From: Mycolicibacterium baixiangningiae
GTDB taxonomy: Bacteria; Actinomycetota; Actinomycetes; Mycobacteriales; Mycobacteriaceae
NCBI RefSeq assembly: GCF_016313185.1
Contig: NZ_CP066218.1
Location: 1,674,001 to 1,738,000 of the forward strand
DNA: 64,000 nt
Direction: 5' to 3'
In this document: piece after piece, positions 1-64,000 of the stretch
How the letters are laid out: the number at the start of each line of letters is the position of its first letter
Position numbering within the stretch: position 1 is the stretch's first letter
Made by a program: the position numbers and the translations under genes
Notes under the pieces: model-generated
Seen by the model: the letters and a program-made list of their open reading frames with translations, nothing else
The model's database searches: none
Told to the model about the DNA's origin: nothing

Positions 1-1
1 C

Positions 2-187
2 GGCGTGCCGTGGCTGCTCAGCTTCGCCCAGCCGACGATCTGGGAGATCGGCCGGCCCTGGTACCTGGCGTGGGCCGGTCTGATCTACATCGTCGCCACG
101 CTGACAACGCTGGCGTGGGTGGCCGCTACCGGTCGTCGTCGACGATGGCGTCGATCTCCCGGGCCATCTGCAGATCCTTCTGCGTGA
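2..187 (+). CDS. pimE: C-terminal end of a polytopic membrane protein, probably mannosyltransferase PimE (partial)
   Basis: The reading frame is open from the window edge to a TGA at 185-187. It ends in a hydrophobic helix of about 20 residues ([20 protein letters not shown]) followed by an Arg-rich tail, as expected for the last membrane segment of an integral GT-C enzyme with a cytoplasmic tail. The identity comes mainly from position: in mycobacteria pimE directly precedes the pterin dehydratase and mutT2 genes seen next. PimE adds mannose to polar phosphatidylinositol mannosides. The last 62 nt overlap the convergent phhB gene. Confidence 0.55.
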
Positions 188-416
188 TACCGCCCTCGGA
201 ATGTGTCACCAGCACGAAAGTGACTGTCTGCCAACGGATGTCGATGTCGGGATGGTGGTCGTGCTCCTCTGCGCGCTCGGCTACCCGCCGCACGGCCTCG
301 ATTCCGTCGAGGAATGCCGGGAACTCGACCGAGCGGCGCAGCGCCCCCTCGGTGCGCTCCCAGCCGTCGAGGTCCTGCAGGGCGACGTCCACCTCGTCGT
401 CGGTCAACACAGCCAT
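126..416 (-). CDS. phhB: Pterin-4-alpha-carbinolamine dehydratase
   Basis: This 96-aa protein matches the usual length of the PCD/DCoH family. The family active-site signature is visible as [12 protein letters not shown] at residues 51-62, with a further conserved THSEGGIT near residue 71. Family members dehydrate 4a-hydroxytetrahydropterin, which regenerates the cofactor of aromatic amino acid hydroxylases; the bacterial role is often unclear. It is divergent from mutT2 across only 27 bp, and the ATG at 416 lies 7 nt beyond a TACCGT -10 element, so the mRNA is probably leaderless. The 3' end overlaps the convergent upstream gene. Confidence 0.85.
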
Positions 417-422
417 GCCGTC

Positions 423-436
423 GACGGTATACCGTC
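423..436. promoter_or_regulatory. Perfect 14-bp palindrome forming back-to-back -10 elements for phhB and mutT2
   Basis: GACGGTATACCGTC is a perfect palindrome in the 27-bp gap. It presents TACCGT, which fits the mycobacterial TANNNT -10, on both strands: 430-435 rightward and 429-424 leftward. The two share the central TA. Start codons follow after 8 nt (444) and 7 nt (416), consistent with leaderless transcription in both directions. It could instead be a repressor site. Confidence 0.5.
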
Positions 437-443
437 ACCGCTG

Positions 444-830
444 ATGGCAGAGCAGATCGTCGTGGCCGGTGCGCTGATCGCAGGGTCGGCACTGTTGGTC
501 GCGCAGCGGGAGCGGCCACCGGAACTGGCCGGACTCTGGGAGCTGCCGGGCGGAAAGGTCGCACCGGGGGAGACCGATGCCGACGCACTGGCGCGGGAGT
601 TGTTGGAGGAGCTGGGCATCGAGGTCACCGTCGGCGTACGGATCGGTGACGACATCGCGCTGAACAGCTCGACGGTGCTGCGCGCCTACCGCGTCACCCA
701 CACCGGCGGGCAGTTGCGGCCCATCGACCACCGCGCACTGCGCTGGGTGCGCGTCCAGGAACTCGACGAGCTGCCGTGGGTTCCGGCTGATCGGGCCTGG
801 CTCAGCGCGCTCGGTCAGGCGCTTCGCTGA
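444..830 (+). CDS. mutT2: Nudix hydrolase MutT2 (CTP/dCTP pyrophosphohydrolase type)
   Basis: This 128-aa single-domain Nudix protein has a textbook Nudix box from G37 to I59 (GX5E at 37-43, then RELLEELG at 51-58), which binds the catalytic metal. The order phhB-mutT2-typA matches Rv1159A-Rv1160-Rv1165, supporting MutT2, which hydrolyses pyrimidine nucleotides such as CTP and 5-methyl-dCTP. The ATG at 444 is preferred: upstream in-frame starts would run through phhB, and the MAEQIVVAGALI start matches the first beta strand. There is no Shine-Dalgarno but a TACCGT -10 lies 8 nt upstream. The narGHJI genes that follow mutT2 in M. tuberculosis are absent. Confidence 0.85.
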   Translation: MAEQIVVAGALIAGSALLVAQRERPPELAGLWELPGGKVAPGETDADALARELLEELGIEVTVGVRIGDDIALNSSTVLRAYRVTHTGGQLRPIDHRALRWVRVQELDELPWVPADRAWLSALGQALR

Positions 831-837
831 AGGCCTG

Positions 838-1110
838 TCAGAACCGCAGGCGGTCGTTGATCACCCGTGCCTCGTGCGCACTGCGCGGGTGATGCGCCGC
901 ATAGAGCGGATGCAGCAGCATCGGATGTCTGCAGTGCGGGCAGGATTGCTGGGGCTGTCTGGCGGCGGCCACCGTCAGGTGATGACAGGTACTGCACCGC
1001 ACGACGTGGGCGGCGCCGATCCAGTTCATCAACCCGAGGTAGAGCGCGGCGATCGTGGCCACGGCCAACAGGATGATCAGGGCGACGGTCAGCGCCTCGT
1101 AAACCGCCAT
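838..1110 (-). CDS. Small membrane protein with a zinc-ribbon-like segment
   Basis: This predicted 90-aa protein has one N-terminal hydrophobic helix (ALTVALIILLAVATIAALYL) followed by a cytoplasmic-type segment with paired cysteines, CSTCHHLT and CPHCRHP, spaced like a rubredoxin or zinc-ribbon knuckle. The ATG at 1110 is chosen over one 18 nt upstream because GGAGGT sits 7 nt before it. It is convergent with mutT2 and has only 7 bp to spare. I do not recognise a named family; membrane anchorage with metal binding is inference from the sequence. Confidence 0.6.
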   Translation of the reverse strand: MAVYEALTVALIILLAVATIAALYLGLMNWIGAAHVVRCSTCHHLTVAAARQPQQSCPHCRHPMLLHPLYAAHHPRSAHEARVINDRLRF

Positions 1111-1200
1111 GATCGCACCTCCAAGCATGTACGACAGACCCCGACGGGTGCCTCAACGGTACTCGCCGGCGGCTGAGAAGTCAGCAGGTCAGCGAGGTCG

Positions 1201-1368
1201 TCAGGCCTTACGGGCGCGCTTGTAGACCTTCTCCAGATCCTTGCCCCGGATTCCCATGTGTTCGGCCTTGAGCACCTTGTGCACCACCAGCGGACAACGT
1301 TTGCAGCGCGGTTTGCTCCGGCAACACTTCTTCTTCGGTTTGAGCTCGGCGAATTTGGCGGGTTTCAC
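1201..1368 (-). CDS. 55-aa Lys/Arg/Cys-rich small protein
   Basis: From a GTG at 1368 the frame encodes 55 residues beginning VKPAKFAELKPKKK, with four cysteines in CCRSKPRCKRC and a charged C-terminal helix ending in KARKA-type residues. In-frame upstream sequence reaches a stop without another start codon. Codon choice is strongly GC3-biased, as in real genes here. The cysteine/lysine pattern suggests a small metal-binding or nucleic-acid-binding protein. I believe it is conserved in mycobacteria but know of no function. Confidence 0.6.
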   Translation of the reverse strand: MKPAKFAELKPKKKCCRSKPRCKRCPLVVHKVLKAEHMGIRGKDLEKVYKRARKA

Positions 1369-1514
1369 GGACGGGCGGGATCCTGACGACGGGTGATCGG
1401 GAGGAGAAGTCGGTTCTCATACATTGCCATGAGGCCTCGCAACCGTGGTGACCTCCCTCGCACCCGCGGCTCTGCATTTCGCGATCGAGTCACCACACTG
1501 CGACAATCAGCGAC

Positions 1515-3404
<1,890 letters not shown>

Positions 3405-3424
3405 CGGCCGATACCCTGAGGAGC

Positions 3425-5296
3425 GTGCCGACCCGTCCCCGCCGCTACCGCGTGACGCTGGGGGCGCTGCTCTTTGCCACCGCGTTGCTGCTGGGTGGGT
3501 GTACCGTGAGCCCGCCGCCGGCGCCGCAGAGCACCGAGACGACGGAGAGCACCCCGCCGCCGGCCCCCAAGGCGACGCAGATCATCGTCGCGATCGATTC
3601 GATCGGTCCCGGGTTCAACCCGCACCTGCTGTCCGACCAGTCGCCGGTCAACGCGGCCATCGCCGCACTGGTGCTGCCGAGTTCGTTCCGGCCGATCGCG
3701 GATCCGAACACGCCGACCGGATCCCGGTGGGAGCTCGACCCCACCCTGCTCGAATCGGCCGAGGTGACGAACCAGAACCCGTTCACCGTCACCTACAAGA
3801 TCCGGCCCGAGGCCCAGTGGACCGACAACGCGCCCATCGGCGCCGACGACTACTGGTACCTGTGGCGTCAGATGGTCAGCCAGCCCGGCGTCGTCGACCC
3901 CGCCGGCTACGACCGCATCACCGGCGTGCAGTCCGTCGGGGGGGCCAAGCAGGTCGTCGTCACGTTCGCCCAGCCCTATCCGGCCTGGCGCGAGCTGTTC
4001 AACAACATCCTGCCCGCGCACATCGTCAAGGACGTGCCCGGCGGCTTCGGCGCCGGCCTGGCACAGGCGATGCCGGTGACCGGCGGACAGTTCCGCGTGG
4101 AGAGCATCGACCCGCAGCGCGACGAGATCCTGCTGGCGCGTAATGACCGGTACTGGAGCGCACCCGCCAAACCCGACCTCGTGCTGTTCCGGCGTGGCGG
4201 GGCGCCGGCGGCACTGGCGGACTCGATCCGCAACGGTGACACCCAGGTGGCCCAAGTGCACGGTGGCGCAGCGACTTTCGCCCAGCTCAGCGCCATCCCC
4301 GACGTGCGGACGGCGCGCATCGTGACACCACGGGTCATGCAGGTGACGCTGCGTGGTCAGCTGCCGAAACTCGCCGACCCCTCGGTCCGCCGCGCGATCT
4401 TCGGGCTGCTCGACGTTGACCTGCTGGCCTCGGTCGGCGCCGGTGACGACAACACCGTCACCCTGGCCCAGGCGCAGGTGCGTTCGCCGTCAGACCCCGG
4501 ATACGTGCCGACGGCGCCGCCCGCGCTCGGCACCGAGGCGGCCCTGGATCTGCTGGCCGACGCCGGATACCAGATGGCTCCGGTAGACCCCCTGCCGCCG
4601 GCGCCCGGCGCCCCCGAGCCCGATCACACCCGCGGCCGCATCGCGAAAGACGGCGTGCCGCTGACCCTCGTGCTCGGAGTCGCCGCGAACGATCCGACCT
4701 CGGTGGCCGTGGCTAACACCGCCGCCGATCAGCTCCGCAACGTCGGGATCGACGCGTCGGTGCGGGCGCTGGATCCGGTGACGCTCTACAGCGAGGCGCT
4801 GGCCGAGAACCAGGTCGACGCCGTCGTGGGCTGGCACCAGGCCGGGGGAGACCTGGCGACGGCGCTGGCCTCGCGGTACGGCTGTCCTGCGCTGGAGGCG
4901 ACGCCGGTCCCGACCGCCCCGGGCAGTCGGCCGCCTTCGCCCACACCGTCGCCGGCCCCCAGCGGTGAGTCACCAGAGCCGTCCGCCACCCCGACCACCA
5001 CACCCAGTCCCGCGCCGGAGTCGGGTCAGCTGGTGCAGGCGCCCAGCAACATCACCGGAGTGTGTGACCGCAGCATCCAGCCGAAGATCGACGCGGCGCT
5101 CGACGGCAGGGAGGCGATCGGCGAGGTGATCGACGCCGTCGAGCCTCGACTGTGGAACATGTCGACAGTGCTGCCGATCCTGCAGGACACCACGATCGTC
5201 GCGGCGGGCCCGAGCGTGCGCAACGTGAGCCTCTCGGGTGCGGTGCCGGTCGGCATCGTCGGTGACGCCGGCAGCTGGGTGAAATCGCCGCAGTGA
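3425..5296 (+). CDS. lpqW: Lipoprotein LpqW, regulator of PIM/LAM biosynthesis
   Basis: This is a 623-aa lipoprotein. An Arg-rich n-region and hydrophobic core lead to the lipobox LLGG-C26, followed by a Pro/Thr-rich linker and a substrate-binding-protein type 5 fold (ABC oligopeptide-binding class). A second Pro/Ser/Thr-rich insertion lies near residues 495-540. In mycobacteria LpqW helps divide flux between polar PIMs and lipoarabinomannan, and suppressors of lpqW mutants map to pimE, the gene at the left end of this window. The GTG at 3425 has GAGGAG just upstream and also TACCCT (3412-3417) 7 nt before it, a leaderless-type arrangement inside the 20-nt gap after typA. Confidence 0.9.
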
Positions 5297-5319
5297 CAGC
5301 AAGGCCGCAGTGACAACAA

Positions 5320-5345
5320 GGCCCCCACCCCGAAGGGTGAGGGCC
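5320..5345 (+). terminator. Hairpin after lpqW
   Basis: GGCCCCCACCC, a CGAA loop and GGGTGAGGGCC form an 11-bp stem with one mismatch 24 nt after the lpqW stop. There is no U-run, as is common for mycobacterial terminators. Confidence 0.65.
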
Positions 5346-5418
5346 CGCTGGGTCTCGCGGTTACGCGTCGGCACAGGTGCGCCCAAGACGTCGGCAAAGA
5401 ACTCACTCACCACGGAAA

Positions 5419-5448
5419 GCGGCCCCGAACCGTGAGGTCCGGGGCCGC
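5419..5448 (-). terminator. Hairpin after the leftward repeat-protein gene
   Basis: GCGGCCCCG and CGGGGCCGC form a perfect 9-bp stem with further pairing (ACC/GGT) in the loop. It lies 18 nt beyond the stop codon of the leftward gene ending at 5466 and, with the hairpin at 5320-5345, separates two convergent transcription units. Confidence 0.65.
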
Positions 5449-5465
5449 CTGCGTGGTACTGCGAG

Positions 5466-8400
5466 TTACTCCGAAGCCGAGCTGCTGCTCGCCTTGTCGC
5501 TGCTCGCCTTGTCGCTGCTCGCCTTGCTGTCGCTGCTCGAGGAGCTGGACTCCTTCTTCGTCGCCGGCTTCTTGTTGGCACCGGTGGCGTTCTCGATCGA
5601 CTTCCGGACCCCGTTCGCCGCACCCTCGAGGTTCTTGCGGGTTTGGTTCGCCGCACCCTCGAGGTTCTTGCGGGTCTGGTTCGCCGCACCCTCGAGGTTC
5701 TTGCGGGTCTGGTTGAGCCCGTCGTTGATCTGCTTACCGGCCGTGTCAACCGCCTCCCGCAGCTCGACCTGCGCCTGTGTGACCTGCTTCTGCAGTTCCA
5801 CAGCCGGGTTGGCCGGGGCGGGGAGAGTGATTTGCGTCGGCAGCTTCGCCACCGGCTCATCCGCCGTCTCCGACGCGGGCACCTTGGCGACCGGTGCGCT
5901 GGAGGCTGCGGTGTCACCGACGCTCAGGTTGACCGATCGGCTGGAATCCGCAACGAGTGTGCTGCCGACGTCCTCGTTGGTCGTCCGGGCTCCGAGGTCG
6001 ATGCCGCCACCGATGCTGCCGCCGAGGCCCCCGAGCCCTGCCCGGATGGCTCCGCCGATCGCGGCGCTGATCGCACCGCCGATGTTGACGTCGCTGGCGG
6101 CTTCGGCGAAGGCCGAGACCGCCGCGAAGATGCCGGCCCCGATGGCCTGGGCCGCGTCGTTGCCGTTCTCCAGCGCGGAGATCGCGGTGGCGCGGAACGC
6201 CTCGACCACAGCGTTGGTGGCTGCGGCGATGTTGTTCACCGCGTCCACGCCGATCTCGGTGATCGCGTCGGCCGCCGCACCGAACTGTGCACCGGCTTCC
6301 GCGAAGGAGCCGATGAACTCGGCGGGGGTCGGCAGCCCTTCCAGGCTGGCGCCGATCGCCGCGGAGATCTCGCCACCGAGCTCGGCGAAGCCCTGCAGCG
6401 CTGCGGCGCCCAGGTCGAGGCCGGCCTCGAGACCCAACTGCAGCGATGCGCCGAGGTCGGCCAGCACCGGTCCGAGCGAGGCGGAGGCCTCGATCAGAGC
6501 GTCGATGAACACCGCCGGGCTGGGCAGGTTCTCGAGCGCGGCCTCGAACGCGGCGGCGAGCGTTCCGCCGCCTTCGACCAGTGCCTCCAGGAAGGCACCG
6601 AACTCGGCGCTGCCGATGTCGATGCCCGTCTCGATGGCGGCGGTCAGCGCGGCCGACAGGTTGCCGAGGGCTTCGGCGGTCGCATCCGCGATCGCGTTGA
6701 AGCCGGGCGCGAATGCTCCGATGGCGCCCTCGATCGCGGCGACGAACTCGGCCGGGGTCGGGAAGCCCTCAAGTGCTGCGTCGAAGGCCGCGGCCAACTC
6801 CGCTCCGGCGTTCACCAGCGCATCGGCGATGGCCCCTGCGTCCAGGTCGATCCCGAGCTCAAGAGCGAGCTCCAGCGCCGCCTCGAGGGAGGCGCCCAGG
6901 TCGACGCTGATCGAGCCCAGTGCCCCGACCAGTGCGTCGATGAACGCGTCCGGCGTCGGGAAGGCCCCCAGCGCGGCTTCGAACGCCGCGGCCAACTGGC
7001 CGCCCGCGTCCTGCAGCCCTGCGATGACCGCTTCGAAGGCGGTCTCGCCGACGGCCAGACCGGCTTCGATCGCCGCGGACAGCGCGCTCGAGAAGTTGGC
7101 GATCGCGATCCCGGTGGCATCCGCCAGCGCGGTGAGTCCGGGGATCACACCTTCCAGAGCCGCCTCGAGGGCGGCGACGAACTCGGCGGGCGACGGGAAC
7201 CCTTCGAGTGCACCGTCGAAGATCGCGCCCAGTTCGGCCCCTGCTTCCAGGAGTGCCTCGCCGATCGCGGTCGCGTCCAGGTTCAGACCCAGGTCGACGA
7301 TGACCGAGAGCGCGGCGTCGATGGCCGCGGACAGGTCGACGTCGATGGCGCCGAAGGCCGACACCAGGGCGTCGATGAACGCCTCGGGGGTCGGGAACGC
7401 CTCGATGGCGGCGTTGAACGCGGCGGCGAGATCACTACCGGCGTCCAGCAGACCCGCGACGATGGCGTCGAACGCTTCCACCCCTGCGGCGAAACCGGTC
7501 TCGAGCACTGCCGTCAGCGCGCCCGACAGGTCGGCGATCACCTCGGCGGTGGCGGCGGCGAGCGCATTGAAGCCCGGGATGACGCCCTCGAGGGCGGCAT
7601 TGAAGGCCGCGATGAACTCCGCCGGAGTCGGGAACCCTTCCAGCACACCGTTGAACAGTGCGGCCAGATCGGCGCCGGCTTCGATGAGCGCATCGGCGAT
7701 GACGCCGGCGTCCAGGTCGATGCCGAGTTCGATGAGGGCCTCGAGCGCCACGTCCAGCGCAGCGCCGAGGTCGACGTCGATGGAGCCGAAGGCGCTGACC
7801 AGTGCGTCGATGAACGCCTCGGGCGTCGGGAAGGCGGCGATCGCCGCGGCGAAGGCGGCCGAGAGCTCGCCGCCCGCGTCCTGAAGTGCGGCCACCACAG
7901 CCCCGAAGGCGTCCAGACCCGCGGCGAAACCGTCCTCCAGGGCAGCTGTCAGCGCACCCGACAGGTCGGTGAACGCCTCTGCAGCGGCTTCCGCCAGCAC
8001 GTTGAAGCCCGGGATCAGCCCGGCGATGGCTGCGTTGAACGCGACGAAGAACTCGGCCGGGGTCGGGAAGCCGTCGAGCACGCCCGCGAAGGCAGCGGCG
8101 AGGTCGGCGCCGGCCTCGATCAGAGCCTCGGCGATGGCGGTGGCGTCGATCTCGATGCCGAGGTCGACGATCACCTCGAGCGCTGCGTCCAGGGCTGCGC
8201 CCAGGTCGATGTCGATGGAGCCGAACGCGCTGACCAGCGCGTCGATGAAGGCCTCGGGCGTCGGGAAGGCCTCGATTGCCGCGGCGAATGCGGCGGCGAG
8301 CTCGCTACCCGCATCCAGCAGACCCGAGACGATGGCGTCGAAGGCCTCGATGCCGGCTGCTGCGCCCGCGGTGATGGCTGCGGCCAGCGCACCCGACACA

Positions 8401-9518
8401 TCGGTGAGTGCCTCGGCGGCGGCCTCGGCGAAGGCGTTCAGGCCGGGCAGGACGCCGGCGATCGCGGCATTGAACGCCGCGAAGAACTCGGCCGGGGTCG
8501 GGAAGCCTGCGAAGACATCGCCGAATGCCGCAGCGAGATCGGCGCCGGCGTCGATGAGCGCCTCGGCGATGGCGGTGGCGTCGATGTCGATGCCGATGTC
8601 GACGAGGACGTCCAGCGCGGCTTCGAGCGAGGCGGCCAGGTCGATGTCGATGGCGCCGAAGGCCGAGACCAGGGCGTCGACGAAGGCCTCAGGGGTGGGG
8701 AAGGCAGCCAGCGCGGCGTTGAACGCGGCGGCGAGGTCACCACCGGCGTCGAGGAGTCCGTCGACGAATGCCGCGAAGGCGGTGGTGCCTGCGGCAAGAC
8801 CGGCTTCGATGGTGGCGGCGAGCTGACCGGAGAGCTCGGTGAGTGCCTCGGCCGCAGCGGTCGCCACGGCATTGAAGCCCGGGACCACATCACCGAGGGC
8901 CGCCTCGAAGGCAGCGACGAACTCTTCGGGTGTCGGGAAGCTGGCGAGAGCGGCGTTGAACACGGCGGCCAGATCGGCGCCGGCTTCAAGGAACGCGTCG
9001 GCGATCGCGCCGGCGTTCAGATCGATGTCGAGTTCGAGCGCGGCTTCGAGCGCGAGCTCGATGGCACCGGCGAGATCGAGGTTGATCGAGGCGAAGGCCG
9101 AGACCATTGCATCGACAAAGGCCTCCGGGGACGGGAAGTTCGCGATGGCGTTGTCGATCGCAGTGGCGAGCACGCTACCGCCGTCGAGCAGACCGTCGAC
9201 CACAGCCTGGAACGCGTTGTTGCCCTCGCCGACGGCGCTGACGAGCGCCGCCTCGAGCGCACCGCTCAGTCCGATGATCGCGGCCTGGGCAGCCTGAGAG
9301 GCGCTGTCGACGGCACCGCCCACCGGCGCCCACGCGGCCTGCGCGGCGGCGATCAGATCAGCCAGTGACGACAGCGAAACGTCTTCGAGTACCGCGACCA
9401 TGCGGTCGCCCCGAATCTGGAAGTCCGGGGGCAGAACCTCAACCGGAGCCAACGCAATCGATGTAGCGCCTACGACAGCTACACCGGCGGTCAAGTATGA
9501 CCGAACAGCAACTTCCAT
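5466..9518 (-). CDS. 1350-aa exported Ala-rich protein with perfectly phased 145-aa repeats
   Basis: The N-terminus (about 30 residues, SYLTAGVAVVGATSIALAPVEVLPP) looks like a signal or export module. Most of the rest is Ala/Leu/Asp-rich helix built from a 145-aa unit with two halves, each opening with a phrase such as FPTPEAFIDAL or FPTPAEFFVAF. Near the C-terminus come three 11-residue repeats of the type NQTRKNLEGAA, probably a short coiled coil, then a Lys/Ser-rich disordered tail. GAGGGGA lies 5 nt before the ATG at 9518. I do not recognise a functional family; automatic pipelines may mislabel it PE-PGRS-like. Secretion with a surface or envelope-structural role is inference. It lies where M. 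tuberculosis has PPE17/PE11. Confidence 0.8.
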   Translation of the reverse strand: MEVAVRSYLTAGVAVVGATSIALAPVEVLPPDFQIRGDRMVAVLEDVSLSSLADLIAAAQAAWAPVGGAVDSASQAAQAAIIGLSGALEAALVSAVGEGNNAFQAVVDGLLDGGSVLATAIDNAIANFPSPEAFVDAMVSAFASINLDLAGAIELALEAALELDIDLNAGAIADAFLEAGADLAAVFNAALASFPTPEEFVAAFEAALGDVVPGFNAVATAAAEALTELSGQLAATIEAGLAAGTTAFAAFVDGLLDAGGDLAAAFNAALAAFPTPEAFVDALVSAFGAIDIDLAASLEAALDVLVDIGIDIDATAIAEALIDAGADLAAAFGDVFAGFPTPAEFFAAFNAAIAGVLPGLNAFAEAAAEALTDVSGALAAAITAGAAAGIEAFDAIVSGLLDAGSELAAAFAAAIEAFPTPEAFIDALVSAFGSIDIDLGAALDAALEVIVDLGIEIDATAIAEALIEAGADLAAAFAGVLDGFPTPAEFFVAFNAAIAGLIPGFNVLAEAAAEAFTDLSGALTAALEDGFAAGLDAFGAVVAALQDAGGELSAAFAAAIAAFPTPEAFIDALVSAFGSIDVDLGAALDVALEALIELGIDLDAGVIADALIEAGADLAALFNGVLEGFPTPAEFIAAFNAALEGVIPGFNALAAATAEVIADLSGALTAVLETGFAAGVEAFDAIVAGLLDAGSDLAAAFNAAIEAFPTPEAFIDALVSAFGAIDVDLSAAIDAALSVIVDLGLNLDATAIGEALLEAGAELGAIFDGALEGFPSPAEFVAALEAALEGVIPGLTALADATGIAIANFSSALSAAIEAGLAVGETAFEAVIAGLQDAGGQLAAAFEAALGAFPTPDAFIDALVGALGSISVDLGASLEAALELALELGIDLDAGAIADALVNAGAELAAAFDAALEGFPTPAEFVAAIEGAIGAFAPGFNAIADATAEALGNLSAALTAAIETGIDIGSAEFGAFLEALVEGGGTLAAAFEAALENLPSPAVFIDALIEASASLGPVLADLGASLQLGLEAGLDLGAAALQGFAELGGEISAAIGASLEGLPTPAEFIGSFAEAGAQFGAAADAITEIGVDAVNNIAAATNAVVEAFRATAISALENGNDAAQAIGAGIFAAVSAFAEAASDVNIGGAISAAIGGAIRAGLGGLGGSIGGGIDLGARTTNEDVGSTLVADSSRSVNLSVGDTAASSAPVAKVPASETADEPVAKLPTQITLPAPANPAVELQKQVTQAQVELREAVDTAGKQINDGLNQTRKNLEGAANQTRKNLEGAANQTRKNLEGAANGVRKSIENATGANKKPATKKESSSSSSDSKASSDKASSDKASSSSASE
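5614..5712. repeat. Three tandem 33-bp repeats in the 3' end of the 1350-aa gene
   Basis: Copies run 5614-5646, 5647-5679 and 5680-5712 and are nearly identical (one T/C difference noted). They encode three copies of an 11-residue heptad-like unit. Near-identity suggests recent duplication and possible length variation between strains. Confidence 0.9.
6315..9135. repeat. 435-bp tandem repeat array within the 1350-aa gene
   Basis: The phrase GC(G/A)TCGA(T/C)(G/A)AA recurs at 6499, 6934, 7369, 7804, 8239, 8674 and 9109, always exactly 435 bp apart. A second phrase in the other half-unit (GAACTC) recurs at 6744, 7179, 7614, 8049, 8484 and 8919, also at 435 bp. The leftmost copy (6315) is 6 bp out of register. 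Third-codon positions have diverged but no indels have accumulated between the phased copies, so unit length is under constraint. Confidence 0.92.
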
Positions 9519-10492
9519 GACATCCCCTCAGAGTCTCAAAAAGCCCGACGGAGCAAAACATACCTGAGAACTACCTAAGTAACAAAGGGATCTCCTGCTT
9601 TTTCTCTAACCCTTTTCTGACGCCCCGAATAGCGTTTGCTTGGGCATTCCTCAGAGGAATTAGCCTCCGGCCAGAGGGTGTGCGAACTATCGCGCCAACG
9701 GCAAACAAGGTCGCGTCATGTGGCACGGGAGTGGGTCGACTTCAGTCAACCCGTTACCTAAGGTACGCAAATAGCTGAGTTGGTTGACTGGGGAAGTTTG
9801 ACCAGTAGGCATGGCCACTGTGGCGCCGGTCACTATTTGCCTCTGGAGCGTCGGCGAAGCGTCTGATCAACGTATGGCGTCTATGCCCTTCCGGCGCGCG
9901 CAGGGAATCGTTGTTCTAGCAAGTACCGTTCGTGGTTCCCCTCATTGCCGCAGGTCTTCGCTGATCTGGGAGCTCCTCGGACGTGGGCGACGAAGGCCGG
10001 TGAGGGGGGTCCGCCAGCTCGACCCGCCACGCAACCGGCGAGTCGGGGGCGCCCTCCCTGGCGTGTCTCGTCCGCTTGCTGTGGACTCCAGCCGCGATAC
10101 CACTGCTGGGCCGCAGGTTTTGACGCTGAAGAAAGGGGGTGCCTGGCCAGGACTTCGCAGGCGTGATGCCCAGTCGGCGCGGGGGGTTTATTCTGATGGT
10201 CCCGGTGATTGTCCGGCCTCGTCGAGGCGACGATCGGCATGCGATCAGTGTGCATTGGACCTGTCGGCCAAGAGGTAGCTGAAGGCCTCATTCCTACCCG
10301 CAATTCGGGTTAGCCACCTTGGCAAAGACCTGATCAAGCTGAGAGCAACCTGAGGCGTCTGGCTAACGTCGTTCAGCCTCCTCCAGCGAACAGTCCGGCG
10401 CTCGGCACGAGCGCGCTGACGGGGCCTGCGGGCCGTAGGCCACGGGCTGTGTGGAGAGCGCGGACGTCGAACAGACGAGAACCGACCCATCC
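9519..10492. other. About 970 bp with no supported gene
   Basis: Base composition near 9530-9830 is more AT-rich than the surrounding genes, consistent with regulatory DNA upstream of the leftward repeat-protein gene. Open frames on both strands (9811-10278 and 9881-10303) overlap each other, have atypical composition and no recognisable motifs. The stretch could be decayed coding sequence between two paralogous exported-protein genes. Confidence 0.5.
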
Positions 10493-10510
10493 GGTGACGG
10501 AATCGTCACC
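10493..10510 (-). terminator. Short hairpin downstream of the 392-aa gene
   Basis: GGTGACG and CGTCACC form a perfect 7-bp stem around a GAAT loop, 17 nt past the stop of the leftward gene. There is no U-run, so its strength as a terminator is uncertain. Confidence 0.4.
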
Positions 10511-10527
10511 GTGACGATGGGCGGGTG

Positions 10528-11706
10528 CTATTCCTTGGCGTCGTCGTCGCGCGCGGCCGGGGCGTCGTCCCCGGCGGGCGACTGCGTGTCCGGCGCGGGA
10601 CCTGTGGAGGGCTTGTCGACGGTGTCGTTGTCGTTCCCGCCGGTCGGCCCGCCGGACGTGTCGTTGTCAGCAGCAGGGGCGTTCTTGCGCCCGCCCGTGG
10701 TGAATCGCTTGATCGTCGACTGGAAGTTGTCGAGCCCCTGCTGTACGCGGACACCGAAGTCCCGGGCCAGTTCGCCGGGCCTGGGCAGCTTGGGGGTACC
10801 GGGCCGTGCGGGTTGGGCCGGATCGGCGGAATCGTCGGGTGGGAGGTCGATCTCCGGCTGCAACACCGGGTCGGTGCCGGTCGTCAGCTCCGTGGAGCCC
10901 GCGACTGGGCCCGGGCCCACTGCCGGGGGAAGCCCGTCGCGGATGTCGACCAGGACGTCGTCGACAGTCTTGTCGGCCTGGTCGATGAGACCGCCGGTCT
11001 GCCCGATGGGTTTCGGCAGGTTCCGCATCAGGGCGCGGATGAGGGGCTTGAGCGCACTCTCGTGGAACGCCCGGTCGATCTCGTCGATGCCGGTGAGGCG
11101 GGGGTGCCCGATCAACAGCGCGCTGAGCGGTTCGACGAACAGCCGGCGAAGCGCCTCGTCCGGGCCGATCTGCCCGGTGATCAGCTGCTGCACGACCTGC
11201 TGGGTCAACACGAACGCGACGGCCGGGGCCATGCTGACCTGGCGGACGAAGGTGATGCCCGCTTCACCGAAGCCAGTTCCGATGTCGGTGAGCGCTCCGA
11301 CGATGCCCTCGATAGCTTCGTGCGGAGCAAGGGTCGGCAGCGGTGCACGAGGATCCAGGGTGCGCTGATGCGGCGTGGTGAACCCTTCGAGCGGTAGCGC
11401 GACGGCGGGTTCGGTGGCACCGACACCGACACCGAAGGCGTTGACGACGGACTCGCGGCCGGTGCCCGACACGTCGTTGAACAGGCGCTGCAGTTCTTGG
11501 ACCGAGCTCAGCCAGTCCTGACGGATGGCGCCGATCGACTGCAGGAATTCGGGATCGAGGACATCGAGCCGCTGGCCGTCTGCAGTGAAATCAGACGCCG
11601 ACACCCGGATGTCGGACGGGAGCGGAACGACTGGGTTCGCCACGACCACGGCCGCGCCGGAGAGGACAACTCCGGTAGCCAGAAAAGGGGCGATGGCCCG
11701 CCGCAT
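10528..11706 (-). CDS. 392-aa exported protein with a disordered C-terminus
   Basis: A 25-residue N-terminal segment (MRRAIAPFLATGVVLSGAAV, then VVANPVVPLPSDIRVSA) has the same layout as the start of the 1350-aa neighbour: charged start, hydrophobic helix, then a Pro-rich PLPSDI/LPPDF motif. The middle (about residues 55-250) is a helical domain I do not recognise. The last 90 residues are Asp/Pro/Gly/Thr-rich and probably disordered. It is transcribed leftward like its neighbours. Membership of a mycobacterial family of exported proteins is inferred from the shared N-terminal layout. Confidence 0.7.
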   Translation of the reverse strand: MRRAIAPFLATGVVLSGAAVVVANPVVPLPSDIRVSASDFTADGQRLDVLDPEFLQSIGAIRQDWLSSVQELQRLFNDVSGTGRESVVNAFGVGVGATEPAVALPLEGFTTPHQRTLDPRAPLPTLAPHEAIEGIVGALTDIGTGFGEAGITFVRQVSMAPAVAFVLTQQVVQQLITGQIGPDEALRRLFVEPLSALLIGHPRLTGIDEIDRAFHESALKPLIRALMRNLPKPIGQTGGLIDQADKTVDDVLVDIRDGLPPAVGPGPVAGSTELTTGTDPVLQPEIDLPPDDSADPAQPARPGTPKLPRPGELARDFGVRVQQGLDNFQSTIKRFTTGGRKNAPAADNDTSGGPTGGNDNDTVDKPSTGPAPDTQSPAGDDAPAARDDDAKE

Positions 11707-11842
11707 GGCGCCCTCCCCACGTGCGCAGCGTTCAATCGATAAAGCGTAGCTGAGACTGACCTGAGAATACAGCAGCCCGAAATTGTTTCTTCCTGAGAAT
11801 TTCGACGTCCGGGTTTAAACACACCCGCCCGCTGCGCGGAGA

Positions 11843-11874
11843 ACAGCCCCAAGGCGGCCAGGCCTCGGGGCTGT
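11843..11874 (-). terminator. Hairpin after the frameshifted small exported-protein gene
   Basis: ACAGCCCC (11843-11850) and GGGGCTGT (11867-11874) form a perfect 8-bp stem, with further AGG/CCT pairing above one mismatch. It lies 16 nt past the stop at 11890. Confidence 0.6.
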
Positions 11875-11889
11875 CTCACTCGGCGGCGG

Positions 11890-12457
11890 TCAGTCGGCCT
11901 GCGAGGCGTTCTGCTCCTGGTCCTTCTTCGCGTCCTGCTTCTCGGGCGTCTTGGTATCCGCCGGCTCGCGGGTGGTCCGCCCGTCAGCGTGTTACGGATG
12001 CGCTCACCCGCATCGTTGAAGCGCTCGGTGCCGTCCTCCACAGCGCCGCGCATGTTGTCGCCGGCCTCGCGGAGACCGCCGATCAACGACGAATGTCGGG
12101 TGCCCGGCTTGTGCACCGTGGGCTCCTTCTCGCCGCCGGGTTCCAATCCCTCCTGCAATTCCTCGATCTCCTCGCCCGGTTTGTCGGCGGTGTTGACATC
12201 GACGGTCAATTGCGTTGCGTCCTTTGCGAGCACGCTGCCAGGTCGAGGATCTCGGTCGGAGAAAGATCCGCGAGTGCGGCACCGGGGAGCTCGACCCCGT
12301 CGGTACCCGGAATCGATCCGAGGCCCGGCAGTGTCAACGCACCGGCCGCCGGCGCGGTCAATCCCATCGTCATGGCCGTCGCCGTGGCGGTCACCCCGCC
12401 CGCAATGGCGGCCCTTTTGATGCGATTTCGAAGCGGCTTACGCCGGTGCTTCGACAT
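11890..12457 (-). pseudogene. Small exported protein gene with two apparent frameshifts
   Basis: The gene starts at ATG 12457 with GGGAGGT upstream. It encodes an Arg/Lys-rich start, a hydrophobic export segment (AAIAGGVTATATAMTMGLTA) and a Pro/Gly stretch to about 12235. The sensible coding frame then moves by one base: residues DATQLTVDVNTADKPGEEIE onward continue in a second frame to about 11985, and a third frame gives a hydrophilic tail ending KKDQEQNASQAD and a stop at 11890. Each shift is explained by loss of one base, the second next to a GGG run. Either the gene is decayed or the assembly has two deletion errors. Intact, the product would be about 187 aa, probably secreted. Function is unknown. 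Confidence 0.65.
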
Positions 12458-12889
12458 TTATTACCTCCCGTTAAGCCAAATCTCAGGTTTGCCGAGCGAA
12501 AAGTAGCACCGGGATTTGTAATGTCGGCAGGAATTGCTGACAGTGCACAGACCGGTGCTTGCGAACGAAAGTAAGTTTGCTTACAACCGCGACGGTGTGA
12601 CGTCCACCACTGGCTCCGAAGTGAAGGCTCGTTCTCGTGCGGTCCCGGGTCGGGTGGTCGACACGGAGTCGCGAAATGCCTCGTCAAGCGCGGTTCAAGC
12701 GGAGATGTCAGCCGTCGAGGTTGTCACCGGCGACCGCGTACTCGACGATCGGCCGACCGCGCCGGCGATCGGAATGAGCGAGCGTAATCCGGCTTACTTT
12801 GATCTTGATCTGCCGCCACGGTGTTTGCCATCTTTGCGGGGTGACGGCGCGAACCCGACCCGGCCGCCGCTGGCGTACATTCACCGCTG
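12458..12889. promoter_or_regulatory. Divergent intergenic region upstream of mshB
   Basis: There is no supported gene in these 432 bp. TACATT at 12876-12881 lies 8 nt before the mshB ATG and fits a leaderless -10 element. GTAAG-TTTG-CTTAC (12571-12584) is a perfect 5-bp inverted repeat that may be an operator for the leftward gene, but this is weak evidence. Open frames here have non-coding composition. Confidence 0.45.
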
Positions 12890-13747
12890 ATGCCAGCACT
12901 CGCGCCCCGTCTGCTCTTCGTCCACGCGCATCCGGATGACGAGACGCTCACCACCGGCGGCACCATCGCCCACTACGTCCGCCGCGGTGCGGAGGTTCGG
13001 GTGGTCACCTGCACGCTCGGCGAGGAGGGTGAGGTGATCGGTGAACGGTATGCCCAACTCGCCGTCGACCATGCCGATCAGCTGGGCGGATACCGGATCG
13101 GCGAGCTGACGGCCGCACTCGCGGCCCTCGGTGTGGACGAGCCCCGGTTCCTCGGCGGGCCGGGCCACTGGCGCGACTCCGGGATGGCGGGCACGCCGAC
13201 GCGCCATCAGCCCCGGTTCGTCGACGCCGACATGACCGAAGCCGCCGGCCTGCTGGCCGCGATCCTCGACGACTTCCGCCCCCACGTCGTGGTCACCTAC
13301 GACCCCGCCGGTGGATACGGCCACCCCGATCACATCCAGACCCATCGCGTCACGACCGCGGCCGTCGAACGCGCTCAGTGGCGGGTCCCGAAGTTCTACT
13401 GGACCGTCATGTCCCTCACGGCCATGGGCGACGGCCTCGCCGCCGCCCGGGACGTCCCCGAGGCCTGGATCCGGATCGACGCCGAGGACGTGCCGTTCCT
13501 GTATCCCGACAATCAGATCGACGCGGTCGTCGATGCCGGTGACAGCCTCGAGGCCAAGGTCGCAGCCTTGCGCGCGCATGCCACCCAGGTCTCGGTGGCC
13601 CCCAACGGGCAGTCCTGCGCACTGTCCAACCACATCGCCATGCCGATCCCCGCCGACGAGCACTACGTCCTCGCGTCCGGCGACGCCGGACCGCGCGACG
13701 AACGGGGCTGGGAAACAGATCTACTCGCCGGGCTGAACCTGGCATAG
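12890..13747 (+). CDS. mshB: GlcNAc-inositol deacetylase MshB (mycothiol biosynthesis)
   Basis: This 285-aa LmbE/PIG-L family enzyme carries the zinc site as AHPDDE at residues 13-18 and HPDH at 145-148. MshB removes the acetyl group from GlcNAc-Ins, the second dedicated step in making mycothiol, the main low-molecular-weight thiol of actinobacteria. Length and the flanking order (exported proteins, mshB, small membrane protein, fbiC) match the M. tuberculosis Rv1170 region. The ATG at 12890 has no clear ribosome-binding site but a TACATT element 8 nt upstream. Confidence 0.93.
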
Positions 13748-13800
13748 CGAATCCGGCCCGCGGTAAGCTCCCCCAATCCGGCGACATCGAAGGGGCATCC

Positions 13801-13908
13801 ATGGATCCCGACCTTGACCCCAACCTGCAGCACTGGCAGGACCGCCTCGACAACTTCCAGTGGGTGGTCGGTTCCCTGGTGGGTCTGCTCGACAGCATCC
13901 CGACCTGA
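13801..13908 (+). CDS. 35-aa predicted small protein
   Basis: ATG at 13801 follows GAAGGGG at a suitable distance and opens a 35-codon frame with strongly GC3-biased, gene-like codon choice. The product is acidic at the start, then forms an amphipathic segment WVVGSLVGLLDSIPT. It lies 53 nt after mshB, and its 3' end overlaps the likely start of the next membrane protein, suggesting translational coupling. I do not know a named family. Confidence 0.5.
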   Translation: MDPDLDPNLQHWQDRLDNFQWVVGSLVGLLDSIPT

Positions 13909-14270
13909 CGCCGCTCACCCGCGGCGTCGTCCTGGCACTGCTCACCCTCGATGGCGTCATCACCGCCGTCGTCGGTGCCCTGTTTCTCCCGTTGCGCATC
14001 GGAGCTGTGCCGTTCCCGCTGAGCGCCTTCGTCGTCGGCGTGGTCAACGCCGCGCTGGTCTGGGCCGCCTCCCAGTGGACCGATTCCGGCCGCCTCGCCG
14101 CGCTACCGCTCTGGTCGTGGCTGGCAACGCTCGTCGTGCTGACCCTGGGCGGGCCGGGCGGTGATGTGGTCTTCGGCGGGCGGGACGTGATGGCCTACAG
14201 CGTGTTGTTCTTCCTCGCCGTCGGGGTGGGGCCGGCCGCGTGGCTGCTGTGGCGTGCCCGTGTCGACTGA
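13860..14270 (+). CDS. Small integral membrane protein (Rv1171-like)
   Basis: About 120 residues with four hydrophobic segments (VVLALLTLDGVITAVVGAL, FPLSAFVVGVVNAALVWAA, LWSWLATLVVLTL, VLFFLAVGVGPAAWLL). Its place between mshB and fbiC matches the conserved mycobacterial membrane protein Rv1171. The first canonical start is GTG 13860, inside the 35-aa ORF; the family-like sequence begins only at LTPLTRGVV, so the true start may be later and non-standard. Function is unknown. Confidence 0.65.
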   Translation: MGGRFPGGSARQHPDLTPLTRGVVLALLTLDGVITAVVGALFLPLRIGAVPFPLSAFVVGVVNAALVWAASQWTDSGRLAALPLWSWLATLVVLTLGGPGGDVVFGGRDVMAYSVLFFLAVGVGPAAWLLWRARVD

Positions 14271-14366
14271 CACTCGGCGGGACTACTGTGGCCGATATGC
14301 AGGACCCAGCGCTTCCAGGATGTGGGACACGCGGATGAAAGTTGCCATCGCCGGGGTTACAGGGGA

Positions 14367-16946
14367 GTGGCTCTGAACCCCCAGCACGGCGCTGATCTGC
14401 CCAGCCCGGTGGTCCCACCCAAGTCCGCAGTGCCCGGCTCGGCCGCGCTGCGGCGCGTACTGCGCCGGGCTCGTGACGGCGTCGCCCTCAACGTGGACGA
14501 AGCCGCGATCGCGATGACGGCGCGCGGCGACGATCTCGTCGACCTCTGCGCCAGCGCCGCGCGGGTACGTGACGCCGGGTTGGAATCCGCCGGCCGCCGC
14601 GGGCCCAACGGGCGGCTCCCGGTGACGTACTCCCGCAAAGTCTTCATCCCCGTCACGCATCTGTGCCGGGACACCTGCCACTACTGCACGTTCGTCACCG
14701 TGCCCGGCCGGCTCCGCGCCCAGGGCCTCGGCATGTACATGGAGCCCGACGAGATTCTCGACGTCGCGCGTCAGGGGGCCGAGCTGGGTTGCAAGGAAGC
14801 TCTTTTCACCCTCGGTGACCGCCCGGAAGAGCGGTGGGACGAGGCGCGGCAGTGGTTGGACGAGCGCGGTTACGATTCGACGCTCGACTACGTGCGCGCC
14901 ATGGCGATCCGGGTGCTCGAGGAGACGGGGCTGCTCCCGCACCTCAACCCGGGAGTGATGAGCTGGTCGGAGCTCTCGCGGCTCAAACCCGTTGCGCCGT
15001 CGATGGGGATGATGCTCGAGACGACGTCGCGGCGCCTCTTCGAGACGAAGGGGCTGGCGCACTACGGCAGCCCGGACAAGGATCCGGTCGTCCGGTTGCG
15101 CACCCTCGACGATGCCGGTCGGCTGTCCGTCCCGTTCACCACGGGTCTGCTCGTCGGAATCGGTGAGAACCTCACCGAGCGTGCGGAGACCATGCATGCG
15201 ATCCGCAAGTCGCACAAGGAGTTCGGTCACGTCCAGGAAGTGATCGTGCAGAATTTCCGGGCGAAAGACCACACCGCGATGGCGTCCTCACCCGACGCCG
15301 GTATGGACGACTTCCTCGCCACGGTAGCCACCACGCGCCTCGTCCTGGGCCCGAAGATGCGCATCCAGGCGCCCCCCAACCTGGTGTCGCGCGACGAGTG
15401 CCTCGCCCTGATCGCCGCCGGAGTCGACGACTGGGGCGGCGTATCGCCGCTGACTCCGGACCACGTCAACCCCGAACGGCCGTGGCCCGCGCTCGACGAT
15501 TTGGCCGACGTGACCGCCGGGGCGGGATACGACCTGATGCAGCGGCTCACCGCGCAGCCGCAGTACGTCCAGGCCGGCGCGGCGTGGATCGATCCGCGCG
15601 TGCGTGGCCACGTCGACGCGCTCGCCGACCCCGAGACCGGCCTCGCGCTGGACGTCACCCCGCAGGGCCGTCCGTGGCAGGAGCCCGACGAGGCGTTGCA
15701 GTCGCTGGGGCGCATCGATCTGCACGAGGCCATCGACAGCGAGGGCCGGCTCACCGAGACCCGCAGCGATCTCGGCAGCGCATTCGGCGACTGGGAGTCG
15801 ATTCGCGAGAAGGTCCACGAGTTGGCCGCACGGGCACCCGAGCGCGTCGACACCGATGTGCTGGCGGCGCTGCGTGCCGCGGAGCGCGACCCGGCCGGGC
15901 TGTCCGACGACGCCTATCTGGCGTTGGCCAACGCTGACGGACCTGCGCTGGAAGCCGTTGCCGCGCTTGCTGATTCGCTTCGGCGCGACGCCGTCGGCGA
16001 GGACGTGACGTTCGTGGTCAACCGCAACATCAACTTCACCAACATCTGCTACACCGGGTGCCGGTTCTGCGCGTTCGCGCAACGCAAGGGCGACGCCGAC
16101 GCGTACTCGCTGTCCACCGACGAGGTCGCCGACCGCGCGTGGGAGGCGCACGTCGCCGGGGCGACCGAGGTGTGCATGCAGGGCGGGATCGACCCCGAGT
16201 TGCCGGTGACCGGCTACGCCGACCTGGTGCGTGCGGTCAAGGCGCGGGTGCCCGAGATGCATGTGCACGCGTTCTCTCCGATGGAGATCGCCAACGGCGT
16301 CACGAAGAGTGGTCTGTCGGTGCGCGAGTGGCTGATCGCACTGCGGGAGGCGGGGCTCGGCTCCATCCCCGGCACCGCCGCGGAGATCCTCGACGACGAG
16401 GTGCGCTGGGTGCTGACCAAGGGCAAGTTGCCCACGTCGATGTGGATCGACGTGGTGACCACCGCCCACGAGGTGGGGCTGCGGTCGAGTTCGACGATGA
16501 TGTACGGCCACGTCGACCAGCCTCGGCACTGGGTCGGTCATCTGCGCGTGTTGCGGGAGATCCAGGACCGCACCGGCGGGTTCACCGAGTTCGTCCCGCT
16601 GCCGTTCGTCCACCAGTCCTCGCCGCTGTACCTCGCCGGTGGGTCGCGCCCCGGGCCGACGCACCGCGACAACAGGGCGGTCCACGCCTTGGCGCGGATC
16701 ATGTTGCACGGCAGGATCTCTCACATCCAGACCAGCTGGGTCAAACTCGGCGTCGAGCGCACGCGGGTGATGCTGCAGGGCGGCGCGAACGACCTCGGCG
16801 GGACGTTGATGGAGGAGACGATCTCGCGGATGGCCGGCTCGGAGAACGGTTCGGCCAAGTCGGTCGAGGAACTCGTCGCGATCGCAGAGGGAATCGGTAG
16901 GCCGGCGCGGCAGCGCACCACGACCTACGCGCCCATGGCGGCATAG
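14367..16946 (+). CDS. fbiC: 7,8-didemethyl-8-hydroxy-5-deazariboflavin (F0) synthase FbiC, CofG-CofH fusion
   Basis: This 859-aa protein has two radical-SAM halves. The N-terminal CofG-like half has CRDTCHYC with C100, C104 and C107 binding one 4Fe-4S cluster. The C-terminal CofH-like half has CYTGCRFC with C561, C565 and C568. Together they build the deazaflavin chromophore of coenzyme F420 from tyrosine and a ribityl-diaminouracil. The GTG at 14367 has AGGGGA upstream and gives a length close to the 856 aa of M. tuberculosis FbiC; a longer ATG start at 14322 adds non-conserved sequence. It is followed by a strong inverted repeat. Confidence 0.95.
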
Positions 16947-16958
16947 CTTTCGTCGAAT

Positions 16959-17004
16959 GTGAAGTCACTGCGAATTCCGGCGGGGATTTTCGCAGTAGCT
17001 TCAC
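16959..17004. terminator. Long inverted repeat between fbiC and the YceI gene
   Basis: GTGAAGTCACTGCGAA and TTCGCAGTAGCTTCAC pair at 14 of 16 positions around a 14-nt loop, starting 12 nt after the fbiC stop. It is less GC-rich than the other hairpins here. It could terminate fbiC transcripts, or act as an operator or RNA element for the downstream gene, whose start is 98 nt away. Confidence 0.5.
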
Positions 17005-17102
17005 ACTCGCTCGGACCGTCCTGCGGAATACAACCGGACCATGGTCCGTTTGATTGGGTGGAGCGCCGGAACCGGCCCGGCGCACGAGCCAAGGAGACGC
17101 AT

Positions 17103-17651
17103 ATGACTGCTGCAACCGACACCGCGCTGACCGCAGGCACCTGGGCCATCGACCCGGTGCACTCGACCATCGGCTTTTCCATACGACACCTCATGGTGAG
17201 CAAGGTGCGCGGCACCTTCGACGACTTCAGCGGAACCATCACGGTGAGCGACGACGGCACCGCGTCGGTGGCCGCCGAGATCGCCGTGGGCTCGGTCAAC
17301 ACCCGCAACGAGCAGCGCGACGCCCACCTGCGGGCGGCCGACTTCTTCGACACCGAGAAGTTCCCGGTCGCGACGTTCACCTCGACCGGCGTGCGGACCG
17401 AAGGCAACCGCTACGCCCTCGACGGCGAGTTCACCCTCAAGGGGCGGACGCAACCGATCACCCTCGACCTGGAGTTCATCGGGACCAACCCGGGAATGGG
17501 CCACGGCGAGGTCGCCGGTTTCGAGGCGTCGGTGGTGCTCAACCGCAAGGACTTCGGCATCGACTTCGAGGCGCCGCTGGAGACCGGCGGGACCGTCGTG
17601 GGGGACAAGGTGACCATCACTCTCGAGATCGAAGCTCTCAAACAAGCCTGA
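17103..17651 (+). CDS. YceI family lipocalin-like protein
   Basis: This 182-aa protein has the YceI pattern WxIDPxHSxIxFxIRHLMVSKVRGxF near the N-terminus and a C-terminal beta-rich GTxVGDKVTITLEIE. The family forms an elongated beta-barrel that binds polyisoprenoid chains. There is no signal peptide, so the protein is probably cytoplasmic. The ATG at 17103 follows AAGGAG at good spacing; upstream in-frame codons cross the inverted repeat at 16959 and are unlikely to be coding. The gene ends 15 nt before a very strong terminator and is probably monocistronic. Confidence 0.85.
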   Translation: MTAATDTALTAGTWAIDPVHSTIGFSIRHLMVSKVRGTFDDFSGTITVSDDGTASVAAEIAVGSVNTRNEQRDAHLRAADFFDTEKFPVATFTSTGVRTEGNRYALDGEFTLKGRTQPITLDLEFIGTNPGMGHGEVAGFEASVVLNRKDFGIDFEAPLETGGTVVGDKVTITLEIEALKQA

Positions 17652-17666
17652 TCCAGACTTTTCGAG

Positions 17667-17705
17667 ACGCCACGGTGGCCGCACGGGGTGCGGCCACCGT
17701 GGCGT
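17667..17705 (+). terminator. Perfect 18-bp hairpin terminator after the YceI gene
   Basis: ACGCCACGGTGGCCGCAC and GTGCGGCCACCGTGGCGT are exact reverse complements around a GGG loop, 15 nt past the stop codon. No U-run follows. Confidence 0.85.
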
Positions 17706-17957
17706 ATCCGTTCTCGCAGACCACAGTCACTTACGCGCATCAGGTGTGGCGGCTAGCCGTTTTGTATGTGCGACGTTTAGTATCAGGTACCACACGCAAT
17801 CTCTCGGATTCGCGCGTGGAAGTTAGGGCACACTGAGACAACCGTCCAGGTATCGGCTGGGGATACTTCCAGGCGGACTGGCGGTGCCGCCTCTGCGTAC
17901 CCGACCCGATCCGGCAGCCCACTGGACAGTTAGACCGAGGACCACTTAGGAGAACCG

Positions 17958-18281
17958 GTGACGTACACCATTGCCGAACCCTGTGTCGACGTGAAAGACA
18001 AGGCCTGCATCGAGGAGTGCCCAGTCGACTGCATCTACGAGGGCGCACGCATGCTGTACATCCACCCCGACGAATGCGTCGACTGTGGAGCGTGCGAACC
18101 GGTGTGCCCCGTGGAGGCGATCTACTACGAGGACGACGTCCCGGATCAGTGGAGCGGCTACACCCAGCACAACGCCGACTTCTTCGCCGAGCTCGGTTCT
18201 CCCGGCGGCGCGTCCAAGGTCGGCCAGACCGACAACGATCCGCAGGCCGTCAAGGACCTGCCGCCGCAGGGCGAGGACTGA
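17958..18281 (+). CDS. fdxC: 7Fe ferredoxin FdxC
   Basis: This 107-aa ferredoxin has cysteines at 9, 17, 21 and 25 and [12 protein letters not shown] at 40-51, the pattern of a 7Fe protein with one 3Fe-4S and one 4Fe-4S cluster, followed by an acidic tail. It is an electron carrier, with cytochromes P450 and reductases as likely partners. GTG 17958 has AGGAG upstream. The 252-bp region before it contains no gene and should hold the promoter. The gene precedes dapC, as in M. tuberculosis Rv1177-Rv1178. Confidence 0.95.
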
Positions 18282-18315
18282 CACGTCCACCTCCCCTGAG
18301 GTAGCGCGCCGGGCA

Positions 18316-19410
18316 GTCTCCGCGAGGCTGCCCGAGTTTCCCTGGGACACGCTGGCCGCTGCCGGCGCGCTCGCCCGCTCACATCCGGACGGCATCGTCG
18401 ACCTGTCGGTCGGCACCCCGGTCGATCCCGTCGCGCCCGTCATCCGGGATGCGCTCGCGGCGGCCAGTGGCGCTCCCGGCTATCCGACGACCGCCGGGAC
18501 ACCCCAGCTGCGCGCGTCGGCGAAGGCCGCGCTCGACCGCCGCTACGGCATCACCGGTGTGGCCGACGACGCGGTGCTGCCCGTCATCGGCACGAAGGAA
18601 CTCATCGCGTGGCTGCCCACGCTGCTCGGGCTGGGCCGCGAGGACGTGGTGGTGGTGCCGGAATTGGCCTATCCCACCTACGACGTGGGTGCCCGGCTCG
18701 CCGGTGCCCAGGTGCTGCGGGCCGATTCGCTCACCCAATTGGGCCCGCAGACCCCCGCGCTGATCTTCCTGAACTCCCCGAGCAACCCGACGGGCAGGGT
18801 GCTGGGCGGCGACCACCTCCGCAAGGTGGTCGGCTGGGCGCGTGAGCGTGGTGTCCTCGTCGCATCCGACGAGTGCTACCTCGGCCTGGGTTGGGACGCC
18901 GAACCGGTCTCCGTGCTGCACCCCTCGGTCTGCGACGGTGACCACACCGGTCTGCTGGCCGTGCACTCACTGTCGAAGACGTCGTCGCTGGCCGGCTACC
19001 GCGCCGGCTTCGTCGCCGGTGACCCGGCCGTGGTCGCCGAACTGCTCGCGGTGCGCAAGCACGCCGGGATGATGGTGCCCACACCCGTGCAGGCGGCGAT
19101 GGTCGCGGCGCTCGACGACGACGCCCACGAACACGAACAGCGAGAGCGCTACGCGCGTCGGCGCCAGGTGCTGCTGCCCGCGATGAAGGCGGCCGGCTTC
19201 ACCGTCGACCATTCCGAGGCCGGGCTGTACCTGTGGGCCACGCGCGGCGAGGCGTGCCGGGCGACCGTCGACCGGCTGGCGCACCTCGGAATCCTGGCCG
19301 CGCCGGGCGAGTTCTACGGCCCCCGCGGCGCCCAGCACGTGCGGCTCGCCCTGACCGCCACCGACGAGCGGATCGACGCCGCCGCTGACCGGCTGACGCG
19401 AAACCGATGA
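18316..19410 (+). CDS. dapC: Succinyldiaminopimelate aminotransferase DapC
   Basis: A class I/II PLP-dependent aminotransferase of about 364 aa. Visible features are NSPSNPTGRV (substrate/PLP pocket), SDECYLGLGW, the Schiff-base region HSLSKTSSLAGYRAGF and the C-terminal Arg in VRLALTA. DapC transfers an amino group to N-succinyl-2-amino-6-ketopimelate in lysine/meso-DAP synthesis, in line with dapD and dapE later in the window. The start is uncertain: family proteins begin V/MSAxLPxFPWDTL, but the codon here (18316) is GTC, and no ATG, GTG or TTG lies in frame before fdxC. CTG 18328 is the nearest alternative. It overlaps the next gene by ATGA. Confidence 0.85.
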   Translation, partial: VSARLPEFPWDTLAAAGALARSHPDGIVDLSVGTPVDPVAPVIRDALAAASGAPGYPTTAGTPQLRASAKAALDRRYGITGVADDAVLPVIGTKELIAWLPTLLGLGREDVVVVPELAYPTYDVGARLAGAQVLRADSLTQLGPQTPALIFLNSPSNPTGRVLGGDHLRKVVGWARERGVLVASDECYLGLGWDAEPVSVLHPSVCDGDHTGLLAVHSLSKTSSLAGYRAGFVAGDPAVVAELLAVRKHAGMMVPTPVQAAMVAALDDDAHEHEQRERYARRRQVLLPAMKAAGFTVDHSEAGLYLWATRGEACRATVDRLAHLGILAAPGEFYGPRGAQHVRLALTATDERIDAAADRLTRNR

Positions 19411-21179
19411 GCGACTACGACGTCGAAGCCGTGGACCGGTTGCCCTTCAGCACCGGCGACAAAGCCGACCGGTACCGCACCGAACGCTTCGGCGGCGCGG
19501 TCGGCCTCAACTGGTACACCACCGACCCGACGTTGCAGTTCACGCTGGCCTACTACCTGCCACCGGATCAATTACCGCTCGCGGAAACACATCTGACGCG
19601 GATGGGCGAGCTGATGGGCGGCGCGGTCGCCCGGTGGGCCGAGGAGACCGATCGCAACCCGCCGCGGCTCGAACGCTACGACCGGTGGGGTCACGACATC
19701 AGCCGCGTCGTCATGCCGCCGTCGTTCACCGACGCGAAACGGGCGGTGCTCGACGCCCAGCAGGCCCTGCGCGACGATGTGCGCGCCGCGGGCGGCCGCT
19801 CCTCGATACCGATGTTCGCCGCCAACTACCTGCTCAACCAGGCCGACATCGGTATGGGGTGCGCGCTGGGCACCGGGGGCGGCATGGTTCAGGCTCTGGT
19901 GGCCGCCTACGCCCCCGCCGATGTGCGCGACCACGTCCTGGCGAAGTTCGAATCCGGTGAGTGGGCGGGGGAGACGGCGCAGATGCTCACCGAACGCACC
20001 GGCGGTTCGGACCTCGGCGCGCTCGAGACGACGGCCACCCGCCACGGCGACGCCTGGCTGCTCAACGGTTTCAAGTGGTTCGCGTCCAACTGCGACGGCG
20101 AGGCGTTCGTGGTGATGGCCAAACCCGAGGGGGCGCCCGATTCGGGCCGCGGCGTCGCCTCGTTCCTCGTGTTGCGCACCCGCCGCGACGGCTCCCGCAA
20201 CGGCATCCGGATCCGGCGGCTGAAGAACAAGCTCGGCACGCGCTCGGTGGCCTCCGGCGAGGTCGAGTTCGTCGACGCCGAAGCCTTTCTGCTCTCCGGT
20301 GAGCCCAGCACCGAGGCCGGTCCGTCCGACGGCAAGGGGCTGGGCCGGATGATGGAGCTGACCAACGCCGCGCGCCTCGGCATCGCGCTGTTCGGGCTCG
20401 GCAACGCGCGGCGGGCGCTGGTCGAATCGCTGACCTACGCGCGGCACCGGCAGGCGTTCGGCTCCGCGCTGATCGACAAACCGCTGATCCGGCGCAAGCT
20501 CGCCGAGATGATCGTCGACGTCGAAGCCGCCCAGGCACTGGTGTTCGACGGCACCGGGCTCGCCAATCACCGTCAACCGCGGCGCGTCCGGCAGCGCATC
20601 GCGGTGCCCGTCACCAAACTCAAGGTGTGTCGGCTCGGCATCACGACCGCATCGGACGCCATCGAGATCCACGGGGGCAACGGGTACATCGAGGACTGGC
20701 CGGTCGCGCGTCTGCTGCGCGATGCCCAGGTCAACACCATCTGGGAGGGGCCCGACAACATCCTGTGCCTCGACGTGGCGCGCGGTATCCGGCGGGCGCA
20801 GGCCCACGAACCGCTGCTGGGCCGGTTGCACGACGCGGTATCGGTGTCCGACGACGATCCGTCCACGCAGCTGGTGTCGCAGCGCGTCGACGATCTCGAC
20901 GCGGCGATCACCGCGTGGACGAAGCTCGACGGCGCGGTCGCGGAGGCGCGCCTGTTCCCGCTGGCGCAGTTCATGGCCGACGTGTACGCAGGTGCGTTGT
21001 TGACCGAGCAGGCGGCGTGGGAGCGCGCCGAACGCGGCGGCGAACGAAAAGCGTTGGTGGCCGGGCTGTATGCGCGTCGCTACCTCGCCGACCCAGGTCC
21101 GCTGCGCGGGATCGACGACGACGGTGACGAGGCGCTGGAGCGGTTCGACGAGCTGGTCGACGGCGCGTTCACCGGCTGA
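19407..21179 (+). CDS. AidB-like acyl-CoA dehydrogenase
   Basis: This 590-aa flavoprotein has the acyl-CoA dehydrogenase fold plus a C-terminal extension. MLTERTGGSDLGALET and the C-terminal GGNGYIEDWPVARLLRDAQ and NTIWEGPDNI are the FAD- and substrate-binding signatures of the AidB/isovaleryl-CoA dehydrogenase-like branch. AidB proteins bind FAD and DNA in alkylation stress; many mycobacterial homologues are annotated only as acyl-CoA dehydrogenases, so the substrate is open. It is translationally coupled to dapC. Its last 100 nt are antisense to the end of the convergent pruC gene. Confidence 0.8.
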   Translation: MSDYDVEAVDRLPFSTGDKADRYRTERFGGAVGLNWYTTDPTLQFTLAYYLPPDQLPLAETHLTRMGELMGGAVARWAEETDRNPPRLERYDRWGHDISRVVMPPSFTDAKRAVLDAQQALRDDVRAAGGRSSIPMFAANYLLNQADIGMGCALGTGGGMVQALVAAYAPADVRDHVLAKFESGEWAGETAQMLTERTGGSDLGALETTATRHGDAWLLNGFKWFASNCDGEAFVVMAKPEGAPDSGRGVASFLVLRTRRDGSRNGIRIRRLKNKLGTRSVASGEVEFVDAEAFLLSGEPSTEAGPSDGKGLGRMMELTNAARLGIALFGLGNARRALVESLTYARHRQAFGSALIDKPLIRRKLAEMIVDVEAAQALVFDGTGLANHRQPRRVRQRIAVPVTKLKVCRLGITTASDAIEIHGGNGYIEDWPVARLLRDAQVNTIWEGPDNILCLDVARGIRRAQAHEPLLGRLHDAVSVSDDDPSTQLVSQRVDDLDAAITAWTKLDGAVAEARLFPLAQFMADVYAGALLTEQAAWERAERGGERKALVAGLYARRYLADPGPLRGIDDDGDEALERFDELVDGAFTG

Positions 21180-22750
21180 GTTCCCTCGGTGGCGCGCAAC
21201 CCCAGCGCGAGGACCAGCCGGTCGTCGGGGTCGGCCAGCGCGGTGCCGAGCAGTGTCTCGATGCGCCGGATGCGGTAGCGAATCGTGTTGGGGTGGACGT
21301 GCAATCGGGCGGCCACCGTGGAGATGTCGCCGAACCCGTCGAGGTAGGCGTGCAGCGTCTCGGCGAGTAGTGGTTCGCGTTCCCGCAGGGTCCGCACCCG
21401 CGGGTCGATGAGCCCCGGCTGACCGGCGATGTGCGCGACGATCTCGTCGAGCAGCACCGTCGTGCGGGCGTCGGCCAGCGAGGTGATCTGGTCGATGGCG
21501 CCGGGATGGCGTGCGGCGCTGTCGAAGACGCGATCGATCTCGACGCGCGCCGCGGCGGCTGCGGCCAGCCCCGGTAGTGGAGCGGCGATCACCGCGTGCA
21601 GTGTCAGCCCGGCCTCGCGGCTCAGCACGCCGACCACGCCCCGGACCCACGACGTCACCGCCGCCGGCGCGCCGATTCCGGGCAGCAGCACGTACACCCG
21701 GTCGCCGGTGGAGGCCACCTGGGCGTCGGTGCGAAAGGCTGTGGCGCTCAACGCGATCACATCGGCGGGTGGGGCGGGGGCCGCCGTCGCGAAGCCGATG
21801 ACCGCCGCGCGGCCGTCGGCGTCGACGCCGAGCTCCCGCGCGATCGCCCCGATGTCGCTGTCGGCGTTGTCGGACAATCCCAGCAGTTCCCGGATCCGCA
21901 CGGTGTGCGTGGACGGGGCGGCCGCCATTCTGTCGAGCACGCGCGCGGCGAGCACCGCCCCGCCGCGCAGCACCTCGTCTGCGTCGTCGGCGAACGGTGC
22001 CGAACCCTGCTGCAGCCAGATGGTGCCGGCGAAGGTCGGTGTGCGCCGGGCGCGCGAGGGCAGGTGGATGCCGACGGCCATGCGCGGGCGCAGCCCGAGT
22101 TCGGGCCGCTCCTTGACGCGCACCACGTCGCCACTGGACCGCAGCGCATCGAAGATCCCCCACTGCCCGATCCACGCCAGGTGCTCGGGCGGCCCGGCAC
22201 GGCCGAGGATCGACAGCCGGCGCAGCTCGTCGGCCTCTTCACTCGACGCCGAGTAGGCCAGGACATGCGACTGGGCGTCCTCGATGCTGACCATCCCGCG
22301 GGCACGGTCGGCGATCGACTGGGCCAGACCGAACAGATCGGTGCCGCCGGGTAGCGGCGGGTCGTCACGGTCGCCGCGGTGGTCGAAGAACTGGTTCACC
22401 AGCCGGTACAACCGTTCCCAGCGGGCATGCGGGTCGACCGCCACGACGGCCGACCCGCGCGCCATCGCATGCCGGACCAGTTCGGGAGCGGGCTCCTTGA
22501 CGAACACCGCCACCGGCGGGCGGGGCTGCGCGGCCAGCCACCCCACCGCCGCGTCCGCCGGGACACCGAGCAGGAAGAAGAGATCGGCGTTGCCGGCCGC
22601 GGGGGCGATCCCGAGCCGGACGTCGTCGGCGTCGACGAGCGCGACCGAGGCCACCGGCAGGTCGAGGCCCCGCGGCGCCTGCTGCAGCGTGACCATGGTG
22701 CGGTCCAGCGCGAGGAGCAACTCGCCGAGCCGGACCCGGGCGGCGCGCAT
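21080..22750 (-). CDS. pruC: PucR-family transcriptional regulator of proline utilisation PruC
   Basis: From ATG 22750 the protein has 556 aa. The C-terminal HTH of the PucR/CdaR family is clear (TVAARLHVHPNTIRYRIRRI), preceded by a GGDEF-like regulatory region and an N-terminal purine-catabolism-type domain. In M. tuberculosis the divergent homologue (Rv1186c) activates the proline genes. Here it is divergent from pruA across 83 bp. TACTAT lies 8 nt upstream of ATG 22750, which favours this start over one 30 nt upstream. The last 31 residues are Ser/Pro-rich, overlap the convergent acyl-CoA dehydrogenase gene and may be a readthrough extension. Confidence 0.85.
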   Translation of the reverse strand: MRAARVRLGELLLALDRTMVTLQQAPRGLDLPVASVALVDADDVRLGIAPAAGNADLFFLLGVPADAAVGWLAAQPRPPVAVFVKEPAPELVRHAMARGSAVVAVDPHARWERLYRLVNQFFDHRGDRDDPPLPGGTDLFGLAQSIADRARGMVSIEDAQSHVLAYSASSEEADELRRLSILGRAGPPEHLAWIGQWGIFDALRSSGDVVRVKERPELGLRPRMAVGIHLPSRARRTPTFAGTIWLQQGSAPFADDADEVLRGGAVLAARVLDRMAAAPSTHTVRIRELLGLSDNADSDIGAIARELGVDADGRAAVIGFATAAPAPPADVIALSATAFRTDAQVASTGDRVYVLLPGIGAPAAVTSWVRGVVGVLSREAGLTLHAVIAAPLPGLAAAAAARVEIDRVFDSAARHPGAIDQITSLADARTTVLLDEIVAHIAGQPGLIDPRVRTLREREPLLAETLHAYLDGFGDISTVAARLHVHPNTIRYRIRRIETLLGTALADPDDRLVLALGLRATEGTQPVNAPSTSSSNRSSASSPSSSIPRSGPGSAR

Positions 22751-22833
22751 ATTGTCCGATAGTAATATGCAGCCGAGCATTCTTTGGCCGATCGGCTAAG
22801 TGACGCAGGTCTCGTCTCGGGGATTCTTGACCC

Positions 22834-24462
22834 ATGGACGCGATCACCGATGTACCGCTGCCGGCCAACGAGCCGGTGCACGACTACGCCCCCGGCTCCG
22901 GGGAGCGCAGCAGGCTCGCCGACGCGCTCAAGGAATTGACCGCGGCGCCGCTTGAGCTACCCCACGTCATCGGCGGGCGGCACCGGATGGGAGGCGGCGA
23001 ACGCATCGACGTCGTGCAACCCCACCGGCACTCCGCGCGGCTGGGCACGCTGGGCAACGCCGACCACGACGACGCCCGCGCCGCCGTCGACGCCGCACTC
23101 GCCGCGAAGCCGGCGTGGGAGGCGACGCCGTTCGACGAGCGCGCCGCGGTCTTCCTACGTGCTGCCGATCTGCTCGCCGGGCCGTGGCGGGAGAAGTTGG
23201 TTGCGGCCACGATGCTCGGACAGTCCAAGTCGGCTTATCAGGCCGAGATCGACGCCTCGTGCGAGCTGATCGACTTCTGGCGTTTCAACGTCGCGTTCGC
23301 CCGCCAGATCCTGACGCAGCAGCCGGTGAGCAGCCGAGGGGTGTGGAACCGCACCGACTACCGGCCGCTGGAGGGTTTCGTCTACGCCATCACCCCGTTC
23401 AACTTCACCGCGATCGCGGGGAACCTGCCCACCGCACCGGCGCTGATGGGTAACACCGTCGTCTGGAAGCCTTCGCCGACGCAGACGTTCGCGGCCTATC
23501 TGACGATGCAACTGCTCGAGGCGGCGGGCCTGCCACCCGGTGTGGTGAACATGGTGACCGGCGACGGCAAGGCGGTGTCCGATGTGGCGCTGAGTGATCC
23601 GCGGCTGGCGGGTATCCACTTCACCGGCTCGACGGCCACGTTCCAGCATCTGTGGCGCGAGGTCGGCGCCAACATCGAGCGTTACGAAGGGTATCCGCGC
23701 CTGGTCGGCGAGACCGGCGGCAAGGACTTCGTCGTCGCCCACCCGAGCGCACAACCCGATGTGTTGCGCACCGCGCTGATTCGGGGCGCGTTCGACTACC
23801 AGGGCCAGAAGTGCTCCGCGGCATCGCGAGCGTTCATCCCCCGCTCGCTATGGCAGGGGATGGGTGACGAGTTCCTCGGGGCCACCGAGGCGTTGCGCTA
23901 CGGCGATGTCACCGACCTGTCGAACTTCGGTGGGGCGCTGATCGACTCGCGCTCGTTCGCCAAGAACGTGGCGGCGATCGAACGGGCGAAGAGCGCATCA
24001 TCGGTGACGGTCGCGGCGGGCGGCGAATACGACGACAGCGAAGGGTATTTCGTGCGGCCCACCGTACTGGTGTCCGACGATCCGTCCGACGAGTCTTTCA
24101 GCACCGAGTATTTCGGGCCGATCATGTCGGTGCACGTCTATCCCGACGACGACTACGAGCGCATCCTCGGCGTCGTCGACACCGGGGCGAAGTACGCGCT
24201 GACCGGTGCGGTGATCGCCGACGACCGCAGTGCGGTGCTGACTGCCCAGCAGCGGCTGCGGCACGCCGCGGGGAACTTCTACGTCAACGACAAACCGACC
24301 GGAGCCGTCGTCGGTCAGCAGCCGTTCGGGGGATCGCGCGCGTCGGGCACCAACGACAAGGCGGGGTCACCGCAGAACCTGCTCCGCTGGACCTCAGCGC
24401 GGTCGATCAAAGAGAACTTCGTCCCGCCGACCACGCACGACTACCCGCACATGGGGGTGTGA
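22834..24462 (+). CDS. pruA: 1-pyrroline-5-carboxylate dehydrogenase PruA
   Basis: This 542-aa aldehyde dehydrogenase superfamily enzyme has catalytic Cys327 in FDYQGQKCSAASR, the general base Glu293 in LVGETGGKDF, and the NAD-site segment PFNFTAIAGNLPTAPAL. It oxidises glutamate semialdehyde/P5C to glutamate, the second step of proline breakdown. The next gene, 3 nt downstream, encodes proline dehydrogenase, so the pair forms an operon in which P5C can be passed on quickly. The divergent pruC should activate it by binding in the 83-bp gap. Confidence 0.95.
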   Translation: MDAITDVPLPANEPVHDYAPGSGERSRLADALKELTAAPLELPHVIGGRHRMGGGERIDVVQPHRHSARLGTLGNADHDDARAAVDAALAAKPAWEATPFDERAAVFLRAADLLAGPWREKLVAATMLGQSKSAYQAEIDASCELIDFWRFNVAFARQILTQQPVSSRGVWNRTDYRPLEGFVYAITPFNFTAIAGNLPTAPALMGNTVVWKPSPTQTFAAYLTMQLLEAAGLPPGVVNMVTGDGKAVSDVALSDPRLAGIHFTGSTATFQHLWREVGANIERYEGYPRLVGETGGKDFVVAHPSAQPDVLRTALIRGAFDYQGQKCSAASRAFIPRSLWQGMGDEFLGATEALRYGDVTDLSNFGGALIDSRSFAKNVAAIERAKSASSVTVAAGGEYDDSEGYFVRPTVLVSDDPSDESFSTEYFGPIMSVHVYPDDDYERILGVVDTGAKYALTGAVIADDRSAVLTAQQRLRHAAGNFYVNDKPTGAVVGQQPFGGSRASGTNDKAGSPQNLLRWTSARSIKENFVPPTTHDYPHMGV

Positions 24463-24465
24463 GCG

Positions 24466-25422
24466 ATGGGTGCCTTCCAGCGCATCGCGCGCCCGGTGAT
24501 CCTGGCCGCCGCCCGCTCGGACCCACTGCGCCGCACGGCCGAACGGTTGCCCGTGACGCGCGGGGTGGTGCACCGGTTCGTTCCCGGCGACAGCATCGAA
24601 GAGGCTGCGTATTCCGTTGGTGCGCTGCGTAATTCCGGGCGCATGGTCAGTGTGGATTACCTCGGGGAGGATGTCACCGACGCCGATGCCGCTCACGCAA
24701 CTGTCGAAGCTTACGTGAAGCTGCTCGATGCGCTGGGCCGCCGCGACGAGGCGGCCGGCGGGGTGCGGCCGCTGGAGGTGTCGATGAAACTCTCGGCGCT
24801 GGGGCAGGCGCTGCCGCGCGACGGAGAGAAGATCGCGCTGGAGAACGCGCACACGGTGTGCGCGCACGCCGAGCGGGTCGGCGTGTGGGTGACCGTCGAC
24901 GCCGAGGACCACACGACCACCGATTCCACGCTTTCGATCGTGCGCGAACTGCGGTCGGAGTTCGACTGGCTGGGCACGGTGCTGCAGGCCTATCTGCGCC
25001 GCACGCCGGCTGACTGTGAGGAGTTCGCCGCCTCGGGTGCGCGAGTTCGGTTGTGCAAAGGGGCCTATGACGAACCCGCGTCGGTGGCGTTCCGCGACGC
25101 CGACGCGGTGACCGACTCCTACCTGCGCTGCCTGGAGACGCTGATGGCGGGGCGCGGCTATCCGATGGTGGCGTCACACGACCCTGTGGTGATCGATGCG
25201 GTGCCCGCGTTGGCGTCGGCGCACGGGCGGGGCGCCGGCGATTACGAATATCAGATGCTCTACGGCATCCGTGATCCCGAACAGCAACGGCTCGCCGACG
25301 CGGGAAACCGTGTCCGGGTGTATGTTCCGTTCGGCACCCAGTGGTACGGCTACTTCGTGCGGAGGCTGGCCGAACGACCGGCCAACATGGCGTTCTTCCT
25401 GCGGGCGCTGGCGAGTCGGTGA
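24466..25422 (+). CDS. pruB: Proline dehydrogenase PruB
   Basis: This 318-aa protein matches the short monofunctional proline dehydrogenases. The FAD/proline-binding signature near the C-terminus is visible as YQMLYGIR, then RVYVPFGTQWYGYFVRRLAE. It oxidises proline to pyrroline-5-carboxylate and passes electrons to the respiratory chain at the membrane. The ATG at 24466 is 3 nt after pruA. The gene is followed by about 100 bp of apparently non-coding DNA before a convergent gene. Confidence 0.95.
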   Translation: MGAFQRIARPVILAAARSDPLRRTAERLPVTRGVVHRFVPGDSIEEAAYSVGALRNSGRMVSVDYLGEDVTDADAAHATVEAYVKLLDALGRRDEAAGGVRPLEVSMKLSALGQALPRDGEKIALENAHTVCAHAERVGVWVTVDAEDHTTTDSTLSIVRELRSEFDWLGTVLQAYLRRTPADCEEFAASGARVRLCKGAYDEPASVAFRDADAVTDSYLRCLETLMAGRGYPMVASHDPVVIDAVPALASAHGRGAGDYEYQMLYGIRDPEQQRLADAGNRVRVYVPFGTQWYGYFVRRLAERPANMAFFLRALASR

Positions 25423-25524
25423 GGCGTCTGCGATGATCATGATCGGCGCCCTGTCTGGCCGTACCCGCCAAGGGTTCGGGGGAACGCGGCGGAGCCGGTC
25501 AGACCACGGGCGCCGCTAGCAGTG

Positions 25525-26061
25525 TCACCACACCGGGAATGCGGCGACGGCCATGGTGACGTTGCCGCTGCAGGGGCCGTCGAGGATGTCGGTGCGCCAA
25601 CTGCCTTCGAGTGAACCGTCCCGCTGCGGGACGTAGTAGACGAAGCTGCGCGCCGGGGCCCACACCTTGGGGGCGCCGTCGCCCATGAAGCAGTCCCACT
25701 GCCAGTCGTAGGACTGGGTCCAGCGGGCGCCGTCCCAGGTGTAGCGCAACGGTTGTGGAACGGTCGGATTCGTCGACCGCGGCCCGCTGACCACGGCGGC
25801 GATGCAGATCCCGCTCGCGCAGTCGGTCTTGAAGACGTATTGGCCGGTGAAGTCGGCTTCGGGTTGTTGGGCCGCCGGGCTGGTGCCTGCCTTCTGCGAG
25901 GCGTAGCTCACGACGGAGAATCGGCCCGTCCAGATCTGGCCGACGGGTGCGGCGGATGCGGTGCCCAACGGGCGCAGGAGCGTACCGGCCATGGCCACCA
26001 ACACGACCGTGGCGGTCAACAGCGCCACAAACGCTCGACGGGTAGCCATCGTTCCTCGCAC
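25525..26061 (-). CDS. Secreted mycobacterial protein of unknown function
   Basis: The product is 178 aa, or 174 from the internal ATG at 26049. A basic start (MATRRAF) is followed by a hydrophobic segment and a signal-peptidase-like ASAAP. The mature part has four cysteines (TDCASGIC, WDCF, DGPC) that could form two disulfides, and a Trp/Tyr-rich beta pattern (YTWDGARWTQ, SYDWQWDC). GAGGAA lies just before 26049. It looks like a member of a family of small mycobacterial secreted proteins, but I cannot name it. It is convergent with pruB. Confidence 0.65.
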   Translation of the reverse strand: MRGTMATRRAFVALLTATVVLVAMAGTLLRPLGTASAAPVGQIWTGRFSVVSYASQKAGTSPAAQQPEADFTGQYVFKTDCASGICIAAVVSGPRSTNPTVPQPLRYTWDGARWTQSYDWQWDCFMGDGAPKVWAPARSFVYYVPQRDGSLEGSWRTDILDGPCSGNVTMAVAAFPVW

Positions 26062-26149
26062 TCTTCATGACACTTTTCGTGCCGGAAAGCGCCAGCGTAA
26101 CAGCAGAATTGGGGCTGACCTGCGCCGTTACCCGAAATTGTCGATCTTG

Positions 26150-26545
26150 TTACTCCGTCATGCAGAACGAGTGGTGTTCATGGGTGACGTACCAGTCGCC
26201 CTCGCGGTGGCGCAGCCCGACGGTCAACCGCAACCGAGCGTCCGGATCCGAGGTCAGGCTTTCCTGGGTGGCGCACCGCAGCAGACCGTAGGCGAAGGCG
26301 ACGTCTGCGCCGGCCGTGACGTCGAGTTCGAGGAGTTCGAATATGGCGCCACTGCGGAGGAAGTCGAAGAACGGGGGCCACGTGTCGCGATACGCGTCGA
26401 GTCCGCGCACGCCGGAATGGGGCGGCGGTACGTCGAAGAGCACGATGTCGGGGTCGTGATGGGCCAGCACACCGGAGATGTCGCATGCCAGCATGGCGTC
26501 GAGCCATCGGGTGATCAGCTGCCGGATTTCCATCTCGTCGCTCAT
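26150..26545 (-). CDS. SnoaL/NTF2-like small protein
   Basis: This 131-aa protein has the cone-shaped NTF2-like fold pattern: an N-terminal helix EIRQLITRWLDAMLACDI, DPDIVLFDVPPPHSGVRGLDAYRDTW, and a C-terminal beta strand RHREGDWYVTHEHHSF. This pattern is typical of ketosteroid-isomerase-like/DUF4440 proteins. The substrate cannot be read from sequence. It lies alone between two leftward genes. The 289 bp upstream hold no clear gene. Confidence 0.75.
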   Translation of the reverse strand: MSDEMEIRQLITRWLDAMLACDISGVLAHHDPDIVLFDVPPPHSGVRGLDAYRDTWPPFFDFLRSGAIFELLELDVTAGADVAFAYGLLRCATQESLTSDPDARLRLTVGLRHREGDWYVTHEHHSFCMTE

Positions 26546-26834
26546 ACCGATGCAGACCCGGCCGCCGGGTGTAATTCATCGCGGCTGCCGACGAGTCTCT
26601 CCACACGCGGGGTTCAGCGAGAGGTGTTGCCCAGATGTCAGACGTAGTTGCCCGACGGCGGTGTGGGGTCCCGTCGTCCGTACACATATCGTCGGCGATC
26701 CCGGCATCGGCGCGGTCACCTACGAGGGCCGACTGCGGATGATCTCATCCGGATTCGACACCGATCCAGAGTTCCTCGACGCGGTGGCGTCCATGCTGAC
26801 CGGAATGTCTGCATGACTATCGGTTCTGCACCCG

Positions 26835-28559
26835 TCAGAAGGGTGGCGGTTTGGTGCGTTCGGCGACGAAGGCGTCGTTGAGGCGGCGTTCGAGTTCGAT
26901 GCGGTAGGCGCGGTCTTTGGCGCGGGTGCGGCGGCGTTTGGGCATCTTGAGGCCGCTGTGGGGTGTCGGCGCCTTGGTGATTTTCGGGATCGGCGCGGTG
27001 GGGGTGGACAGGGTGGGGAAGAGCAGTGCGCTGCCGGGTTGGGTGATGTGGGTTTGGCCGCTCGGTGCGGTCCAGATGACGGTGCCGTCGGGGAGTTGTT
27101 CGTCGCGCCAACCGGTTTTGCCGGTCCAGAAAGTCTTGAGTAAGTGGTGTTTTCGGCATAAACATTTGAGATTGGACGCGCATGTCGGGCCGGCGGGATA
27201 GGGCACGGTGTGGTCGATGTCGGTCAGGTAGGCGGGTTTGTCGCAGCCGGGGAAGCGGCAGGTCAGATCGCGGCAGCGCACGAAGTCCTGGAGCGCTGTG
27301 GAGGGTTCGTAGCGGGGTTCGGGGGGTGCGTCGCCGGGATGGGTGAGTTGGCGGATCCTGGCGCGGTCGAGGAACGCGGGCAGGATCACCGGGCTGAGTA
27401 CACCGCCGCCGATGACGAACGCCGGTGCGGGAGTGGGCGACGGCTTTGGTGTGGGCGCAGGCTCGAGGTCGACCGGCTTGCACTCGGCCGAGAAGTCCTG
27501 TTGCGGCTCATTGCCGGTCAGCTCGTCTTCGCGCACACCGTTCCCCGGCTCCACAGGGTCCGACTCTGGGGAGGTTTCCGATGCGGACTCCAGGGGCCCG
27601 TGATCAGTGCGCTCTTGCTCCCGCGCAGCGTTATCCGGCTCGACAGGTGCGGGTTCTGTCTCAGTGCCACCCGACACGGCGGCGGGCTGGTCGCCATTGT
27701 CTTCTTGTGCAGCGTTGTGGTGCTTGGCGGCGGCGAGGGCTTCTTCGGTGGTGATGAGGTGGATGACGACGGTGGGGGTGGGGCGGTCGGGGGTGGTGGC
27801 GGGGCAGTCGGGGTTGTCGCATTCGCAGCGCAGCGGCTGTCCGGTGGACAGGGCGGCGAAGGCGTCGTTGCGGCGTTCCTTCATGGTGCGGGGGTCATCG
27901 GGGCACACGCTGCGGGCCAGGTCTTCGACGTGTTGTTCGAGGGCGACACCGTCGGGGCTGTACACGCGGGCGTAGACGGTCATCATCCCGGCAGCATCGG
28001 TGATGGTGCCGAACTGCAGGTCGCGGGTGTGGGTGGCGGGTTCGCGGCGGCGCAGGGCGGCGGGGTCGTGGATTTCGACCAGGGCGTCGATGGCTTCTTC
28101 GGTCTTGGCCTGGGATTTGGGTCCCCAGCAGGTGACTTGCTCGGCCAGGGCGGCGTCCACGGCGGCCATGGCGTCGGGGTCGGTGATCAGGTAGGTGCGG
28201 TAGACGATGGCGCGGATCAACAGGTCGCTGATCAGGCCGGCTTCAAAGAGTGCGGCGACGTGGGGGAATCGGTTGGCGAGCAGGACTCCGCGGTGGGTTT
28301 GGGCCGAGGCGAGTCGGTCGGTGATGTGGTGGGCGGCGGCCAGTTCACTCAGGACCGAGGTTTCGGGGTCGATGAACCAGTCCTCGCGGTCGGCGGCGTC
28401 GTCGATGCCGGTGCGGCGGCGGAACACTTCGGCCATGGCGGCGAGTTTGCGGGCGGCGGCGGCGGATTCGACGCGTCCCCACCCGGCAGAGGCGGCGACG
28501 ATTTCCGCGTCACTCAACGCGGAGAAGGCCCCGATCTCGGGCAACGAACCATCGAACAT
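26835..28559 (-). CDS. DUF222 / HNH endonuclease, 13E12-repeat family protein
   Basis: The protein has 574 aa from ATG 28559. An N-terminal helical DUF222 domain (about residues 15-260) is followed by a Glu/Pro-rich low-complexity insertion and a C-terminal HNH nuclease domain. In that domain, CRDLTCRFPGCDKPAYLTDI, then DHTVPYPAGPT and CLCRKHHLLK, give the zinc-knuckle and HNH residues. These 13E12 proteins are multicopy and often associated with mobile DNA in mycobacteria; their biological role is unclear. TAGCAT lies 7 nt before 28559, supporting this start over the GTG at 28589. No flanking repeats were noticed. Confidence 0.85.
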   Translation of the reverse strand: MFDGSLPEIGAFSALSDAEIVAASAGWGRVESAAAARKLAAMAEVFRRRTGIDDAADREDWFIDPETSVLSELAAAHHITDRLASAQTHRGVLLANRFPHVAALFEAGLISDLLIRAIVYRTYLITDPDAMAAVDAALAEQVTCWGPKSQAKTEEAIDALVEIHDPAALRRREPATHTRDLQFGTITDAAGMMTVYARVYSPDGVALEQHVEDLARSVCPDDPRTMKERRNDAFAALSTGQPLRCECDNPDCPATTPDRPTPTVVIHLITTEEALAAAKHHNAAQEDNGDQPAAVSGGTETEPAPVEPDNAAREQERTDHGPLESASETSPESDPVEPGNGVREDELTGNEPQQDFSAECKPVDLEPAPTPKPSPTPAPAFVIGGGVLSPVILPAFLDRARIRQLTHPGDAPPEPRYEPSTALQDFVRCRDLTCRFPGCDKPAYLTDIDHTVPYPAGPTCASNLKCLCRKHHLLKTFWTGKTGWRDEQLPDGTVIWTAPSGQTHITQPGSALLFPTLSTPTAPIPKITKAPTPHSGLKMPKRRRTRAKDRAYRIELERRLNDAFVAERTKPPPF

Positions 28560-28648
28560 ACTGGCGATGCTAGCGAGGGTGTCTGACACGCCTCGAGGCC
28601 AAAACCCAGAGCCTGTGGATGAATTCGCCGCTGAGGAAAGCCCCGCGC

Positions 28649-29194
28649 TCAGCCGGTCGTGCGCTCCCGGAGAAGCAGCATCCCGTATGCCGCGATGCTC
28701 TGGGCGTCGGTGATCGTCCCCTCGGTGATCATCTGCTCGAACTCGTCGCGCGTGAACCAGGCACTGCGCATGTCCTGCTCCTCGTGCTCACGCTCGTGCG
28801 CGCCTTCGGTCAGTTCGGTGGCGAGGAAAACCCATCCCCGTTGGCTGCTCATCCCCGGCGCGACGTCGAGCAGTCCGAGCCTGGTGATCGAGTCGGCGCG
28901 CAGGCCGGTCTCCTCGCGGAGTTCGCGGGCGGCGAGCTCCGCCGGTTCCATGTCCGCACGCCCGGGAGCAGTGCCCTGCGGGAACTCCCACCGGCGCAAC
29001 CCGAGCGGGTAGCGGTACTGCTCCACCAACATCAGTCGGTCGCCGTCACAGGCGATCACCAGGGCGTAGTTCGGCTTGTCGACGACGGCGTAGATCCCGT
29101 CGCTGCCGTCCGGCCGTTGTATGTCGTCCTCTCGCAACGTCAGCCAGTCGTTCCGGTACACCTCGCGCGACGCCACACGTCGGATCGATTCCAC
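28649..29194 (-). CDS. Nudix hydrolase, ADP-ribose pyrophosphatase type
   Basis: This 181-aa protein has the Nudix motif GRADMEPAELAARELREETG and the preceding RRWEFPQG strand of NDP-sugar/ADP-ribose pyrophosphatases. The N-terminal segment (ESIRRVASREVYRNDWLTLR) matches the usual start of that branch, which supports GTG 29194. It is divergent from fadD36 across 43 bp. Substrate assignment is by family only. Confidence 0.8.
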   Translation of the reverse strand: MESIRRVASREVYRNDWLTLREDDIQRPDGSDGIYAVVDKPNYALVIACDGDRLMLVEQYRYPLGLRRWEFPQGTAPGRADMEPAELAARELREETGLRADSITRLGLLDVAPGMSSQRGWVFLATELTEGAHEREHEEQDMRSAWFTRDEFEQMITEGTITDAQSIAAYGMLLLRERTTG

Positions 29195-29237
29195 GCGCCC
29201 AGTATCACCGAGTGTGATGACGAGTAGCCTCGTCGGC

Positions 29238-30641
29238 GTGTTGCTGACCTCGCTCAACCCTGCCGCGGTCGCCAGTGGCGCCGACGTCTCCGACGCTGTC
29301 ACCATCGGGGGCGTCGTGCTCAGCCGGAGCGATCTCGTCGGTGCCGCCACGTCGGTGGCCGAGCGCGTGGGTCGTGCGCAACGAGTCGCGGTGCTCGCCA
29401 CGCCCACGCCCGCGACGGTGTTGGCCATCACCGGCTGCCTGATCGCCGGCGTTCCCGTCGTCCCCGTGCCCGCCGATGTGGGTGTCGCCGAACGCCGGCA
29501 CATCCTCACCGACTCGGGCGCCCAGGCGTGGCTCGGCGAGAAGCCGGAGGACACCGACCTGCCGCACATCCCGGTCCGGATGCATGCGCGGTCCTGGCAC
29601 CGCTACGCCGAACCGCATCCGGATTCGGCCGCGCTGATCATCTACACCTCCGGCACCACCGGGTCACCGAAGGGTGTGGTGATCAGCCGCCGGGCGATCG
29701 CCGCGGACCTCGACGCCCTCGCCGAAGCGTGGCAGTGGACACCGGACGACACCCTCGTCCACGGCCTGCCGCTCTACCACGTGCACGGGCTGGTGCTGGG
29801 ACTACTCGGGTCGCTGCGTATCGGCAACCGGTTCATCCACACCGGCCGGCCGACGCCCGAGGCGTACGCGCAGGCCCACGGAACGCTGTACTTCGGGGTG
29901 CCGACCGTGTGGTCACGTATCGCGGCCGACGAGAACGCCGCGCGCACACTGACTTCGGCGCGGCTGCTGGTGTCCGGTAGCGCACCGCTGCCGGTTCCGG
30001 TATTCGACCGGGTGGCCGCACTGACCGGCCACCAGGTGGTGGAGCGCTACGGCAGCACCGAATCGTTGATCACGTTGAGTACCCGCGCCGACGGGGAACG
30101 CCGGCCCGGCTGGGTGGGCCTCCCGCTGACCGGTGTGCAGACGCGTCTCGTCGGCGACGACGGTGCGCCGGCGCCCCATGACGGTGAAACCATTGCGCGC
30201 CTGGAGGTTCGGGGACCGATGCTGTTCGACGGCTACCTGAACCGGCCCGACGCGACCGCCGATGTGCTCGATGCGGACGGGTGGTACCGCACCGGAGATG
30301 TGGCGGTCGTCGACGCTGACGGTATGCACCGCATCGTCGGGCGCGAGTCGGTCGACCTCATCAAGACCGGCGGATTCCGGGTGGGCGCTGGGGAGATCGA
30401 GACGGTCCTGCTCGGCCACGACGGCGTCGACGAGGCCGCGGTGGTGGGAGTTCCCGACGAGGATCTCGGTCAGCGCATCGTCGCCTTCGTGGTCGGAGAC
30501 GCCGCACCGGATGCACTCATCGAGTATGTCGCCGAACAACTCTCGGTACACAAGCGGCCGCGCGAGGTGCGCATCGTCGACAGTCTGCCCCGCAACGCAA
30601 TGGGTAAGGTCCTCAAAAAGGAGCTGGTGCAATGGGTGTGA
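29238..30641 (+). CDS. fadD36: Acyl-CoA ligase FadD36
   Basis: This 467-aa ANL superfamily enzyme has the phosphate-binding loop YTSGTTGSPKG, the adenylate-contact segment ERYGSTES and the A10-type lysine region NAMGKVLKKEL. It activates a carboxylic acid as acyl-AMP and then acyl-CoA; the natural substrate is unknown. The GTG at 29238 gives LLTSLNPAAVAS, the expected start, and TAGCCT lies 7 nt upstream (29225-29230). It overlaps the next gene by 10 nt. Confidence 0.88.
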   Translation: MLLTSLNPAAVASGADVSDAVTIGGVVLSRSDLVGAATSVAERVGRAQRVAVLATPTPATVLAITGCLIAGVPVVPVPADVGVAERRHILTDSGAQAWLGEKPEDTDLPHIPVRMHARSWHRYAEPHPDSAALIIYTSGTTGSPKGVVISRRAIAADLDALAEAWQWTPDDTLVHGLPLYHVHGLVLGLLGSLRIGNRFIHTGRPTPEAYAQAHGTLYFGVPTVWSRIAADENAARTLTSARLLVSGSAPLPVPVFDRVAALTGHQVVERYGSTESLITLSTRADGERRPGWVGLPLTGVQTRLVGDDGAPAPHDGETIARLEVRGPMLFDGYLNRPDATADVLDADGWYRTGDVAVVDADGMHRIVGRESVDLIKTGGFRVGAGEIETVLLGHDGVDEAAVVGVPDEDLGQRIVAFVVGDAAPDALIEYVAEQLSVHKRPREVRIVDSLPRNAMGKVLKKELVQWV

Positions 30642-30979
30642 GGTTCACCGATCTGTGTATCGACGCTGCAGACGTCCACGCGCTCGGCGGGTGGTGGGCC
30701 GAAGTGCTCGGATATGCGCAGGAAGTGACCGACGACGGCGACGTGGTCCTGCGCCCTCCGACGGGCGCCGGCCCTAATCTGCTGTTCCTGCCCGTGCCGG
30801 AGGGGAAGGTCGTCAAGAACCGTTTGCACATCGACCTCACACCCGACGATCAGCAGGCCGAGGTCGAGCGGCTGATCGCGATGGGCGCCCGCACAGTCGA
30901 CATCGGCCAGGGCGAGCAGAGCTGGGTGGTGCTCGCCGACCCGGAGGGCAACGAGTTCTGCGTTCTCTCGGCCGAATGA
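30632..30979 (+). CDS. VOC/glyoxalase-like domain protein
   Basis: This 115-aa single-domain protein has the beta-alpha-beta-beta-beta pattern of the vicinal oxygen chelate superfamily: FTDLCIDAADVHALGGWWAE, RLHIDLTPDD and WVVLADPEGNEFCVL. The first metal position is Asp rather than His, as in the Glyoxalase_6 type, so catalysis is uncertain. It overlaps fadD36 by 10 nt and is co-transcribed with it. Confidence 0.8.
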   Translation: MGVRFTDLCIDAADVHALGGWWAEVLGYAQEVTDDGDVVLRPPTGAGPNLLFLPVPEGKVVKNRLHIDLTPDDQQAEVERLIAMGARTVDIGQGEQSWVVLADPEGNEFCVLSAE

Positions 30980-30980
30980 A

Positions 30981-31379
30981 TCAGGTCAGCGCGTCGATCG
31001 CGGCCTGCAGCCGCGCAGTGACCTCTTCGGCGATCGGTTGCAGCTGCGGTTCGCCGGTCACGTCCACCAGCAGTTGCGGGTTCATCGCCTCGACCAGGGT
31101 CGTCTGAGGATCGGACGGGTCGCTGCGGACCACCACGTTGCACGGCAGCAGAAGGCCGATCTGCCGGTCCACGCCAATCGCGCGGTGCGCCAGCGGCGGG
31201 TTACAGGCGCCGAGGATCAGGTAGTTCTCCATGTCCTCGTCGAGCTTGTTCTTCAGCGTCGATTTGACGTCGATCTCGGTCAGCACGCCGAAACCGTGCT
31301 CAGACAACGCTTCCCGGGTGCGTGCCACGGCGTCGTCGAAGGACGTGCGCAGGCTGGTGGATAGTGCGATGCTCATCAT
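30981..31379 (-). CDS. DUF302 protein
   Basis: This 132-aa protein shows the DUF302 pattern: FDDAVARTREALSEHGFGVL, DVKSTLKNKL, YLILGACNPPLAHRA and LLLPCNVVV. AAGGAG precedes the start (ATG 31379 or 31376). It is downstream of, and on the same strand as, the CstR-like gene, 18 nt away. DUF302 proteins often accompany sulfur, thiosulfate-oxidation or copper genes, which fits this locus. Function is unknown. Confidence 0.85.
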   Translation of the reverse strand: MMSIALSTSLRTSFDDAVARTREALSEHGFGVLTEIDVKSTLKNKLDEDMENYLILGACNPPLAHRAIGVDRQIGLLLPCNVVVRSDPSDPQTTLVEAMNPQLLVDVTGEPQLQPIAEEVTARLQAAIDALT

Positions 31380-31397
31380 GACTCCTTTGTCTCGATG

Positions 31398-31691
<294 letters not shown>

Positions 31692-31696
31692 TCAGG

Positions 31697-31713
31697 GTAC
31701 CCGCGGGGGTATA
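31697..31713. promoter_or_regulatory. cstO1: CsoR/CstR-class operator near the repressor start
   Basis: TACCCGCGGGGGTAT is an imperfect palindrome of the TACCCC-N-GGGGTA class. It lies 30 nt upstream of the repressor start and overlaps TATACC on the repressor strand, fitting autorepression. Confidence 0.6.
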
Positions 31714-31790
31714 TCCAGGGCAGGCAACACCCGCGGCGTTGAGGATGGTGAGGGGGTCATGGCGGGTTCCCTTCGGCGGATGGAGACTTT

Positions 31791-31806
31791 ATACCCCCTG
31801 GGGTAT
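31791..31806. promoter_or_regulatory. cstO2: CsoR/CstR-class operator 2
   Basis: ATACCCCCTGGGGTAT is a near-perfect 16-bp dyad between the divergent genes, 71 bp upstream of the dioxygenase start. Confidence 0.75.
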
Positions 31807-31824
31807 CCTGGTAACATTCATTAC

Positions 31825-31840
31825 ATACCCCGGGGGGTAT
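31825..31840. promoter_or_regulatory. cstO3: CsoR/CstR-class operator 3
   Basis: ATACCCCGGGGGGTAT is a second near-perfect 16-bp dyad. Its centre is 34 bp from that of operator 2, and it abuts an in-frame ATG (31841) upstream of the preferred start. Confidence 0.75.
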
Positions 31841-31876
31841 ATGCGCGATCCGGCTTGGAACCAGAGGAACGAACCC

Positions 31877-33256
31877 ATGATCCTGGAGCAGTACTACATC
31901 GAGTGTCTGTCGCATGCGTCATACCTGATCGGCGACGAGACGACCGGACGCGCGGTCGTGGTGGACCCACGTCGGGACATCACCGACTACCTCGCCGACG
32001 CTGAGAAGTACGGGTTGACGATCGAGGGCGTCATCAACACCCACTTCCACGCCGACTTCGTCTCCGGCCACCTCGAGCTGGTCGACGCGACCGGCGCCTG
32101 GATCGGATTCGGCGAAGCCGCGGAAACCGCATATCCGATCCGCCGGCTCAGCCACGGTGAGCATCTGTCGCTCGGCGAGGTCGACCTCGAGATCATCGAC
32201 ACACCTGGCCACACCTGGGAGTCGATCAGCATCCTCGTGCGCGAACGCCCCGATGCCGGGCCCACCGCCGTCCTGACCGGTGACTCCTTGTTCATCGGAG
32301 ACGTCGGCCGGCCAGATCTGGCCAACCTCGGCGACGGTTCCACCGCGGACCTGGCACGGGCGATGTACCGCACCGTCCACAACCGGCTGCTGACACTGCC
32401 CGACTCGGTCATCGTCATGCCCGCACACGGCGCCGGCTCGTCGTGCGGCAAGAACCTGTCCACCGAGCTCACCTCCACGATCGGCGAGCAGCGTGCGACG
32501 AACCCGTCCGTGCAGCCGATGGGCGAAGACGCCTTCGTGGAGATGCTCACCGACGGTCAGCCGGCTGCACCGGCCTACTTCGCCTCCGACGCCGCGATGA
32601 ACAAGCGGGTGCACCCGCTGCTACGGCATGACCGCGCGGTGCCCGAGATGACACCACAGCACATGCTGGCCGCGCTCGACGCGGGCGTGCGCGTGATCGA
32701 CGCCCGTGGTGTGGAGGATTTCGCCACCGGGCACCTGCGCGGATCGGTCAACGTGGGTTTCGACGGGCGCTTCGCCGAGACGGGTGGCATGGTCGCCGAC
32801 ATCGGTGACGAGCTCGCCTTGATCACCTACCCGGGCGAAGAGCAGGACGCTGCGCTGCGATTGGCCCGGATCGGATTGGACAACGCCGTCGGCTACCTCA
32901 ACATCGGCCCGGACGGCCGGTTCCCAGCCGAGCTGGCCGACCTGGTCCAGGCCGCACCGCGGATCACGGTGGCCGAACTCGACCGGCTGCAGGCCGAGGA
33001 CGAGGTGACACTGATCGACATCCGCAACCCGGGTGAGCGTGAAGCGGGCGCCATACCCGGTTCGCTGCACATCCCGCTTGCGCAGTTGCGGGCGCGCGCA
33101 CATGAGATCCCCACCGACAAACCCGTCGTCCTGCACTGCGCGGGCGGATGGCGGTCGAGCGTGGCGGCATCCTTGTTGCGGGCCAACGGTATTGATCAGG
33201 TCGCCGACCTGGTCGGCGGTTACAACGCGTGGGTCGAGGCCCACGCCACGGTGTGA
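31877..33256 (+). CDS. cstB: CstB-like persulfide dioxygenase-sulfurtransferase
   Basis: This 459-aa three-domain protein starts with a metallo-beta-lactamase domain of the ETHE1 class (THFHADFVSGH at about residues 55-65, TGDSLFIGDVGRPDL, MPAHGAGSSCG). A rhodanese-like domain follows at about 250-345 whose active loop has no Cys (ITYPGEEQ). The C-terminal rhodanese carries the active loop CAGGWR with Cys421. This layout is that of CstB, which oxidises low-molecular-weight persulfides to thiosulfate. ATG 31877 has AGAGGA upstream; ATG 31841 is possible but abuts an operator. It overlaps the tauE start by GTGA. Confidence 0.9.
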   Translation: MILEQYYIECLSHASYLIGDETTGRAVVVDPRRDITDYLADAEKYGLTIEGVINTHFHADFVSGHLELVDATGAWIGFGEAAETAYPIRRLSHGEHLSLGEVDLEIIDTPGHTWESISILVRERPDAGPTAVLTGDSLFIGDVGRPDLANLGDGSTADLARAMYRTVHNRLLTLPDSVIVMPAHGAGSSCGKNLSTELTSTIGEQRATNPSVQPMGEDAFVEMLTDGQPAAPAYFASDAAMNKRVHPLLRHDRAVPEMTPQHMLAALDAGVRVIDARGVEDFATGHLRGSVNVGFDGRFAETGGMVADIGDELALITYPGEEQDAALRLARIGLDNAVGYLNIGPDGRFPAELADLVQAAPRITVAELDRLQAEDEVTLIDIRNPGEREAGAIPGSLHIPLAQLRARAHEIPTDKPVVLHCAGGWRSSVAASLLRANGIDQVADLVGGYNAWVEAHATV

Positions 33257-34034
33257 CAGCGGCGATTGGGCTTGGTTTCGGTGCGCTGATCGGCGTGCTG
33301 CTGGGCCTGCTGGGCCTGCTGGGTGGCGGGGGATCCATCCTCGCCGTTCCCGTACTGGTCTACGGGATGGGCTGGACATGGAACAGGCCATCCCGGTGTC
33401 GCTGATCGTCGTCGGGGCCGCCTCTGCCGTCGGTGTGCTGCCGAAAGTCCTTGCCGGACAGGTTCAATGGCGAATGGCTGCAATGTTCGCGGCCGCGGGC
33501 ATCCCCGCGACGATCGTCGGCAGCGCCATCAGCAGGCACCTGCCCGAGCCGGCGCTGCTGATCGGGTTCGCGGCGCTGATGGTCGTCGCCGGGGCGCGCC
33601 TGCTGCTCGACGACGGCCGCACCGGCACGGCGTGCGCGGTCAAGACCGGAAAGGTCAACTGGCGTCGCTGCGTACCGCGGTCCATCGGCGCCGGCCTGCT
33701 CGTCGGCGTGCTGACCGGGCTGTTCGGCGTCGGCGGCGGATTCCTCATCATCCCGGCGCTCGTCGTGGTGCTGGGCGTCGAGATGTCGACGGCGATCGGC
33801 ACGTCGCTGCTGATCATCGTTGCCAACTCGCTCGCCGGCGTGTCTTCGCATCTCCACGGGATCAGCATCGACTGGTCGGCCACCGCCGCATTCGTCGCGG
33901 CCGCCATGGTGACGTCGCTGATCGCTGGCCACTTCGGCACCAAGGTCGACACCGCGCGGTTGCAGCGCTGGTTCGCCTACCTGGTGTTCGTCGTCGCCGC
34001 CTACGTGCTCATCGACACCGTGTTCCTGGGCTGA
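33253..34034 (+). pseudogene. tauE: TauE/SafE sulfite/sulfonate exporter gene with a one-base frameshift
   Basis: GTG 33253 opens a frame encoding a first membrane segment and the family GGGGSILAVPVLVYG, but that frame stops at 33405 after 50 codons. The rest of a TauE/SafE permease (MEQAIPVSLIVVGAASAVGV, LFGVGGGFLIIPALVVVLGV and more) continues in the next frame to 34034. Loss of one G in the GGG run near 33369-33373 explains it. Repaired, the protein would be about 260 aa with 7-8 membrane segments, exporting sulfite or related anions produced by persulfide oxidation. It is either a true mutation or an assembly error. The segment also has an extra CTGCTGGGC repeat. Confidence 0.75.
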
Positions 34035-34982
34035 TCAGTTCGCGTGCAGCGCGTCGTTGAGCGTGATCCCGGTGCCGTCACGTTTGACCACCTCGACCGC
34101 GCCGGAAAGCGAATTGCGCCGGAACAGCAGGTTGTTCGCGCCGGAGAGTTCACGCGCCTTCACCGTCTGTCCGTCGCTCGTCTGCACCTTGGTGCCCGCG
34201 GTGACGTAGAGCCCGGCCTCCACCACACAGTCGTCGCCCAGTGAGATACCCACCCCGGCGTTGGCCCCCAGCAGGCAGCGCTTGCCGACGGAGATGACCT
34301 CTTTGCCGCCGCCGGACAGCGTGCCCATGATCGACGCGCCCCCGCCGACGTCGGACCCGTCGTCGACCACTACACCGGCCGAGATCCGGCCTTCCACCAT
34401 CGACGAACCGAGCGTGCCCGCGTTGTAGTTGACGAAGCCCTCGTGCATCACCGTCGTGCCCGCGGCCAGATGCGCGCCCAACCGCACCCGGTCGGCGTCG
34501 GCGATGCGCACCCCGGTGGGCGCCACGTAGTCGACCATGCGCGGGAACTTGTCGATCCCGTAGACGGTGACGGAGCCGCGGCGGCGCAGGTGGGCGCGCA
34601 CGGTCTCGAAGCCGTCGACCGCGCACGGTCCGTAGTTGGTCCACACCACATTGGCCAGGACGCCGAAGATGCCGTCCATGTTCGCGCCGCGCGGCTGGAT
34701 CAGCCGGTGGGAGAGTAGGTGCAACCGCAGGTACGCGTCGTAACCGTCAGCGGGCTTGTCGTCGAGCGACGCGATCACGGTACGGACGACGACGATGTCG
34801 ACGTCACGGTCCTCGTCGCGGCCGGTGAGCTCGCCGAGTTCGGCGGGCACCTCGTCGACCGACATCCGCACCGTGCCGGACGCGCCGAGATCGGCCCCCA
34901 GTTCGGGCGCCGGATACCACGTGTCGAGGACGGTTCCGTCGGCGGCGATGGTGGCCAGGCCGATTCCTGCAGCAGAAGTCAC
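34035..34982 (-). CDS. dapD: Tetrahydrodipicolinate N-succinyltransferase DapD
   Basis: This 315-aa protein is of the actinobacterial DapD type. An N-terminal alpha/beta domain is followed by a left-handed parallel beta-helix with hexapeptide-like repeats ([33 protein letters not shown]) and a C-terminal strand region. DapD transfers succinyl from succinyl-CoA to tetrahydrodipicolinate in meso-DAP/lysine synthesis. It starts at GTG 34982 and is divergent from dapE across 24 bp with overlapping -10 elements, so the two consecutive pathway genes share one small regulatory region. The stop abuts the end of tauE. Confidence 0.95.
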
Positions 34983-34990
34983 GGTGCTAG

Positions 34991-35000
34991 AGATTACCGT
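34991..35000. promoter_or_regulatory. Overlapping divergent -10 elements for dapD and dapE
   Basis: TACCGT (34995-35000) lies 6 nt before the dapE ATG. On the other strand TAATCT (34996-34991) lies 8 nt before the dapD GTG. The two TANNNT elements share the TA at 34995-34996, so the promoters should compete for polymerase, and both messages would be leaderless. Confidence 0.55.
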
Positions 35001-35006
35001 TGAGCC

Positions 35007-36107
35007 ATGGTCTCCCCACAGGCTCTTCGCGCAAGCGGCTCATCGCTCGATCTCAGGGGTGACCCGGTCGACCTGACCGCGGCACTGGTCGACATCCCCA
35101 GCGAATCGCGACACGAACAGCGCATCGCCGACGAGATCGAGGCCGCGCTGCGTGAGCAGACCGACAGCTTCGAGATCATCCGCAACGGTGACGCCGTGCT
35201 GGCCCGCACCAACCGCGGCCTGCCCTCCCGCGTGTTGTTGGCCGGGCACATCGATACCGTGCCCGCCGCCGACAACGTCCCCAGCCGCCGAGACGGTGAC
35301 GACCTGTACGGCTGTGGCACCTCCGACATGAAGTCCGGCGACGCGGTGTTCCTGCACCTCGCCGCCACCGTCGAGCAGCCCGCACACGACCTCACGCTGG
35401 TGATGTACGACTGCGAGGAGATCGAGGCCTCCGCCAACGGCCTGGGCCGCATCGAACGCGAACTGCCCGACTGGCTGCGGGCCGATGTGGCGATCCTCGG
35501 CGAACCGTCCGGCGGCTTCATCGAGGCCGGCTGTCAGGGCACGCTGCGCGTCGTGGTGAGCACGGCCGGGACGCGTGCGCATTCGGCACGATCGTGGTTG
35601 GGCGACAACGCGATTCACAAGGTCGGCGCGGTACTCGACCGGTTGGCGACCTACGACGCCCGCAGTGTCGACATCGACGGGTGTGTCTACCGCGAAGGGC
35701 TCTCCGCGGTGCGTATCGACGGCGGCATCGCGGGCAACGTGATCCCCGACGCCGCGTCGGTCACCGTCAACTTCCGCTTCGCGCCGGACCGCACCGTCGC
35801 GCAGGCGCTGGCTCACGTGCACGAGGTTCTGGACGGGCTCGACGTCGCCATCGAACAGACCGACGCCGCCGCCGGAGCGCTTCCGGGGCTGACCAAACCG
35901 GCCGCCGCGGCCCTCGTCGACGCCGCGGGCGGAGAGGTACGGGCCAAATACGGCTGGACCGACGTGGCGCGGTTCGCGGCACTGGGCATCCCGGCCGTCA
36001 ACTACGGCCCCGGCGACCCGAACCTCGCGCACCGCGCGGACGAACGGGTCGAAGTCGGACAGATCACCGCGACGACCGAGGTGCTTCGGCGGTACTTATC
36101 CGCTTGA
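35007..36107 (+). CDS. dapE: Succinyl-diaminopimelate desuccinylase DapE
   Basis: This 366-aa M20 metallopeptidase-family enzyme has the zinc ligands in [21 protein letters not shown] (bridging Asp), YDCEEIEA and the C-terminal [13 protein letters not shown]. It hydrolyses N-succinyl-LL-DAP to LL-DAP, following DapC and DapD. An extra dozen N-terminal residues ([12 protein letters not shown]) precede [14 protein letters not shown], where M. tuberculosis DapE begins; the ATG at 35007 is kept because TACCGT lies 6 nt upstream. Confidence 0.93.
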
Positions 36108-36129
36108 CCGTCGCCGTACCGTGAAAGGC

Positions 36130-36150
36130 ATGCTGAGAATCGACGCCTGA
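36130..36150 (+). CDS. Six-codon leader peptide ORF upstream of the ABC-F gene
   Basis: ATG 36130 opens a short frame encoding MLRIDA and then TGA. TACCGT at 36117-36122 lies 7 nt upstream, so it may be a leaderless uORF. Antibiotic-inducible ABC-F and erm genes are commonly controlled by such leaders through ribosome stalling. The 59 nt between uORF and gene hold two dyads. Confidence 0.45.
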   Translation: MLRIDA

Positions 36151-36167
36151 GTCGTCCTGTTTCCGTT

Positions 36168-36208
36168 CTGCGGTGCCGCCGTGCCCGCAGCTCACGAGAG
36201 ATCTCTCG
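36168..36208 (+). promoter_or_regulatory. Two dyads in the ABC-F leader, one covering the Shine-Dalgarno
   Basis: CTGCGG (36168-36173) pairs with CCGCAG (36185-36190). CGAGAGATCTCTCG (36195-36208) is a perfect 14-nt palindrome ending 1 nt before the ATG and containing the only GAGAG Shine-Dalgarno-like run. Together with the upstream uORF this looks like a translational attenuator. The short palindrome could instead be a protein-binding site. Confidence 0.45.
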
Positions 36209-36209
36209 C

Positions 36210-37829
36210 ATGTCTCAATCCTCGATCGTCTGTTCCTCCCTCTCGTTCGCCTGGCCCGACGAGACCGTCGTCTTCGCCGACCTGACCGCCTCATTCGGCG
36301 CCGGCCGAACCGGCCTCGTCGCGCCGAACGGCGCAGGCAAATCCACACTCCTGCGGCTGATCGCGGGACAGTTGCAGCCCTCGTCGGGCAGCGTCACCGT
36401 CGCCGGGACGCTCGGCTACCTGCCGCAGACCCTGCCGTTGGCCGCACACCTCACCGTCGCCGACGTGCTCGGCGTGGCCCCGGTGATCGAGGCGCTGAAC
36501 GCGCTGGCCGCCGGGGACGTCGGCGACGCGGTGTTCACCGCGATCGGGGACGACTGGGACATCGAGGACCGCGCCCGCGCCGAACTGGACCGGTTGGGAC
36601 TCGGGCACGTCGGCCTCGACCGTCGCCTCGAGACGCTGTCCGGGGGTGAGGTCGTCTCGCTGGGCCTGGCGGCGCAACTCCTGACGAGGCCGGACGTATT
36701 GCTACTCGACGAGCCGACGAACAACCTCGATGCCGACGCCAGGCATGCGCTCTACGCGGCGCTCGACGAGTACCCCGGCACGCTGCTGCTGGTCAGCCAC
36801 GACCGGGCGTTACTCGACCGGACGGACCGGATCGCCGAGCTGTATCGCGGCGACATCGTCTTCTACGGCGGCAATTTCACGGCCTACCGGGACATGGTGG
36901 ACCAGGCGCAGCACGCCGCCGAGAGCGAGATGCGCAACGCCGAACAACAGTTCAAGCGTGAGAAGCGTCAGATGCAGGAGGCCAGGGAACGCGCGGCGCG
37001 GCGCTCGAACACCGCGGCGCGCAACCTCTCCGACGCCGGACTGCCGAAGATCATCGCCGGTGCGAGGAAGCGCAGGGCTCAGGAGTCGGCGGGTAAGGCC
37101 GACGACGTCCACGCCAAACGGGTGGATGAGGCGCGTGCCCGCGTCGACGGCGCCGAACGCTCGCTGCGCGACGACGACGCCATCGTGCTGGAGCTACCGG
37201 AGACCGGCGTCCCGGCCGGCCGGACCCTGTTCGCGGGGAAAGGGCTACGCCTGCGCCGCGGTGGCCGGGAACTGTTCGCGGACAACGGGATCGACCTCGT
37301 GATCCGCGGGCCGGAACGCATCGCGCTGACGGGACCGAACGGTGCGGGCAAATCCACGCTGCTGCGGGTCATCGCGGGAACCATCGCCCCCGAGGCGGGC
37401 TCGGCGCAGCGGGCCGACGGACGGATCGCCTACATCTCGCAGCGCCTCGACCTGCTCGATGACGACCTCTCGGTGGCGGATAACCTGGCCCGCTTCGCCC
37501 CCGAGATGACCGTGACGCGAAGCCGTCATCTGTTGGCGCAGTTCCTGTTCCGCGGTGACCGCATTCACCTTCCGGTGGCTGCGCTCTCCGGTGGTGAGCG
37601 GCTGCGGGCGACGTTGGCGTGTGTGCTCTACGGTGAGCCCGCGCCCCAGTTGCTTCTGCTCGACGAACCGACGAACAACCTCGACCTGGTCAGCGTCGGT
37701 CAGCTCGAGTCGGCGCTCAACGCATATCAGGGTGCCTTCGTGGTGGTGAGCCACGACGAGCGGTTCCTCACCCAGATCGACGTGCACCGCCGGCTGCGGT
37801 TGGCCGACGGTGTGCTGGTCGAGGGGTGA
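36210..37829 (+). CDS. ABC-F ATPase (ribosome-associated, possible antibiotic-resistance factor)
   Basis: This 539-aa protein has two ABC domains and no membrane segments. Domain 1 has APNGAGKST (38-46), LSGGEVVSLGLA and LLLDEPTNNLD. Domain 2 has GPNGAGKST, LSGGERLRATLA and LLLDEPTNNLD. A charged linker rich in Arg/Lys/Glu lies between them, as in ABC-F proteins, where it reaches into the ribosome. Mycobacterial homologues contribute to macrolide-lincosamide tolerance by ribosome splitting or protection. It is convergent with the next gene, 3 nt away. The leader suggests translational control. Confidence 0.85.
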   Translation: MSQSSIVCSSLSFAWPDETVVFADLTASFGAGRTGLVAPNGAGKSTLLRLIAGQLQPSSGSVTVAGTLGYLPQTLPLAAHLTVADVLGVAPVIEALNALAAGDVGDAVFTAIGDDWDIEDRARAELDRLGLGHVGLDRRLETLSGGEVVSLGLAAQLLTRPDVLLLDEPTNNLDADARHALYAALDEYPGTLLLVSHDRALLDRTDRIAELYRGDIVFYGGNFTAYRDMVDQAQHAAESEMRNAEQQFKREKRQMQEARERAARRSNTAARNLSDAGLPKIIAGARKRRAQESAGKADDVHAKRVDEARARVDGAERSLRDDDAIVLELPETGVPAGRTLFAGKGLRLRRGGRELFADNGIDLVIRGPERIALTGPNGAGKSTLLRVIAGTIAPEAGSAQRADGRIAYISQRLDLLDDDLSVADNLARFAPEMTVTRSRHLLAQFLFRGDRIHLPVAALSGGERLRATLACVLYGEPAPQLLLLDEPTNNLDLVSVGQLESALNAYQGAFVVVSHDERFLTQIDVHRRLRLADGVLVEG

Positions 37830-37832
37830 CGG

Positions 37833-38558
37833 TCAGACCTGCTGCGGGCGCGTCAGGGCAGCCGGCGGAACGATGCCCGGCCCGGCGTTGGGTTCGGGTT
37901 CGGGGGTGGGCGCACCGTCGTCCGGCAGTCGATCGTCGGGAACGATGCCCGGCCCGGCGTTGGGTTCCCCCGGAGCCGAACCTTCGGGGCCGGGACCTTC
38001 GGGGCCTCCGGCGCCCGTGGCCGCTTCCACGATCTGCTGGACGCCCTGCATCACCTGTTGCGGGATCTGCTGCAACCCCTGGGTGAGGCCCTGCATCGCA
38101 CCGCTGCCCTGCTGACCCATCTGCCCGAGTTGCCCCAGCTGGCCGAGCACCTGGCCGATCGCGCCCGTCGCCCCGGAAGCCCCGGAAGCCCCGGAAGCCG
38201 GGCTCGCGCCACCGCCTCCGCCCCCACCACCGGACGGGTCGCCCGCGCCCTCCATCGTCGCCTTGAGCTTGCCCGCCGACCGCTCGTCGCCCTTGTCGTA
38301 GGCGGCGGCGGCCTTCCCGAGAAGCTCCGCGATCTTGTCACCACTTTTCGCGGTAGTCTGCAGCGTGCCCTGACGCGCACCGAGCAGATCGCTCAGCGCG
38401 TTCTGCACCGCGAACGCGATCTGACCGTGCGAGGTCTCGACACCCGCGACGGTCGGGGCACCGCCCAGTAACTGCGACACCCCCGCGGCGATCTCGGTAT
38501 GCGTCTGGGAGAACTGGCGCAGACCATCGGTCTGCACGAACAACGGCCCACCGTTCAT
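37833..38558 (-). CDS. Type VII secretion-associated protein (EspC/DUF2580-like) with a disordered tail
   Basis: The 241-aa protein begins with about 100 residues of helical hairpin like EspC/DUF2580 proteins (FVQTDGLRQFSQTHTEIAAG to AYDKGDERSAG). It contains YDKGD, which fits the general type VII export motif YxxxD/E. Then come a Gly/Ala/Ser spacer, a Gln-rich segment and a Pro/Gly/Glu-rich tail with PNAGPGIVP twice. TAAACT lies 6 nt before ATG 38558, a leaderless arrangement. It is probably an ESX substrate or chaperone encoded away from an esx locus. It runs leftward, ahead of the ATPase gene that ends 10 nt upstream. Confidence 0.75.
   Translation of the reverse strand: MNGGPLFVQTDGLRQFSQTHTEIAAGVSQLLGGAPTVAGVETSHGQIAFAVQNALSDLLGARQGTLQTTAKSGDKIAELLGKAAAAYDKGDERSAGKLKATMEGAGDPSGGGGGGGGASPASGASGASGATGAIGQVLGQLGQLGQMGQQGSGAMQGLTQGLQQIPQQVMQGVQQIVEAATGAGGPEGPGPEGSAPGEPNAGPGIVPDDRLPDDGAPTPEPEPNAGPGIVPPAALTRPQQV
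37867..37967. repeat. 29-bp exact direct repeat in the secreted-protein tail
   Basis: A 29-bp segment at 37867-37895 recurs at 37939-37967, both encoding the PNAGPGIVP region. The copies are identical in DNA, suggesting recent duplication. Confidence 0.85.
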
Positions 38559-38567
38559 CGGGCCAGT

Positions 38568-40676
38568 TTAAGGGCCGGTCGAAGGTCCCCGGGGCGGCAA
38601 ATTCCGGTGACGCACCGCATCGGCCTGGCGCATGGCGTCGGCCGCCGCGCTCTGCAAGCCCATCCCCGCGTACGCCGCCGCCGCCTCGTCCAGCCCGACG
38701 ACGGCTGACGCGGTGAACGCCCTGGCGTGCACCAACGCAATCCGCCCGAACTCACAGTCGACGCCGAGGCGGGCCATGTGGTCGGCCGCGCGGGCATCCC
38801 CCAGGCGCACCGCGGTGTGCAACGCCCGCAATGCCACCGCCAGCTGGCCGCCGCGCTCGGCGGTGCGTGCGGCCTCGCGGGCGGCCGCGACCGCGCCGTG
38901 CGGGTCGCGCCGTGCCGACATCGTCCACGCCCGGCCGAGCGCGAGCTCGGGGGCGAACAGCATCGACTTGAGTCCGTGCCGAGATTCCGCGCGCGCCAAC
39001 GCCTTTCCGGCCTCGACGGCGGCGCCCTGCTCACCGAGGGCCTGCGCCAACAGCATCCACGCCAGTGGACTCCAGGAATAGCCCGTCGGGGCCAGCGCCA
39101 TCGCTGCGTCGCGCAGCAGCGTCACGGCACTGTCGAGTTCCCCGCGCGCGATGAGCACGTCGGCGATCAGCACCTCGCCGATCGCCCGGCCCGGCTGCTG
39201 CAGCTCGGCGAATTCGGTGAGCCGGCGCGCCAATTCGTGCGCGTGGTCCAGACGGCCGGACATCATCAGCGCCGTCGTCTGCCCGAATCCACTGGTGAAC
39301 CGCAGTAGGCCCGGATGGTGGGCCGCCGCCGCCCGCTCCGCCAACCCGTCGACCTCGATGAACCGGCCCATGCGGGCACAGCTGAGCGCCGCGGCGGCCG
39401 CCGCCCACCCGATCGCTGCATCGTCGGCCTGCTCGGAGGCCAGCACCTCTGCGGCGATCTCCATCGCCCGGGCCGGGGTGCCCGAGTTCATTGCGAACGT
39501 CGACGACAGCGCGTCGATCGTCGTCCTGGCCGCCGGGTCGACAACACGGTTGCGGACCGTGCGCAGGAACGCGGTCGCCCGTTCGGGTTCCGAGAGCATC
39601 CAGAACCGGTTCGCCGCGCACGGCAGCGCCCAGGCCATCAACTCCGCTTCGCTCAACGCGGACTCGTCGACACCCGCGAGCACCTCGTCGGCTTCGCGGC
39701 CCCGGCCCTGCCAGCCGAGCGCATATCCCAGCGCCAGCCGGGCCCGAAGATCGCCCGCCTCCTGCAGTGCCGCCCGCGCCAGCCGTTCGCTCAGCGTGAG
39801 GTCTCCCAGCCGCAGTGCCTCCTCGGCGGCGGCCGTCAACTCCGCGGCGGGTATGTCGCGATCGCTGTCGAGGGCCAGCACCGCCACCTGCAGCCGGTCG
39901 AGAACACCGGTAGGCCGCGCTGCAGCCAGGCGCCCGGCCACGTCGGTACGGAGCCTGCGCAGGTCCGGTCCGCCCATCCGGTTTCGTACGGCGTCGACGA
40001 ACAACGGATGCCCCGCGTGCGCCAGTTCACCCTCGACGGTGACCGCCCCGGCTTCCCTCGCCGCGGTGACGGCCTCGTCACCGGCCAGCGCGCTCAGATC
40101 CGTGACCCGGATCGGATCGCAGACCGCGAGGTACTCCAGGGCGGCCCGCGCCGGCGCCGGGAGATCCCCGATGAACGACTCGACCTGCGCCGCGACCCTC
40201 GTGTCGTCGTGACCGGGGGGCTGGAGGTCGACGCGGGCCAGGAGGTCGTCCACCCACAGCGTCACCACCTGGGCGGGTGTCGGTGCCCCGGCGGTCACCG
40301 ACACCACCAGCCCGGCCGTGCCGGTGAGGGCCAGTTGATAGAGCAGGGTCGCCGAGAGCGGGTCGAGGAGATGCGCATCGTCGACGAACAGCATCTGATC
40401 GCGCAGGCGCTCGCGCGCCGCCCGCACGATCGCCGCCGTCTTACCGGCCTGCGGGATGTCGATCAGATGCCGGAACGCGCCGAACGGGATGACGGCGTTC
40501 GATGCGGTCCCGGTCACCCACGGACCCGGGCCCAGGCGTTGGGCGGCGATCCGCAACAGCGTCGTCTTCCCCACGCCGGCCGGACCGATCAGCACCGCGC
40601 CCGACTGCTGGCGGACACCCGCATCGACGGAATCCAGCGCCGGTTCGGCCGGCGCCACCACCCAGTCCACAGGCAC
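38568..40676 (-). CDS. AAA/STAND-type ATPase with TPR-like repeats, LuxR-regulator-like without an HTH
   Basis: The 702-aa protein has a Walker A GPAGVGKTTLLR near residue 32 and a Walker B-like QMLFVDDAHLL in an AAA_16/NB-ARC-type domain, followed by about 450 residues of Ala-rich helical hairpins resembling MalT/LuxR TPR sensors. A LuxR regulator of this build would end in a DNA-binding HTH, but the C-terminus here (ADAMRQADAVRHRNLPPRG) has none. It may act through a partner or in signalling. TAGAAT lies 6 nt before GTG 40676. Confidence 0.7.
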   Translation of the reverse strand: MPVDWVVAPAEPALDSVDAGVRQQSGAVLIGPAGVGKTTLLRIAAQRLGPGPWVTGTASNAVIPFGAFRHLIDIPQAGKTAAIVRAARERLRDQMLFVDDAHLLDPLSATLLYQLALTGTAGLVVSVTAGAPTPAQVVTLWVDDLLARVDLQPPGHDDTRVAAQVESFIGDLPAPARAALEYLAVCDPIRVTDLSALAGDEAVTAAREAGAVTVEGELAHAGHPLFVDAVRNRMGGPDLRRLRTDVAGRLAAARPTGVLDRLQVAVLALDSDRDIPAAELTAAAEEALRLGDLTLSERLARAALQEAGDLRARLALGYALGWQGRGREADEVLAGVDESALSEAELMAWALPCAANRFWMLSEPERATAFLRTVRNRVVDPAARTTIDALSSTFAMNSGTPARAMEIAAEVLASEQADDAAIGWAAAAAALSCARMGRFIEVDGLAERAAAAHHPGLLRFTSGFGQTTALMMSGRLDHAHELARRLTEFAELQQPGRAIGEVLIADVLIARGELDSAVTLLRDAAMALAPTGYSWSPLAWMLLAQALGEQGAAVEAGKALARAESRHGLKSMLFAPELALGRAWTMSARRDPHGAVAAAREAARTAERGGQLAVALRALHTAVRLGDARAADHMARLGVDCEFGRIALVHARAFTASAVVGLDEAAAAYAGMGLQSAAADAMRQADAVRHRNLPPRGPSTGP

Positions 40677-40682
40677 CGCCGG

Positions 40683-40702
40683 ATTCTAGGACCGACTAGG
40701 TT
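40683..40702. promoter_or_regulatory. Divergent -10 elements for the ATPase and LOG genes
   Basis: TAGAAT (leftward, 40688-40683) lies 6 nt before GTG 40676. TAGGTT (rightward, 40697-40702) lies 6 nt before GTG 40709. Both fit TANNNT with leaderless spacing in a 32-bp gap. Confidence 0.5.
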
Positions 40703-40708
40703 GTGCGT

Positions 40709-41269
40709 GTGTCCGATCAGCCCGACCGACCGTGGGCAGTCTGTGTGTACTGCGCCTCCAGCCCGACCGACGAGAGATTGCTGAACCTGGCCACCCGCGT
40801 CGGGGAGGCGATCGCCGACCGCGGCTGGACGCTCGTCTCCGGTGGCGGCAACGTCTCGGCGATGGGTGCGGTCGCGCAGGCGACCAGGGCGCGCGGCGGC
40901 CGGACCATCGGGGTGATCCCGAAGGCGCTGGTGCACCGCGAGGTGGCCGATGTCGATGCCGACGAACTCGTGGTCACCGACACGATGCGGGAGCGCAAGC
41001 AGGTGATGGAGGACCGCGCCGACGCGTTCCTGTCGCTGCCAGGGGGTATCGGCACGCTCGAGGAATTCTTCGAAGCCTGGACCGCGGCCTACCTGGGTAT
41101 GCACGACAAGCCGGTGGTGATGCTCGATCCGATCGGTCACTACGACGGTTTGCTGGCCTGGTTGCACGGTCTGGTGGACAGCGGTTACGTCGCCCGCAGT
41201 GCACTTGACAGGTTGATCGTCGTCGAGGACGTCGACGAGGCGATGGCAGCATGCGCCCCTCGCCGCTGA
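40709..41269 (+). CDS. LOG-family cytokinin riboside 5'-monophosphate phosphoribohydrolase
   Basis: This 186-aa Rossmann-fold protein has the LOG signatures SGGGNVSAMGAV, MRERKQVM and PGGIGTLEEF (111-120). The family releases cytokinin bases from their nucleotides. The M. tuberculosis homologue (Rv1205) makes cytokinins that accumulate when the proteasome substrate pathway fails. GTG 40709 is preferred over 40703 by its spacing to the -10 element and the AGG upstream. It lies upstream of fadD6, as in M. tuberculosis. Confidence 0.9.
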   Translation: MSDQPDRPWAVCVYCASSPTDERLLNLATRVGEAIADRGWTLVSGGGNVSAMGAVAQATRARGGRTIGVIPKALVHREVADVDADELVVTDTMRERKQVMEDRADAFLSLPGGIGTLEEFFEAWTAAYLGMHDKPVVMLDPIGHYDGLLAWLHGLVDSGYVARSALDRLIVVEDVDEAMAACAPRR

Positions 41270-41322
41270 TCGGGCGCGGCTAGGGTGTTGCCAACGGACG
41301 ACGATCGGAGGGTTTGCACCGC

Positions 41323-43134
41323 ATGAGCGACGAGAAATCGGGGGTCCGGAGCAGCGTCGGGTTGCTCGACATCGCGGAGAGGCTGCCGGCGTTTCTCATG
41401 GACGTGCCGACCATCCTGGGCGGCGTCGTGACCGGCTTCGGGGCGAGGCCGTCGGCGAAGACCTCGATCGGCAAGGTCTTCCAGGAGCGGGCCGCGAAGT
41501 ACGCCGACAACACCTTCCTGAGGTTCGAGGACCAGGAGATCACCTACCGGCAGGCCAACGAGACGGTCAACCGCTACGCCGCGGTGCTGGCCGCCCGCGG
41601 AGTGGGCCACGGTGACGTCGTCGCGATCATGCTGCGCAACTCGCCCGAACCGGTGCTGCTCATGCTGGCGGCGGTCAAATGCGGCGCGATCTCCGGCATG
41701 CTCAACTACCACCAGCGCGGTGACGTGCTCGAGCACAGCCTCGGCCTGCTGTCGGCGAAGGTGGTGATCGCCGACCCCGATTTCGTCGATCCCATCAAGG
41801 AGTCCGGCGCGGACACTGACGGCCTGGTGACGATCGAGGAGTTCGAGAAGCTCGCCGAGACCGCCCCGACCGGCAACCCGGCGTCGGCCTCCGCCGTCCT
41901 CGCGAAGGACAAGGCGTTCTACATCTTCACCTCGGGCACCACCGGGATGCCCAAAGCCAGCGTGATGACGCACTACCGCTGGCTACGGGCACTGGCCGGG
42001 TTCGGTGGTCTCGGTGTGCGCCTGAGCAGCAACGACACCCTGTATTGCTGCCTGCCGCTCTACCACAACAATGCGCTAACGGTGGCGCTGTCGTCGGTGC
42101 TGAATTCCGGTGCGACGCTGGCGCTGGGCAAGTCGTTCTCGGCATCGAAGTTCTGGGACGACGTCATCCGCTATGACGCGACCGCGTTCGTCTACATCGG
42201 TGAGATCTGCACCTACCTGCTCAACCAGCCCGAGAAGGATACCGACCGCAAGCACAAGGTGCGGGTGATCTGCGGGAACGGTCTGCGCCCGGCGATCTGG
42301 GACGAGTTCACCACCCGGTTCGGCATCAAGCGGGTCTGCGAGTTCTACAGCGCCAGCGAGGGCAACACCGCCTTCGTCAACGCGCTCAACGTCGACAAGA
42401 CCACCGGCATCTGCCCGAGTCCGGTCGCCTACGTCGAGTACGACGGCGAGTCGGGCGATCCGGTCCGCGACGACAAGGGGCGGGTGAAGAAGGTCCGCAA
42501 CGGTGAGCCCGGTCTGCTGCTGAGCAAGGTCAGCAGCTTCCAGCCCTTCGACGGTTACACCGACGAGAAGGAATCCGAGAAGAAGCTGGTCCGCGACGCC
42601 TTCAAGGACGGCGACGTGTGGTTCAACACCGGCGATCTGATGCGCTACCAGGGCTTCGGGCACGCCGCGTTCGTCGACCGGCTCGGCGACACCTTCCGGT
42701 GGAAGGGCGAGAACGTCGCCACCACCGAGGTCGAGGCCGCACTGTCGATGGACCCGACGGTCGACGAGTGCACGGTCTACGGCGTCGAGGTCGAAGGCAC
42801 CGGCGGCCGTGCGGGCATGGCGGCGATCAAACTCAACGACGGTAGCGACTTCGACGGTAAGAGCCTCGCGGAGACCCTGTATGAGCGGTTGCCCCCCTAC
42901 GCGGTGCCGCTGTTCGTCCGGGTGGTCGAGGAACTCGCACAAACGTCGACCTTCAAGAGCCAGAAGGTCGACCTGCGCAAGGAGGGCTTCGGCGGCAGCA
43001 GCGGCGAGGGCGACGACGACGACGTCCAGATCGACGACGCGATCTACGTCCTGTCCGGCAGGGCCGAGGGTTACGTACCGTTCTACGGGGAGTACCCCGC
43101 AGAGGTGAAGGACGGCAAGAAGCCGAAGGGCTAG
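41323..43134 (+). CDS. fadD6: Long-chain fatty acyl-CoA synthetase FadD6
   Basis: This 603-aa protein is of the FATP/very-long-chain branch of the ANL family: FTSGTTGMPKASV phosphate loop, FYSASEGNTAFVN, NTGDLMRYQGFGHAAFVDR and the FKSQKVDLRKEGF tail typical of FATP proteins. It activates, and may help import, long-chain fatty acids. The ATG at 41323 has GGAGGG 11 nt upstream. The final 4 nt overlap the convergent alcohol dehydrogenase gene. Confidence 0.9.
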   Translation: MSDEKSGVRSSVGLLDIAERLPAFLMDVPTILGGVVTGFGARPSAKTSIGKVFQERAAKYADNTFLRFEDQEITYRQANETVNRYAAVLAARGVGHGDVVAIMLRNSPEPVLLMLAAVKCGAISGMLNYHQRGDVLEHSLGLLSAKVVIADPDFVDPIKESGADTDGLVTIEEFEKLAETAPTGNPASASAVLAKDKAFYIFTSGTTGMPKASVMTHYRWLRALAGFGGLGVRLSSNDTLYCCLPLYHNNALTVALSSVLNSGATLALGKSFSASKFWDDVIRYDATAFVYIGEICTYLLNQPEKDTDRKHKVRVICGNGLRPAIWDEFTTRFGIKRVCEFYSASEGNTAFVNALNVDKTTGICPSPVAYVEYDGESGDPVRDDKGRVKKVRNGEPGLLLSKVSSFQPFDGYTDEKESEKKLVRDAFKDGDVWFNTGDLMRYQGFGHAAFVDRLGDTFRWKGENVATTEVEAALSMDPTVDECTVYGVEVEGTGGRAGMAAIKLNDGSDFDGKSLAETLYERLPPYAVPLFVRVVEELAQTSTFKSQKVDLRKEGFGGSSGEGDDDDVQIDDAIYVLSGRAEGYVPFYGEYPAEVKDGKKPKG

Positions 43135-44195
43135 TCGTAGACGATGACCGCGCGGCCCAGGACGTCACCGCGGGCAATGGCGTCCAGGGTCTCGTTGACC
43201 TCATCGAACCGCACCCGGGTCACGGTGTGTTTGATCCGGCCGGCTTCGGCGAGGGCCAGCACCTCGGTGAGGTCGTTGTAGTTCCCCCAGAACGACCCGA
43301 AGTACGTGTACTCCCGCGCCACCAGGGGGAACAGCGGGATGTCGACCCGGTTGCCGATCAGCCCGACGGACGCCACGGCGCCTTCGGTGGCCAGCAGTGA
43401 GAACGCCAGCCGGATCGAGTCCTCGGAGCCCGCACACTCGATGACCGCGTCGAGTTCCCCACGGCCCGTGAGGTTCTCGAGTTCCTCGCGGACGGCGTCG
43501 GTGTCTTTGTCGCGGACGTTGATCGCGTGGTCGGCGCCGTTGTCGAGGGCGATCTTGAGCTTGTCCTCGCTGCGGGCGAACGCCACCACGTCGGCGCCGC
43601 CGCCGAGCAGCTTCGCGTACTGCGCGCCGTAGCTGCCCAGCCCGCCGATCCCGCTGACCGCCAGCGTGCGGCCGGCACCGAGGTGGCCCCCGGCACGCAA
43701 CTTCTTGAGCCCGCGGTACGGCGTCAGGCCGGCGTCGGTGAGCGGAGCCAGATTCTCCGGCGTCAGGTCGCCGCGCCCGGGCATCTTGATCAGATATCGG
43801 TAGTTGACCGGCAGGTACTCCTGATAGCCGCCGTGCCGGCTGAAGCCCGCCCATACGCCGTGGGCGCAGAGCTGTTCATTGCCTACATGGCACTGCCGGC
43901 AGGCGCCGTCGCCCCAGCTGCCGAACACCACCACCTGGTCGCCCTCGGACAGTCCGGCCGACTTCGGCACGTCGGCGCCGAGACCCTCGACCCACCCGGC
44001 GACCTCGTGTCCGGGGGTGATGGGGAAGTCCATCTCCAGACCGCTGTCGAAGTAGCCGTCGATCAACTGGAAATCCGTGCGGCACATGCCGGCCCCGCCG
44101 ACTTTGACCAGCACCTCGTCGGGAGCGACGGGCGGCACGGCGATCTCCTCGAGTCGCAGGGGTTGCTTGTACCCGTACATACGGGCGGCGCGCAT
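43131..44195 (-). CDS. NAD(P)-dependent zinc alcohol dehydrogenase
   Basis: The product has 354 aa from ATG 44195. It is a medium-chain dehydrogenase/reductase with catalytic-zinc residues in AGMCRTDFQ and PGHEVAGWV, a CRQCHVGNEQLC segment resembling the structural zinc lobe with one cysteine fewer than usual, and the NAD-binding AVSGIGGLGSYGAQYAKLL. GGAGAG lies 6 nt before 44195; longer starts add residues not typical of the family. The substrate cannot be read from sequence. It is divergent from folP2. Confidence 0.85.
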   Translation of the reverse strand: MRAARMYGYKQPLRLEEIAVPPVAPDEVLVKVGGAGMCRTDFQLIDGYFDSGLEMDFPITPGHEVAGWVEGLGADVPKSAGLSEGDQVVVFGSWGDGACRQCHVGNEQLCAHGVWAGFSRHGGYQEYLPVNYRYLIKMPGRGDLTPENLAPLTDAGLTPYRGLKKLRAGGHLGAGRTLAVSGIGGLGSYGAQYAKLLGGGADVVAFARSEDKLKIALDNGADHAINVRDKDTDAVREELENLTGRGELDAVIECAGSEDSIRLAFSLLATEGAVASVGLIGNRVDIPLFPLVAREYTYFGSFWGNYNDLTEVLALAEAGRIKHTVTRVRFDEVNETLDAIARGDVLGRAVIVYD

Positions 44196-44307
44196 CTTCA
44201 TCTCTCCGGTCCTCTCCGGCTGTCCAGAAAACGAAATGACGTGACGATCATCACCCATCCGTGCCGACATCGCAGGCCTATCCGCGGACGGTCTCTAGCC
44301 TGGGAGT

Positions 44308-45183
44308 GTGGAGTCGACCTTCTGCGGACGCCGGGTGGCCGGTGACCGTGCGTTGATCATGGCGATCGTGAACCGGACGCCGGACTCGTTCTACGACCGC
44401 GGCGCGACGTTCACCGACGAGGACGCCAAGGCCGCCGCGCACCGCGTCGTCCAGGACGGCGCCGACGTCGTCGACGTGGGTGGGGTGAAGGCGGGGCCCG
44501 GGCAGACTGTGGACGCCGACGAGGAGATCGCCCGCGTCGTGCCCTTCATCGAATGGCTGCGGCACACCTTCCCCGATGTCGTGATCAGCGTCGACACCTG
44601 GCGTGCGGCGGTGGCGAAACAGGCGTGTGCGGCCGGCGCCGACCTGATCAACGACACCTGGGGCGGCGTCGACCCGGAACTGCCCGCAGTCGCCGCCGAG
44701 TTCGACGCCGGCCTGGTGTGCTCGCACACCGGGGGAGCGGTGCCGCGCACCCGCCCGTTCCGCGTCCACTACGGCATCACCGAACACGGCGTGGTCGACG
44801 ACGTCATTGCCGAGGTCACTTCCGCCGCGCGGCGGGCGGTGGCCGCCGGGGTCTCACCCGACCGCATCCTGATCGATCCGACGCACGATTTCGGGAAGAA
44901 CACTTACCACGGTCTTACTTTGTTGCGTCACGTGGAAGAGCTTGTAAAAACTGGATGGCCGGTCCTGATGGCACTGAGCAACAAAGATTTCGTCGGGGAG
45001 ACTCTGGGGGTGGGTTTGACTGAACGCCTCGAGGGCACGCTGGCAGCCACCGCTCTGGCCGCTGCGGCCGGTGCGGCGATGTTCAGGGTGCACGAGGTCG
45101 GACCCACTCGGCGTGTACTCGAAATGGTCGCGTCGATCCAGGGCGTGCGTCCGCCGACGCGCACAGTGAGGGGATTGGCATGA
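44308..45183 (+). CDS. folP2: Dihydropteroate synthase homologue FolP2
   Basis: This 291-aa TIM-barrel protein is of the DHPS family: MAIVNRTPDSFYDRG, DVGGVKAGPG, ISVDTWRAAV, LINDTWGG and ILIDPTHDFGKNT. The family DVGGES-type loop is altered to DVGGVK and the canonical DPGIGF region to DPTHDF, as in mycobacterial FolP2, which lacks DHPS activity in M. tuberculosis and M. leprae. It is translationally coupled (ATGA) to gpgS, so a link to methylglucose lipopolysaccharide synthesis is plausible. TAGCCT lies 6 nt before GTG 44308. Confidence 0.9.
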   Translation: MESTFCGRRVAGDRALIMAIVNRTPDSFYDRGATFTDEDAKAAAHRVVQDGADVVDVGGVKAGPGQTVDADEEIARVVPFIEWLRHTFPDVVISVDTWRAAVAKQACAAGADLINDTWGGVDPELPAVAAEFDAGLVCSHTGGAVPRTRPFRVHYGITEHGVVDDVIAEVTSAARRAVAAGVSPDRILIDPTHDFGKNTYHGLTLLRHVEELVKTGWPVLMALSNKDFVGETLGVGLTERLEGTLAATALAAAAGAAMFRVHEVGPTRRVLEMVASIQGVRPPTRTVRGLA

Positions 45184-46145
45184 CACTGACTCCGGAGCTG
45201 GAAACACCCGAACTGCACTCCGCCGACGCAATCGCGCGGCACCGCTGGTTCGACACCCACAGCTGGAACCGCCCGACGTGGACGATCGCCGAACTGGAGG
45301 CCGCCAAGGCCGGGCGCACAGTGTCCGTTGTGCTGCCCGCGTTGAACGAGGAGCAGACCGTCGCCGGGGTGATCGAGACCATCACCCCCCTGCTCGGTGG
45401 TCTCGTCGACGAGTTGATCGTGCTGGACTCGGGCTCCACCGACGACACCGCGATCCGGGCCCTGGCCGCCGGTGCGCGGGTGGTGAGCCGCGAGACGGCC
45501 CTGCCGGAGGTCGCACCGCAACCGGGTAAGGGTGAGGTCCTGTGGCGTTCGCTGGCCGCGACCACCGGCGACGTGATCGCGTTCGTCGACTCCGACCTGC
45601 TCGACCCCGACCCGATGTTCGTGCCCAAGCTCCTCGGTCCGCTGTTGCTCACCCCGGGTGTCCACCTGGTCAAGGGCTTCTACCGGCGCCCGCTGAAGGT
45701 CAGCGGACGTGAGGACGCCAACGGTGGCGGCCGCGTCACCGAACTGGTGGCCCGCCCGCTGCTCGCGTCGCTGCGCCCCGAGCTGACCTGCCTGCTTCAG
45801 CCGCTGGGCGGCGAGTACGCCGGCACCCGCGAACTGCTGACATCGGTGCCGTTCGCGCCGGGATACGGCGTGGAGATCGGCCTGCTGGTCGACACCTACG
45901 ACCGGTTGGGCCTCGACGGCATCGCCCAGGTGAACCTCGGCGTGCGCACCCATCGCAACCGTCCGCTGACCGAACTCGCCTCGATGAGCCGTCAGGTCAT
46001 CGCGACGCTGATGTCGCGCTGCGGGATCGGCGACTCCGGCGTCGGGCTCACCCAGTTCTTCGCCGACGGTGAGGGCTTCACCCCGCGCGCATCGGGCGTC
46101 TCGCTGGACGACCGGCCGCCGATGGTCACCCTGCGGCCGCGCTAG
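45180..46145 (+). CDS. gpgS: Glucosyl-3-phosphoglycerate synthase GpgS
   Basis: This 321-aa GT-A fold glycosyltransferase (GT81) has VVLPALNEEQTVAGVI at the nucleotide-sugar site, the metal-binding VDSD motif, LLQPLGGEYAGTRELL and the C-terminal active-site loop VRTHRNRPL. It transfers glucose from a nucleotide donor to 3-phosphoglycerate, the first step of methylglucose lipopolysaccharide synthesis. The next native gene (DivIVA-domain) now lies 9.5 kb away because of the element inserted after gpgS. Confidence 0.95.
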   Translation: MTLTPELETPELHSADAIARHRWFDTHSWNRPTWTIAELEAAKAGRTVSVVLPALNEEQTVAGVIETITPLLGGLVDELIVLDSGSTDDTAIRALAAGARVVSRETALPEVAPQPGKGEVLWRSLAATTGDVIAFVDSDLLDPDPMFVPKLLGPLLLTPGVHLVKGFYRRPLKVSGREDANGGGRVTELVARPLLASLRPELTCLLQPLGGEYAGTRELLTSVPFAPGYGVEIGLLVDTYDRLGLDGIAQVNLGVRTHRNRPLTELASMSRQVIATLMSRCGIGDSGVGLTQFFADGEGFTPRASGVSLDDRPPMVTLRPR

Positions 46146-46188
46146 GCCTGTCAGACCGGTCAGGCAGTATCGGTGTCGTAGCGCACAC

Positions 46189-46211
46189 CACGCGATAACG
46201 TAACTCGCGTG
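46189..46211. promoter_or_regulatory. Inverted repeat over the serine integrase promoter and start
   Basis: CACGCGA (46189-46195) and TCGCGTG (46205-46211) flank TAACGTAAC. TAACGT (46196-46201) fits a -10 and lies 7 nt before GTG 46209, which is inside the right arm. A protein bound to this dyad would block integrase transcription. It could alternatively belong to the attachment site. Confidence 0.5.
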
Positions 46212-47597
46212 AGAGTCGCTCTGTATCTGCGCCAGAGTCAGGACCGGTCGGGTGAACAGCTCGGCATCGACCGCCAACGTGAGGACTGCCTGCGGTTGAT
46301 TGCGGCTCGCGGTTGGACGATCGCGGCCGAGTTCGTCGACAACGACGTCTCAGCGCTGTCGCGGAAACCCCGACCCCAGTTCATCGCGATGATGGCGCGG
46401 GTCGACGCTGGCGAGTTCGATGTGATCGTTGCGCGACATATGGACCGACTTCTCCGCCGCCTCGCCGAGCTGGAGAGCGTGCTCGAGCGCTGCCAGTCGA
46501 CGAGCACAACGATCGTCACCGCGGCCGATGGCATCGACACCGGCACAGACGGTGGACGCACGGTGGCGCGCATCATGGCGTCCATCGCGCAAGGGGAGGT
46601 CGAGCGCAAAGCTGCCCGTCACCGCTCAGCATCCGTCCAGGCCGCCCAGCAAGGCCGCTGGGTCGGCGGAGGCCGGCCGTTCGGGTACGACGCGGACGGG
46701 ATGACGATCCGGCCCAACGAAGCGGCACTGATCCGGCAGGGCTTCGCAGACTTCCTCGCGGGGGAGTCGTTCGGTGAGATCGCTCGTCGGTGGGTAGCGG
46801 CCGGCTACAGGACGCCTCAGGGCAACGAATGGTCGCGCTATGCGGTACGTGACGTGCTGACGAACCCCCGGTACTGCGGGCTGCGACGACACGTACCTAA
46901 CGACCAGCTCGGCGCGATGCGTAAGAATCCCGAACTGGGGATCGTCGGGCCGGCGCAATGGGCCGCGATCGTGGACGAACCGACGTGGCGCGCCGTGGCG
47001 CGGACAATGGCGAGTGACGACCGCCGGCGGGCTCCGGTCGCCGCCAAAGGCCTACTGACGGGGGTTGGGCTCTGCGGTGTCTGTGGGCAAACGGTGCAGC
47101 GCAGCGGCGCTAGTGTCGCTGCGCCGCAGTACCGATGCCGATCGCGTCAGCACGTCACGCGGCGCGCTGAACCAGTCGACCAGTATGTGTCTGCCGTGGC
47201 GGTGGCAAGACTGGCTGCTCCCGACGCCGGCAGTCTGTGGACGACCGACACTCCCGACGCTGCCGAGCTGATGGCGGAAGCGGATGCATTACGTCGGCGC
47301 CGCGACGACCTGGCCGAGCTCGTCGCTGACGGAGCGATGACCCCGGCGCAATTCAGGTCGGCGAATGAACGGGTGCTGACGAAGCTCGGTGACGTCGAGA
47401 CCAGGATTGCAGCGTTTGGACGGTCATCGCCGCTTGCGATCGTCGCTGAGACCGACGTCGAAGCGGCGTGGGCCGGGCTATCTGTCGCGCAGCGGCGCAG
47501 CGTCATCGACGCGCTGATGGTGCCCGTGCTGCACCTGCCTGGCCGCGGAACGCGCACGTTCAATCCTGAAACCGTTGAAATCCGTTGGAAGGGTTGA
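46209..47597 (+). CDS. int: Large serine integrase (phiRv1/Bxb1 type)
   Basis: The 462-aa protein has a resolvase catalytic domain with nucleophile Ser10 (YLRQSQDRSGEQLGIDRQRE), a recombinase domain (about 150-260), a zinc-ribbon domain beginning CGVCGQTVQR and a coiled-coil region, and it ends TFNPETVEIRWKG, close to the family FNPxxVxVxW end. These features match mycobacterial phage serine integrases including that of phiRv1. It cuts and joins attP and attB by 2-bp-staggered breaks. It faces into the element from the gpgS side. Confidence 0.93.
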   Translation: MRVALYLRQSQDRSGEQLGIDRQREDCLRLIAARGWTIAAEFVDNDVSALSRKPRPQFIAMMARVDAGEFDVIVARHMDRLLRRLAELESVLERCQSTSTTIVTAADGIDTGTDGGRTVARIMASIAQGEVERKAARHRSASVQAAQQGRWVGGGRPFGYDADGMTIRPNEAALIRQGFADFLAGESFGEIARRWVAAGYRTPQGNEWSRYAVRDVLTNPRYCGLRRHVPNDQLGAMRKNPELGIVGPAQWAAIVDEPTWRAVARTMASDDRRRAPVAAKGLLTGVGLCGVCGQTVQRSGASVAAPQYRCRSRQHVTRRAEPVDQYVSAVAVARLAAPDAGSLWTTDTPDAAELMAEADALRRRRDDLAELVADGAMTPAQFRSANERVLTKLGDVETRIAAFGRSSPLAIVAETDVEAAWAGLSVAQRRSVIDALMVPVLHLPGRGTRTFNPETVEIRWKG

Positions 47598-47600
47598 GAA

Positions 47601-47981
47601 GTGGCGAATGTGTCGAAGTACCAGCGCGACGTAGTGATCCGCTGTAACCACGGCGTCGCGGACCTCGAGCCGGAGTATGTTTCGCGGTACCGCTTCATGG
47701 CGGAGCAGGAACTCTGGGCGCCGGTCGACCGGGGTAGCACCGAGTCGACGGACGTTGGTGGCGATGGCGGTGACGGCTGGTTCCCGGCCAAACCGGCGCC
47801 TGGCCCACGCCATAACCAGCAGAAAATTCGTTGCCGGTGCGGCAAGGAGCTGTCTATCACGACCGAGCGTCTTCAGTCGCTGCTCGCGATGGTTGCGCCT
47901 GCGGGGCAACCGGTCACGGTCACTGGGCTGCAACGCATCTTGGACCGCGGGTCTGCGTTGATGCCCAAGCGTCGGAAGTAG
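47601..47981 (+). CDS. Element protein of unknown function, 126 aa
   Basis: GTG 47601 is 3 nt after the integrase stop, so it is co-transcribed. The protein has an N-terminal IRCNHG, an acidic Gly/Asp-rich middle, IRCRCGKEL and a basic C-terminus (MPKRRK). The Cys/His pairs could bind zinc. As the small partner of a serine integrase it might be a directionality factor, but nothing in the sequence proves this. Confidence 0.6.
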   Translation: MANVSKYQRDVVIRCNHGVADLEPEYVSRYRFMAEQELWAPVDRGSTESTDVGGDGGDGWFPAKPAPGPRHNQQKIRCRCGKELSITTERLQSLLAMVAPAGQPVTVTGLQRILDRGSALMPKRRK

Positions 47982-48087
47982 CTGCTAGAGTTTTTGCATT
48001 GCCGCGGCATTGCGCCGCGAGCCGAGGTCGATTGCCTCAGGTCCAACCGGATCGCTCCGGGCTAGTTCGTCATGCCCAGAGGATCCG

Positions 48088-48315
48088 ATGTCTTCCCAGC
48101 TCGATCAGCCGTCCAAGCTCAGTCAGCGCGGCCGCGTCGCCGCGCTCACCCGGTCTCGTCCCGCTGACGACCCGGAGCTCGTCGAAGCGAAACGCAACCT
48201 GAAGGCGCTCAGCCTCGAGGAATACGTCCGCCGCGTCGTCTCTGAAGCGCCACCGCTCACCGACGAGCAGCGCGACCGAATCGCTGCACTTCTCCGCGCG
48301 GGCGGTGTCGCATGA
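48088..48315 (+). CDS. Small phiRv-type element protein, 75 aa
   Basis: ATG 48088 follows GAGGA at good spacing. The frame encodes a charged protein with VAALTRSRPADDPELVEAKR and a C-terminal EAPPLTDEQRDRIAALLR, a combination I associate with small proteins of mycobacterial and corynebacterial prophage-like elements. Its role is unknown; a regulatory or replication-accessory role is a guess. It overlaps the next gene by ATGA. Confidence 0.7.
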   Translation: MSSQLDQPSKLSQRGRVAALTRSRPADDPELVEAKRNLKALSLEEYVRRVVSEAPPLTDEQRDRIAALLRAGGVA

Positions 48316-48725
48316 CGCTGGAACGAAGAAACCCGGGCACTTCGGCCCGGGCCACCTCGACGACGCCAATCGCTACAGCCGAGCATAACGCCAACGACAC
48401 TGTGTTTCGCTTGGTCTCGCAGCAGGTGTGCTGGTGGGTCGTGCATGAGTTCGTGGCCCCGTATCTCGAGCGGGCCGGCGACTGGCCCATGGTCGGCACG
48501 CCGTCGTGGTGCCAGCTCGACGATTCCGACCCCGCGAAATGGGCCGCGGTCCTCGACGCCGCGCGGCATTGGGCGCTGCGCGTCGACACCTGCCAACACG
48601 CGCTGGCCGACGCCGGCGAGGCGATTTCAGCCGCCGAGGACTGGACGAAGGTCGCACGGATAATCAAGGGCCGCAGTGATTATCACGCGACACGGCCGTG
48701 GGCGAAGCGGATCGGTGGCCGGTGA
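48312..48725 (+). CDS. DUF2742-like phage protein, 137 aa
   Basis: A disordered N-terminus is followed by a conserved core (WWVVHEFVAPYLERAGDWPM, GTPSWCQLDDSDPAKWAAVL, ARHWALRVDTCQ) that I recognise as DUF2742, present in phiRv1 and phiRv2. Function is unknown. It is coupled by ATGA upstream and GTGA downstream to the ATPase gene, forming a tight early-type operon. Confidence 0.7.
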   Translation: MTLERRNPGTSARATSTTPIATAEHNANDTVFRLVSQQVCWWVVHEFVAPYLERAGDWPMVGTPSWCQLDDSDPAKWAAVLDAARHWALRVDTCQHALADAGEAISAAEDWTKVARIIKGRSDYHATRPWAKRIGGR

Positions 48726-49939
48726 ACGATCCCCGTCTCGTCGCTCGAGGCAAAGCTGTCTCAGAGCGGCTCGCTCACTTCGATGCCGGCGGCTTCCCTG
48801 TCCTCGAGACGGACTGGTCCGCCGACATTCCGTTGCCGCCAGAGCCGCCACCCGACGACGCGCGGGCGGCTCCGTCTCGTCGAGCGCTCGAATCCGACGA
48901 CGATTCGGTCATCGACGGTGCGCGGTTCATCCTCGATCAGCCGTCCGGGATCCCGGCACTGTGGGGCCGCGACGCGCAGGTGTTGTGGGCCGAGGGTGAA
49001 GCACTCATGATCGCGGGGCCGCAGGGCGTCGGAAAGACCACGCTCGCCGGCCAGCTCGTGCGCGCACTGCTCGTCGGCGGTGAAGTGCTCGGCTTGCCGG
49101 TCCAGCAGAGCGGAGGCCGGATTCTGTACCTCGCCATGGACCGGCCACGCCAGATCAGCCGATCACTGAGCCGCCAGTTCACCGAAGCCGACCGCGACGT
49201 CCTCGCCGAGCGTTTGGTGATCCGGCCCGGCCCGCCCTCGGCGAACATGGCAGCGCAACCGACGCTGCTCGTCGGGATGGCCGAGCACTACGGCGCCGAC
49301 GTGGTAATCGTCGACAGTCTCAAGGACGCGGCGATCGGCCTGTCCGAGGACGAAGTCGGAGCCGGTTACAACCGCGCCCGCCAGCTCGTCCTGGCCGCCG
49401 GCGTGCAACTCGCCGAGTTGCACCACGTCGTGAAGCGCAGCACCGGCAACGACCGACCATCGTCACCGGTTGACGCGATCTACGGGTCCACGTGGCTGAC
49501 GTCGGGGGCCGGGTCGATCGTGCTGCTGTCCGGCGAACCGGGTGACCCAATCGTCGGCTTCCGACACGTCAAGCAACCCGGCGACGAAGTGGGGCCGTGG
49601 CGGCTGCTGCACGACGCCGCGGCCGGTGTGCTGAGCGTCGAGCACAGCGTCGATCTCGTCGCTCTTGTGAAGGCCGGCGGACCCGATGGGCTCACGGCTA
49701 AGGGCGCCGCGCAGGCGATCACCGAGAAGCCCAATCCGACACGCGCCGACGTCGAGAAGGCGCGCCGCAAACTCGAAAGGCTGGCCGCGGACGGTGTTCT
49801 CGTGGCGGTGTCCGGCGACGATCGGCGGCAGACGACCGCATGGTTCCTCGCCGCGTCAGGCACGTCACGCCACGTCACGGATGACAGCGAAACCGCAGGT
49901 CAGGGACGTCACGGCCTGGTTGGGGATCACGAATCATGA
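48722..49939 (+). CDS. RecA-fold (RepA/AAA_25-like) ATPase of the element
   Basis: The 405-aa protein has Walker A GPQGVGKT (99-106), Walker B VVIVDS (194-199), a sensor-like SGAGSIVLLSG, and a C-terminal winged-helix-like segment (TAKGAAQAITEKPNPTRADV). Such RepA/DnaB-like ATPases drive replication of small mobile elements. The last 60 nt of the gene contain the first two or three copies of an iteron array that continues downstream, which strengthens the replication idea. GTG 48722 overlaps the upstream stop by GTGA. Confidence 0.82.
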   Translation: MNDPRLVARGKAVSERLAHFDAGGFPVLETDWSADIPLPPEPPPDDARAAPSRRALESDDDSVIDGARFILDQPSGIPALWGRDAQVLWAEGEALMIAGPQGVGKTTLAGQLVRALLVGGEVLGLPVQQSGGRILYLAMDRPRQISRSLSRQFTEADRDVLAERLVIRPGPPSANMAAQPTLLVGMAEHYGADVVIVDSLKDAAIGLSEDEVGAGYNRARQLVLAAGVQLAELHHVVKRSTGNDRPSSPVDAIYGSTWLTSGAGSIVLLSGEPGDPIVGFRHVKQPGDEVGPWRLLHDAAAGVLSVEHSVDLVALVKAGGPDGLTAKGAAQAITEKPNPTRADVEKARRKLERLAADGVLVAVSGDDRRQTTAWFLAASGTSRHVTDDSETAGQGRHGLVGDHES

Positions 49940-50018
49940 GGCACGTCACGGATTCGCTATTTGCGCTGGTCAGCACGTCACGCACCACGTCACGCACGTC
50001 ACGAAACGGCACGTCACG
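49861..50018. repeat. ori: Eight CACGTCACG-type iterons, candidate replication origin
   Basis: Nine-base units start at 49861, 49871, 49905 (GACGTCACG), 49942, 49974, 49986, 49995 and 50010. Seven are identical CACGTCACG and all point the same way. They straddle the ATPase stop codon and fill the following gap. Directly repeated 9-mers beside a Rep-type ATPase are the usual arrangement of iteron origins. The large hairpin at 50018-50048 follows directly. Confidence 0.7.
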
Positions 50019-50048
50019 CCACCCACCCCTACGGGGTGAGTGGGTGGC
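50018..50048. terminator. Large hairpin after the iterons
   Basis: GCCACCCAC and GTGGGTGGC form a perfect 9-bp stem. The interior can also pair as CACCCC/GGGGTG. It may end the early transcript before the capsid-side operon, or form part of an origin. Confidence 0.6.
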
Positions 50049-50107
50049 GTGAGCACGGCACCGTGACGACCCCTGAGACAGACCCCCGAGACCACTGAGG
50101 AGAACCG

Positions 50108-50491
50108 ATGATCCCCGAGTACGAAGACGTCCCAGGCGCGGCCGCCGCGGCACGCGCGACAGTCGCCCGCGAGTACGCGCTGCGCCGCATCGCTGCCCAG
50201 CTCGACGACACCCGGCCAACGTTCTGCCGCCCGACGACCGACGCCGAGGACGCGGAGATCCGGGCGCAAGCAGTGCGCACCGTCGAGCGCGGCGCCCAGT
50301 ACGCCGGCCTGACGCTCGCCGAGGTCGACGCGGCCGAACTCGAGGTCCGGCGGGTGTACCTCGACGCCTCGGGCCGCGAGTACCTGCTGTCGGTCGCCCG
50401 TCACGAGATCACGCTGCTGTCGATGTCGGAACCGGACGGCCCTGGCCCCGATGCCGAGGGTTACCGCTTCGACGGCGGGGCGGCGCTGTGA
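50108..50491 (+). CDS. Element protein of unknown function, 127 aa
   Basis: ATG 50108 follows AGGAGA. The product is acidic and helical (AAAAARATVAREYALRRIAA, AEDAEIRAQAVRTVERGAQYA), with no motif I recognise. It starts the capsid-side operon, and its stop overlaps the next start by GTGA. By position it might be an assembly or packaging accessory. Confidence 0.6.
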   Translation: MIPEYEDVPGAAAAARATVAREYALRRIAAQLDDTRPTFCRPTTDAEDAEIRAQAVRTVERGAQYAGLTLAEVDAAELEVRRVYLDASGREYLLSVARHEITLLSMSEPDGPGPDAEGYRFDGGAAL

Positions 50492-50901
50492 TCGCCGCCG
50501 TCACCGGTGTGGTGCTCTCGCCTGAGGACGCCGAGTTCATCGTCGGAGCGCTCGACGAGTTCACGCGCGTGCTGGCTGAGCGGCGTTCGAGTCCGTCGTC
50601 GCGGCTGGCCGGCAGCATCGAGCAGCTACGCCGCGCGACACGAAAGTGTGGTGCCCTCAGCGCGAACGCCACACCCGGCCGGAGTTCGTCAGCAGACGAA
50701 ACCGAGACAGGTCACGATGCCAGCTATGCGACCTGCTCGACCGTCGAAGCTGCGCGGATTCTTGGTGTCGGCGCGAGCGCTGTCCGCAACAGCGCTCAGC
50801 GCAATCCGCGCAAGCTCGGCAGTCGCCGCGTCGGCAACCGGTGGACGCACGACCTTGCCCGCGTCGAATACCACGCTGCGCGCCGGAAGGGTCGCCGCTG
50901 A
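50488..50901 (+). CDS. HTH (MerR/excisionase-like) DNA-binding element protein
   Basis: The 137-aa protein has an N-terminal helical part and a C-terminal helix-turn-helix: STVEAARILGVGASAVRNSA, then GSRRVGNRWTHDLARVEYHA, with the wing layout of excisionase/MerR-like domains. It could be a regulator of the capsid genes or an excisionase. phiRv elements carry similar small HTH proteins next to the capsid genes. It overlaps its neighbours by 4 nt and 1 nt. Confidence 0.7.
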   Translation: MIAAVTGVVLSPEDAEFIVGALDEFTRVLAERRSSPSSRLAGSIEQLRRATRKCGALSANATPGRSSSADETETGHDASYATCSTVEAARILGVGASAVRNSAQRNPRKLGSRRVGNRWTHDLARVEYHAARRKGRR

Positions 50902-51479
50902 TGCCTGAAGTCACCGTCGTTTCGATACCGAACGTGGATCTCGTCCGAGTCGGCGTCCACGAAATCTCAACCGGCACATGGCGAGTTGACGCTGCTGACC
51001 TCGCAGACGCCGTAGCCGCCCACCGGGCCGGTGTCGTGCGCGCCCCGGTCGTCAAGCTCGGGCACACGGGGATGGGTGACGCCGCGCCGGCTCTCGGACG
51101 CGTCACGAACCTACGGCTCGCCGAAGGCGGCGCCGTCCTGGCCGCCGACTTTGAAGGCGTCCCGAAAGCCGTCGCCGCGGTCATCCGCAGCGCGTACCCG
51201 CAACGCAGCGTCGAGGGATGGACGAACTTCACCGACCCCGCCAGCGGCCGGACCTACCGGTTCGTCCTCACCGCGGTCGCGCTGCTCGGCGCGGAGATGC
51301 CCGGAGTCGACGGCCTGACCGACCTTGGTGACGTCGCAGCGCTCTACGGTGTCGCCGCCAAACGCGTCGCGATCGCGGGGTCGACGACCCCAGCCACCTA
51401 CGACGACACGGGGCGCTCACGCGCCGTCCAAGTCGCCGCCGCACGACGGCGACGCAACCAACGAACGATCGGAGTCTGA
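50901..51479 (+). CDS. Phage capsid maturation protease (Mu gpI-like N-terminal part)
   Basis: The 192-aa protein shows the pattern of Mu I-type prohead proteases: GVHEISTGTWRVDAADLADA, then VRAPVVKLGHT with a conserved His, LRLAEGGAVLAADFEGVPK and YPQRSVEGW. These proteases cleave the scaffold and capsid delta domain during head assembly. In Mu, protease and scaffold form one ORF; here the scaffold-like part is a separate gene two positions downstream. ATG 50901 overlaps the preceding stop by 1 nt. Confidence 0.75.
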   Translation: MPEVTVVSIPNVDLVRVGVHEISTGTWRVDAADLADAVAAHRAGVVRAPVVKLGHTGMGDAAPALGRVTNLRLAEGGAVLAADFEGVPKAVAAVIRSAYPQRSVEGWTNFTDPASGRTYRFVLTAVALLGAEMPGVDGLTDLGDVAALYGVAAKRVAIAGSTTPATYDDTGRSRAVQVAAARRRRNQRTIGV

Positions 51480-51481
51480 AC

Positions 51482-52369
51482 ATGCCGAACGCCCTGCTGC
51501 CGAAGCTCAACGGCCGCGAGCTGACAGTCGACGTCGCGCTGAGGACGCCGAGCGTCATCGCCGCTCGGATCGCGAAGCTCGCCGACGATCAGCTGCTGCT
51601 GCCGCAGTTCACGCACCAGCTCGGCGCGGCCGTGCAGGGCGGCGGAATGCTCTACAGCACGGTCACTGCCGCGAATTACTACACCCGCGACGACGTCGAG
51701 CAGCGCGCCCCCGGATCCCAGTACCGCGAGACCGCCGGCGTGGACCCCACCCCGCAGCTCGCGGCCGTCGAGGACTGGGGCGCGAAGGTTCAGGTTCCGG
51801 ACGAGTACATCATCCGCAACAACGTCTCCTACATGGATCAGCAGACGACCCAGCTCGCCAACACGATCGCCCGCAAGCTCGATGAGCGGTTGCTCGCCAA
51901 GCTCAGCGAAGCGTTCAACGATGGCTCGAACACCGTTCCGGGCAACAGCTGGTTGGACCTCGTGACGGTCGGCGATCCCGCGACGCTCACCCCGTCCGCC
52001 GCACTGCCATCGGCCGACCTCGCCGCTGCCCAGCTCGCGGCCGACATGCAGGAACTCGGCGTGAAACACGACCTCCTCGTGGTGCATCCGCAGGAAGCGT
52101 TCGCGCTGAAAGTGGCGTACGCCGACAAGCTCGACGACATGCTGAAGTCGGCCGGCGTCAGTTTATTCACCAACCCGCGTCTGACAGCCGGCACAGCGTT
52201 CGCGCTCCAGAAGGGCACAGTCGGGACGGTCGGCTTCGAGATCGGACTGACCGTCGACGTCATCGACGACCGGCACACCCGCTCCAAGTGGGTGCAGGCC
52301 TACGTCGTCCCGGCGATCGCCATCGACCGAATCCAGGCCGCCAAGAAGCTGACCGGTCTCGCCTCGTAA
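51482..52369 (+). CDS. HK97-fold major capsid protein
   Basis: The 295-aa protein starts 3 nt after the protease stop. The segments TRDDVEQRAPGSQYRETAGV, YIIRNNVSYMDQQTTQLANT, MQELGVKHDLLVVHP and the C-terminal TRSKWVQAYVVPAIAIDRIQ follow the order expected of the E-loop, spine helix and A-domain of a phage major capsid protein. Subunits would form the T-number shell of the element's particle. The protein is intact, with no sign of decay. Confidence 0.85.
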   Translation: MPNALLPKLNGRELTVDVALRTPSVIAARIAKLADDQLLLPQFTHQLGAAVQGGGMLYSTVTAANYYTRDDVEQRAPGSQYRETAGVDPTPQLAAVEDWGAKVQVPDEYIIRNNVSYMDQQTTQLANTIARKLDERLLAKLSEAFNDGSNTVPGNSWLDLVTVGDPATLTPSAALPSADLAAAQLAADMQELGVKHDLLVVHPQEAFALKVAYADKLDDMLKSAGVSLFTNPRLTAGTAFALQKGTVGTVGFEIGLTVDVIDDRHTRSKWVQAYVVPAIAIDRIQAAKKLTGLAS

Positions 52370-52403
52370 GCGCCGCCCACCCACCCCGGAAGGAACCGTC
52401 AAC

Positions 52404-52883
52404 ATGGCAATCACGCTGGACGACACGCAGACCGCCGAGCTACTCACCGCGCTCGGACTGCCCGCCGACACCACCGACCCGGACCTCGTCGTCGAGACCG
52501 TCAAGGATCTCGCCGCGCAGGTGGCCGACCTCGACCCCGAGAAGCCGTCCACCGTCGCAGCCGCCGCCAAACGCGCCGGCATGGAGCTGCTCGACAAGGA
52601 AACCGCCGAAGCGCTGCGCCGCGACGCCTCTGAAGGCCGCAAGATGGTCGCGGCCGCCACACAACAGCGCATCGAAGCATCCGTCGAAGACGCCATCCGC
52701 AAGGGCAAGATCACCCCGGCGCGCCGTAAGCACTGGGTCAACCTCATCGGCGCCGACCCCGGCATGGCCGACATCCTCGCCAGCGTGCCCAACGAGACCG
52801 CCGCCCCTATGTCCGAACTCGGCCACGGCCAGAACCCCGAACCCGGCGCCGAACTCACCGAGCCCGCCGCCTGGTTCCACTGA
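52404..52883 (+). CDS. Capsid scaffold-like protein (Mu gpI C-terminal-like)
   Basis: The 159-aa helical, Ala/Glu/Lys-rich protein contains ASVEDAIRKGKITPARRKHW followed by IGADPGMADILASVPNETAA, a pattern I know from the C-terminal scaffold part of Mu gpI-type protease-scaffold proteins. It would nucleate capsid assembly and be degraded by the protease. GGAAGG precedes ATG 52404. It is separated from its usual protease partner by the major capsid gene. Confidence 0.65.
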   Translation: MAITLDDTQTAELLTALGLPADTTDPDLVVETVKDLAAQVADLDPEKPSTVAAAAKRAGMELLDKETAEALRRDASEGRKMVAAATQQRIEASVEDAIRKGKITPARRKHWVNLIGADPGMADILASVPNETAAPMSELGHGQNPEPGAELTEPAAWFH

Positions 52884-53262
52884 CCCACACAGGCCCGCGG
52901 CCCTGCAACGCCGCGCGGGTCGGCGCGCACCGCTGCCACGGGCAGGCGGCTCTCAGAGCGGCGGTGCGCCACCCCCCGGAAATTATCGGACCCACCCCCC
53001 TCCCGACTCCCGAGCGGTGAGTTGCGAGTTTTTATTTTTCCGAGCGCCGCGATTTTTGGGCGGTGCTGATGGCGGGGCGCGGGCCCGGCGCGGAACGGAC
53101 GAAACCACCCCCAATAGCGCAGGTCAGCGACCTTTATCGGGCGACTTGTCGGTCGGCTCCGCACAATGTGGGTATGACAGGCGCACGGGATGTGCGACGC
53201 ACCGGACTCGGCGGATGTCACACTGATGGCGTCGAGTCCTGGCTGAGGGGTGGAGAGGTCAG
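52884..53262. other. 379-bp intergenic stretch: terminator plus possible packaging/terS relic
   Basis: CCCGCG (52894-52899) and CGCGGG (52914-52919) form a hairpin after the scaffold gene. Further on are C-runs, a GGAAATTATCGG segment and T-rich stretches near 53030-53056. ATG 53069 then opens a frame beginning MAGRGPGAERTKP, which resembles the start of small terminase subunits in actinophages, but it shows no terminase sequence afterwards. It may be the remnant of a cos/terS region. This is a weak inference. Confidence 0.35.
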
Positions 53263-53451
53263 ATGACGAGAACTGAGACGTTGACGGACGACGAACTGCG
53301 AGCTCGCCGCAGGGCGATCCTCGACAAGCTCGGCATGTCGTTCGAGGAGCTTCGTGACCGCGCTAACAGCTATGCTCTCGCCGGGGAGGAGCACGAGGCG
53401 TGGGAACAGCTTGAGTCGATCGCGTTCCTGCTGGGAGAAACCCGCGCCTGA
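53263..53451 (+). CDS. 62-aa small protein, first gene of an uncharacterised two-gene cassette
   Basis: ATG 53263 follows GGAGAGG. The protein is helical: LTDDELRARRRAILDKLGMS, FEELRDRANSYALAGEEHEA, WEQLESIAFLLGE. I have the impression that similar small proteins occur widely in actinobacteria next to a homologue of the following gene. The size and pairing recall an antitoxin or adaptor, but there is no DNA-binding motif. The next gene starts 9 nt downstream. Confidence 0.7.
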   Translation: MTRTETLTDDELRARRRAILDKLGMSFEELRDRANSYALAGEEHEAWEQLESIAFLLGETRA

Positions 53452-53459
53452 CGAGGGCG

Positions 53460-54161
53460 ATGACACTGACGCATGATGAGTTCAACGACGAAGTAGACGA
53501 TTTTGTCGGCGACGTCATGAACGCCGTCAATTGCCTCGAACCGGGCGAGGGATGGTTGATTGATGTGGCGATGGCGTCGGCCGACCGGCTGAGATCGGTC
53601 GTCGATGCGACGCTTCCGCTGCGGGGGCCGGGAGACGGCTCGGACGGCGGTCTCGCAGAGCTGAGCGCGACCTACAGGCTGTGCGTGGATTCGTACGGAA
53701 CCCACATCGCCGTCGAACACTCGTCGTTCGTCCTGAAGGCGACGATCGAGCGAGCCCCGATCATCCGTTGGGATTACGACCGCAGACCGAACAACAAGCC
53801 GCGGTCTCACGTCCAGGTGACCGCCCAGCGCGGCGCGTTGTCGCACATCTTGTCTCGCCTGGGACACAAGACGCCGCACAACATCGAGTCGCTGCACATC
53901 CCAATGGGCGGCGAGCGATTCCGACCCTGCCTCGAAGACGTGATCGAGTTCCTCATCCGTGACTGCGGCTTCAAGGGCAGCGCGGGCTGGAAGCAGGCGA
54001 TCCAAGATGGCCGCGCACGGTGGCGACGCATACAGACCCGCGCGGTCGTGCGTGACTCACCGGAATGTGCTGTCGCCGAGCTGGAATCGCTCGGTTACAA
54101 GGTGATCCCACCGGAGGCGGGCGCGCGTGACGAGAGGCTCGACCGGCTCACCGCGTGGTGA
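53460..54161 (+). CDS. 233-aa protein of unknown function, second gene of the cassette
   Basis: The protein has a central beta-rich core with IIRWDYDRRPNNKPRSHVQV, AQRGALSHILSRLGHKTPHN, then IESLHIPMGGERFRPCLEDV and IEFLIRDCGFKGSAGWKQAI, and ends in VAELESLGYKVIPPEAG. Conserved-looking Arg, His, Asp and Glu residues suggest an enzymatic or nucleic-acid-binding site, but I cannot assign a family. It converges with the tyrosine integrase 3 nt away. Position beside an integrase suggests cargo such as defence, toxin or superinfection control. Confidence 0.7.
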   Translation: MTLTHDEFNDEVDDFVGDVMNAVNCLEPGEGWLIDVAMASADRLRSVVDATLPLRGPGDGSDGGLAELSATYRLCVDSYGTHIAVEHSSFVLKATIERAPIIRWDYDRRPNNKPRSHVQVTAQRGALSHILSRLGHKTPHNIESLHIPMGGERFRPCLEDVIEFLIRDCGFKGSAGWKQAIQDGRARWRRIQTRAVVRDSPECAVAELESLGYKVIPPEAGARDERLDRLTAW

Positions 54162-54164
54162 ACA

Positions 54165-55199
54165 TCAGTCGGCCGTCGCTGCCATCGCTGCTGCCCGGAC
54201 TTCGTCGTCATCGACAGCTGTGTATCGCTCGGTCGTCGCGATCGAAGCGTGACCGAGCAGCTGCTGCACTGCTCGCAGGTTCCGGCTACCGCGGTACGCG
54301 CGGGTGGCGAACCGATGCCGCAGTTTGTGCATCGACCAGCCGTCCGGGAGTGCCGCGGCGACGAGCTTGCCGACCTGGTGCTCGCCGATGTGGCCGCCGA
54401 CGCCGGTGGGGAATAGCCAGCCCGATGCCGGCATTCCCGCGGTATGGCCGGCCGCCCCGCGTCGCAGCACTTCGGCCAGCGCGTCGCTGATCGGCACGAC
54501 GCGCGTCTTGCCGCCCTTGCCATGCACGACGAGCTGCGCGCCGCCGATGCCCTCGACGACGTCGCGGGTGTGCACTCGGGCCACCTCGGCGCGGCGCATC
54601 CCGACTTCGGCGGCGAGCCGCATCATCAGCGTGACCCGCGGATCGGCCTTGGCGAGCGCCGTCCGCCACGCATCGTCGGGAACCGGCCGCGGCACGGCGG
54701 CCGGAATCCGAACGGACGGAAGCGCATCGGGGAGATACTCCGGCACCCGGCCCGTGCGGTACGCCCACGCGAAGAACCCACGCGCCGCGCTGCGGTAGAA
54801 CTTCCGTGTCTCTGGCTTCCAGTCCTGCCGACCGAACCAGTCGACGAGCCGCTCAGCCGTCACGTCGCCCGGTGGGCATCGCAGCGCGCGAGCGATGCGT
54901 GTGAGGGACTTGCGCCGCGCGTCGATCGTTCGCGCGGTGTGGCCCGCGGCCGCGAGGTGCAGGAGGTAGGCGCTCGTCATCTCCCGCCACGACGCGGGCA
55001 TCTGGGACCGGTCCGGCCCCGGTTGCCGCGCCTGGTGCGCCTCGCGGAGATACGTTTCGAGCGCGGTGAGCCCGCCGGCGAACACCCGGCCGGTTGCGTC
55101 GCGTAGCTCGAGCTCCGCGCCACGCTGCACCGTCCGTAAACCGAGCGCGGTCGCCTGCCGACGCGCGATCCGCACTCGGCTCTCCGTGCTGGCGGTCAC
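54165..55199 (-). CDS. Tyrosine recombinase/integrase
   Basis: The 344-aa protein has an N-terminal SAM-like core-binding domain (about 65-160) and a complete catalytic domain: Arg in GMRRAEVARVH (202-203), Lys in HGKGGKTR (about 231), HKLR with H291 and R294, His317 in LLGHAS and nucleophile Tyr326 in TERYTAV. All catalytic residues are present. It starts at GTG 55199, overlapping the upstream 102-aa gene by GTGA. Longer in-frame starts run through that gene and are unlikely. It faces inward from the DivIVA side, opposite the serine integrase. Confidence 0.9.
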   Translation of the reverse strand: MTASTESRVRIARRQATALGLRTVQRGAELELRDATGRVFAGGLTALETYLREAHQARQPGPDRSQMPASWREMTSAYLLHLAAAGHTARTIDARRKSLTRIARALRCPPGDVTAERLVDWFGRQDWKPETRKFYRSAARGFFAWAYRTGRVPEYLPDALPSVRIPAAVPRPVPDDAWRTALAKADPRVTLMMRLAAEVGMRRAEVARVHTRDVVEGIGGAQLVVHGKGGKTRVVPISDALAEVLRRGAAGHTAGMPASGWLFPTGVGGHIGEHQVGKLVAAALPDGWSMHKLRHRFATRAYRGSRNLRAVQQLLGHASIATTERYTAVDDDEVRAAAMAATAD

Positions 55200-55504
55200 C
55201 GCAGGCCTTCGAGGGCGTCGGCGGCGTCGAGCAGGGCCGCGGCGAGCTGGCGTGACGTCGAGGCGGTCAGCTCGAGGCTCGCGCCGCCGGGGTAGACGAC
55301 GATCTGCGGCTCGGCGACACGGCCATCTGCATATTGCACACCCTCGACGGCCACCACCGCCCCAGCTGCGTCGTGACGCGACCACGTCAAGAATCGCATG
55401 AGGTCCTCCGGGTGGGTTCCCGGTCCGGGCCAGTCGCCGGCCACAGCGCCGACAGGTACGGGTATGCGTCGAATATTGCTGATGGCGTCTTCTGACGGAG
55501 GCAT
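55196..55504 (-). CDS. 102-aa protein upstream of the tyrosine integrase
   Basis: The acidic 102-aa protein contains DLMRFLTWSRHDAAGAVVAV, QIVVYPGGASLELT and a C-terminal helix STSRQLAAALLDAADALEGL. Similar small proteins precede integrases in some actinophages, to my recollection. It is coupled to the integrase by GTGA. TAGGTT (55516-55511) lies 6 nt before ATG 55504, so the integrase operon message is probably leaderless. Confidence 0.65.
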   Translation of the reverse strand: MPPSEDAISNIRRIPVPVGAVAGDWPGPGTHPEDLMRFLTWSRHDAAGAVVAVEGVQYADGRVAEPQIVVYPGGASLELTASTSRQLAAALLDAADALEGLR

Positions 55505-55555
55505 GCGCAGAACCTAGATTGGTAGATTGCCGCAGGTCAAGTGGCATGCGCTCCG

Positions 55556-55570
55556 CGGGTAAGTTACCCG
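55556..55570. promoter_or_regulatory. Perfect 15-bp palindrome upstream of the integrase operon
   Basis: CGGGTAA-G-TTACCCG is perfect around one central base and lies about 40 bp upstream of the -10 element of the leftward operon. It looks like a repressor or activator site, or part of the attachment site. Confidence 0.55.
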
Positions 55571-55713
55571 TCACACGCCTAGTCGTTGCGCTCAGCGGTT
55601 AGCTGACAGCCAGTTGCGGCGCCACACCGGTCGGCCGGCGCGCAGGCACCGCCGGCGTGTCGGTGGGGTCGTGAATGATGTGAGACGAGACCAATCCGTT
55701 CCTGTGTGATTGT

Positions 55714-56037
55714 GTGGTGCTTGTCGTGACGCTGATACTGCTCTACCTGGTGGTGCTCGTCCTGGTGGCCGTCGTGCTGTTCGGGGTGGGCAGTGTGTTG
55801 TTCGGCCGTGGCGAGGCGTTGCCTCCGCTACCTCACGGCACCACCGCGACGGTGCTGCCGGCCTCGGGGGTCACCGGCGCCGACGTCGACGCCCTGAAGT
55901 TCACGCAGACGCTGCGCGGCTACAAGGCCAGCGAGGTCGACTGGGTGCTCGACCGGCTCGGACAAGAGATCGACGCGCTGCGCGGTGAACTGGCGGCGGT
56001 ACACGCGGCCGCCCGACCGGCCGAGGAGTCCCCGTGA
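55714..56037 (+). CDS. DivIVA-domain membrane-anchored protein (Rv1209-like)
   Basis: The 107-aa protein has one N-terminal membrane helix (LLYLVVLVLVAVVLFGV) followed by the short DivIVA-type segment LKFTQTLRGYKASEVDWVLDRL and a helix. Such proteins are thought to act in polar growth or division. It is coupled by GTGA to the tag gene. GTG 55714 or 55717 starts it. The native upstream neighbour gpgS has been displaced by the element, so its original promoter region may have changed. Confidence 0.85.
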   Translation: MVLVVTLILLYLVVLVLVAVVLFGVGSVLFGRGEALPPLPHGTTATVLPASGVTGADVDALKFTQTLRGYKASEVDWVLDRLGQEIDALRGELAAVHAAARPAEESP

Positions 56038-56657
56038 CCGACGCGGTCGGGGGAGGGGTCGTCGACGACGGCCGGGTCCGGTGTGGCTGGCTTGACGGAA
56101 TCCGGCTGGCCCCAGCGGATTTCGTGCTCTACCGGGACTACCACGATCACGAGTGGGGCCGGCCCGTTCGGGATACGCCCGCGCTGTTCGAGCGGATCAG
56201 CCTGGAGGCCTTCCAGAGTGGTCTGTCGTGGCTCATCATCTTGCGCAAGCGGGAGAACTTCCGGCGGGCGTTCGACGGGTTCGACATCGAACGCGTCGCC
56301 GGCTACACCGAACGCGATGTAGACAGGCTGATGGCGGACACCGGAATCGTGCGCAACCGCGCGAAGATCGAGGCGACCATCGCCAACGCGCGTGCGGCCG
56401 AAGCTCTCGACGTCGACCTCGCGGAGTTGCTGTGGTCGTACGCACCGCCGGAGCGCAAACGGCCGGCGGATCTGTCGCAGGTGCCCGCGGTCACCCCCGA
56501 ATCGACCGCGCTGGCCAAGGATCTCAAGCGTCGCGGCTTCCGGTTCGTCGGTCCGACGACGGCGTACGCGCTGATGCAGGCGACCGGAATGGTCGACGAC
56601 CACATCGCGGCATGCTGGGTGCCACCGATGGCTGCGGTGCCTCGACACAGCGGTTAA
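56034..56657 (+). CDS. tag: DNA-3-methyladenine glycosylase I
   Basis: This 207-aa HhH-GPD-related Tag enzyme has the zinc-snap residues as C17 (VRCGWL), a His in DYHDHEWG, and H190/C194 in DDHIAACW. FQSGLSWLIILRKRENFRRA and RFVGPTTAYALMQATGMVDD are family signatures. It excises 3-methyladenine from alkylated DNA. GTG 56034 overlaps the previous stop. Confidence 0.92.
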   Translation: MTDAVGGGVVDDGRVRCGWLDGIRLAPADFVLYRDYHDHEWGRPVRDTPALFERISLEAFQSGLSWLIILRKRENFRRAFDGFDIERVAGYTERDVDRLMADTGIVRNRAKIEATIANARAAEALDVDLAELLWSYAPPERKRPADLSQVPAVTPESTALAKDLKRRGFRFVGPTTAYALMQATGMVDDHIAACWVPPMAAVPRHSG

Positions 56658-56771
56658 AACGGGTCTTCGCACACGTTGTGCAGTCGATAGGGAACAATAG
56701 AGAAGTTGAGTGTCGGTTTCGCCGAAGGTGGGCGAGGCCGGGCGGTTGGTTCATTGTGGAGGGAGCTCTCG

Positions 56772-56939
56772 ATGGCGGCGATGAAGCCCCGGACCGGTGA
56801 CGGTCCCCTGGAAGCAACCAAGGAGGGGCGCGGCATCGTGATGCGGGTACCACTGGAAGGTGGCGGCCGACTCGTCGTCGAACTGACCCCCGACGAGGCG
56901 GCGGCGCTGGGCGACGAATTGAAGAACGTCACCAGCTAG
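56772..56939 (+). CDS. DUF3117 protein (Rv1211-like)
   Basis: From ATG 56772, which follows GGAGGGAG, the 55-aa protein begins MAAMKPRTGDGPLEATKEGR and ends LTPDEAAALGDELKNVTS, the highly conserved DUF3117 sequence of actinobacteria. Function is unknown; some links to calcium/calmodulin-like behaviour have been proposed for the M. tuberculosis protein. The upstream 114 bp hold its promoter. Confidence 0.92.
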   Translation: MAAMKPRTGDGPLEATKEGRGIVMRVPLEGGGRLVVELTPDEAAALGDELKNVTS

Positions 56940-57006
56940 CCAGGGTTGTGGGCATGACCCGGCGCGGTGGCTTTCGAGCCCCGCGCCGGTTCGCCGAACT
57001 CCTGTT

Positions 57007-58170
57007 CTACTGCGACACCGTGCGGTAGACCTCCATCGTCTGCTCGGCGATGTGCGCCCATGAGAACTCCGCGATGCACCGCTCGCGTCCGGCGGCCCCG
57101 TATTCGCGGGCTCGCTGCGGTTCGGCAACCAGTGAATTGACGGCGTCGGCAAGCCGTGTCTCGAAGAAGTCGGTATCACCCGCGTCGTAGTGCACCAGCA
57201 GCCCGGTCTGATGGTCGGCGACGACCTCCGGGATACCCCCGACGTCGGACGCCACGACCGCCGTCGAGCACGCCATGGCCTCGAGGTTCACGATGCCCAG
57301 CGGCTCGTACACCGACGGGCACACGAAAACCGTTGCCGCGGAGAGTATTTCCCGAATCTTGCCGATGGGCAGCATCTCGCGGACCCAGAACACACCGGTG
57401 CGGGTGCGGGCCAGCTGCTGCACCGCTGCCGTCACCTCGGCGGCGATCTCGGGGGTGTCGGGCGCCCCTGCGCACAGCACCAGCTGCACCTCGGGGTCGA
57501 AGTGGTGGGCGGCGGCGACGAGATGCGCCACCCCCTTCTGCCGGGTGATCCGGCCGACGAACGCCACGATCGGCCGCGTGGGGTCCACGCCCAGTTCCGC
57601 CAGCACAGACTCCCCGGGCTGCGGCTGCGTCGGATACCAGACGTCGGTGTCGATGCCGTTGCGCACCACATGCACCCGGCTCGGGTCCAGCGCGGGATAG
57701 GTCTTGAGCACGTCGTCGCGCATCCCGGAACTCACGGCGATCACCGCGTCGGCGGCCTCCACCGCGGTCTTCTCCACCCATGACGACACCCGGTAGCCGC
57801 CGCCGAGTTGTTCGGCCTTCCACGGCCGCATCGGCTCCAGCGAGTGGGCGGTCAGCACGTGGGGGATGCCGTACAGCAGCCCCGTCAGGTGCCCGGCCAG
57901 CCCGGAGTACCAGGTGTGGGAGTGCACGACGGTGGCGTCGCCCGCGGCGTTGACCATGTTCAGATCCGCCGACAGCGTGGAGAGCGCAGGGTTGGCGCCC
58001 TTCAGTGCCGGATCCGGCGCGGCGACGAAGGCGTCCGGCCGGGGTGCGCCCATGCAGTGCACGTCGACCTCGCAGAGACGGCGCAACTGCGCCACGAGTT
58101 CGGTGACGTGCACGCCCGCTCCGCCGTAGACCTCGGGTGGATATTCCCGAGTCATCATCGCCACCCGCAT
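57007..58170 (-). CDS. glgM: Alpha-maltose-1-phosphate synthase GlgM (GT4)
   Basis: This 387-aa GT-B glycosyltransferase has MTREYPPEVYGGAGVHVTEL at the N-terminus, GRITRQKG, and the nucleotide-binding PSVYEPLGIVNLEAMACSTA with the EX7E motif. GlgM uses ADP-glucose and glucose-1-phosphate to make maltose-1-phosphate, feeding GlgE to form alpha-glucan. ATG 58170 gives exactly the M. tuberculosis Rv1212c length; TACCGT lies 7 nt upstream. It is divergent from glgC, which supplies ADP-glucose. Confidence 0.92.
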   Translation of the reverse strand: MRVAMMTREYPPEVYGGAGVHVTELVAQLRRLCEVDVHCMGAPRPDAFVAAPDPALKGANPALSTLSADLNMVNAAGDATVVHSHTWYSGLAGHLTGLLYGIPHVLTAHSLEPMRPWKAEQLGGGYRVSSWVEKTAVEAADAVIAVSSGMRDDVLKTYPALDPSRVHVVRNGIDTDVWYPTQPQPGESVLAELGVDPTRPIVAFVGRITRQKGVAHLVAAAHHFDPEVQLVLCAGAPDTPEIAAEVTAAVQQLARTRTGVFWVREMLPIGKIREILSAATVFVCPSVYEPLGIVNLEAMACSTAVVASDVGGIPEVVADHQTGLLVHYDAGDTDFFETRLADAVNSLVAEPQRAREYGAAGRERCIAEFSWAHIAEQTMEVYRTVSQ

Positions 58171-58177
58171 GGTGATG

Positions 58178-58337
58178 ACGGTAGTGGACCGCACCCGGCT
58201 GACGCAGTCCTGTTCGCGAACACGATTGCGACGAATCCCGGTGGGTATGTCAGACCCCGAAATCGTTGTTCTAGCACCCGTGAACGCGTAATCATTGGTG
58301 TCAATGGCTGGCCCCAGTCACCACCGCCGGATAGGTT
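58178..58337. promoter_or_regulatory. Divergent glgM-glgC promoter region
   Basis: TACCGT (58183-58178, leftward) lies 7 nt before the glgM ATG. TAGGTT (58332-58337, rightward) lies 6 nt before the glgC ATG. Both fit leaderless -10 elements, so supply and use of ADP-glucose can be controlled from one 173-bp region. Confidence 0.5.
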
Positions 58338-58343
58338 TGAGAC

Positions 58344-59558
58344 ATGAGGGAATTGCCACACGTGCTGGGCATCGTCCTGGCCGGCGGGGAGGGCAAGCGG
58401 CTGTATCCGCTGACTGCGGACCGGGCCAAGCCGGCGGTTCCCTTCGGTGGGGCCTACCGCCTCATCGACTTCGTGCTGTCGAATCTCGTCAATGCGCGCT
58501 ACCTGCGGATCTGCGTACTCACCCAGTACAAGTCGCACTCGCTGGACCGGCACATCTCGCAGAACTGGCGGCTGAGCGGCCTGGCGGGTGAGTACATCAC
58601 CCCCGTCCCCGCGCAGCAGCGGCTCGGCCCGCGGTGGTACACCGGCTCGGCCGATGCCATCTACCAGTCGATGAACCTGATCTACGACGAGGATCCGGAC
58701 TACATCGTGGTGTTCGGCGCCGACCACGTGTACCGGATGGATCCCGAGCAGATGCTCCAGTTCCACATCGAGAGTGGCGCAGGGGCGACGGTCGCCGGAA
58801 TCCGGGTGCCGCGCGCCGAGGCCACCGCGTTCGGGTGCATCGACTCCGACGAGACGGGCCGCATCCGCAGCTTCATCGAGAAGCCCGCCGACCCGCCCGG
58901 CACCCCCGACGATCCCGAGCAGACGTTCGTCTCGATGGGCAACTACATCTTCACCACCAAGGTGCTCATCGACGCCATCCGCGCCGACGCCGACGACGAC
59001 GACTCCGATCACGACATGGGCGGCGACATCATCCCGCGCCTGGTGTCCGACGGCATGGCGGCGGTCTACGACTTCAGTAACAACGAGGTCCCCGGTGCCA
59101 CCGAACGCGACCACGGCTACTGGCGCGATGTCGGGACGCTCGACGCGTTCTACGACGCCCACATGGATCTGGTGTCGGTGCACCCGATCTTCAACCTGTA
59201 CAACAAGCGCTGGCCCATCCGCGGCGAGTCGGACAACCTCGCGCCGGCCAAGTTCGTCAACGGCGGTTCCGCCCAGGAATCGGTGGTGGGTGCGGGCAGC
59301 ATCATCTCGGCGGCCTCGGTCCGAAATTCGGTGCTGTCGTCCAACGTCTACATCGACGACGGCGCGATCGTGGAGGGCAGCGTCATCATGCCGGGCACCC
59401 GGATCGGGCGCGGCGCCGTGGTGCGGCACGCGATCCTGGACAAGAACGTCGTCGTCGGGCCGGGGGAGATGGTCGGGGTCGACTTGGAAAAGGACCGCGA
59501 ACGGTTCTCGGTCAGCTCGGGCGGTGTCGTGGCGGTCGGCAAGGGCATCTGGATTTAG
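58344..59558 (+). CDS. glgC: Glucose-1-phosphate adenylyltransferase GlgC
   Basis: The 404-aa protein has the pyrophosphorylase signature [35 protein letters not shown] and a C-terminal left-handed beta-helix with hexapeptide repeats ending VGKGIWI. It makes ADP-glucose from ATP and glucose-1-phosphate, the committed step of glycogen/alpha-glucan synthesis, and is usually allosterically regulated. It is convergent with the ABC permease gene, 9 bp away. Confidence 0.95.
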
Positions 59559-59567
59559 CTATATCTC

Positions 59568-61175
59568 TCACACGGCGTCGCGGTGGCGGTACACCCATCC
59601 GGCCAGGCCGGTGAACGCCACGGCGACAACGCACATCGCCGCCATCGCAGACAACGGATAGTCCGTGGGCGCCGTCGTCTGCAAGACGGGCGAGGCGTCC
59701 AGCAGCCACTGCGGCAGGCGAAGCAGCGCGCCGAGGTACAGCGAGACGACGATGAACGCCACCGCCAGCCAGGCGACCCAGGGACGGCGCACGGCAACCG
59801 CCAGCGCCGCGACACCGGCGACCACCGCCAGCGCCGGAACGAATGCCAACCCGGCGACGGTGAGGTCGACGACGGTCGCCGGCTCGCCGAGCGTCAGGCC
59901 TGCCCCGAGCCCGTTGCCGAACCCCGCGCCGGCCATCAACAGCGTGGCTCCCAGCATCGCGGCGGCCATGGCGCTCAGCAGCCAGCGCCACCGCGACACG
60001 GCACCGGCCAGCACTGCCTCGCCTGCGCCGGACTGCTCGTCGGCGTGCACCCGCAGCACCGCGCTCACCACGTACGCCGTCGCCGCAGCCGCGAGGAACT
60101 GCGTCATCGTGGTGTACACGCCGTCGGTGCCCTGCACGTCGAGCACCCGGGCCAGCAGTTCGTTGGTTTCAGCGGCGTCGATGAGCGACTTCGTCATCGA
60201 TCCGAAGGCGAGCCCGCCGAGGAACAGCCCGATGCCCCAGCCGATGGTCAGCCCGCGCTGCAGGGTCAGGTGCAGACCCAGGACGCCGCGGATCGGTGGG
60301 GCGCCGGGCCGGTCGCCTCGGGTGGGAAGCGTCCCGGCGTCGTACTGTCTGCGGTTCTCCAGGACCGCGGCCAGCGCGATGAGCGCGACCGTGAGGGCGA
60401 GGAGCAGGGCGAGCGGCCACCACCGCAGCTCGACGAACGCCCGCATCTGCTGCGCCCAGGCGATCGGAGACAGCCAGCTCAGCGCGCTGCCGGAATTGTC
60501 GATGACGTCACCGATTCCACGGATCAGCGCCGCCGCCGCCAGCACCGCCATCGCCGCGCCGGTCGCCGTGCGGGCCTGTCGCCACAGCTGCGCGGTGACG
60601 GCGGCGACGGCACCGAAGACCATCGATACGGCGGTGACGCCGACGCACATCGCCAGGGTGTCGATGAACCGGAATCCCGCCGCCGACATGGCCACGGTCA
60701 TCGTGACGGTCAGCACGGCGTTGACGGCGCCGACCAGGAACAGCGCCGCGGTGGTGCGCGCGTACCGGCCGACCACTGAGGAGAGCACCAATTCCGCTGC
60801 GCCGCTTTCCTCTTCGGCCCGGGTGTGGCGGATGACGGTGAGAATGGACAGGATCGAGGCGGCCACGATGAGCGTCAGCATCAGCTCGTTGGCCATCATC
60901 GCGCCCAGATCGGTCTCGCGAACCCCGAACATGGGGCCGCCCATGATGATTCCCGCGGGTGTCTTCATCAGGTTCACCCGGGCCAGCCGCTGCGGCTCGT
61001 CGGGATAGGCCAGCTTCACCGCGTTGGGGGCGTAGACCATCATCAGCGTCAGCATCGCGATCCACACACTCAACCGGAGGCGGTCACGGCGCAGCGCCAA
61101 CCGGATCAGGTCGCCCACACCGGTGTATGGGGACGCCGTGCGCGCATGTGCGCGGGCCGGCGCCGCGGTGCTCAT
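59568..61175 (-). CDS. ABC-2 type efflux permease (Rv1217c-like)
   Basis: The 535-aa polytopic protein has about 12 hydrophobic segments in two similar halves, as in tetronasin-type exporter permeases. MSTAAPARAHARTASPYTGV is the cytoplasmic start. It works with the ATPase gene just upstream (4-nt overlap). In M. tuberculosis Rv1217c-Rv1218c form a multidrug efflux system. Start ATG 61175. Confidence 0.88.
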   Translation of the reverse strand: MSTAAPARAHARTASPYTGVGDLIRLALRRDRLRLSVWIAMLTLMMVYAPNAVKLAYPDEPQRLARVNLMKTPAGIIMGGPMFGVRETDLGAMMANELMLTLIVAASILSILTVIRHTRAEEESGAAELVLSSVVGRYARTTAALFLVGAVNAVLTVTMTVAMSAAGFRFIDTLAMCVGVTAVSMVFGAVAAVTAQLWRQARTATGAAMAVLAAAALIRGIGDVIDNSGSALSWLSPIAWAQQMRAFVELRWWPLALLLALTVALIALAAVLENRRQYDAGTLPTRGDRPGAPPIRGVLGLHLTLQRGLTIGWGIGLFLGGLAFGSMTKSLIDAAETNELLARVLDVQGTDGVYTTMTQFLAAAATAYVVSAVLRVHADEQSGAGEAVLAGAVSRWRWLLSAMAAAMLGATLLMAGAGFGNGLGAGLTLGEPATVVDLTVAGLAFVPALAVVAGVAALAVAVRRPWVAWLAVAFIVVSLYLGALLRLPQWLLDASPVLQTTAPTDYPLSAMAAMCVVAVAFTGLAGWVYRHRDAV

Positions 61176-62116
61176 CGGTGCGCTCCGGAGTACTCGCGCA
61201 GGAACATGTCCTCGAGCGATGCGGGCGTCACGGTGAGTTCGGCGATCCCGAGTTCGGTCAACCGCGCCATCGCCGCGTCGAGGGCGTCGCGGTCCACGGA
61301 GAACCGGGCGCGGCCGTCGACCGTCGTGAAATCGTGGACGAACGGGGCGCTCTGCAGCGCCGCGGCATCGTCGCGGGTGCGGGCGGTCACCGTCGTGCGC
61401 ATCAGGTGGCGCAGTTCGTCGAGCGGGCCGGAGCGCACCGTGCGGCCCGCCCGGATGATCGTCACGGTGTCGCAGAGCTTCTCGACCTCGGCGAGGATGT
61501 GGCTGGACAGCAGGACCGCCGCTCCGTCGCGGGCGACCTCGCCGACGCACCGCTGAAAAGCCTTCTCCATCAACGGGTCCAGGCCGGATGTCGGTTCGTC
61601 GAGGATGTAGAGGTCGGCGCCGGTGCTGAAGGCGGCGACGAGCGCGACCTTCTGCCGGTTGCCCTTCGAATAGGTGCGCGCCTTCTTGTGTGGATCGAGT
61701 TCGAAGCGCTCGATCAATTCGTCGCGCCTGCCCGTGTCGAGCGCACCGGGTCCGCGCAGCCGGCCCAGGAAATCGATGGCCTGCAGCCCGGTCAGGTTCG
61801 GCCACAGCGTGACGTCACCCGGGACGTAGGCGATGCGGCGGTGCAGGTCGACCGCATCGCGCCAGGGATCGCCGCCGAGCAGGCGAACCGTGCCCGTCTC
61901 GGCGCGCAACAGCCCGAGCAGGACGCGGATCGTGGTGGATTTGCCCGACCCGTTGGGGCCGAGGAACCCGGCGATCTCACCGGGGGAGACGCTCAGGTCG
62001 AGACCGTCGAGCGCGCGGGTGCGCCCGAATGTCTTGACCAGCCCGCGGATGTCGACCGCGAGCGGTGCGGTGTCCTCAGGCCGTCGCCGGGACGTGGGTG
62101 TCTGAACCGTCATCAC
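61172..62116 (-). CDS. ABC transporter ATPase (Rv1218c-like)
   Basis: The 314-aa ATPase has Walker A GPNGSGKST (53-61), a divergent signature YSKGNRQKVAL and Walker B LYILDEPTSGLDP. A C-terminal extension follows, as in DrrA-type drug exporters. Its start overlaps the end of the TetR gene by 41 nt and its stop overlaps the permease start by ATGA, so regulator, ATPase and permease form one operon. Confidence 0.92.
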   Translation of the reverse strand: MMTVQTPTSRRRPEDTAPLAVDIRGLVKTFGRTRALDGLDLSVSPGEIAGFLGPNGSGKSTTIRVLLGLLRAETGTVRLLGGDPWRDAVDLHRRIAYVPGDVTLWPNLTGLQAIDFLGRLRGPGALDTGRRDELIERFELDPHKKARTYSKGNRQKVALVAAFSTGADLYILDEPTSGLDPLMEKAFQRCVGEVARDGAAVLLSSHILAEVEKLCDTVTIIRAGRTVRSGPLDELRHLMRTTVTARTRDDAAALQSAPFVHDFTTVDGRARFSVDRDALDAAMARLTELGIAELTVTPASLEDMFLREYSGAHR

Positions 62117-62771
62117 CGTCTCCTTGGTGTTCGAGAAAGGCGTCTTGGAGAAAGGCGTCTTGGAGAAAGGCGTCGTACATCGTCGAATCGGCCATCAGCC
62201 CGTTGGTGTAGAGCTCGAGCGCGGGCAGGACCATGTCTTGGGAGTAATCGCGCAGGACCCGGCGCAGGTCGGAGGGATCGTCGTGCATCTGCAGGTACAG
62301 CAGGAAGCCGCCGCCGCCGACCGTCGCCAGGAAGCGGGCGCGGCCCTGCGGGTCGCGGCTGGGTTTGACGGTGCCCGCCCGGACCCCTTCAGCCAGGTAC
62401 TGCTCGGTGTTGTCGATCATCCGCCGCCACAACGACTTCGCCAGATCGCCACCCGACTGCATGCTGCGCACCAGGTACGCCATCAGCGGCGCGTAGGACT
62501 CGATCTCGGACATCTCGGCAAGCCAGGTCGCCGGATCATTGCTCTGGATCGACGACGACTTCCCGGTGCGGATCTCCTCGGCGACGTAGTCGTCGCACGC
62601 TTTGCGCAGACCGTCCTTGGAGCCGAAGTGGTGGATCACCAGCGCGGCGCTCACCCCCGCGGCCTCGGCGATCGCACGTACGCCGACTCCGAAGCCGTGG
62701 TGGCCGAACTGCTCGATCGCCGCATCCCGGATGCGGGCGAGGGCAGTGCGGTCTTCGTCGGCTGAACGCAT
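62076..62771 (-). CDS. raaS: TetR-family regulator of the ABC efflux operon (RaaS/Rv1219c-like)
   Basis: The product has 231 aa from ATG 62771. The N-terminal TetR HTH is clear (IRDAAIEQFGHHGFGVGVRA, IAEAAGVSAALVIHHFGSKD), followed by a helical ligand domain. The C-terminal tail contains DAFLQDAFLQDAFLE, a five-residue tandem repeat encoded by a 15-bp DNA repeat. M. tuberculosis Rv1219c (RaaS) represses this efflux operon. A long dyad covers its own promoter and start. TTG 62777 is an alternative start, but TAGTCT lies 7 nt before 62771. Confidence 0.88.
   Translation of the reverse strand: MRSADEDRTALARIRDAAIEQFGHHGFGVGVRAIAEAAGVSAALVIHHFGSKDGLRKACDDYVAEEIRTGKSSSIQSNDPATWLAEMSEIESYAPLMAYLVRSMQSGGDLAKSLWRRMIDNTEQYLAEGVRAGTVKPSRDPQGRARFLATVGGGGFLLYLQMHDDPSDLRRVLRDYSQDMVLPALELYTNGLMADSTMYDAFLQDAFLQDAFLEHQGDGDDGSDTHVPATA
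62133..62175. repeat. 15-bp tandem repeat in the TetR 3' end
   Basis: GAGAAAGGCGTCTTG occurs at 62133-62147 and 62148-62162, with a partial third copy to 62175. Being 15 bp, gains or losses keep frame and change the number of DAFLQ units, so it could vary between strains. Confidence 0.85.
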
Positions 62772-62798
62772 GTTCAATAGACTAAACGTGCGTTCAGC
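62761..62798. promoter_or_regulatory. 38-bp operator dyad over the TetR promoter and start
   Basis: GCTGAACGCATGTTC (62761-62775) and AAACGTGCGTTCAGC (62784-62798) are inverted with 13 of 15 matches. The arms enclose the -10 TAGTCT and include the start codon, the expected geometry for tight autorepression by a TetR protein. Confidence 0.7.
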
Positions 62799-62842
62799 CG
62801 CCGGTCAATACCTCACAGAGAGACAGAGACGCGCAGAGAAGG

Positions 62843-63532
62843 TCAGTCGCGTGCGGCGGCGAGCAGTCCGTCGCCCAGCGGGATGAGCACCGGGGTCAAC
62901 CGTTCGTCTTCGGCGATCAGGCGGGCCGCCTCGCGTACCGCGCCGACCTCCGCGTCGTGGGCGCCGGCGTCACCGGCACGTCCGCCGAGTGCCGCGCGGT
63001 GCACCACGATCGCCCCGCCGGAGCGCAGCAGCCGCACCCCCTCGACCACGAACTGCGGCTGGTCGACCGGGTCGGCGTCGATGAAGACCAGGTCGTAGGA
63101 GTCGTCGGCCAGCCGGGTGAGCACATCCTGGGCGCGCCCGCTGATCAACCGCGTGCGGCCCGGTCCGATACCGGCCTCGGAGAACGCCTGCTTGGCGATC
63201 CGCTGATGTTCCGGTTCGACGTCGATGGTCGTCAGCACGCCGTCCTCGCGCATGCCCGACAGCAGCCACAGGCCGCTCACCCCGGCGCCCGTGCCGACCT
63301 CGACGACGGCCTTCCCCCCGGTCAGGCGCGCGAGCACGGACAGCAGCGCGCCGACCGCCGGCGTGACCGCCCCGGCGCCGATGTCCACGGCACGTTCACG
63401 GGCCGCCGCGACGATCGCATCCTCGGAGATGGACTGCTCGGCGTGTGCGACGATCGCTTCGGCGCGGCTCGGCCGCTGCTGACCTGGGGGTTCGTGTCGC
63501 GGCTGACCTGCTGGGTCGTCGGTGCTGGCCAT
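62843..63532 (-). CDS. SAM-dependent O-methyltransferase (Rv1220c-like)
   Basis: The 229-aa protein is a class I methyltransferase of the caffeoyl-CoA/catechol OMT type, with SAM-binding [15 protein letters not shown], an acidic [10 protein letters not shown] and the metal/Asp motif [11 protein letters not shown]. The start ATG 63532 is favoured by TACAGT 6 nt upstream. The substrate is unknown. It sits between raaS and sigE, as in M. tuberculosis, and is divergent from sigE. Confidence 0.88.
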
Positions 63533-63709
63533 GCCCGCACTGTATTGCGCGCCCGCGAGCCGCGGGTCCGCGACACGCCCGCGCGGCACCGTGTGATGTA
63601 CGTCCAATTGGGCCTGTTTTCGCAGGTGAACAAATGGGTATTGAGCATTCTCAGGGAACGTTCATATTGCTCATACCGCTACCACACCCCGGTCGGGAAC
63701 GGTGGCGGC

Positions 63710-64000
63710 ATGGAACACGGGAGGCGTCTTCGCTTCGGGAATAGGGATCTCGCCCATCGTGTTGCCCTCGATGACCAGCCGACGAATCCTGTCGGCCATG
63801 ACCTGGAGGATCCGACGACCACCACGACTGCGGCAGCACAGGCTGCCCCCGTTTCGATGGCGCACCTCGAGCAGTTCAGCGATTCGGACTGGATCGAGTC
63901 GACCGACGAGCTCACCGGAACGGCCGTGTTCGACGCCACCGGCGACAAGAAGTCCATGCCGTCCTGGGACGAACTCGTGCGTCAGCACGCCGACCGGGTG
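63710..64000 (+). CDS. sigE: N-terminal part of ECF sigma factor SigE (runs off the window)
   Basis: From ATG 63710 the frame is open to the window end (97 codons). After a variable N-terminus it reads GTAVFDATGDKKSMPSWDEL, then VRQHADRV, which matches the region before sigma-2 in mycobacterial SigE. A shorter form could start at ATG 63857 (MAHLEQFSDSDW), as M. tuberculosis sigE uses several starts. GGGAAC at 63654-63659 and again near 63695 resembles -35 elements of stress sigma factors. SigE controls surface-stress responses. Confidence 0.85.
   Translation, partial: MEHGRRLRFGNRDLAHRVALDDQPTNPVGHDLEDPTTTTTAAAQAAPVSMAHLEQFSDSDWIESTDELTGTAVFDATGDKKSMPSWDELVRQHADRV

Follow-up and report, generated by a model that had tools for sequence, protein, structure and literature searches.

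The window (the whole 64,000-nucleotide stretch of Mycolicibacterium baixiangningiae DNA that was analyzed) contains a 9,548-bp element between gpgS and a DivIVA-domain gene that is probably an integrated cos satellite, which would build its own shell on the portal of a helper phage and have it filled by the helper's terminase. Because the element combines shell genes without a motor, portal, or tail with a cos-like mark, the kind of site that related phages use for cutting and packing their genomes, it probably spreads via its own shell on helper parts. The initial annotation had proposed an own capsid with borrowed DNA packaging and tails, and this proposal is supported in silico by the cos-like site, a distinct, phage-free group of major capsid proteins (MCPs), 33 loci whose examined DNA shows no large terminase (TerL) or portal, signatures of purifying selection, and 22/22 empty insertion sites. 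As is general for satellites, the element is integrated, has its own integrase and replication genes, and lacks a full set of virion genes.

Boundaries and gene content of the element

The crossover cores of the serine integrase delimit the element at 46174–55727 (Table 1), near to, but not identical with, the span of 46146–55713 given initially. The rebuilt attB and attP have maximal symmetry around the same GT, with arm matches of 15/20 and 12/20. When relatives with and without the insertion are compared, the gpgS site is empty in all 22 same-genus relatives that have a gpgS match, and the distribution of the element is patchy (15 of 148 genomes of the genus, its own genome counted).

Table 1. 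Features of the element, in window coordinates.
Feature	Position	Strand	Basis
attL core TGTCGT, serine integrase crossover	46174..46179	.	Common core with 55722; empty sites of relatives
Large serine integrase, 462 aa	46209..47597	+	PF00239, PF07508, phrog_95
Hypothetical protein, 126 aa	47601..47981	+	ORF; no credible family
Small hypothetical protein, 75 aa	48088..48315	+	phrog_24177, unknown function
DUF2742 protein, 137 aa	48312..48725	+	PF10888, E = 6.7e-38
AAA/RecA-type ATPase, probable replication helicase, 413 aa	48698..49939	+	phrog_6012 DNA helicase, E = 6e-118
Iterons, 8 x ACGTCACG; candidate replication origin	49862..50018	+	Repeat count
Hypothetical protein, 127 aa; first shell-operon gene	50108..50491	+	ORF
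DNA-binding protein, helical hairpin and C-terminal winged helix, 137 aa	50488..50901	+	HTH_17 in relatives; AF2 model
Head maturation protease without scaffold domain, 192 aa	50901..51479	+	phrog_3894, residues 4–171 of 458
Major capsid protein (MCP), 295 aa	51482..52369	+	PF25209; phrog_1650, E = 7e-47
Scaffold protein, 159 aa	52404..52883	+	phrog_2976, residues 234–378 of 394
cos-like packaging site	52967..53033	+	Model R1, nhmmer, leave-one-out
Small hypothetical protein, 62 aa	53263..53451	+	ORF; no credible family
Hypothetical protein, 233 aa	53460..54161	+	No family
Tyrosine recombinase, 344 aa	54165..55199	-	PF00589, E = 2.7e-24; phrog_1; GTG start
Small protein 5' of tyrosine recombinase, 102 aa	55196..55504	-	Weak DUF6907, E = 0.047
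attR core TGTCGT	55722..55727	.	At GTG start of DivIVA-domain gene, per alignment to relatives

The intact integration gene, replication-type ATPase, iterons, capsid protease, MCP, and scaffold described initially are all borne out: the five ORFs have no internal stops, and the capsid genes are, as had been noted, tightly coupled, with GTGA and TGATG overlaps. The serine integrase matches that of phage Curiosium at 56 per cent, and the ATPase matches helicases of ~110-kb mycobacteriophages at 54 per cent over 76 per cent of its length. Fifteen copies of ACGTCACG occur in the window, eight of them on one strand within 157 bp; a bulged hairpin of 14 pairs comes after these iterons (near 50016–50050). 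The insertion also has a second recombinase, of the tyrosine type, which, like the cos-like site, was missed in the initial annotation; a homolog of the adjoining 102-aa protein likewise adjoins the tyrosine recombinase in a related locus, L016. Of 14 related loci of the genus that were searched, L016 alone has a homolog of the first protein of the shell operon.

The protease residues His48 and Ser96 (numbered along the aligned stretch) are invariant in 31/31 aligned proteases. The MCP matches that of Gordonia phage Schnabeltier at 38.6 per cent, and a sequence comparison with solved structures gave no meaningful match. The scaffold protein is equivalent to the C-terminal portion of the protease–scaffold protein of phages, and its phage match falls within the protease gene in 60/60 cases among the matches listed, of 183 records.

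No credible match to a terminase, portal, connector, HNH, or tail protein was found in the 14 element ORFs with Pfam or PHROGs, or with profiles from seven phages; the sole match named for a tail (PF17594, to the scaffold; E = 0.031) lies under its cut-off. Eight ORFs have no enzymatic or structural assignment; at 62–233 aa, they are too short to encode a large terminase or portal. The initial statement that no intact terminase, portal, or tail gene is present stands in these searches, but the qualifier "intact" does not, as the search of the whole window revealed no remnant of a terminase either. The portal and TerL of the Mycobacterium abscessus prophage prophi100A-2 had no match in the window's own genome, in a search run partly without a positive control.

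The winged-helix protein was considered as a terminase small subunit (TerS), which was first hinted at by a phrog_57 TerS match of the copy in locus L018 (E = 6.7e-8). This identity was rejected as unsupported, since the match is confined to the helix-turn-helix, the domains are arranged in another order, and the hhalign probability against TerS of six related phages is 0.14 per cent. HTH_17 is found in 13 of 14 family members, the window's protein having no such match at E = 0.01; the AF2 model has a pLDDT of 79.5 and a pTM of 0.41. The best PDB sequence match is weak (E = 0.15), to Gp37 in 4j2n, which we take to be a mycobacteriophage excisionase. Its likeliest role is to regulate the shell operon or to favor the element's cos.

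A family of shell modules in Mycobacteriales

We compared 45 non-redundant loci, of which 33 lack TerL and portal and 12 are phage-type (TerL or portal is present in 11, and a contig end truncates the other). The shell module is an old family, occurring in 33 non-redundant loci in Mycobacteriales, with a large terminase or portal in none of them in the locus DNA examined. In the related phages, protease and scaffold form a single gene upstream of the MCP gene, whereas in the window they are separate genes with the scaffold downstream. Specifically, the scaffold lies downstream of the MCP in 28/33 satellite versus 0/12 phage-type loci and upstream in 0/33 versus 12/12, and protease and scaffold within one ORF were found in no satellite. 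Schnabeltier, Mbo4, prophi100A-2, and JustASigh share with the element a cos, a homologous MCP and scaffold, and a protease, either of its type or of a different one, but unlike the element they have a terminase, portal, connectors, and tail, and a one-gene protease–scaffold upstream of the MCP.

In the MCP tree, 30 of 32 satellite MCPs form one phage-free group (support 92/90). The satellites do not form one clean MCP clade, as the MCP of locus L078 joins the phages (95/94) and that of L082 is unplaced. The ratio pN/pS is below 1 in all 37 defined comparisons (from eight chosen pairs), which suggests that the shell genes are under purifying selection.

Relationship to known satellites and to prophages

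The nearest known system is the cos SaPI SaPIbov5, which is described as having a helper-type cos and an MCP homolog of its own, Ccm, and as taking portal, tail, and packaging from its helper (PMC8569155, PMC5052747). The cos-like site of the element is likewise of the type of related phages (model R1, whole genome). In SaPIbov5, Ccm is described as the sole satellite protein in procapsids, and the helper MCP is needed (PMC8569155, PMC5052747); the element, here likened to it by description, adds to its MCP a protease and a scaffold of its own, and its relatives mostly have a decoration gene as well.

Could the element's MCP, like Ccm, co-assemble with the helper MCP and shrink the helper capsid, which the helper would then package through cos? 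SaPIbov5 sets a precedent in joining a helper cos site to an MCP homologue, and Ccm by itself is described as forming no capsids (PMC8569155, PMC5052747). Additionally, 3 of the 33 loci (L078, L082, and L087) keep only the winged-helix and MCP genes, with no protease or scaffold match, and for these co-assembly fits better than a full shell. For the element itself we regard co-assembly as unlikely, since the window and most relatives retain their own protease and scaffold under apparent purifying selection and the window MCP is near full length (295 aa versus 301–313 aa in seven annotated phages).

The initial annotation had also likened the element to capsid-forming PICIs (cf-PICIs), with which it shares an own MCP and head maturation protease and the presumed use of helper tails. 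This comparison does not hold: cf-PICIs are described as encoding their own portal, connectors, HNH, and both terminase subunits (PMC10690885), and none of these was found here with Pfam, PHROGs, the profiles from seven phages, or, for TerS, hhalign. The element is thus not a cf-PICI.

DUF2742 is absent from all 14 control genomes, so no link to phiRv1 can be drawn from it, and the capsids of phiRv1 and phiRv2 are probably of another MCP type. The candidate Mycobacterium PICIs, phiRv1 and phiRv2 among them, are defined by an integrase and an MCP only, and their authors propose that they are satellites (PMC10654092). The element similarly has integration machinery and a major capsid gene in a mycobacterium, and some of these candidates have a serine integrase as well; some are described with terminase and scaffold genes, and the main text of that paper does not contain the words "portal," "protease," or "cos site" (PMC10654092).

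Unlike the element, P4 remodels its helper's shell through Sid. To our knowledge, P4 itself encodes neither an MCP nor a protease. A likeness is that P4 is a small satellite described as cos-packaged by the terminase of its helper, P2 (PMC10690885), whose scaffold is described as fused to the protease (PMC6893505).

A decayed prophage, now immobile, that kept an integrase and a partial head module after losing terminase, portal, and tail is improbable. Such loss would account for the missing genes and for the absence of the decoration gene, present in 27/33 loci, from the window and L016; decayed relatives are also known, namely L069 (which lacks a cos, has its protease match split over two frames, and carries a fragment resembling TerS behind the scaffold), L111, and L112 (scaffold interrupted). 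However, the same reduced and rearranged module recurs across the 33 loci, mostly in the phage-free MCP group, with the scaffold behind the MCP in 28; the window ORFs are intact with pN/pS below 1, the relatives' sites are empty, and a phage-type cos still lies beside the module. Decayed genes together with close nucleotide similarity to a phage, as expected of a defective prophage, were not seen, and the whole element had no megablast match in 50,697 phage records, in agreement with the initial view that it is not obviously a decaying prophage.

A phage-type cos-like site next to the shell genes

Model R1, from whose construction the window was left out, finds a site about 80 bp 3' of the scaffold gene with E = 1.5e-7; no other match in the 6.18-Mb genome is significant (next, E = 0.16). 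With nhmmer the site spans 52960–53036 (E = 1.3e-6; leave-one-out E = 2.8e-6). In leave-one-out tests, 28/33 loci are positive, compared with 1/33 reversed decoys; L069 and L088 have no cos despite enough DNA. The model matched 17 genomes of the genus, 11 of them within a satellite locus, and the matches in G036, G016, and G097 (L109, L110, and L113) have no adjoining shell-module profile match. On the evidence of the sequence model, the window site is cos-like and appears to be a phage-type cos of the related phages' kind.

The window site is among the weaker ones (a 4-bp dyad, and a T-run interrupted by an A), and a phage-only model from six sites finds just its hairpin, on the other strand, at E = 0.15. 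By blastn against the 50,697 phage records, neither the window cos nor that of L029 had a match, and the cos of L024 had five weak ones (E = 0.005–0.8). The cos region of L018 is 86 per cent identical over 285 bp to prophi100A-2, which suggests M. abscessus prophages as likely helpers of L018; a 120-bp query from it matches 14 phage records, every one an M. abscessus prophage.

A 14/14 match of L024 to JustASigh led to the cos structure. Short exact overhang matches were dropped as evidence, as 14-mer scans at two mismatches match many places by chance. A hand-made pattern was found on the coding strand in 19/33 loci, on the other strand in 0/33, and in 9/330 first-order Markov resamples of the coding strand; it was superseded by the profile tests.

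A hairpin with a T-run just 3' of an operon is also what an intrinsic terminator looks like, and the site could be an ordinary one ending the shell operon, with packaging achieved otherwise or not at all; this reading, which overlaps the other alternatives, is very unlikely. The structure, a GC-rich hairpin and a T-run, was first read from phage genome ends, and the annotation of Mbo4 gives its site as a 3' overhang; the genome has a single significant match to the model rather than hundreds, the best site in L018, L022, and L067 lies ~2 kb upstream of the MCP, and L018 shares its 285 bp with a phage cos region.

Proposed life cycle and significance

In the satellite reading that we prefer, infection by a cos phage would lead the serine integrase to excise the element, which the ATPase and iterons would amplify. 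Starting from the helper's portal, the element's MCP, separate scaffold, and protease would then build a shell, which is probably so small that it holds one unit of ~9.5 kb; HNH, TerS, and TerL of the helper would cut the element's cos and fill the shell, and helper connectors and tail would complete the particle. The element would give the shell and the helper everything at the portal vertex, a division that would preserve the element's fit to the motor and tail of the helper. Domestication by the host as a capsid-like compartment, or a role as an anti-phage device poisoning helper assembly with capsid proteins, is extremely unlikely: in the absence of a portal, shell genes could give rise to closed shells, as in encapsulins, but the integrase, att sites, replication genes, cos, and patchy distribution favor mobility.

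With about even confidence, we propose that such elements of Mycobacterium, Gordonia, Williamsia, Rhodococcus, and Tsukamurella constitute a new class of cos satellites. Each would bring a complete alternative shell (MCP, scaffold, protease, and mostly decoration) and take the portal vertex and DNA motor from its helper, with the split of the protease–scaffold gene and the placement of the scaffold behind the MCP acting as a switch, through size or dosage, to small capsids.

The 2023 paper that proposed candidate PICIs in mycobacteria left their induction and transduction by phages open (PMC10654092). The cos in most elements of the family indicates how their DNA would be packed and predicts the ends of the packaged molecule, and that of L018 makes a group of M. 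abscessus prophages its likely helpers. The division between shell and vertex, together with the split protease–scaffold gene, offers a natural experiment on capsid-size control. Such satellites might also interfere with phages of the same cos and head type, which would be relevant to work with mycobacterial phages.

Gene content and integration of the element

The element combines a mobility architecture, shell genes, and a cos-like site, and no vertex genes (terminase, portal, or connectors) were found in it, in agreement with the initial annotation, which had reported no intact terminase or portal. The element is a mosaic, in that its capsid, integrase, and helicase genes differ in their nearest phages; a megablast search with the whole element matched none of 50,697 phage records. 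AF2 models the winged-helix protein as a helical hairpin with the winged helix at the C terminus. Its gene lies 5' of the major capsid protein (MCP) gene even where a locus has neither protease nor scaffold gene, and is thus tied to the shell genes.

Features of the element and of related loci (L handles) with shell or cos-site matches; window positions count from the window start
Feature	Sequence	Position	Remarks
Left att core	window	46174	TGTCGT, 6 bp
Serine integrase	window		first gene of the element
Small-gene region	window		after serine integrase; includes DUF2742
ATPase, phrog_6012	window		54% to helicases of ~110-kb mycobacteriophages
Iterons	window		8 copies, over and 3' of the ATPase gene end
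Strong hairpin	window	50016–50050	immediately 3' of iterons; candidate origin structure or terminator
Genes for 127-aa protein, winged-helix protein, protease, MCP, scaffold	window		coupled run; overlaps GTGA, TGATG
cos-like site	window	52967–53033	
Two hypothetical genes	window		3' of shell run
Tyrosine recombinase and 102-aa partner	window	54165–55504	opposite strand; within the serine-integrase att sites
Region with GTG start of DivIVA-domain gene	window	55714–55727	as aligned to relatives; overlapped by right att core
Right att core	window	55722	TGTCGT, 6 bp
Related tyrosine recombinase/partner pair	L016 (closest relative)	15456–16636	orientation reversed
Two cos-like sites	L022	7752; 11377	coding-strand orientation; flank a single shell module
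Second cos-like match	L062	6922	opposite strand, ~800 bp after the first
Second cos-like match	L063	11346	opposite strand, ~800 bp after the first
TerS-like fragment	L069	10699–10842	3' of scaffold
Viral contig, 11 kb	L087	1–11166	shell genes: winged-helix and MCP only

The att cores form the element borders. When all centers were tested on attB and attP rebuilt from both junctions, the best dyad centers (15/20 and 12/20 arm matches) fell on the same core GT dinucleotide, which fits the expectation for a large serine integrase. gpgS was matched in 22 of 24 same-genus genomes searched, and in all 22 it is directly followed by the DivIVA-domain gene, so that the comparison of related strains suggested with the initial annotation yielded an empty site in every relative with a gpgS match. 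The uninterrupted site of the closest of these relatives (L031) reads exactly through the core, and that of the next (L032) differs from it by one base. Because the right core overlaps the GTG start, the DivIVA-domain gene retains its start codon and has had all of its upstream DNA exchanged by the insertion; its expression may depend on the element. Both recombinases are enclosed by the att sites, and no serine-integrase match was found in the 20 kb of L016 covered. The tyrosine recombinase pair suggests either an earlier means of integration or a resolver of dimers.

Split and reordered head genes

In all seven annotated phages, protease and scaffold form one gene, followed by a small protein named as decoration or scaffold protein and then by the MCP. 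Relative to this arrangement, satellites show a REARRANGEMENT of the head genes: protease and scaffold, which correspond to the N- and C-terminal parts of the phage protein, are encoded separately, with the scaffold placed behind the MCP. The window scaffold matches 183 phage records, and in all 60 sampled at even steps the match falls within a single type of gene (in 59, it is named capsid or head maturation protease; the remaining one is gene 4 of phage Schnabeltier, which the RefSeq copy names likewise). The middle of the phage protein (approximately residues 165–380 of Schnabeltier gp4) had no tblastn match in satellites. The split is seen with two kinds of protease, that of phrog_3894 in the window and the ClpP-like one of prophi100A-2, whose homologs stand alone in L028 and L029; the profile scan gave no protease match in L077. 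A phage connector-like gene is retained between MCP and scaffold in L075, and pieces of one lie behind the scaffold in L017 and L068, as would be expected if the satellite module descends from that of a phage. The decoration gene is present in 27 of the 33 satellites and absent from the window element and L016.

The MCP family across Mycobacteriales

A search of 148 genus genomes found the MCP family in 15, the element's own among them; the match in one of these (G077) was flagged with a TGA, yet the profile covers the entire MCP within one open reading frame. Members also occur in 22 loci from public genomes and 10 from viral contigs (sets partly overlapping), in genera that include Mycobacterium, Gordonia, Williamsia, Rhodococcus, and Tsukamurella, and four IMG/VR contigs measure 11.2–11.5 kb. 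We scanned these 32 loci, 14 genus loci, the window, and the seven annotated phages (n = 54) with profiles for winged-helix protein, protease, decoration protein, MCP, scaffold, TerS, TerL, portal, connectors, and tail proteins, and removed nine duplicates, leaving 45 non-redundant loci.

Neither TerL nor portal was found in 33 of the 45 loci (7–20 kb per locus, some ending at contig ends). In these satellites, the scaffold is downstream of the MCP in 28 and the winged-helix gene is immediately upstream of the shell module in 32; exceptions to the layout are located at contig ends (L019, L068, and L083) or carry only winged-helix and MCP genes (L078, L082, and L087). The scaffold is upstream of the MCP in all remaining 12 loci, 11 of which have TerL or portal; the twelfth (L091) is truncated where it begins. 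None of the 45 loci combines the two patterns. L087 also encodes a large protein that by eye resembles an ESX-secreted polymorphic toxin, of the sort described for Mycobacterium abscessus candidate PICIs.

In the MCP phylogeny (n = 44; the short L083 was omitted), 30 of 32 satellites form one phage-free group, whose support of 92/90 falls short of the strict threshold; a second group (100/100) unites the eight closest phage MCPs. L078 falls with these phages (95/94), and the long branch of L082 is unplaced, so that the satellites taken together do not make up a single clade.

The initial annotation had regarded the element as not obviously a decaying prophage. Across eight chosen pairs of relatives, pN/pS was below 1 in all 37 defined gene comparisons (range 0.04–0.78; a 38th was without changes), and some relatives (L069, L111, and L112) are decayed. 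In L069, the protease match is split over two frames. Since cos adjoins TerS in phages, the TerS-like fragment of L069, in which cos was not found, is possibly the trace of a captured cos region. L111 and L112, which have no MCP match in the DNA covered and carry scaffold remnants, are decayed satellites: a cos-like site lies beside a scaffold fragment in L111 and, in L112, beside a two-piece scaffold around a 504-aa open reading frame, maybe a transposase.

A cos-like packaging site

The genome ends of four related phages share a stereotyped cos, with a C-rich/G-rich hairpin, a dyad around the cut (e.g. CTGAC...GTCAG), and a T-run; Mbo4 has an annotated 14-nt 3' overhang. This structure, initially spotted by eye in satellites and then tested three ways, lies mostly 1.5–2.4 kb (range 1.1–3.2 kb) past the MCP start, and ~2 kb before the MCP in L018, L022, and L067. 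In a leave-one-out search, with every locus tested against a model from which its own site and all sites >72% identical to it had been left out, E was <0.01 in 28 of 33 satellites versus one of 33 reversed sequences. The best hit was on the coding strand in 27 of the 28 (in L062, the coding-strand site ranked second). Three of the five misses are contigs that end within 609 bp of the MCP (L019, L028, and L083); L069 and L088 are true misses.

In the 6.18-Mb genome, the only match to reach significance with a 25-site model built without the window was the site in the element (E = 1.5e-7; next, 0.16). Among the 148 genus genomes the model matched 17, in 16 of which the surroundings were inspected: 11 matches are satellite loci, all in the 15 genomes with the MCP, two are beside the scaffold remnants of L111 and L112, and three (L109, L110, and L113) have no shell-module match nearby and may mark places where satellites or prophages were lost.

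Helper links and proposed mechanism

The putative helper link is strongest for L018, which shares 285 bp over the inferred cos and TerS start with prophi100A-2 (86% identical). The 14 phage records matched by a 120-bp L018 cos query are without exception M. abscessus prophages; the 20 listed matches to the window's MCP include at least 10 of them. L024 matches the JustASigh overhang at 14/14 positions. The window cos had no blastn match in phages, and a six-site phage-only model found only the hairpin there, on the other strand (E = 0.15). The prophi100A-2 terminase had no match in the element's own genome, in a search with no positive control, and its portal matched one of 148 genus genomes, one without a satellite. 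Given no phage match to the window cos and no match to the prophi100A-2 terminase or portal in the genome, the helper may come from outside it.

In the mechanism we propose, a helper portal would nucleate a shell built from the element's MCP, scaffold, and protease; the helper terminase would cut the element cos and then fill the shell; and helper connectors and tail would complete the particle. Alternatively, the element might be packaged as concatemers in full-size heads, as PMC10803314 describes for PICMIs. In cos packaging, whole genome units are loaded per head, typically one (SaPIbov5 helper system; PMC8569155), so that the 9.5-kb unit, compared with 45–56-kb phages, argues for an element shell that would be smaller than phage heads.

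Relation to known systems

In the accessible sources, the nearest known mechanism is that of SaPIbov5, with a helper cos and an MCP homolog. The initial annotation had likened the element to capsid-forming PICIs, but the definition in PMC10690885 does not cover it. The satellite idea is not new, because PMC10654092 has put forward mycobacterial regions with integrase plus MCP as candidate PICIs, phiRv1 and phiRv2 among them, and notes terminase and scaffold genes in some; small mycobacterial elements, of which some carry terminase and portal, are listed in PMC3986857. What appears unreported so far, in an accessible literature that comprises the main text of PMC10654092 and few subscription papers, are the cos sites in these elements, the absence of vertex genes as a rule, and the split of the protease–scaffold gene.
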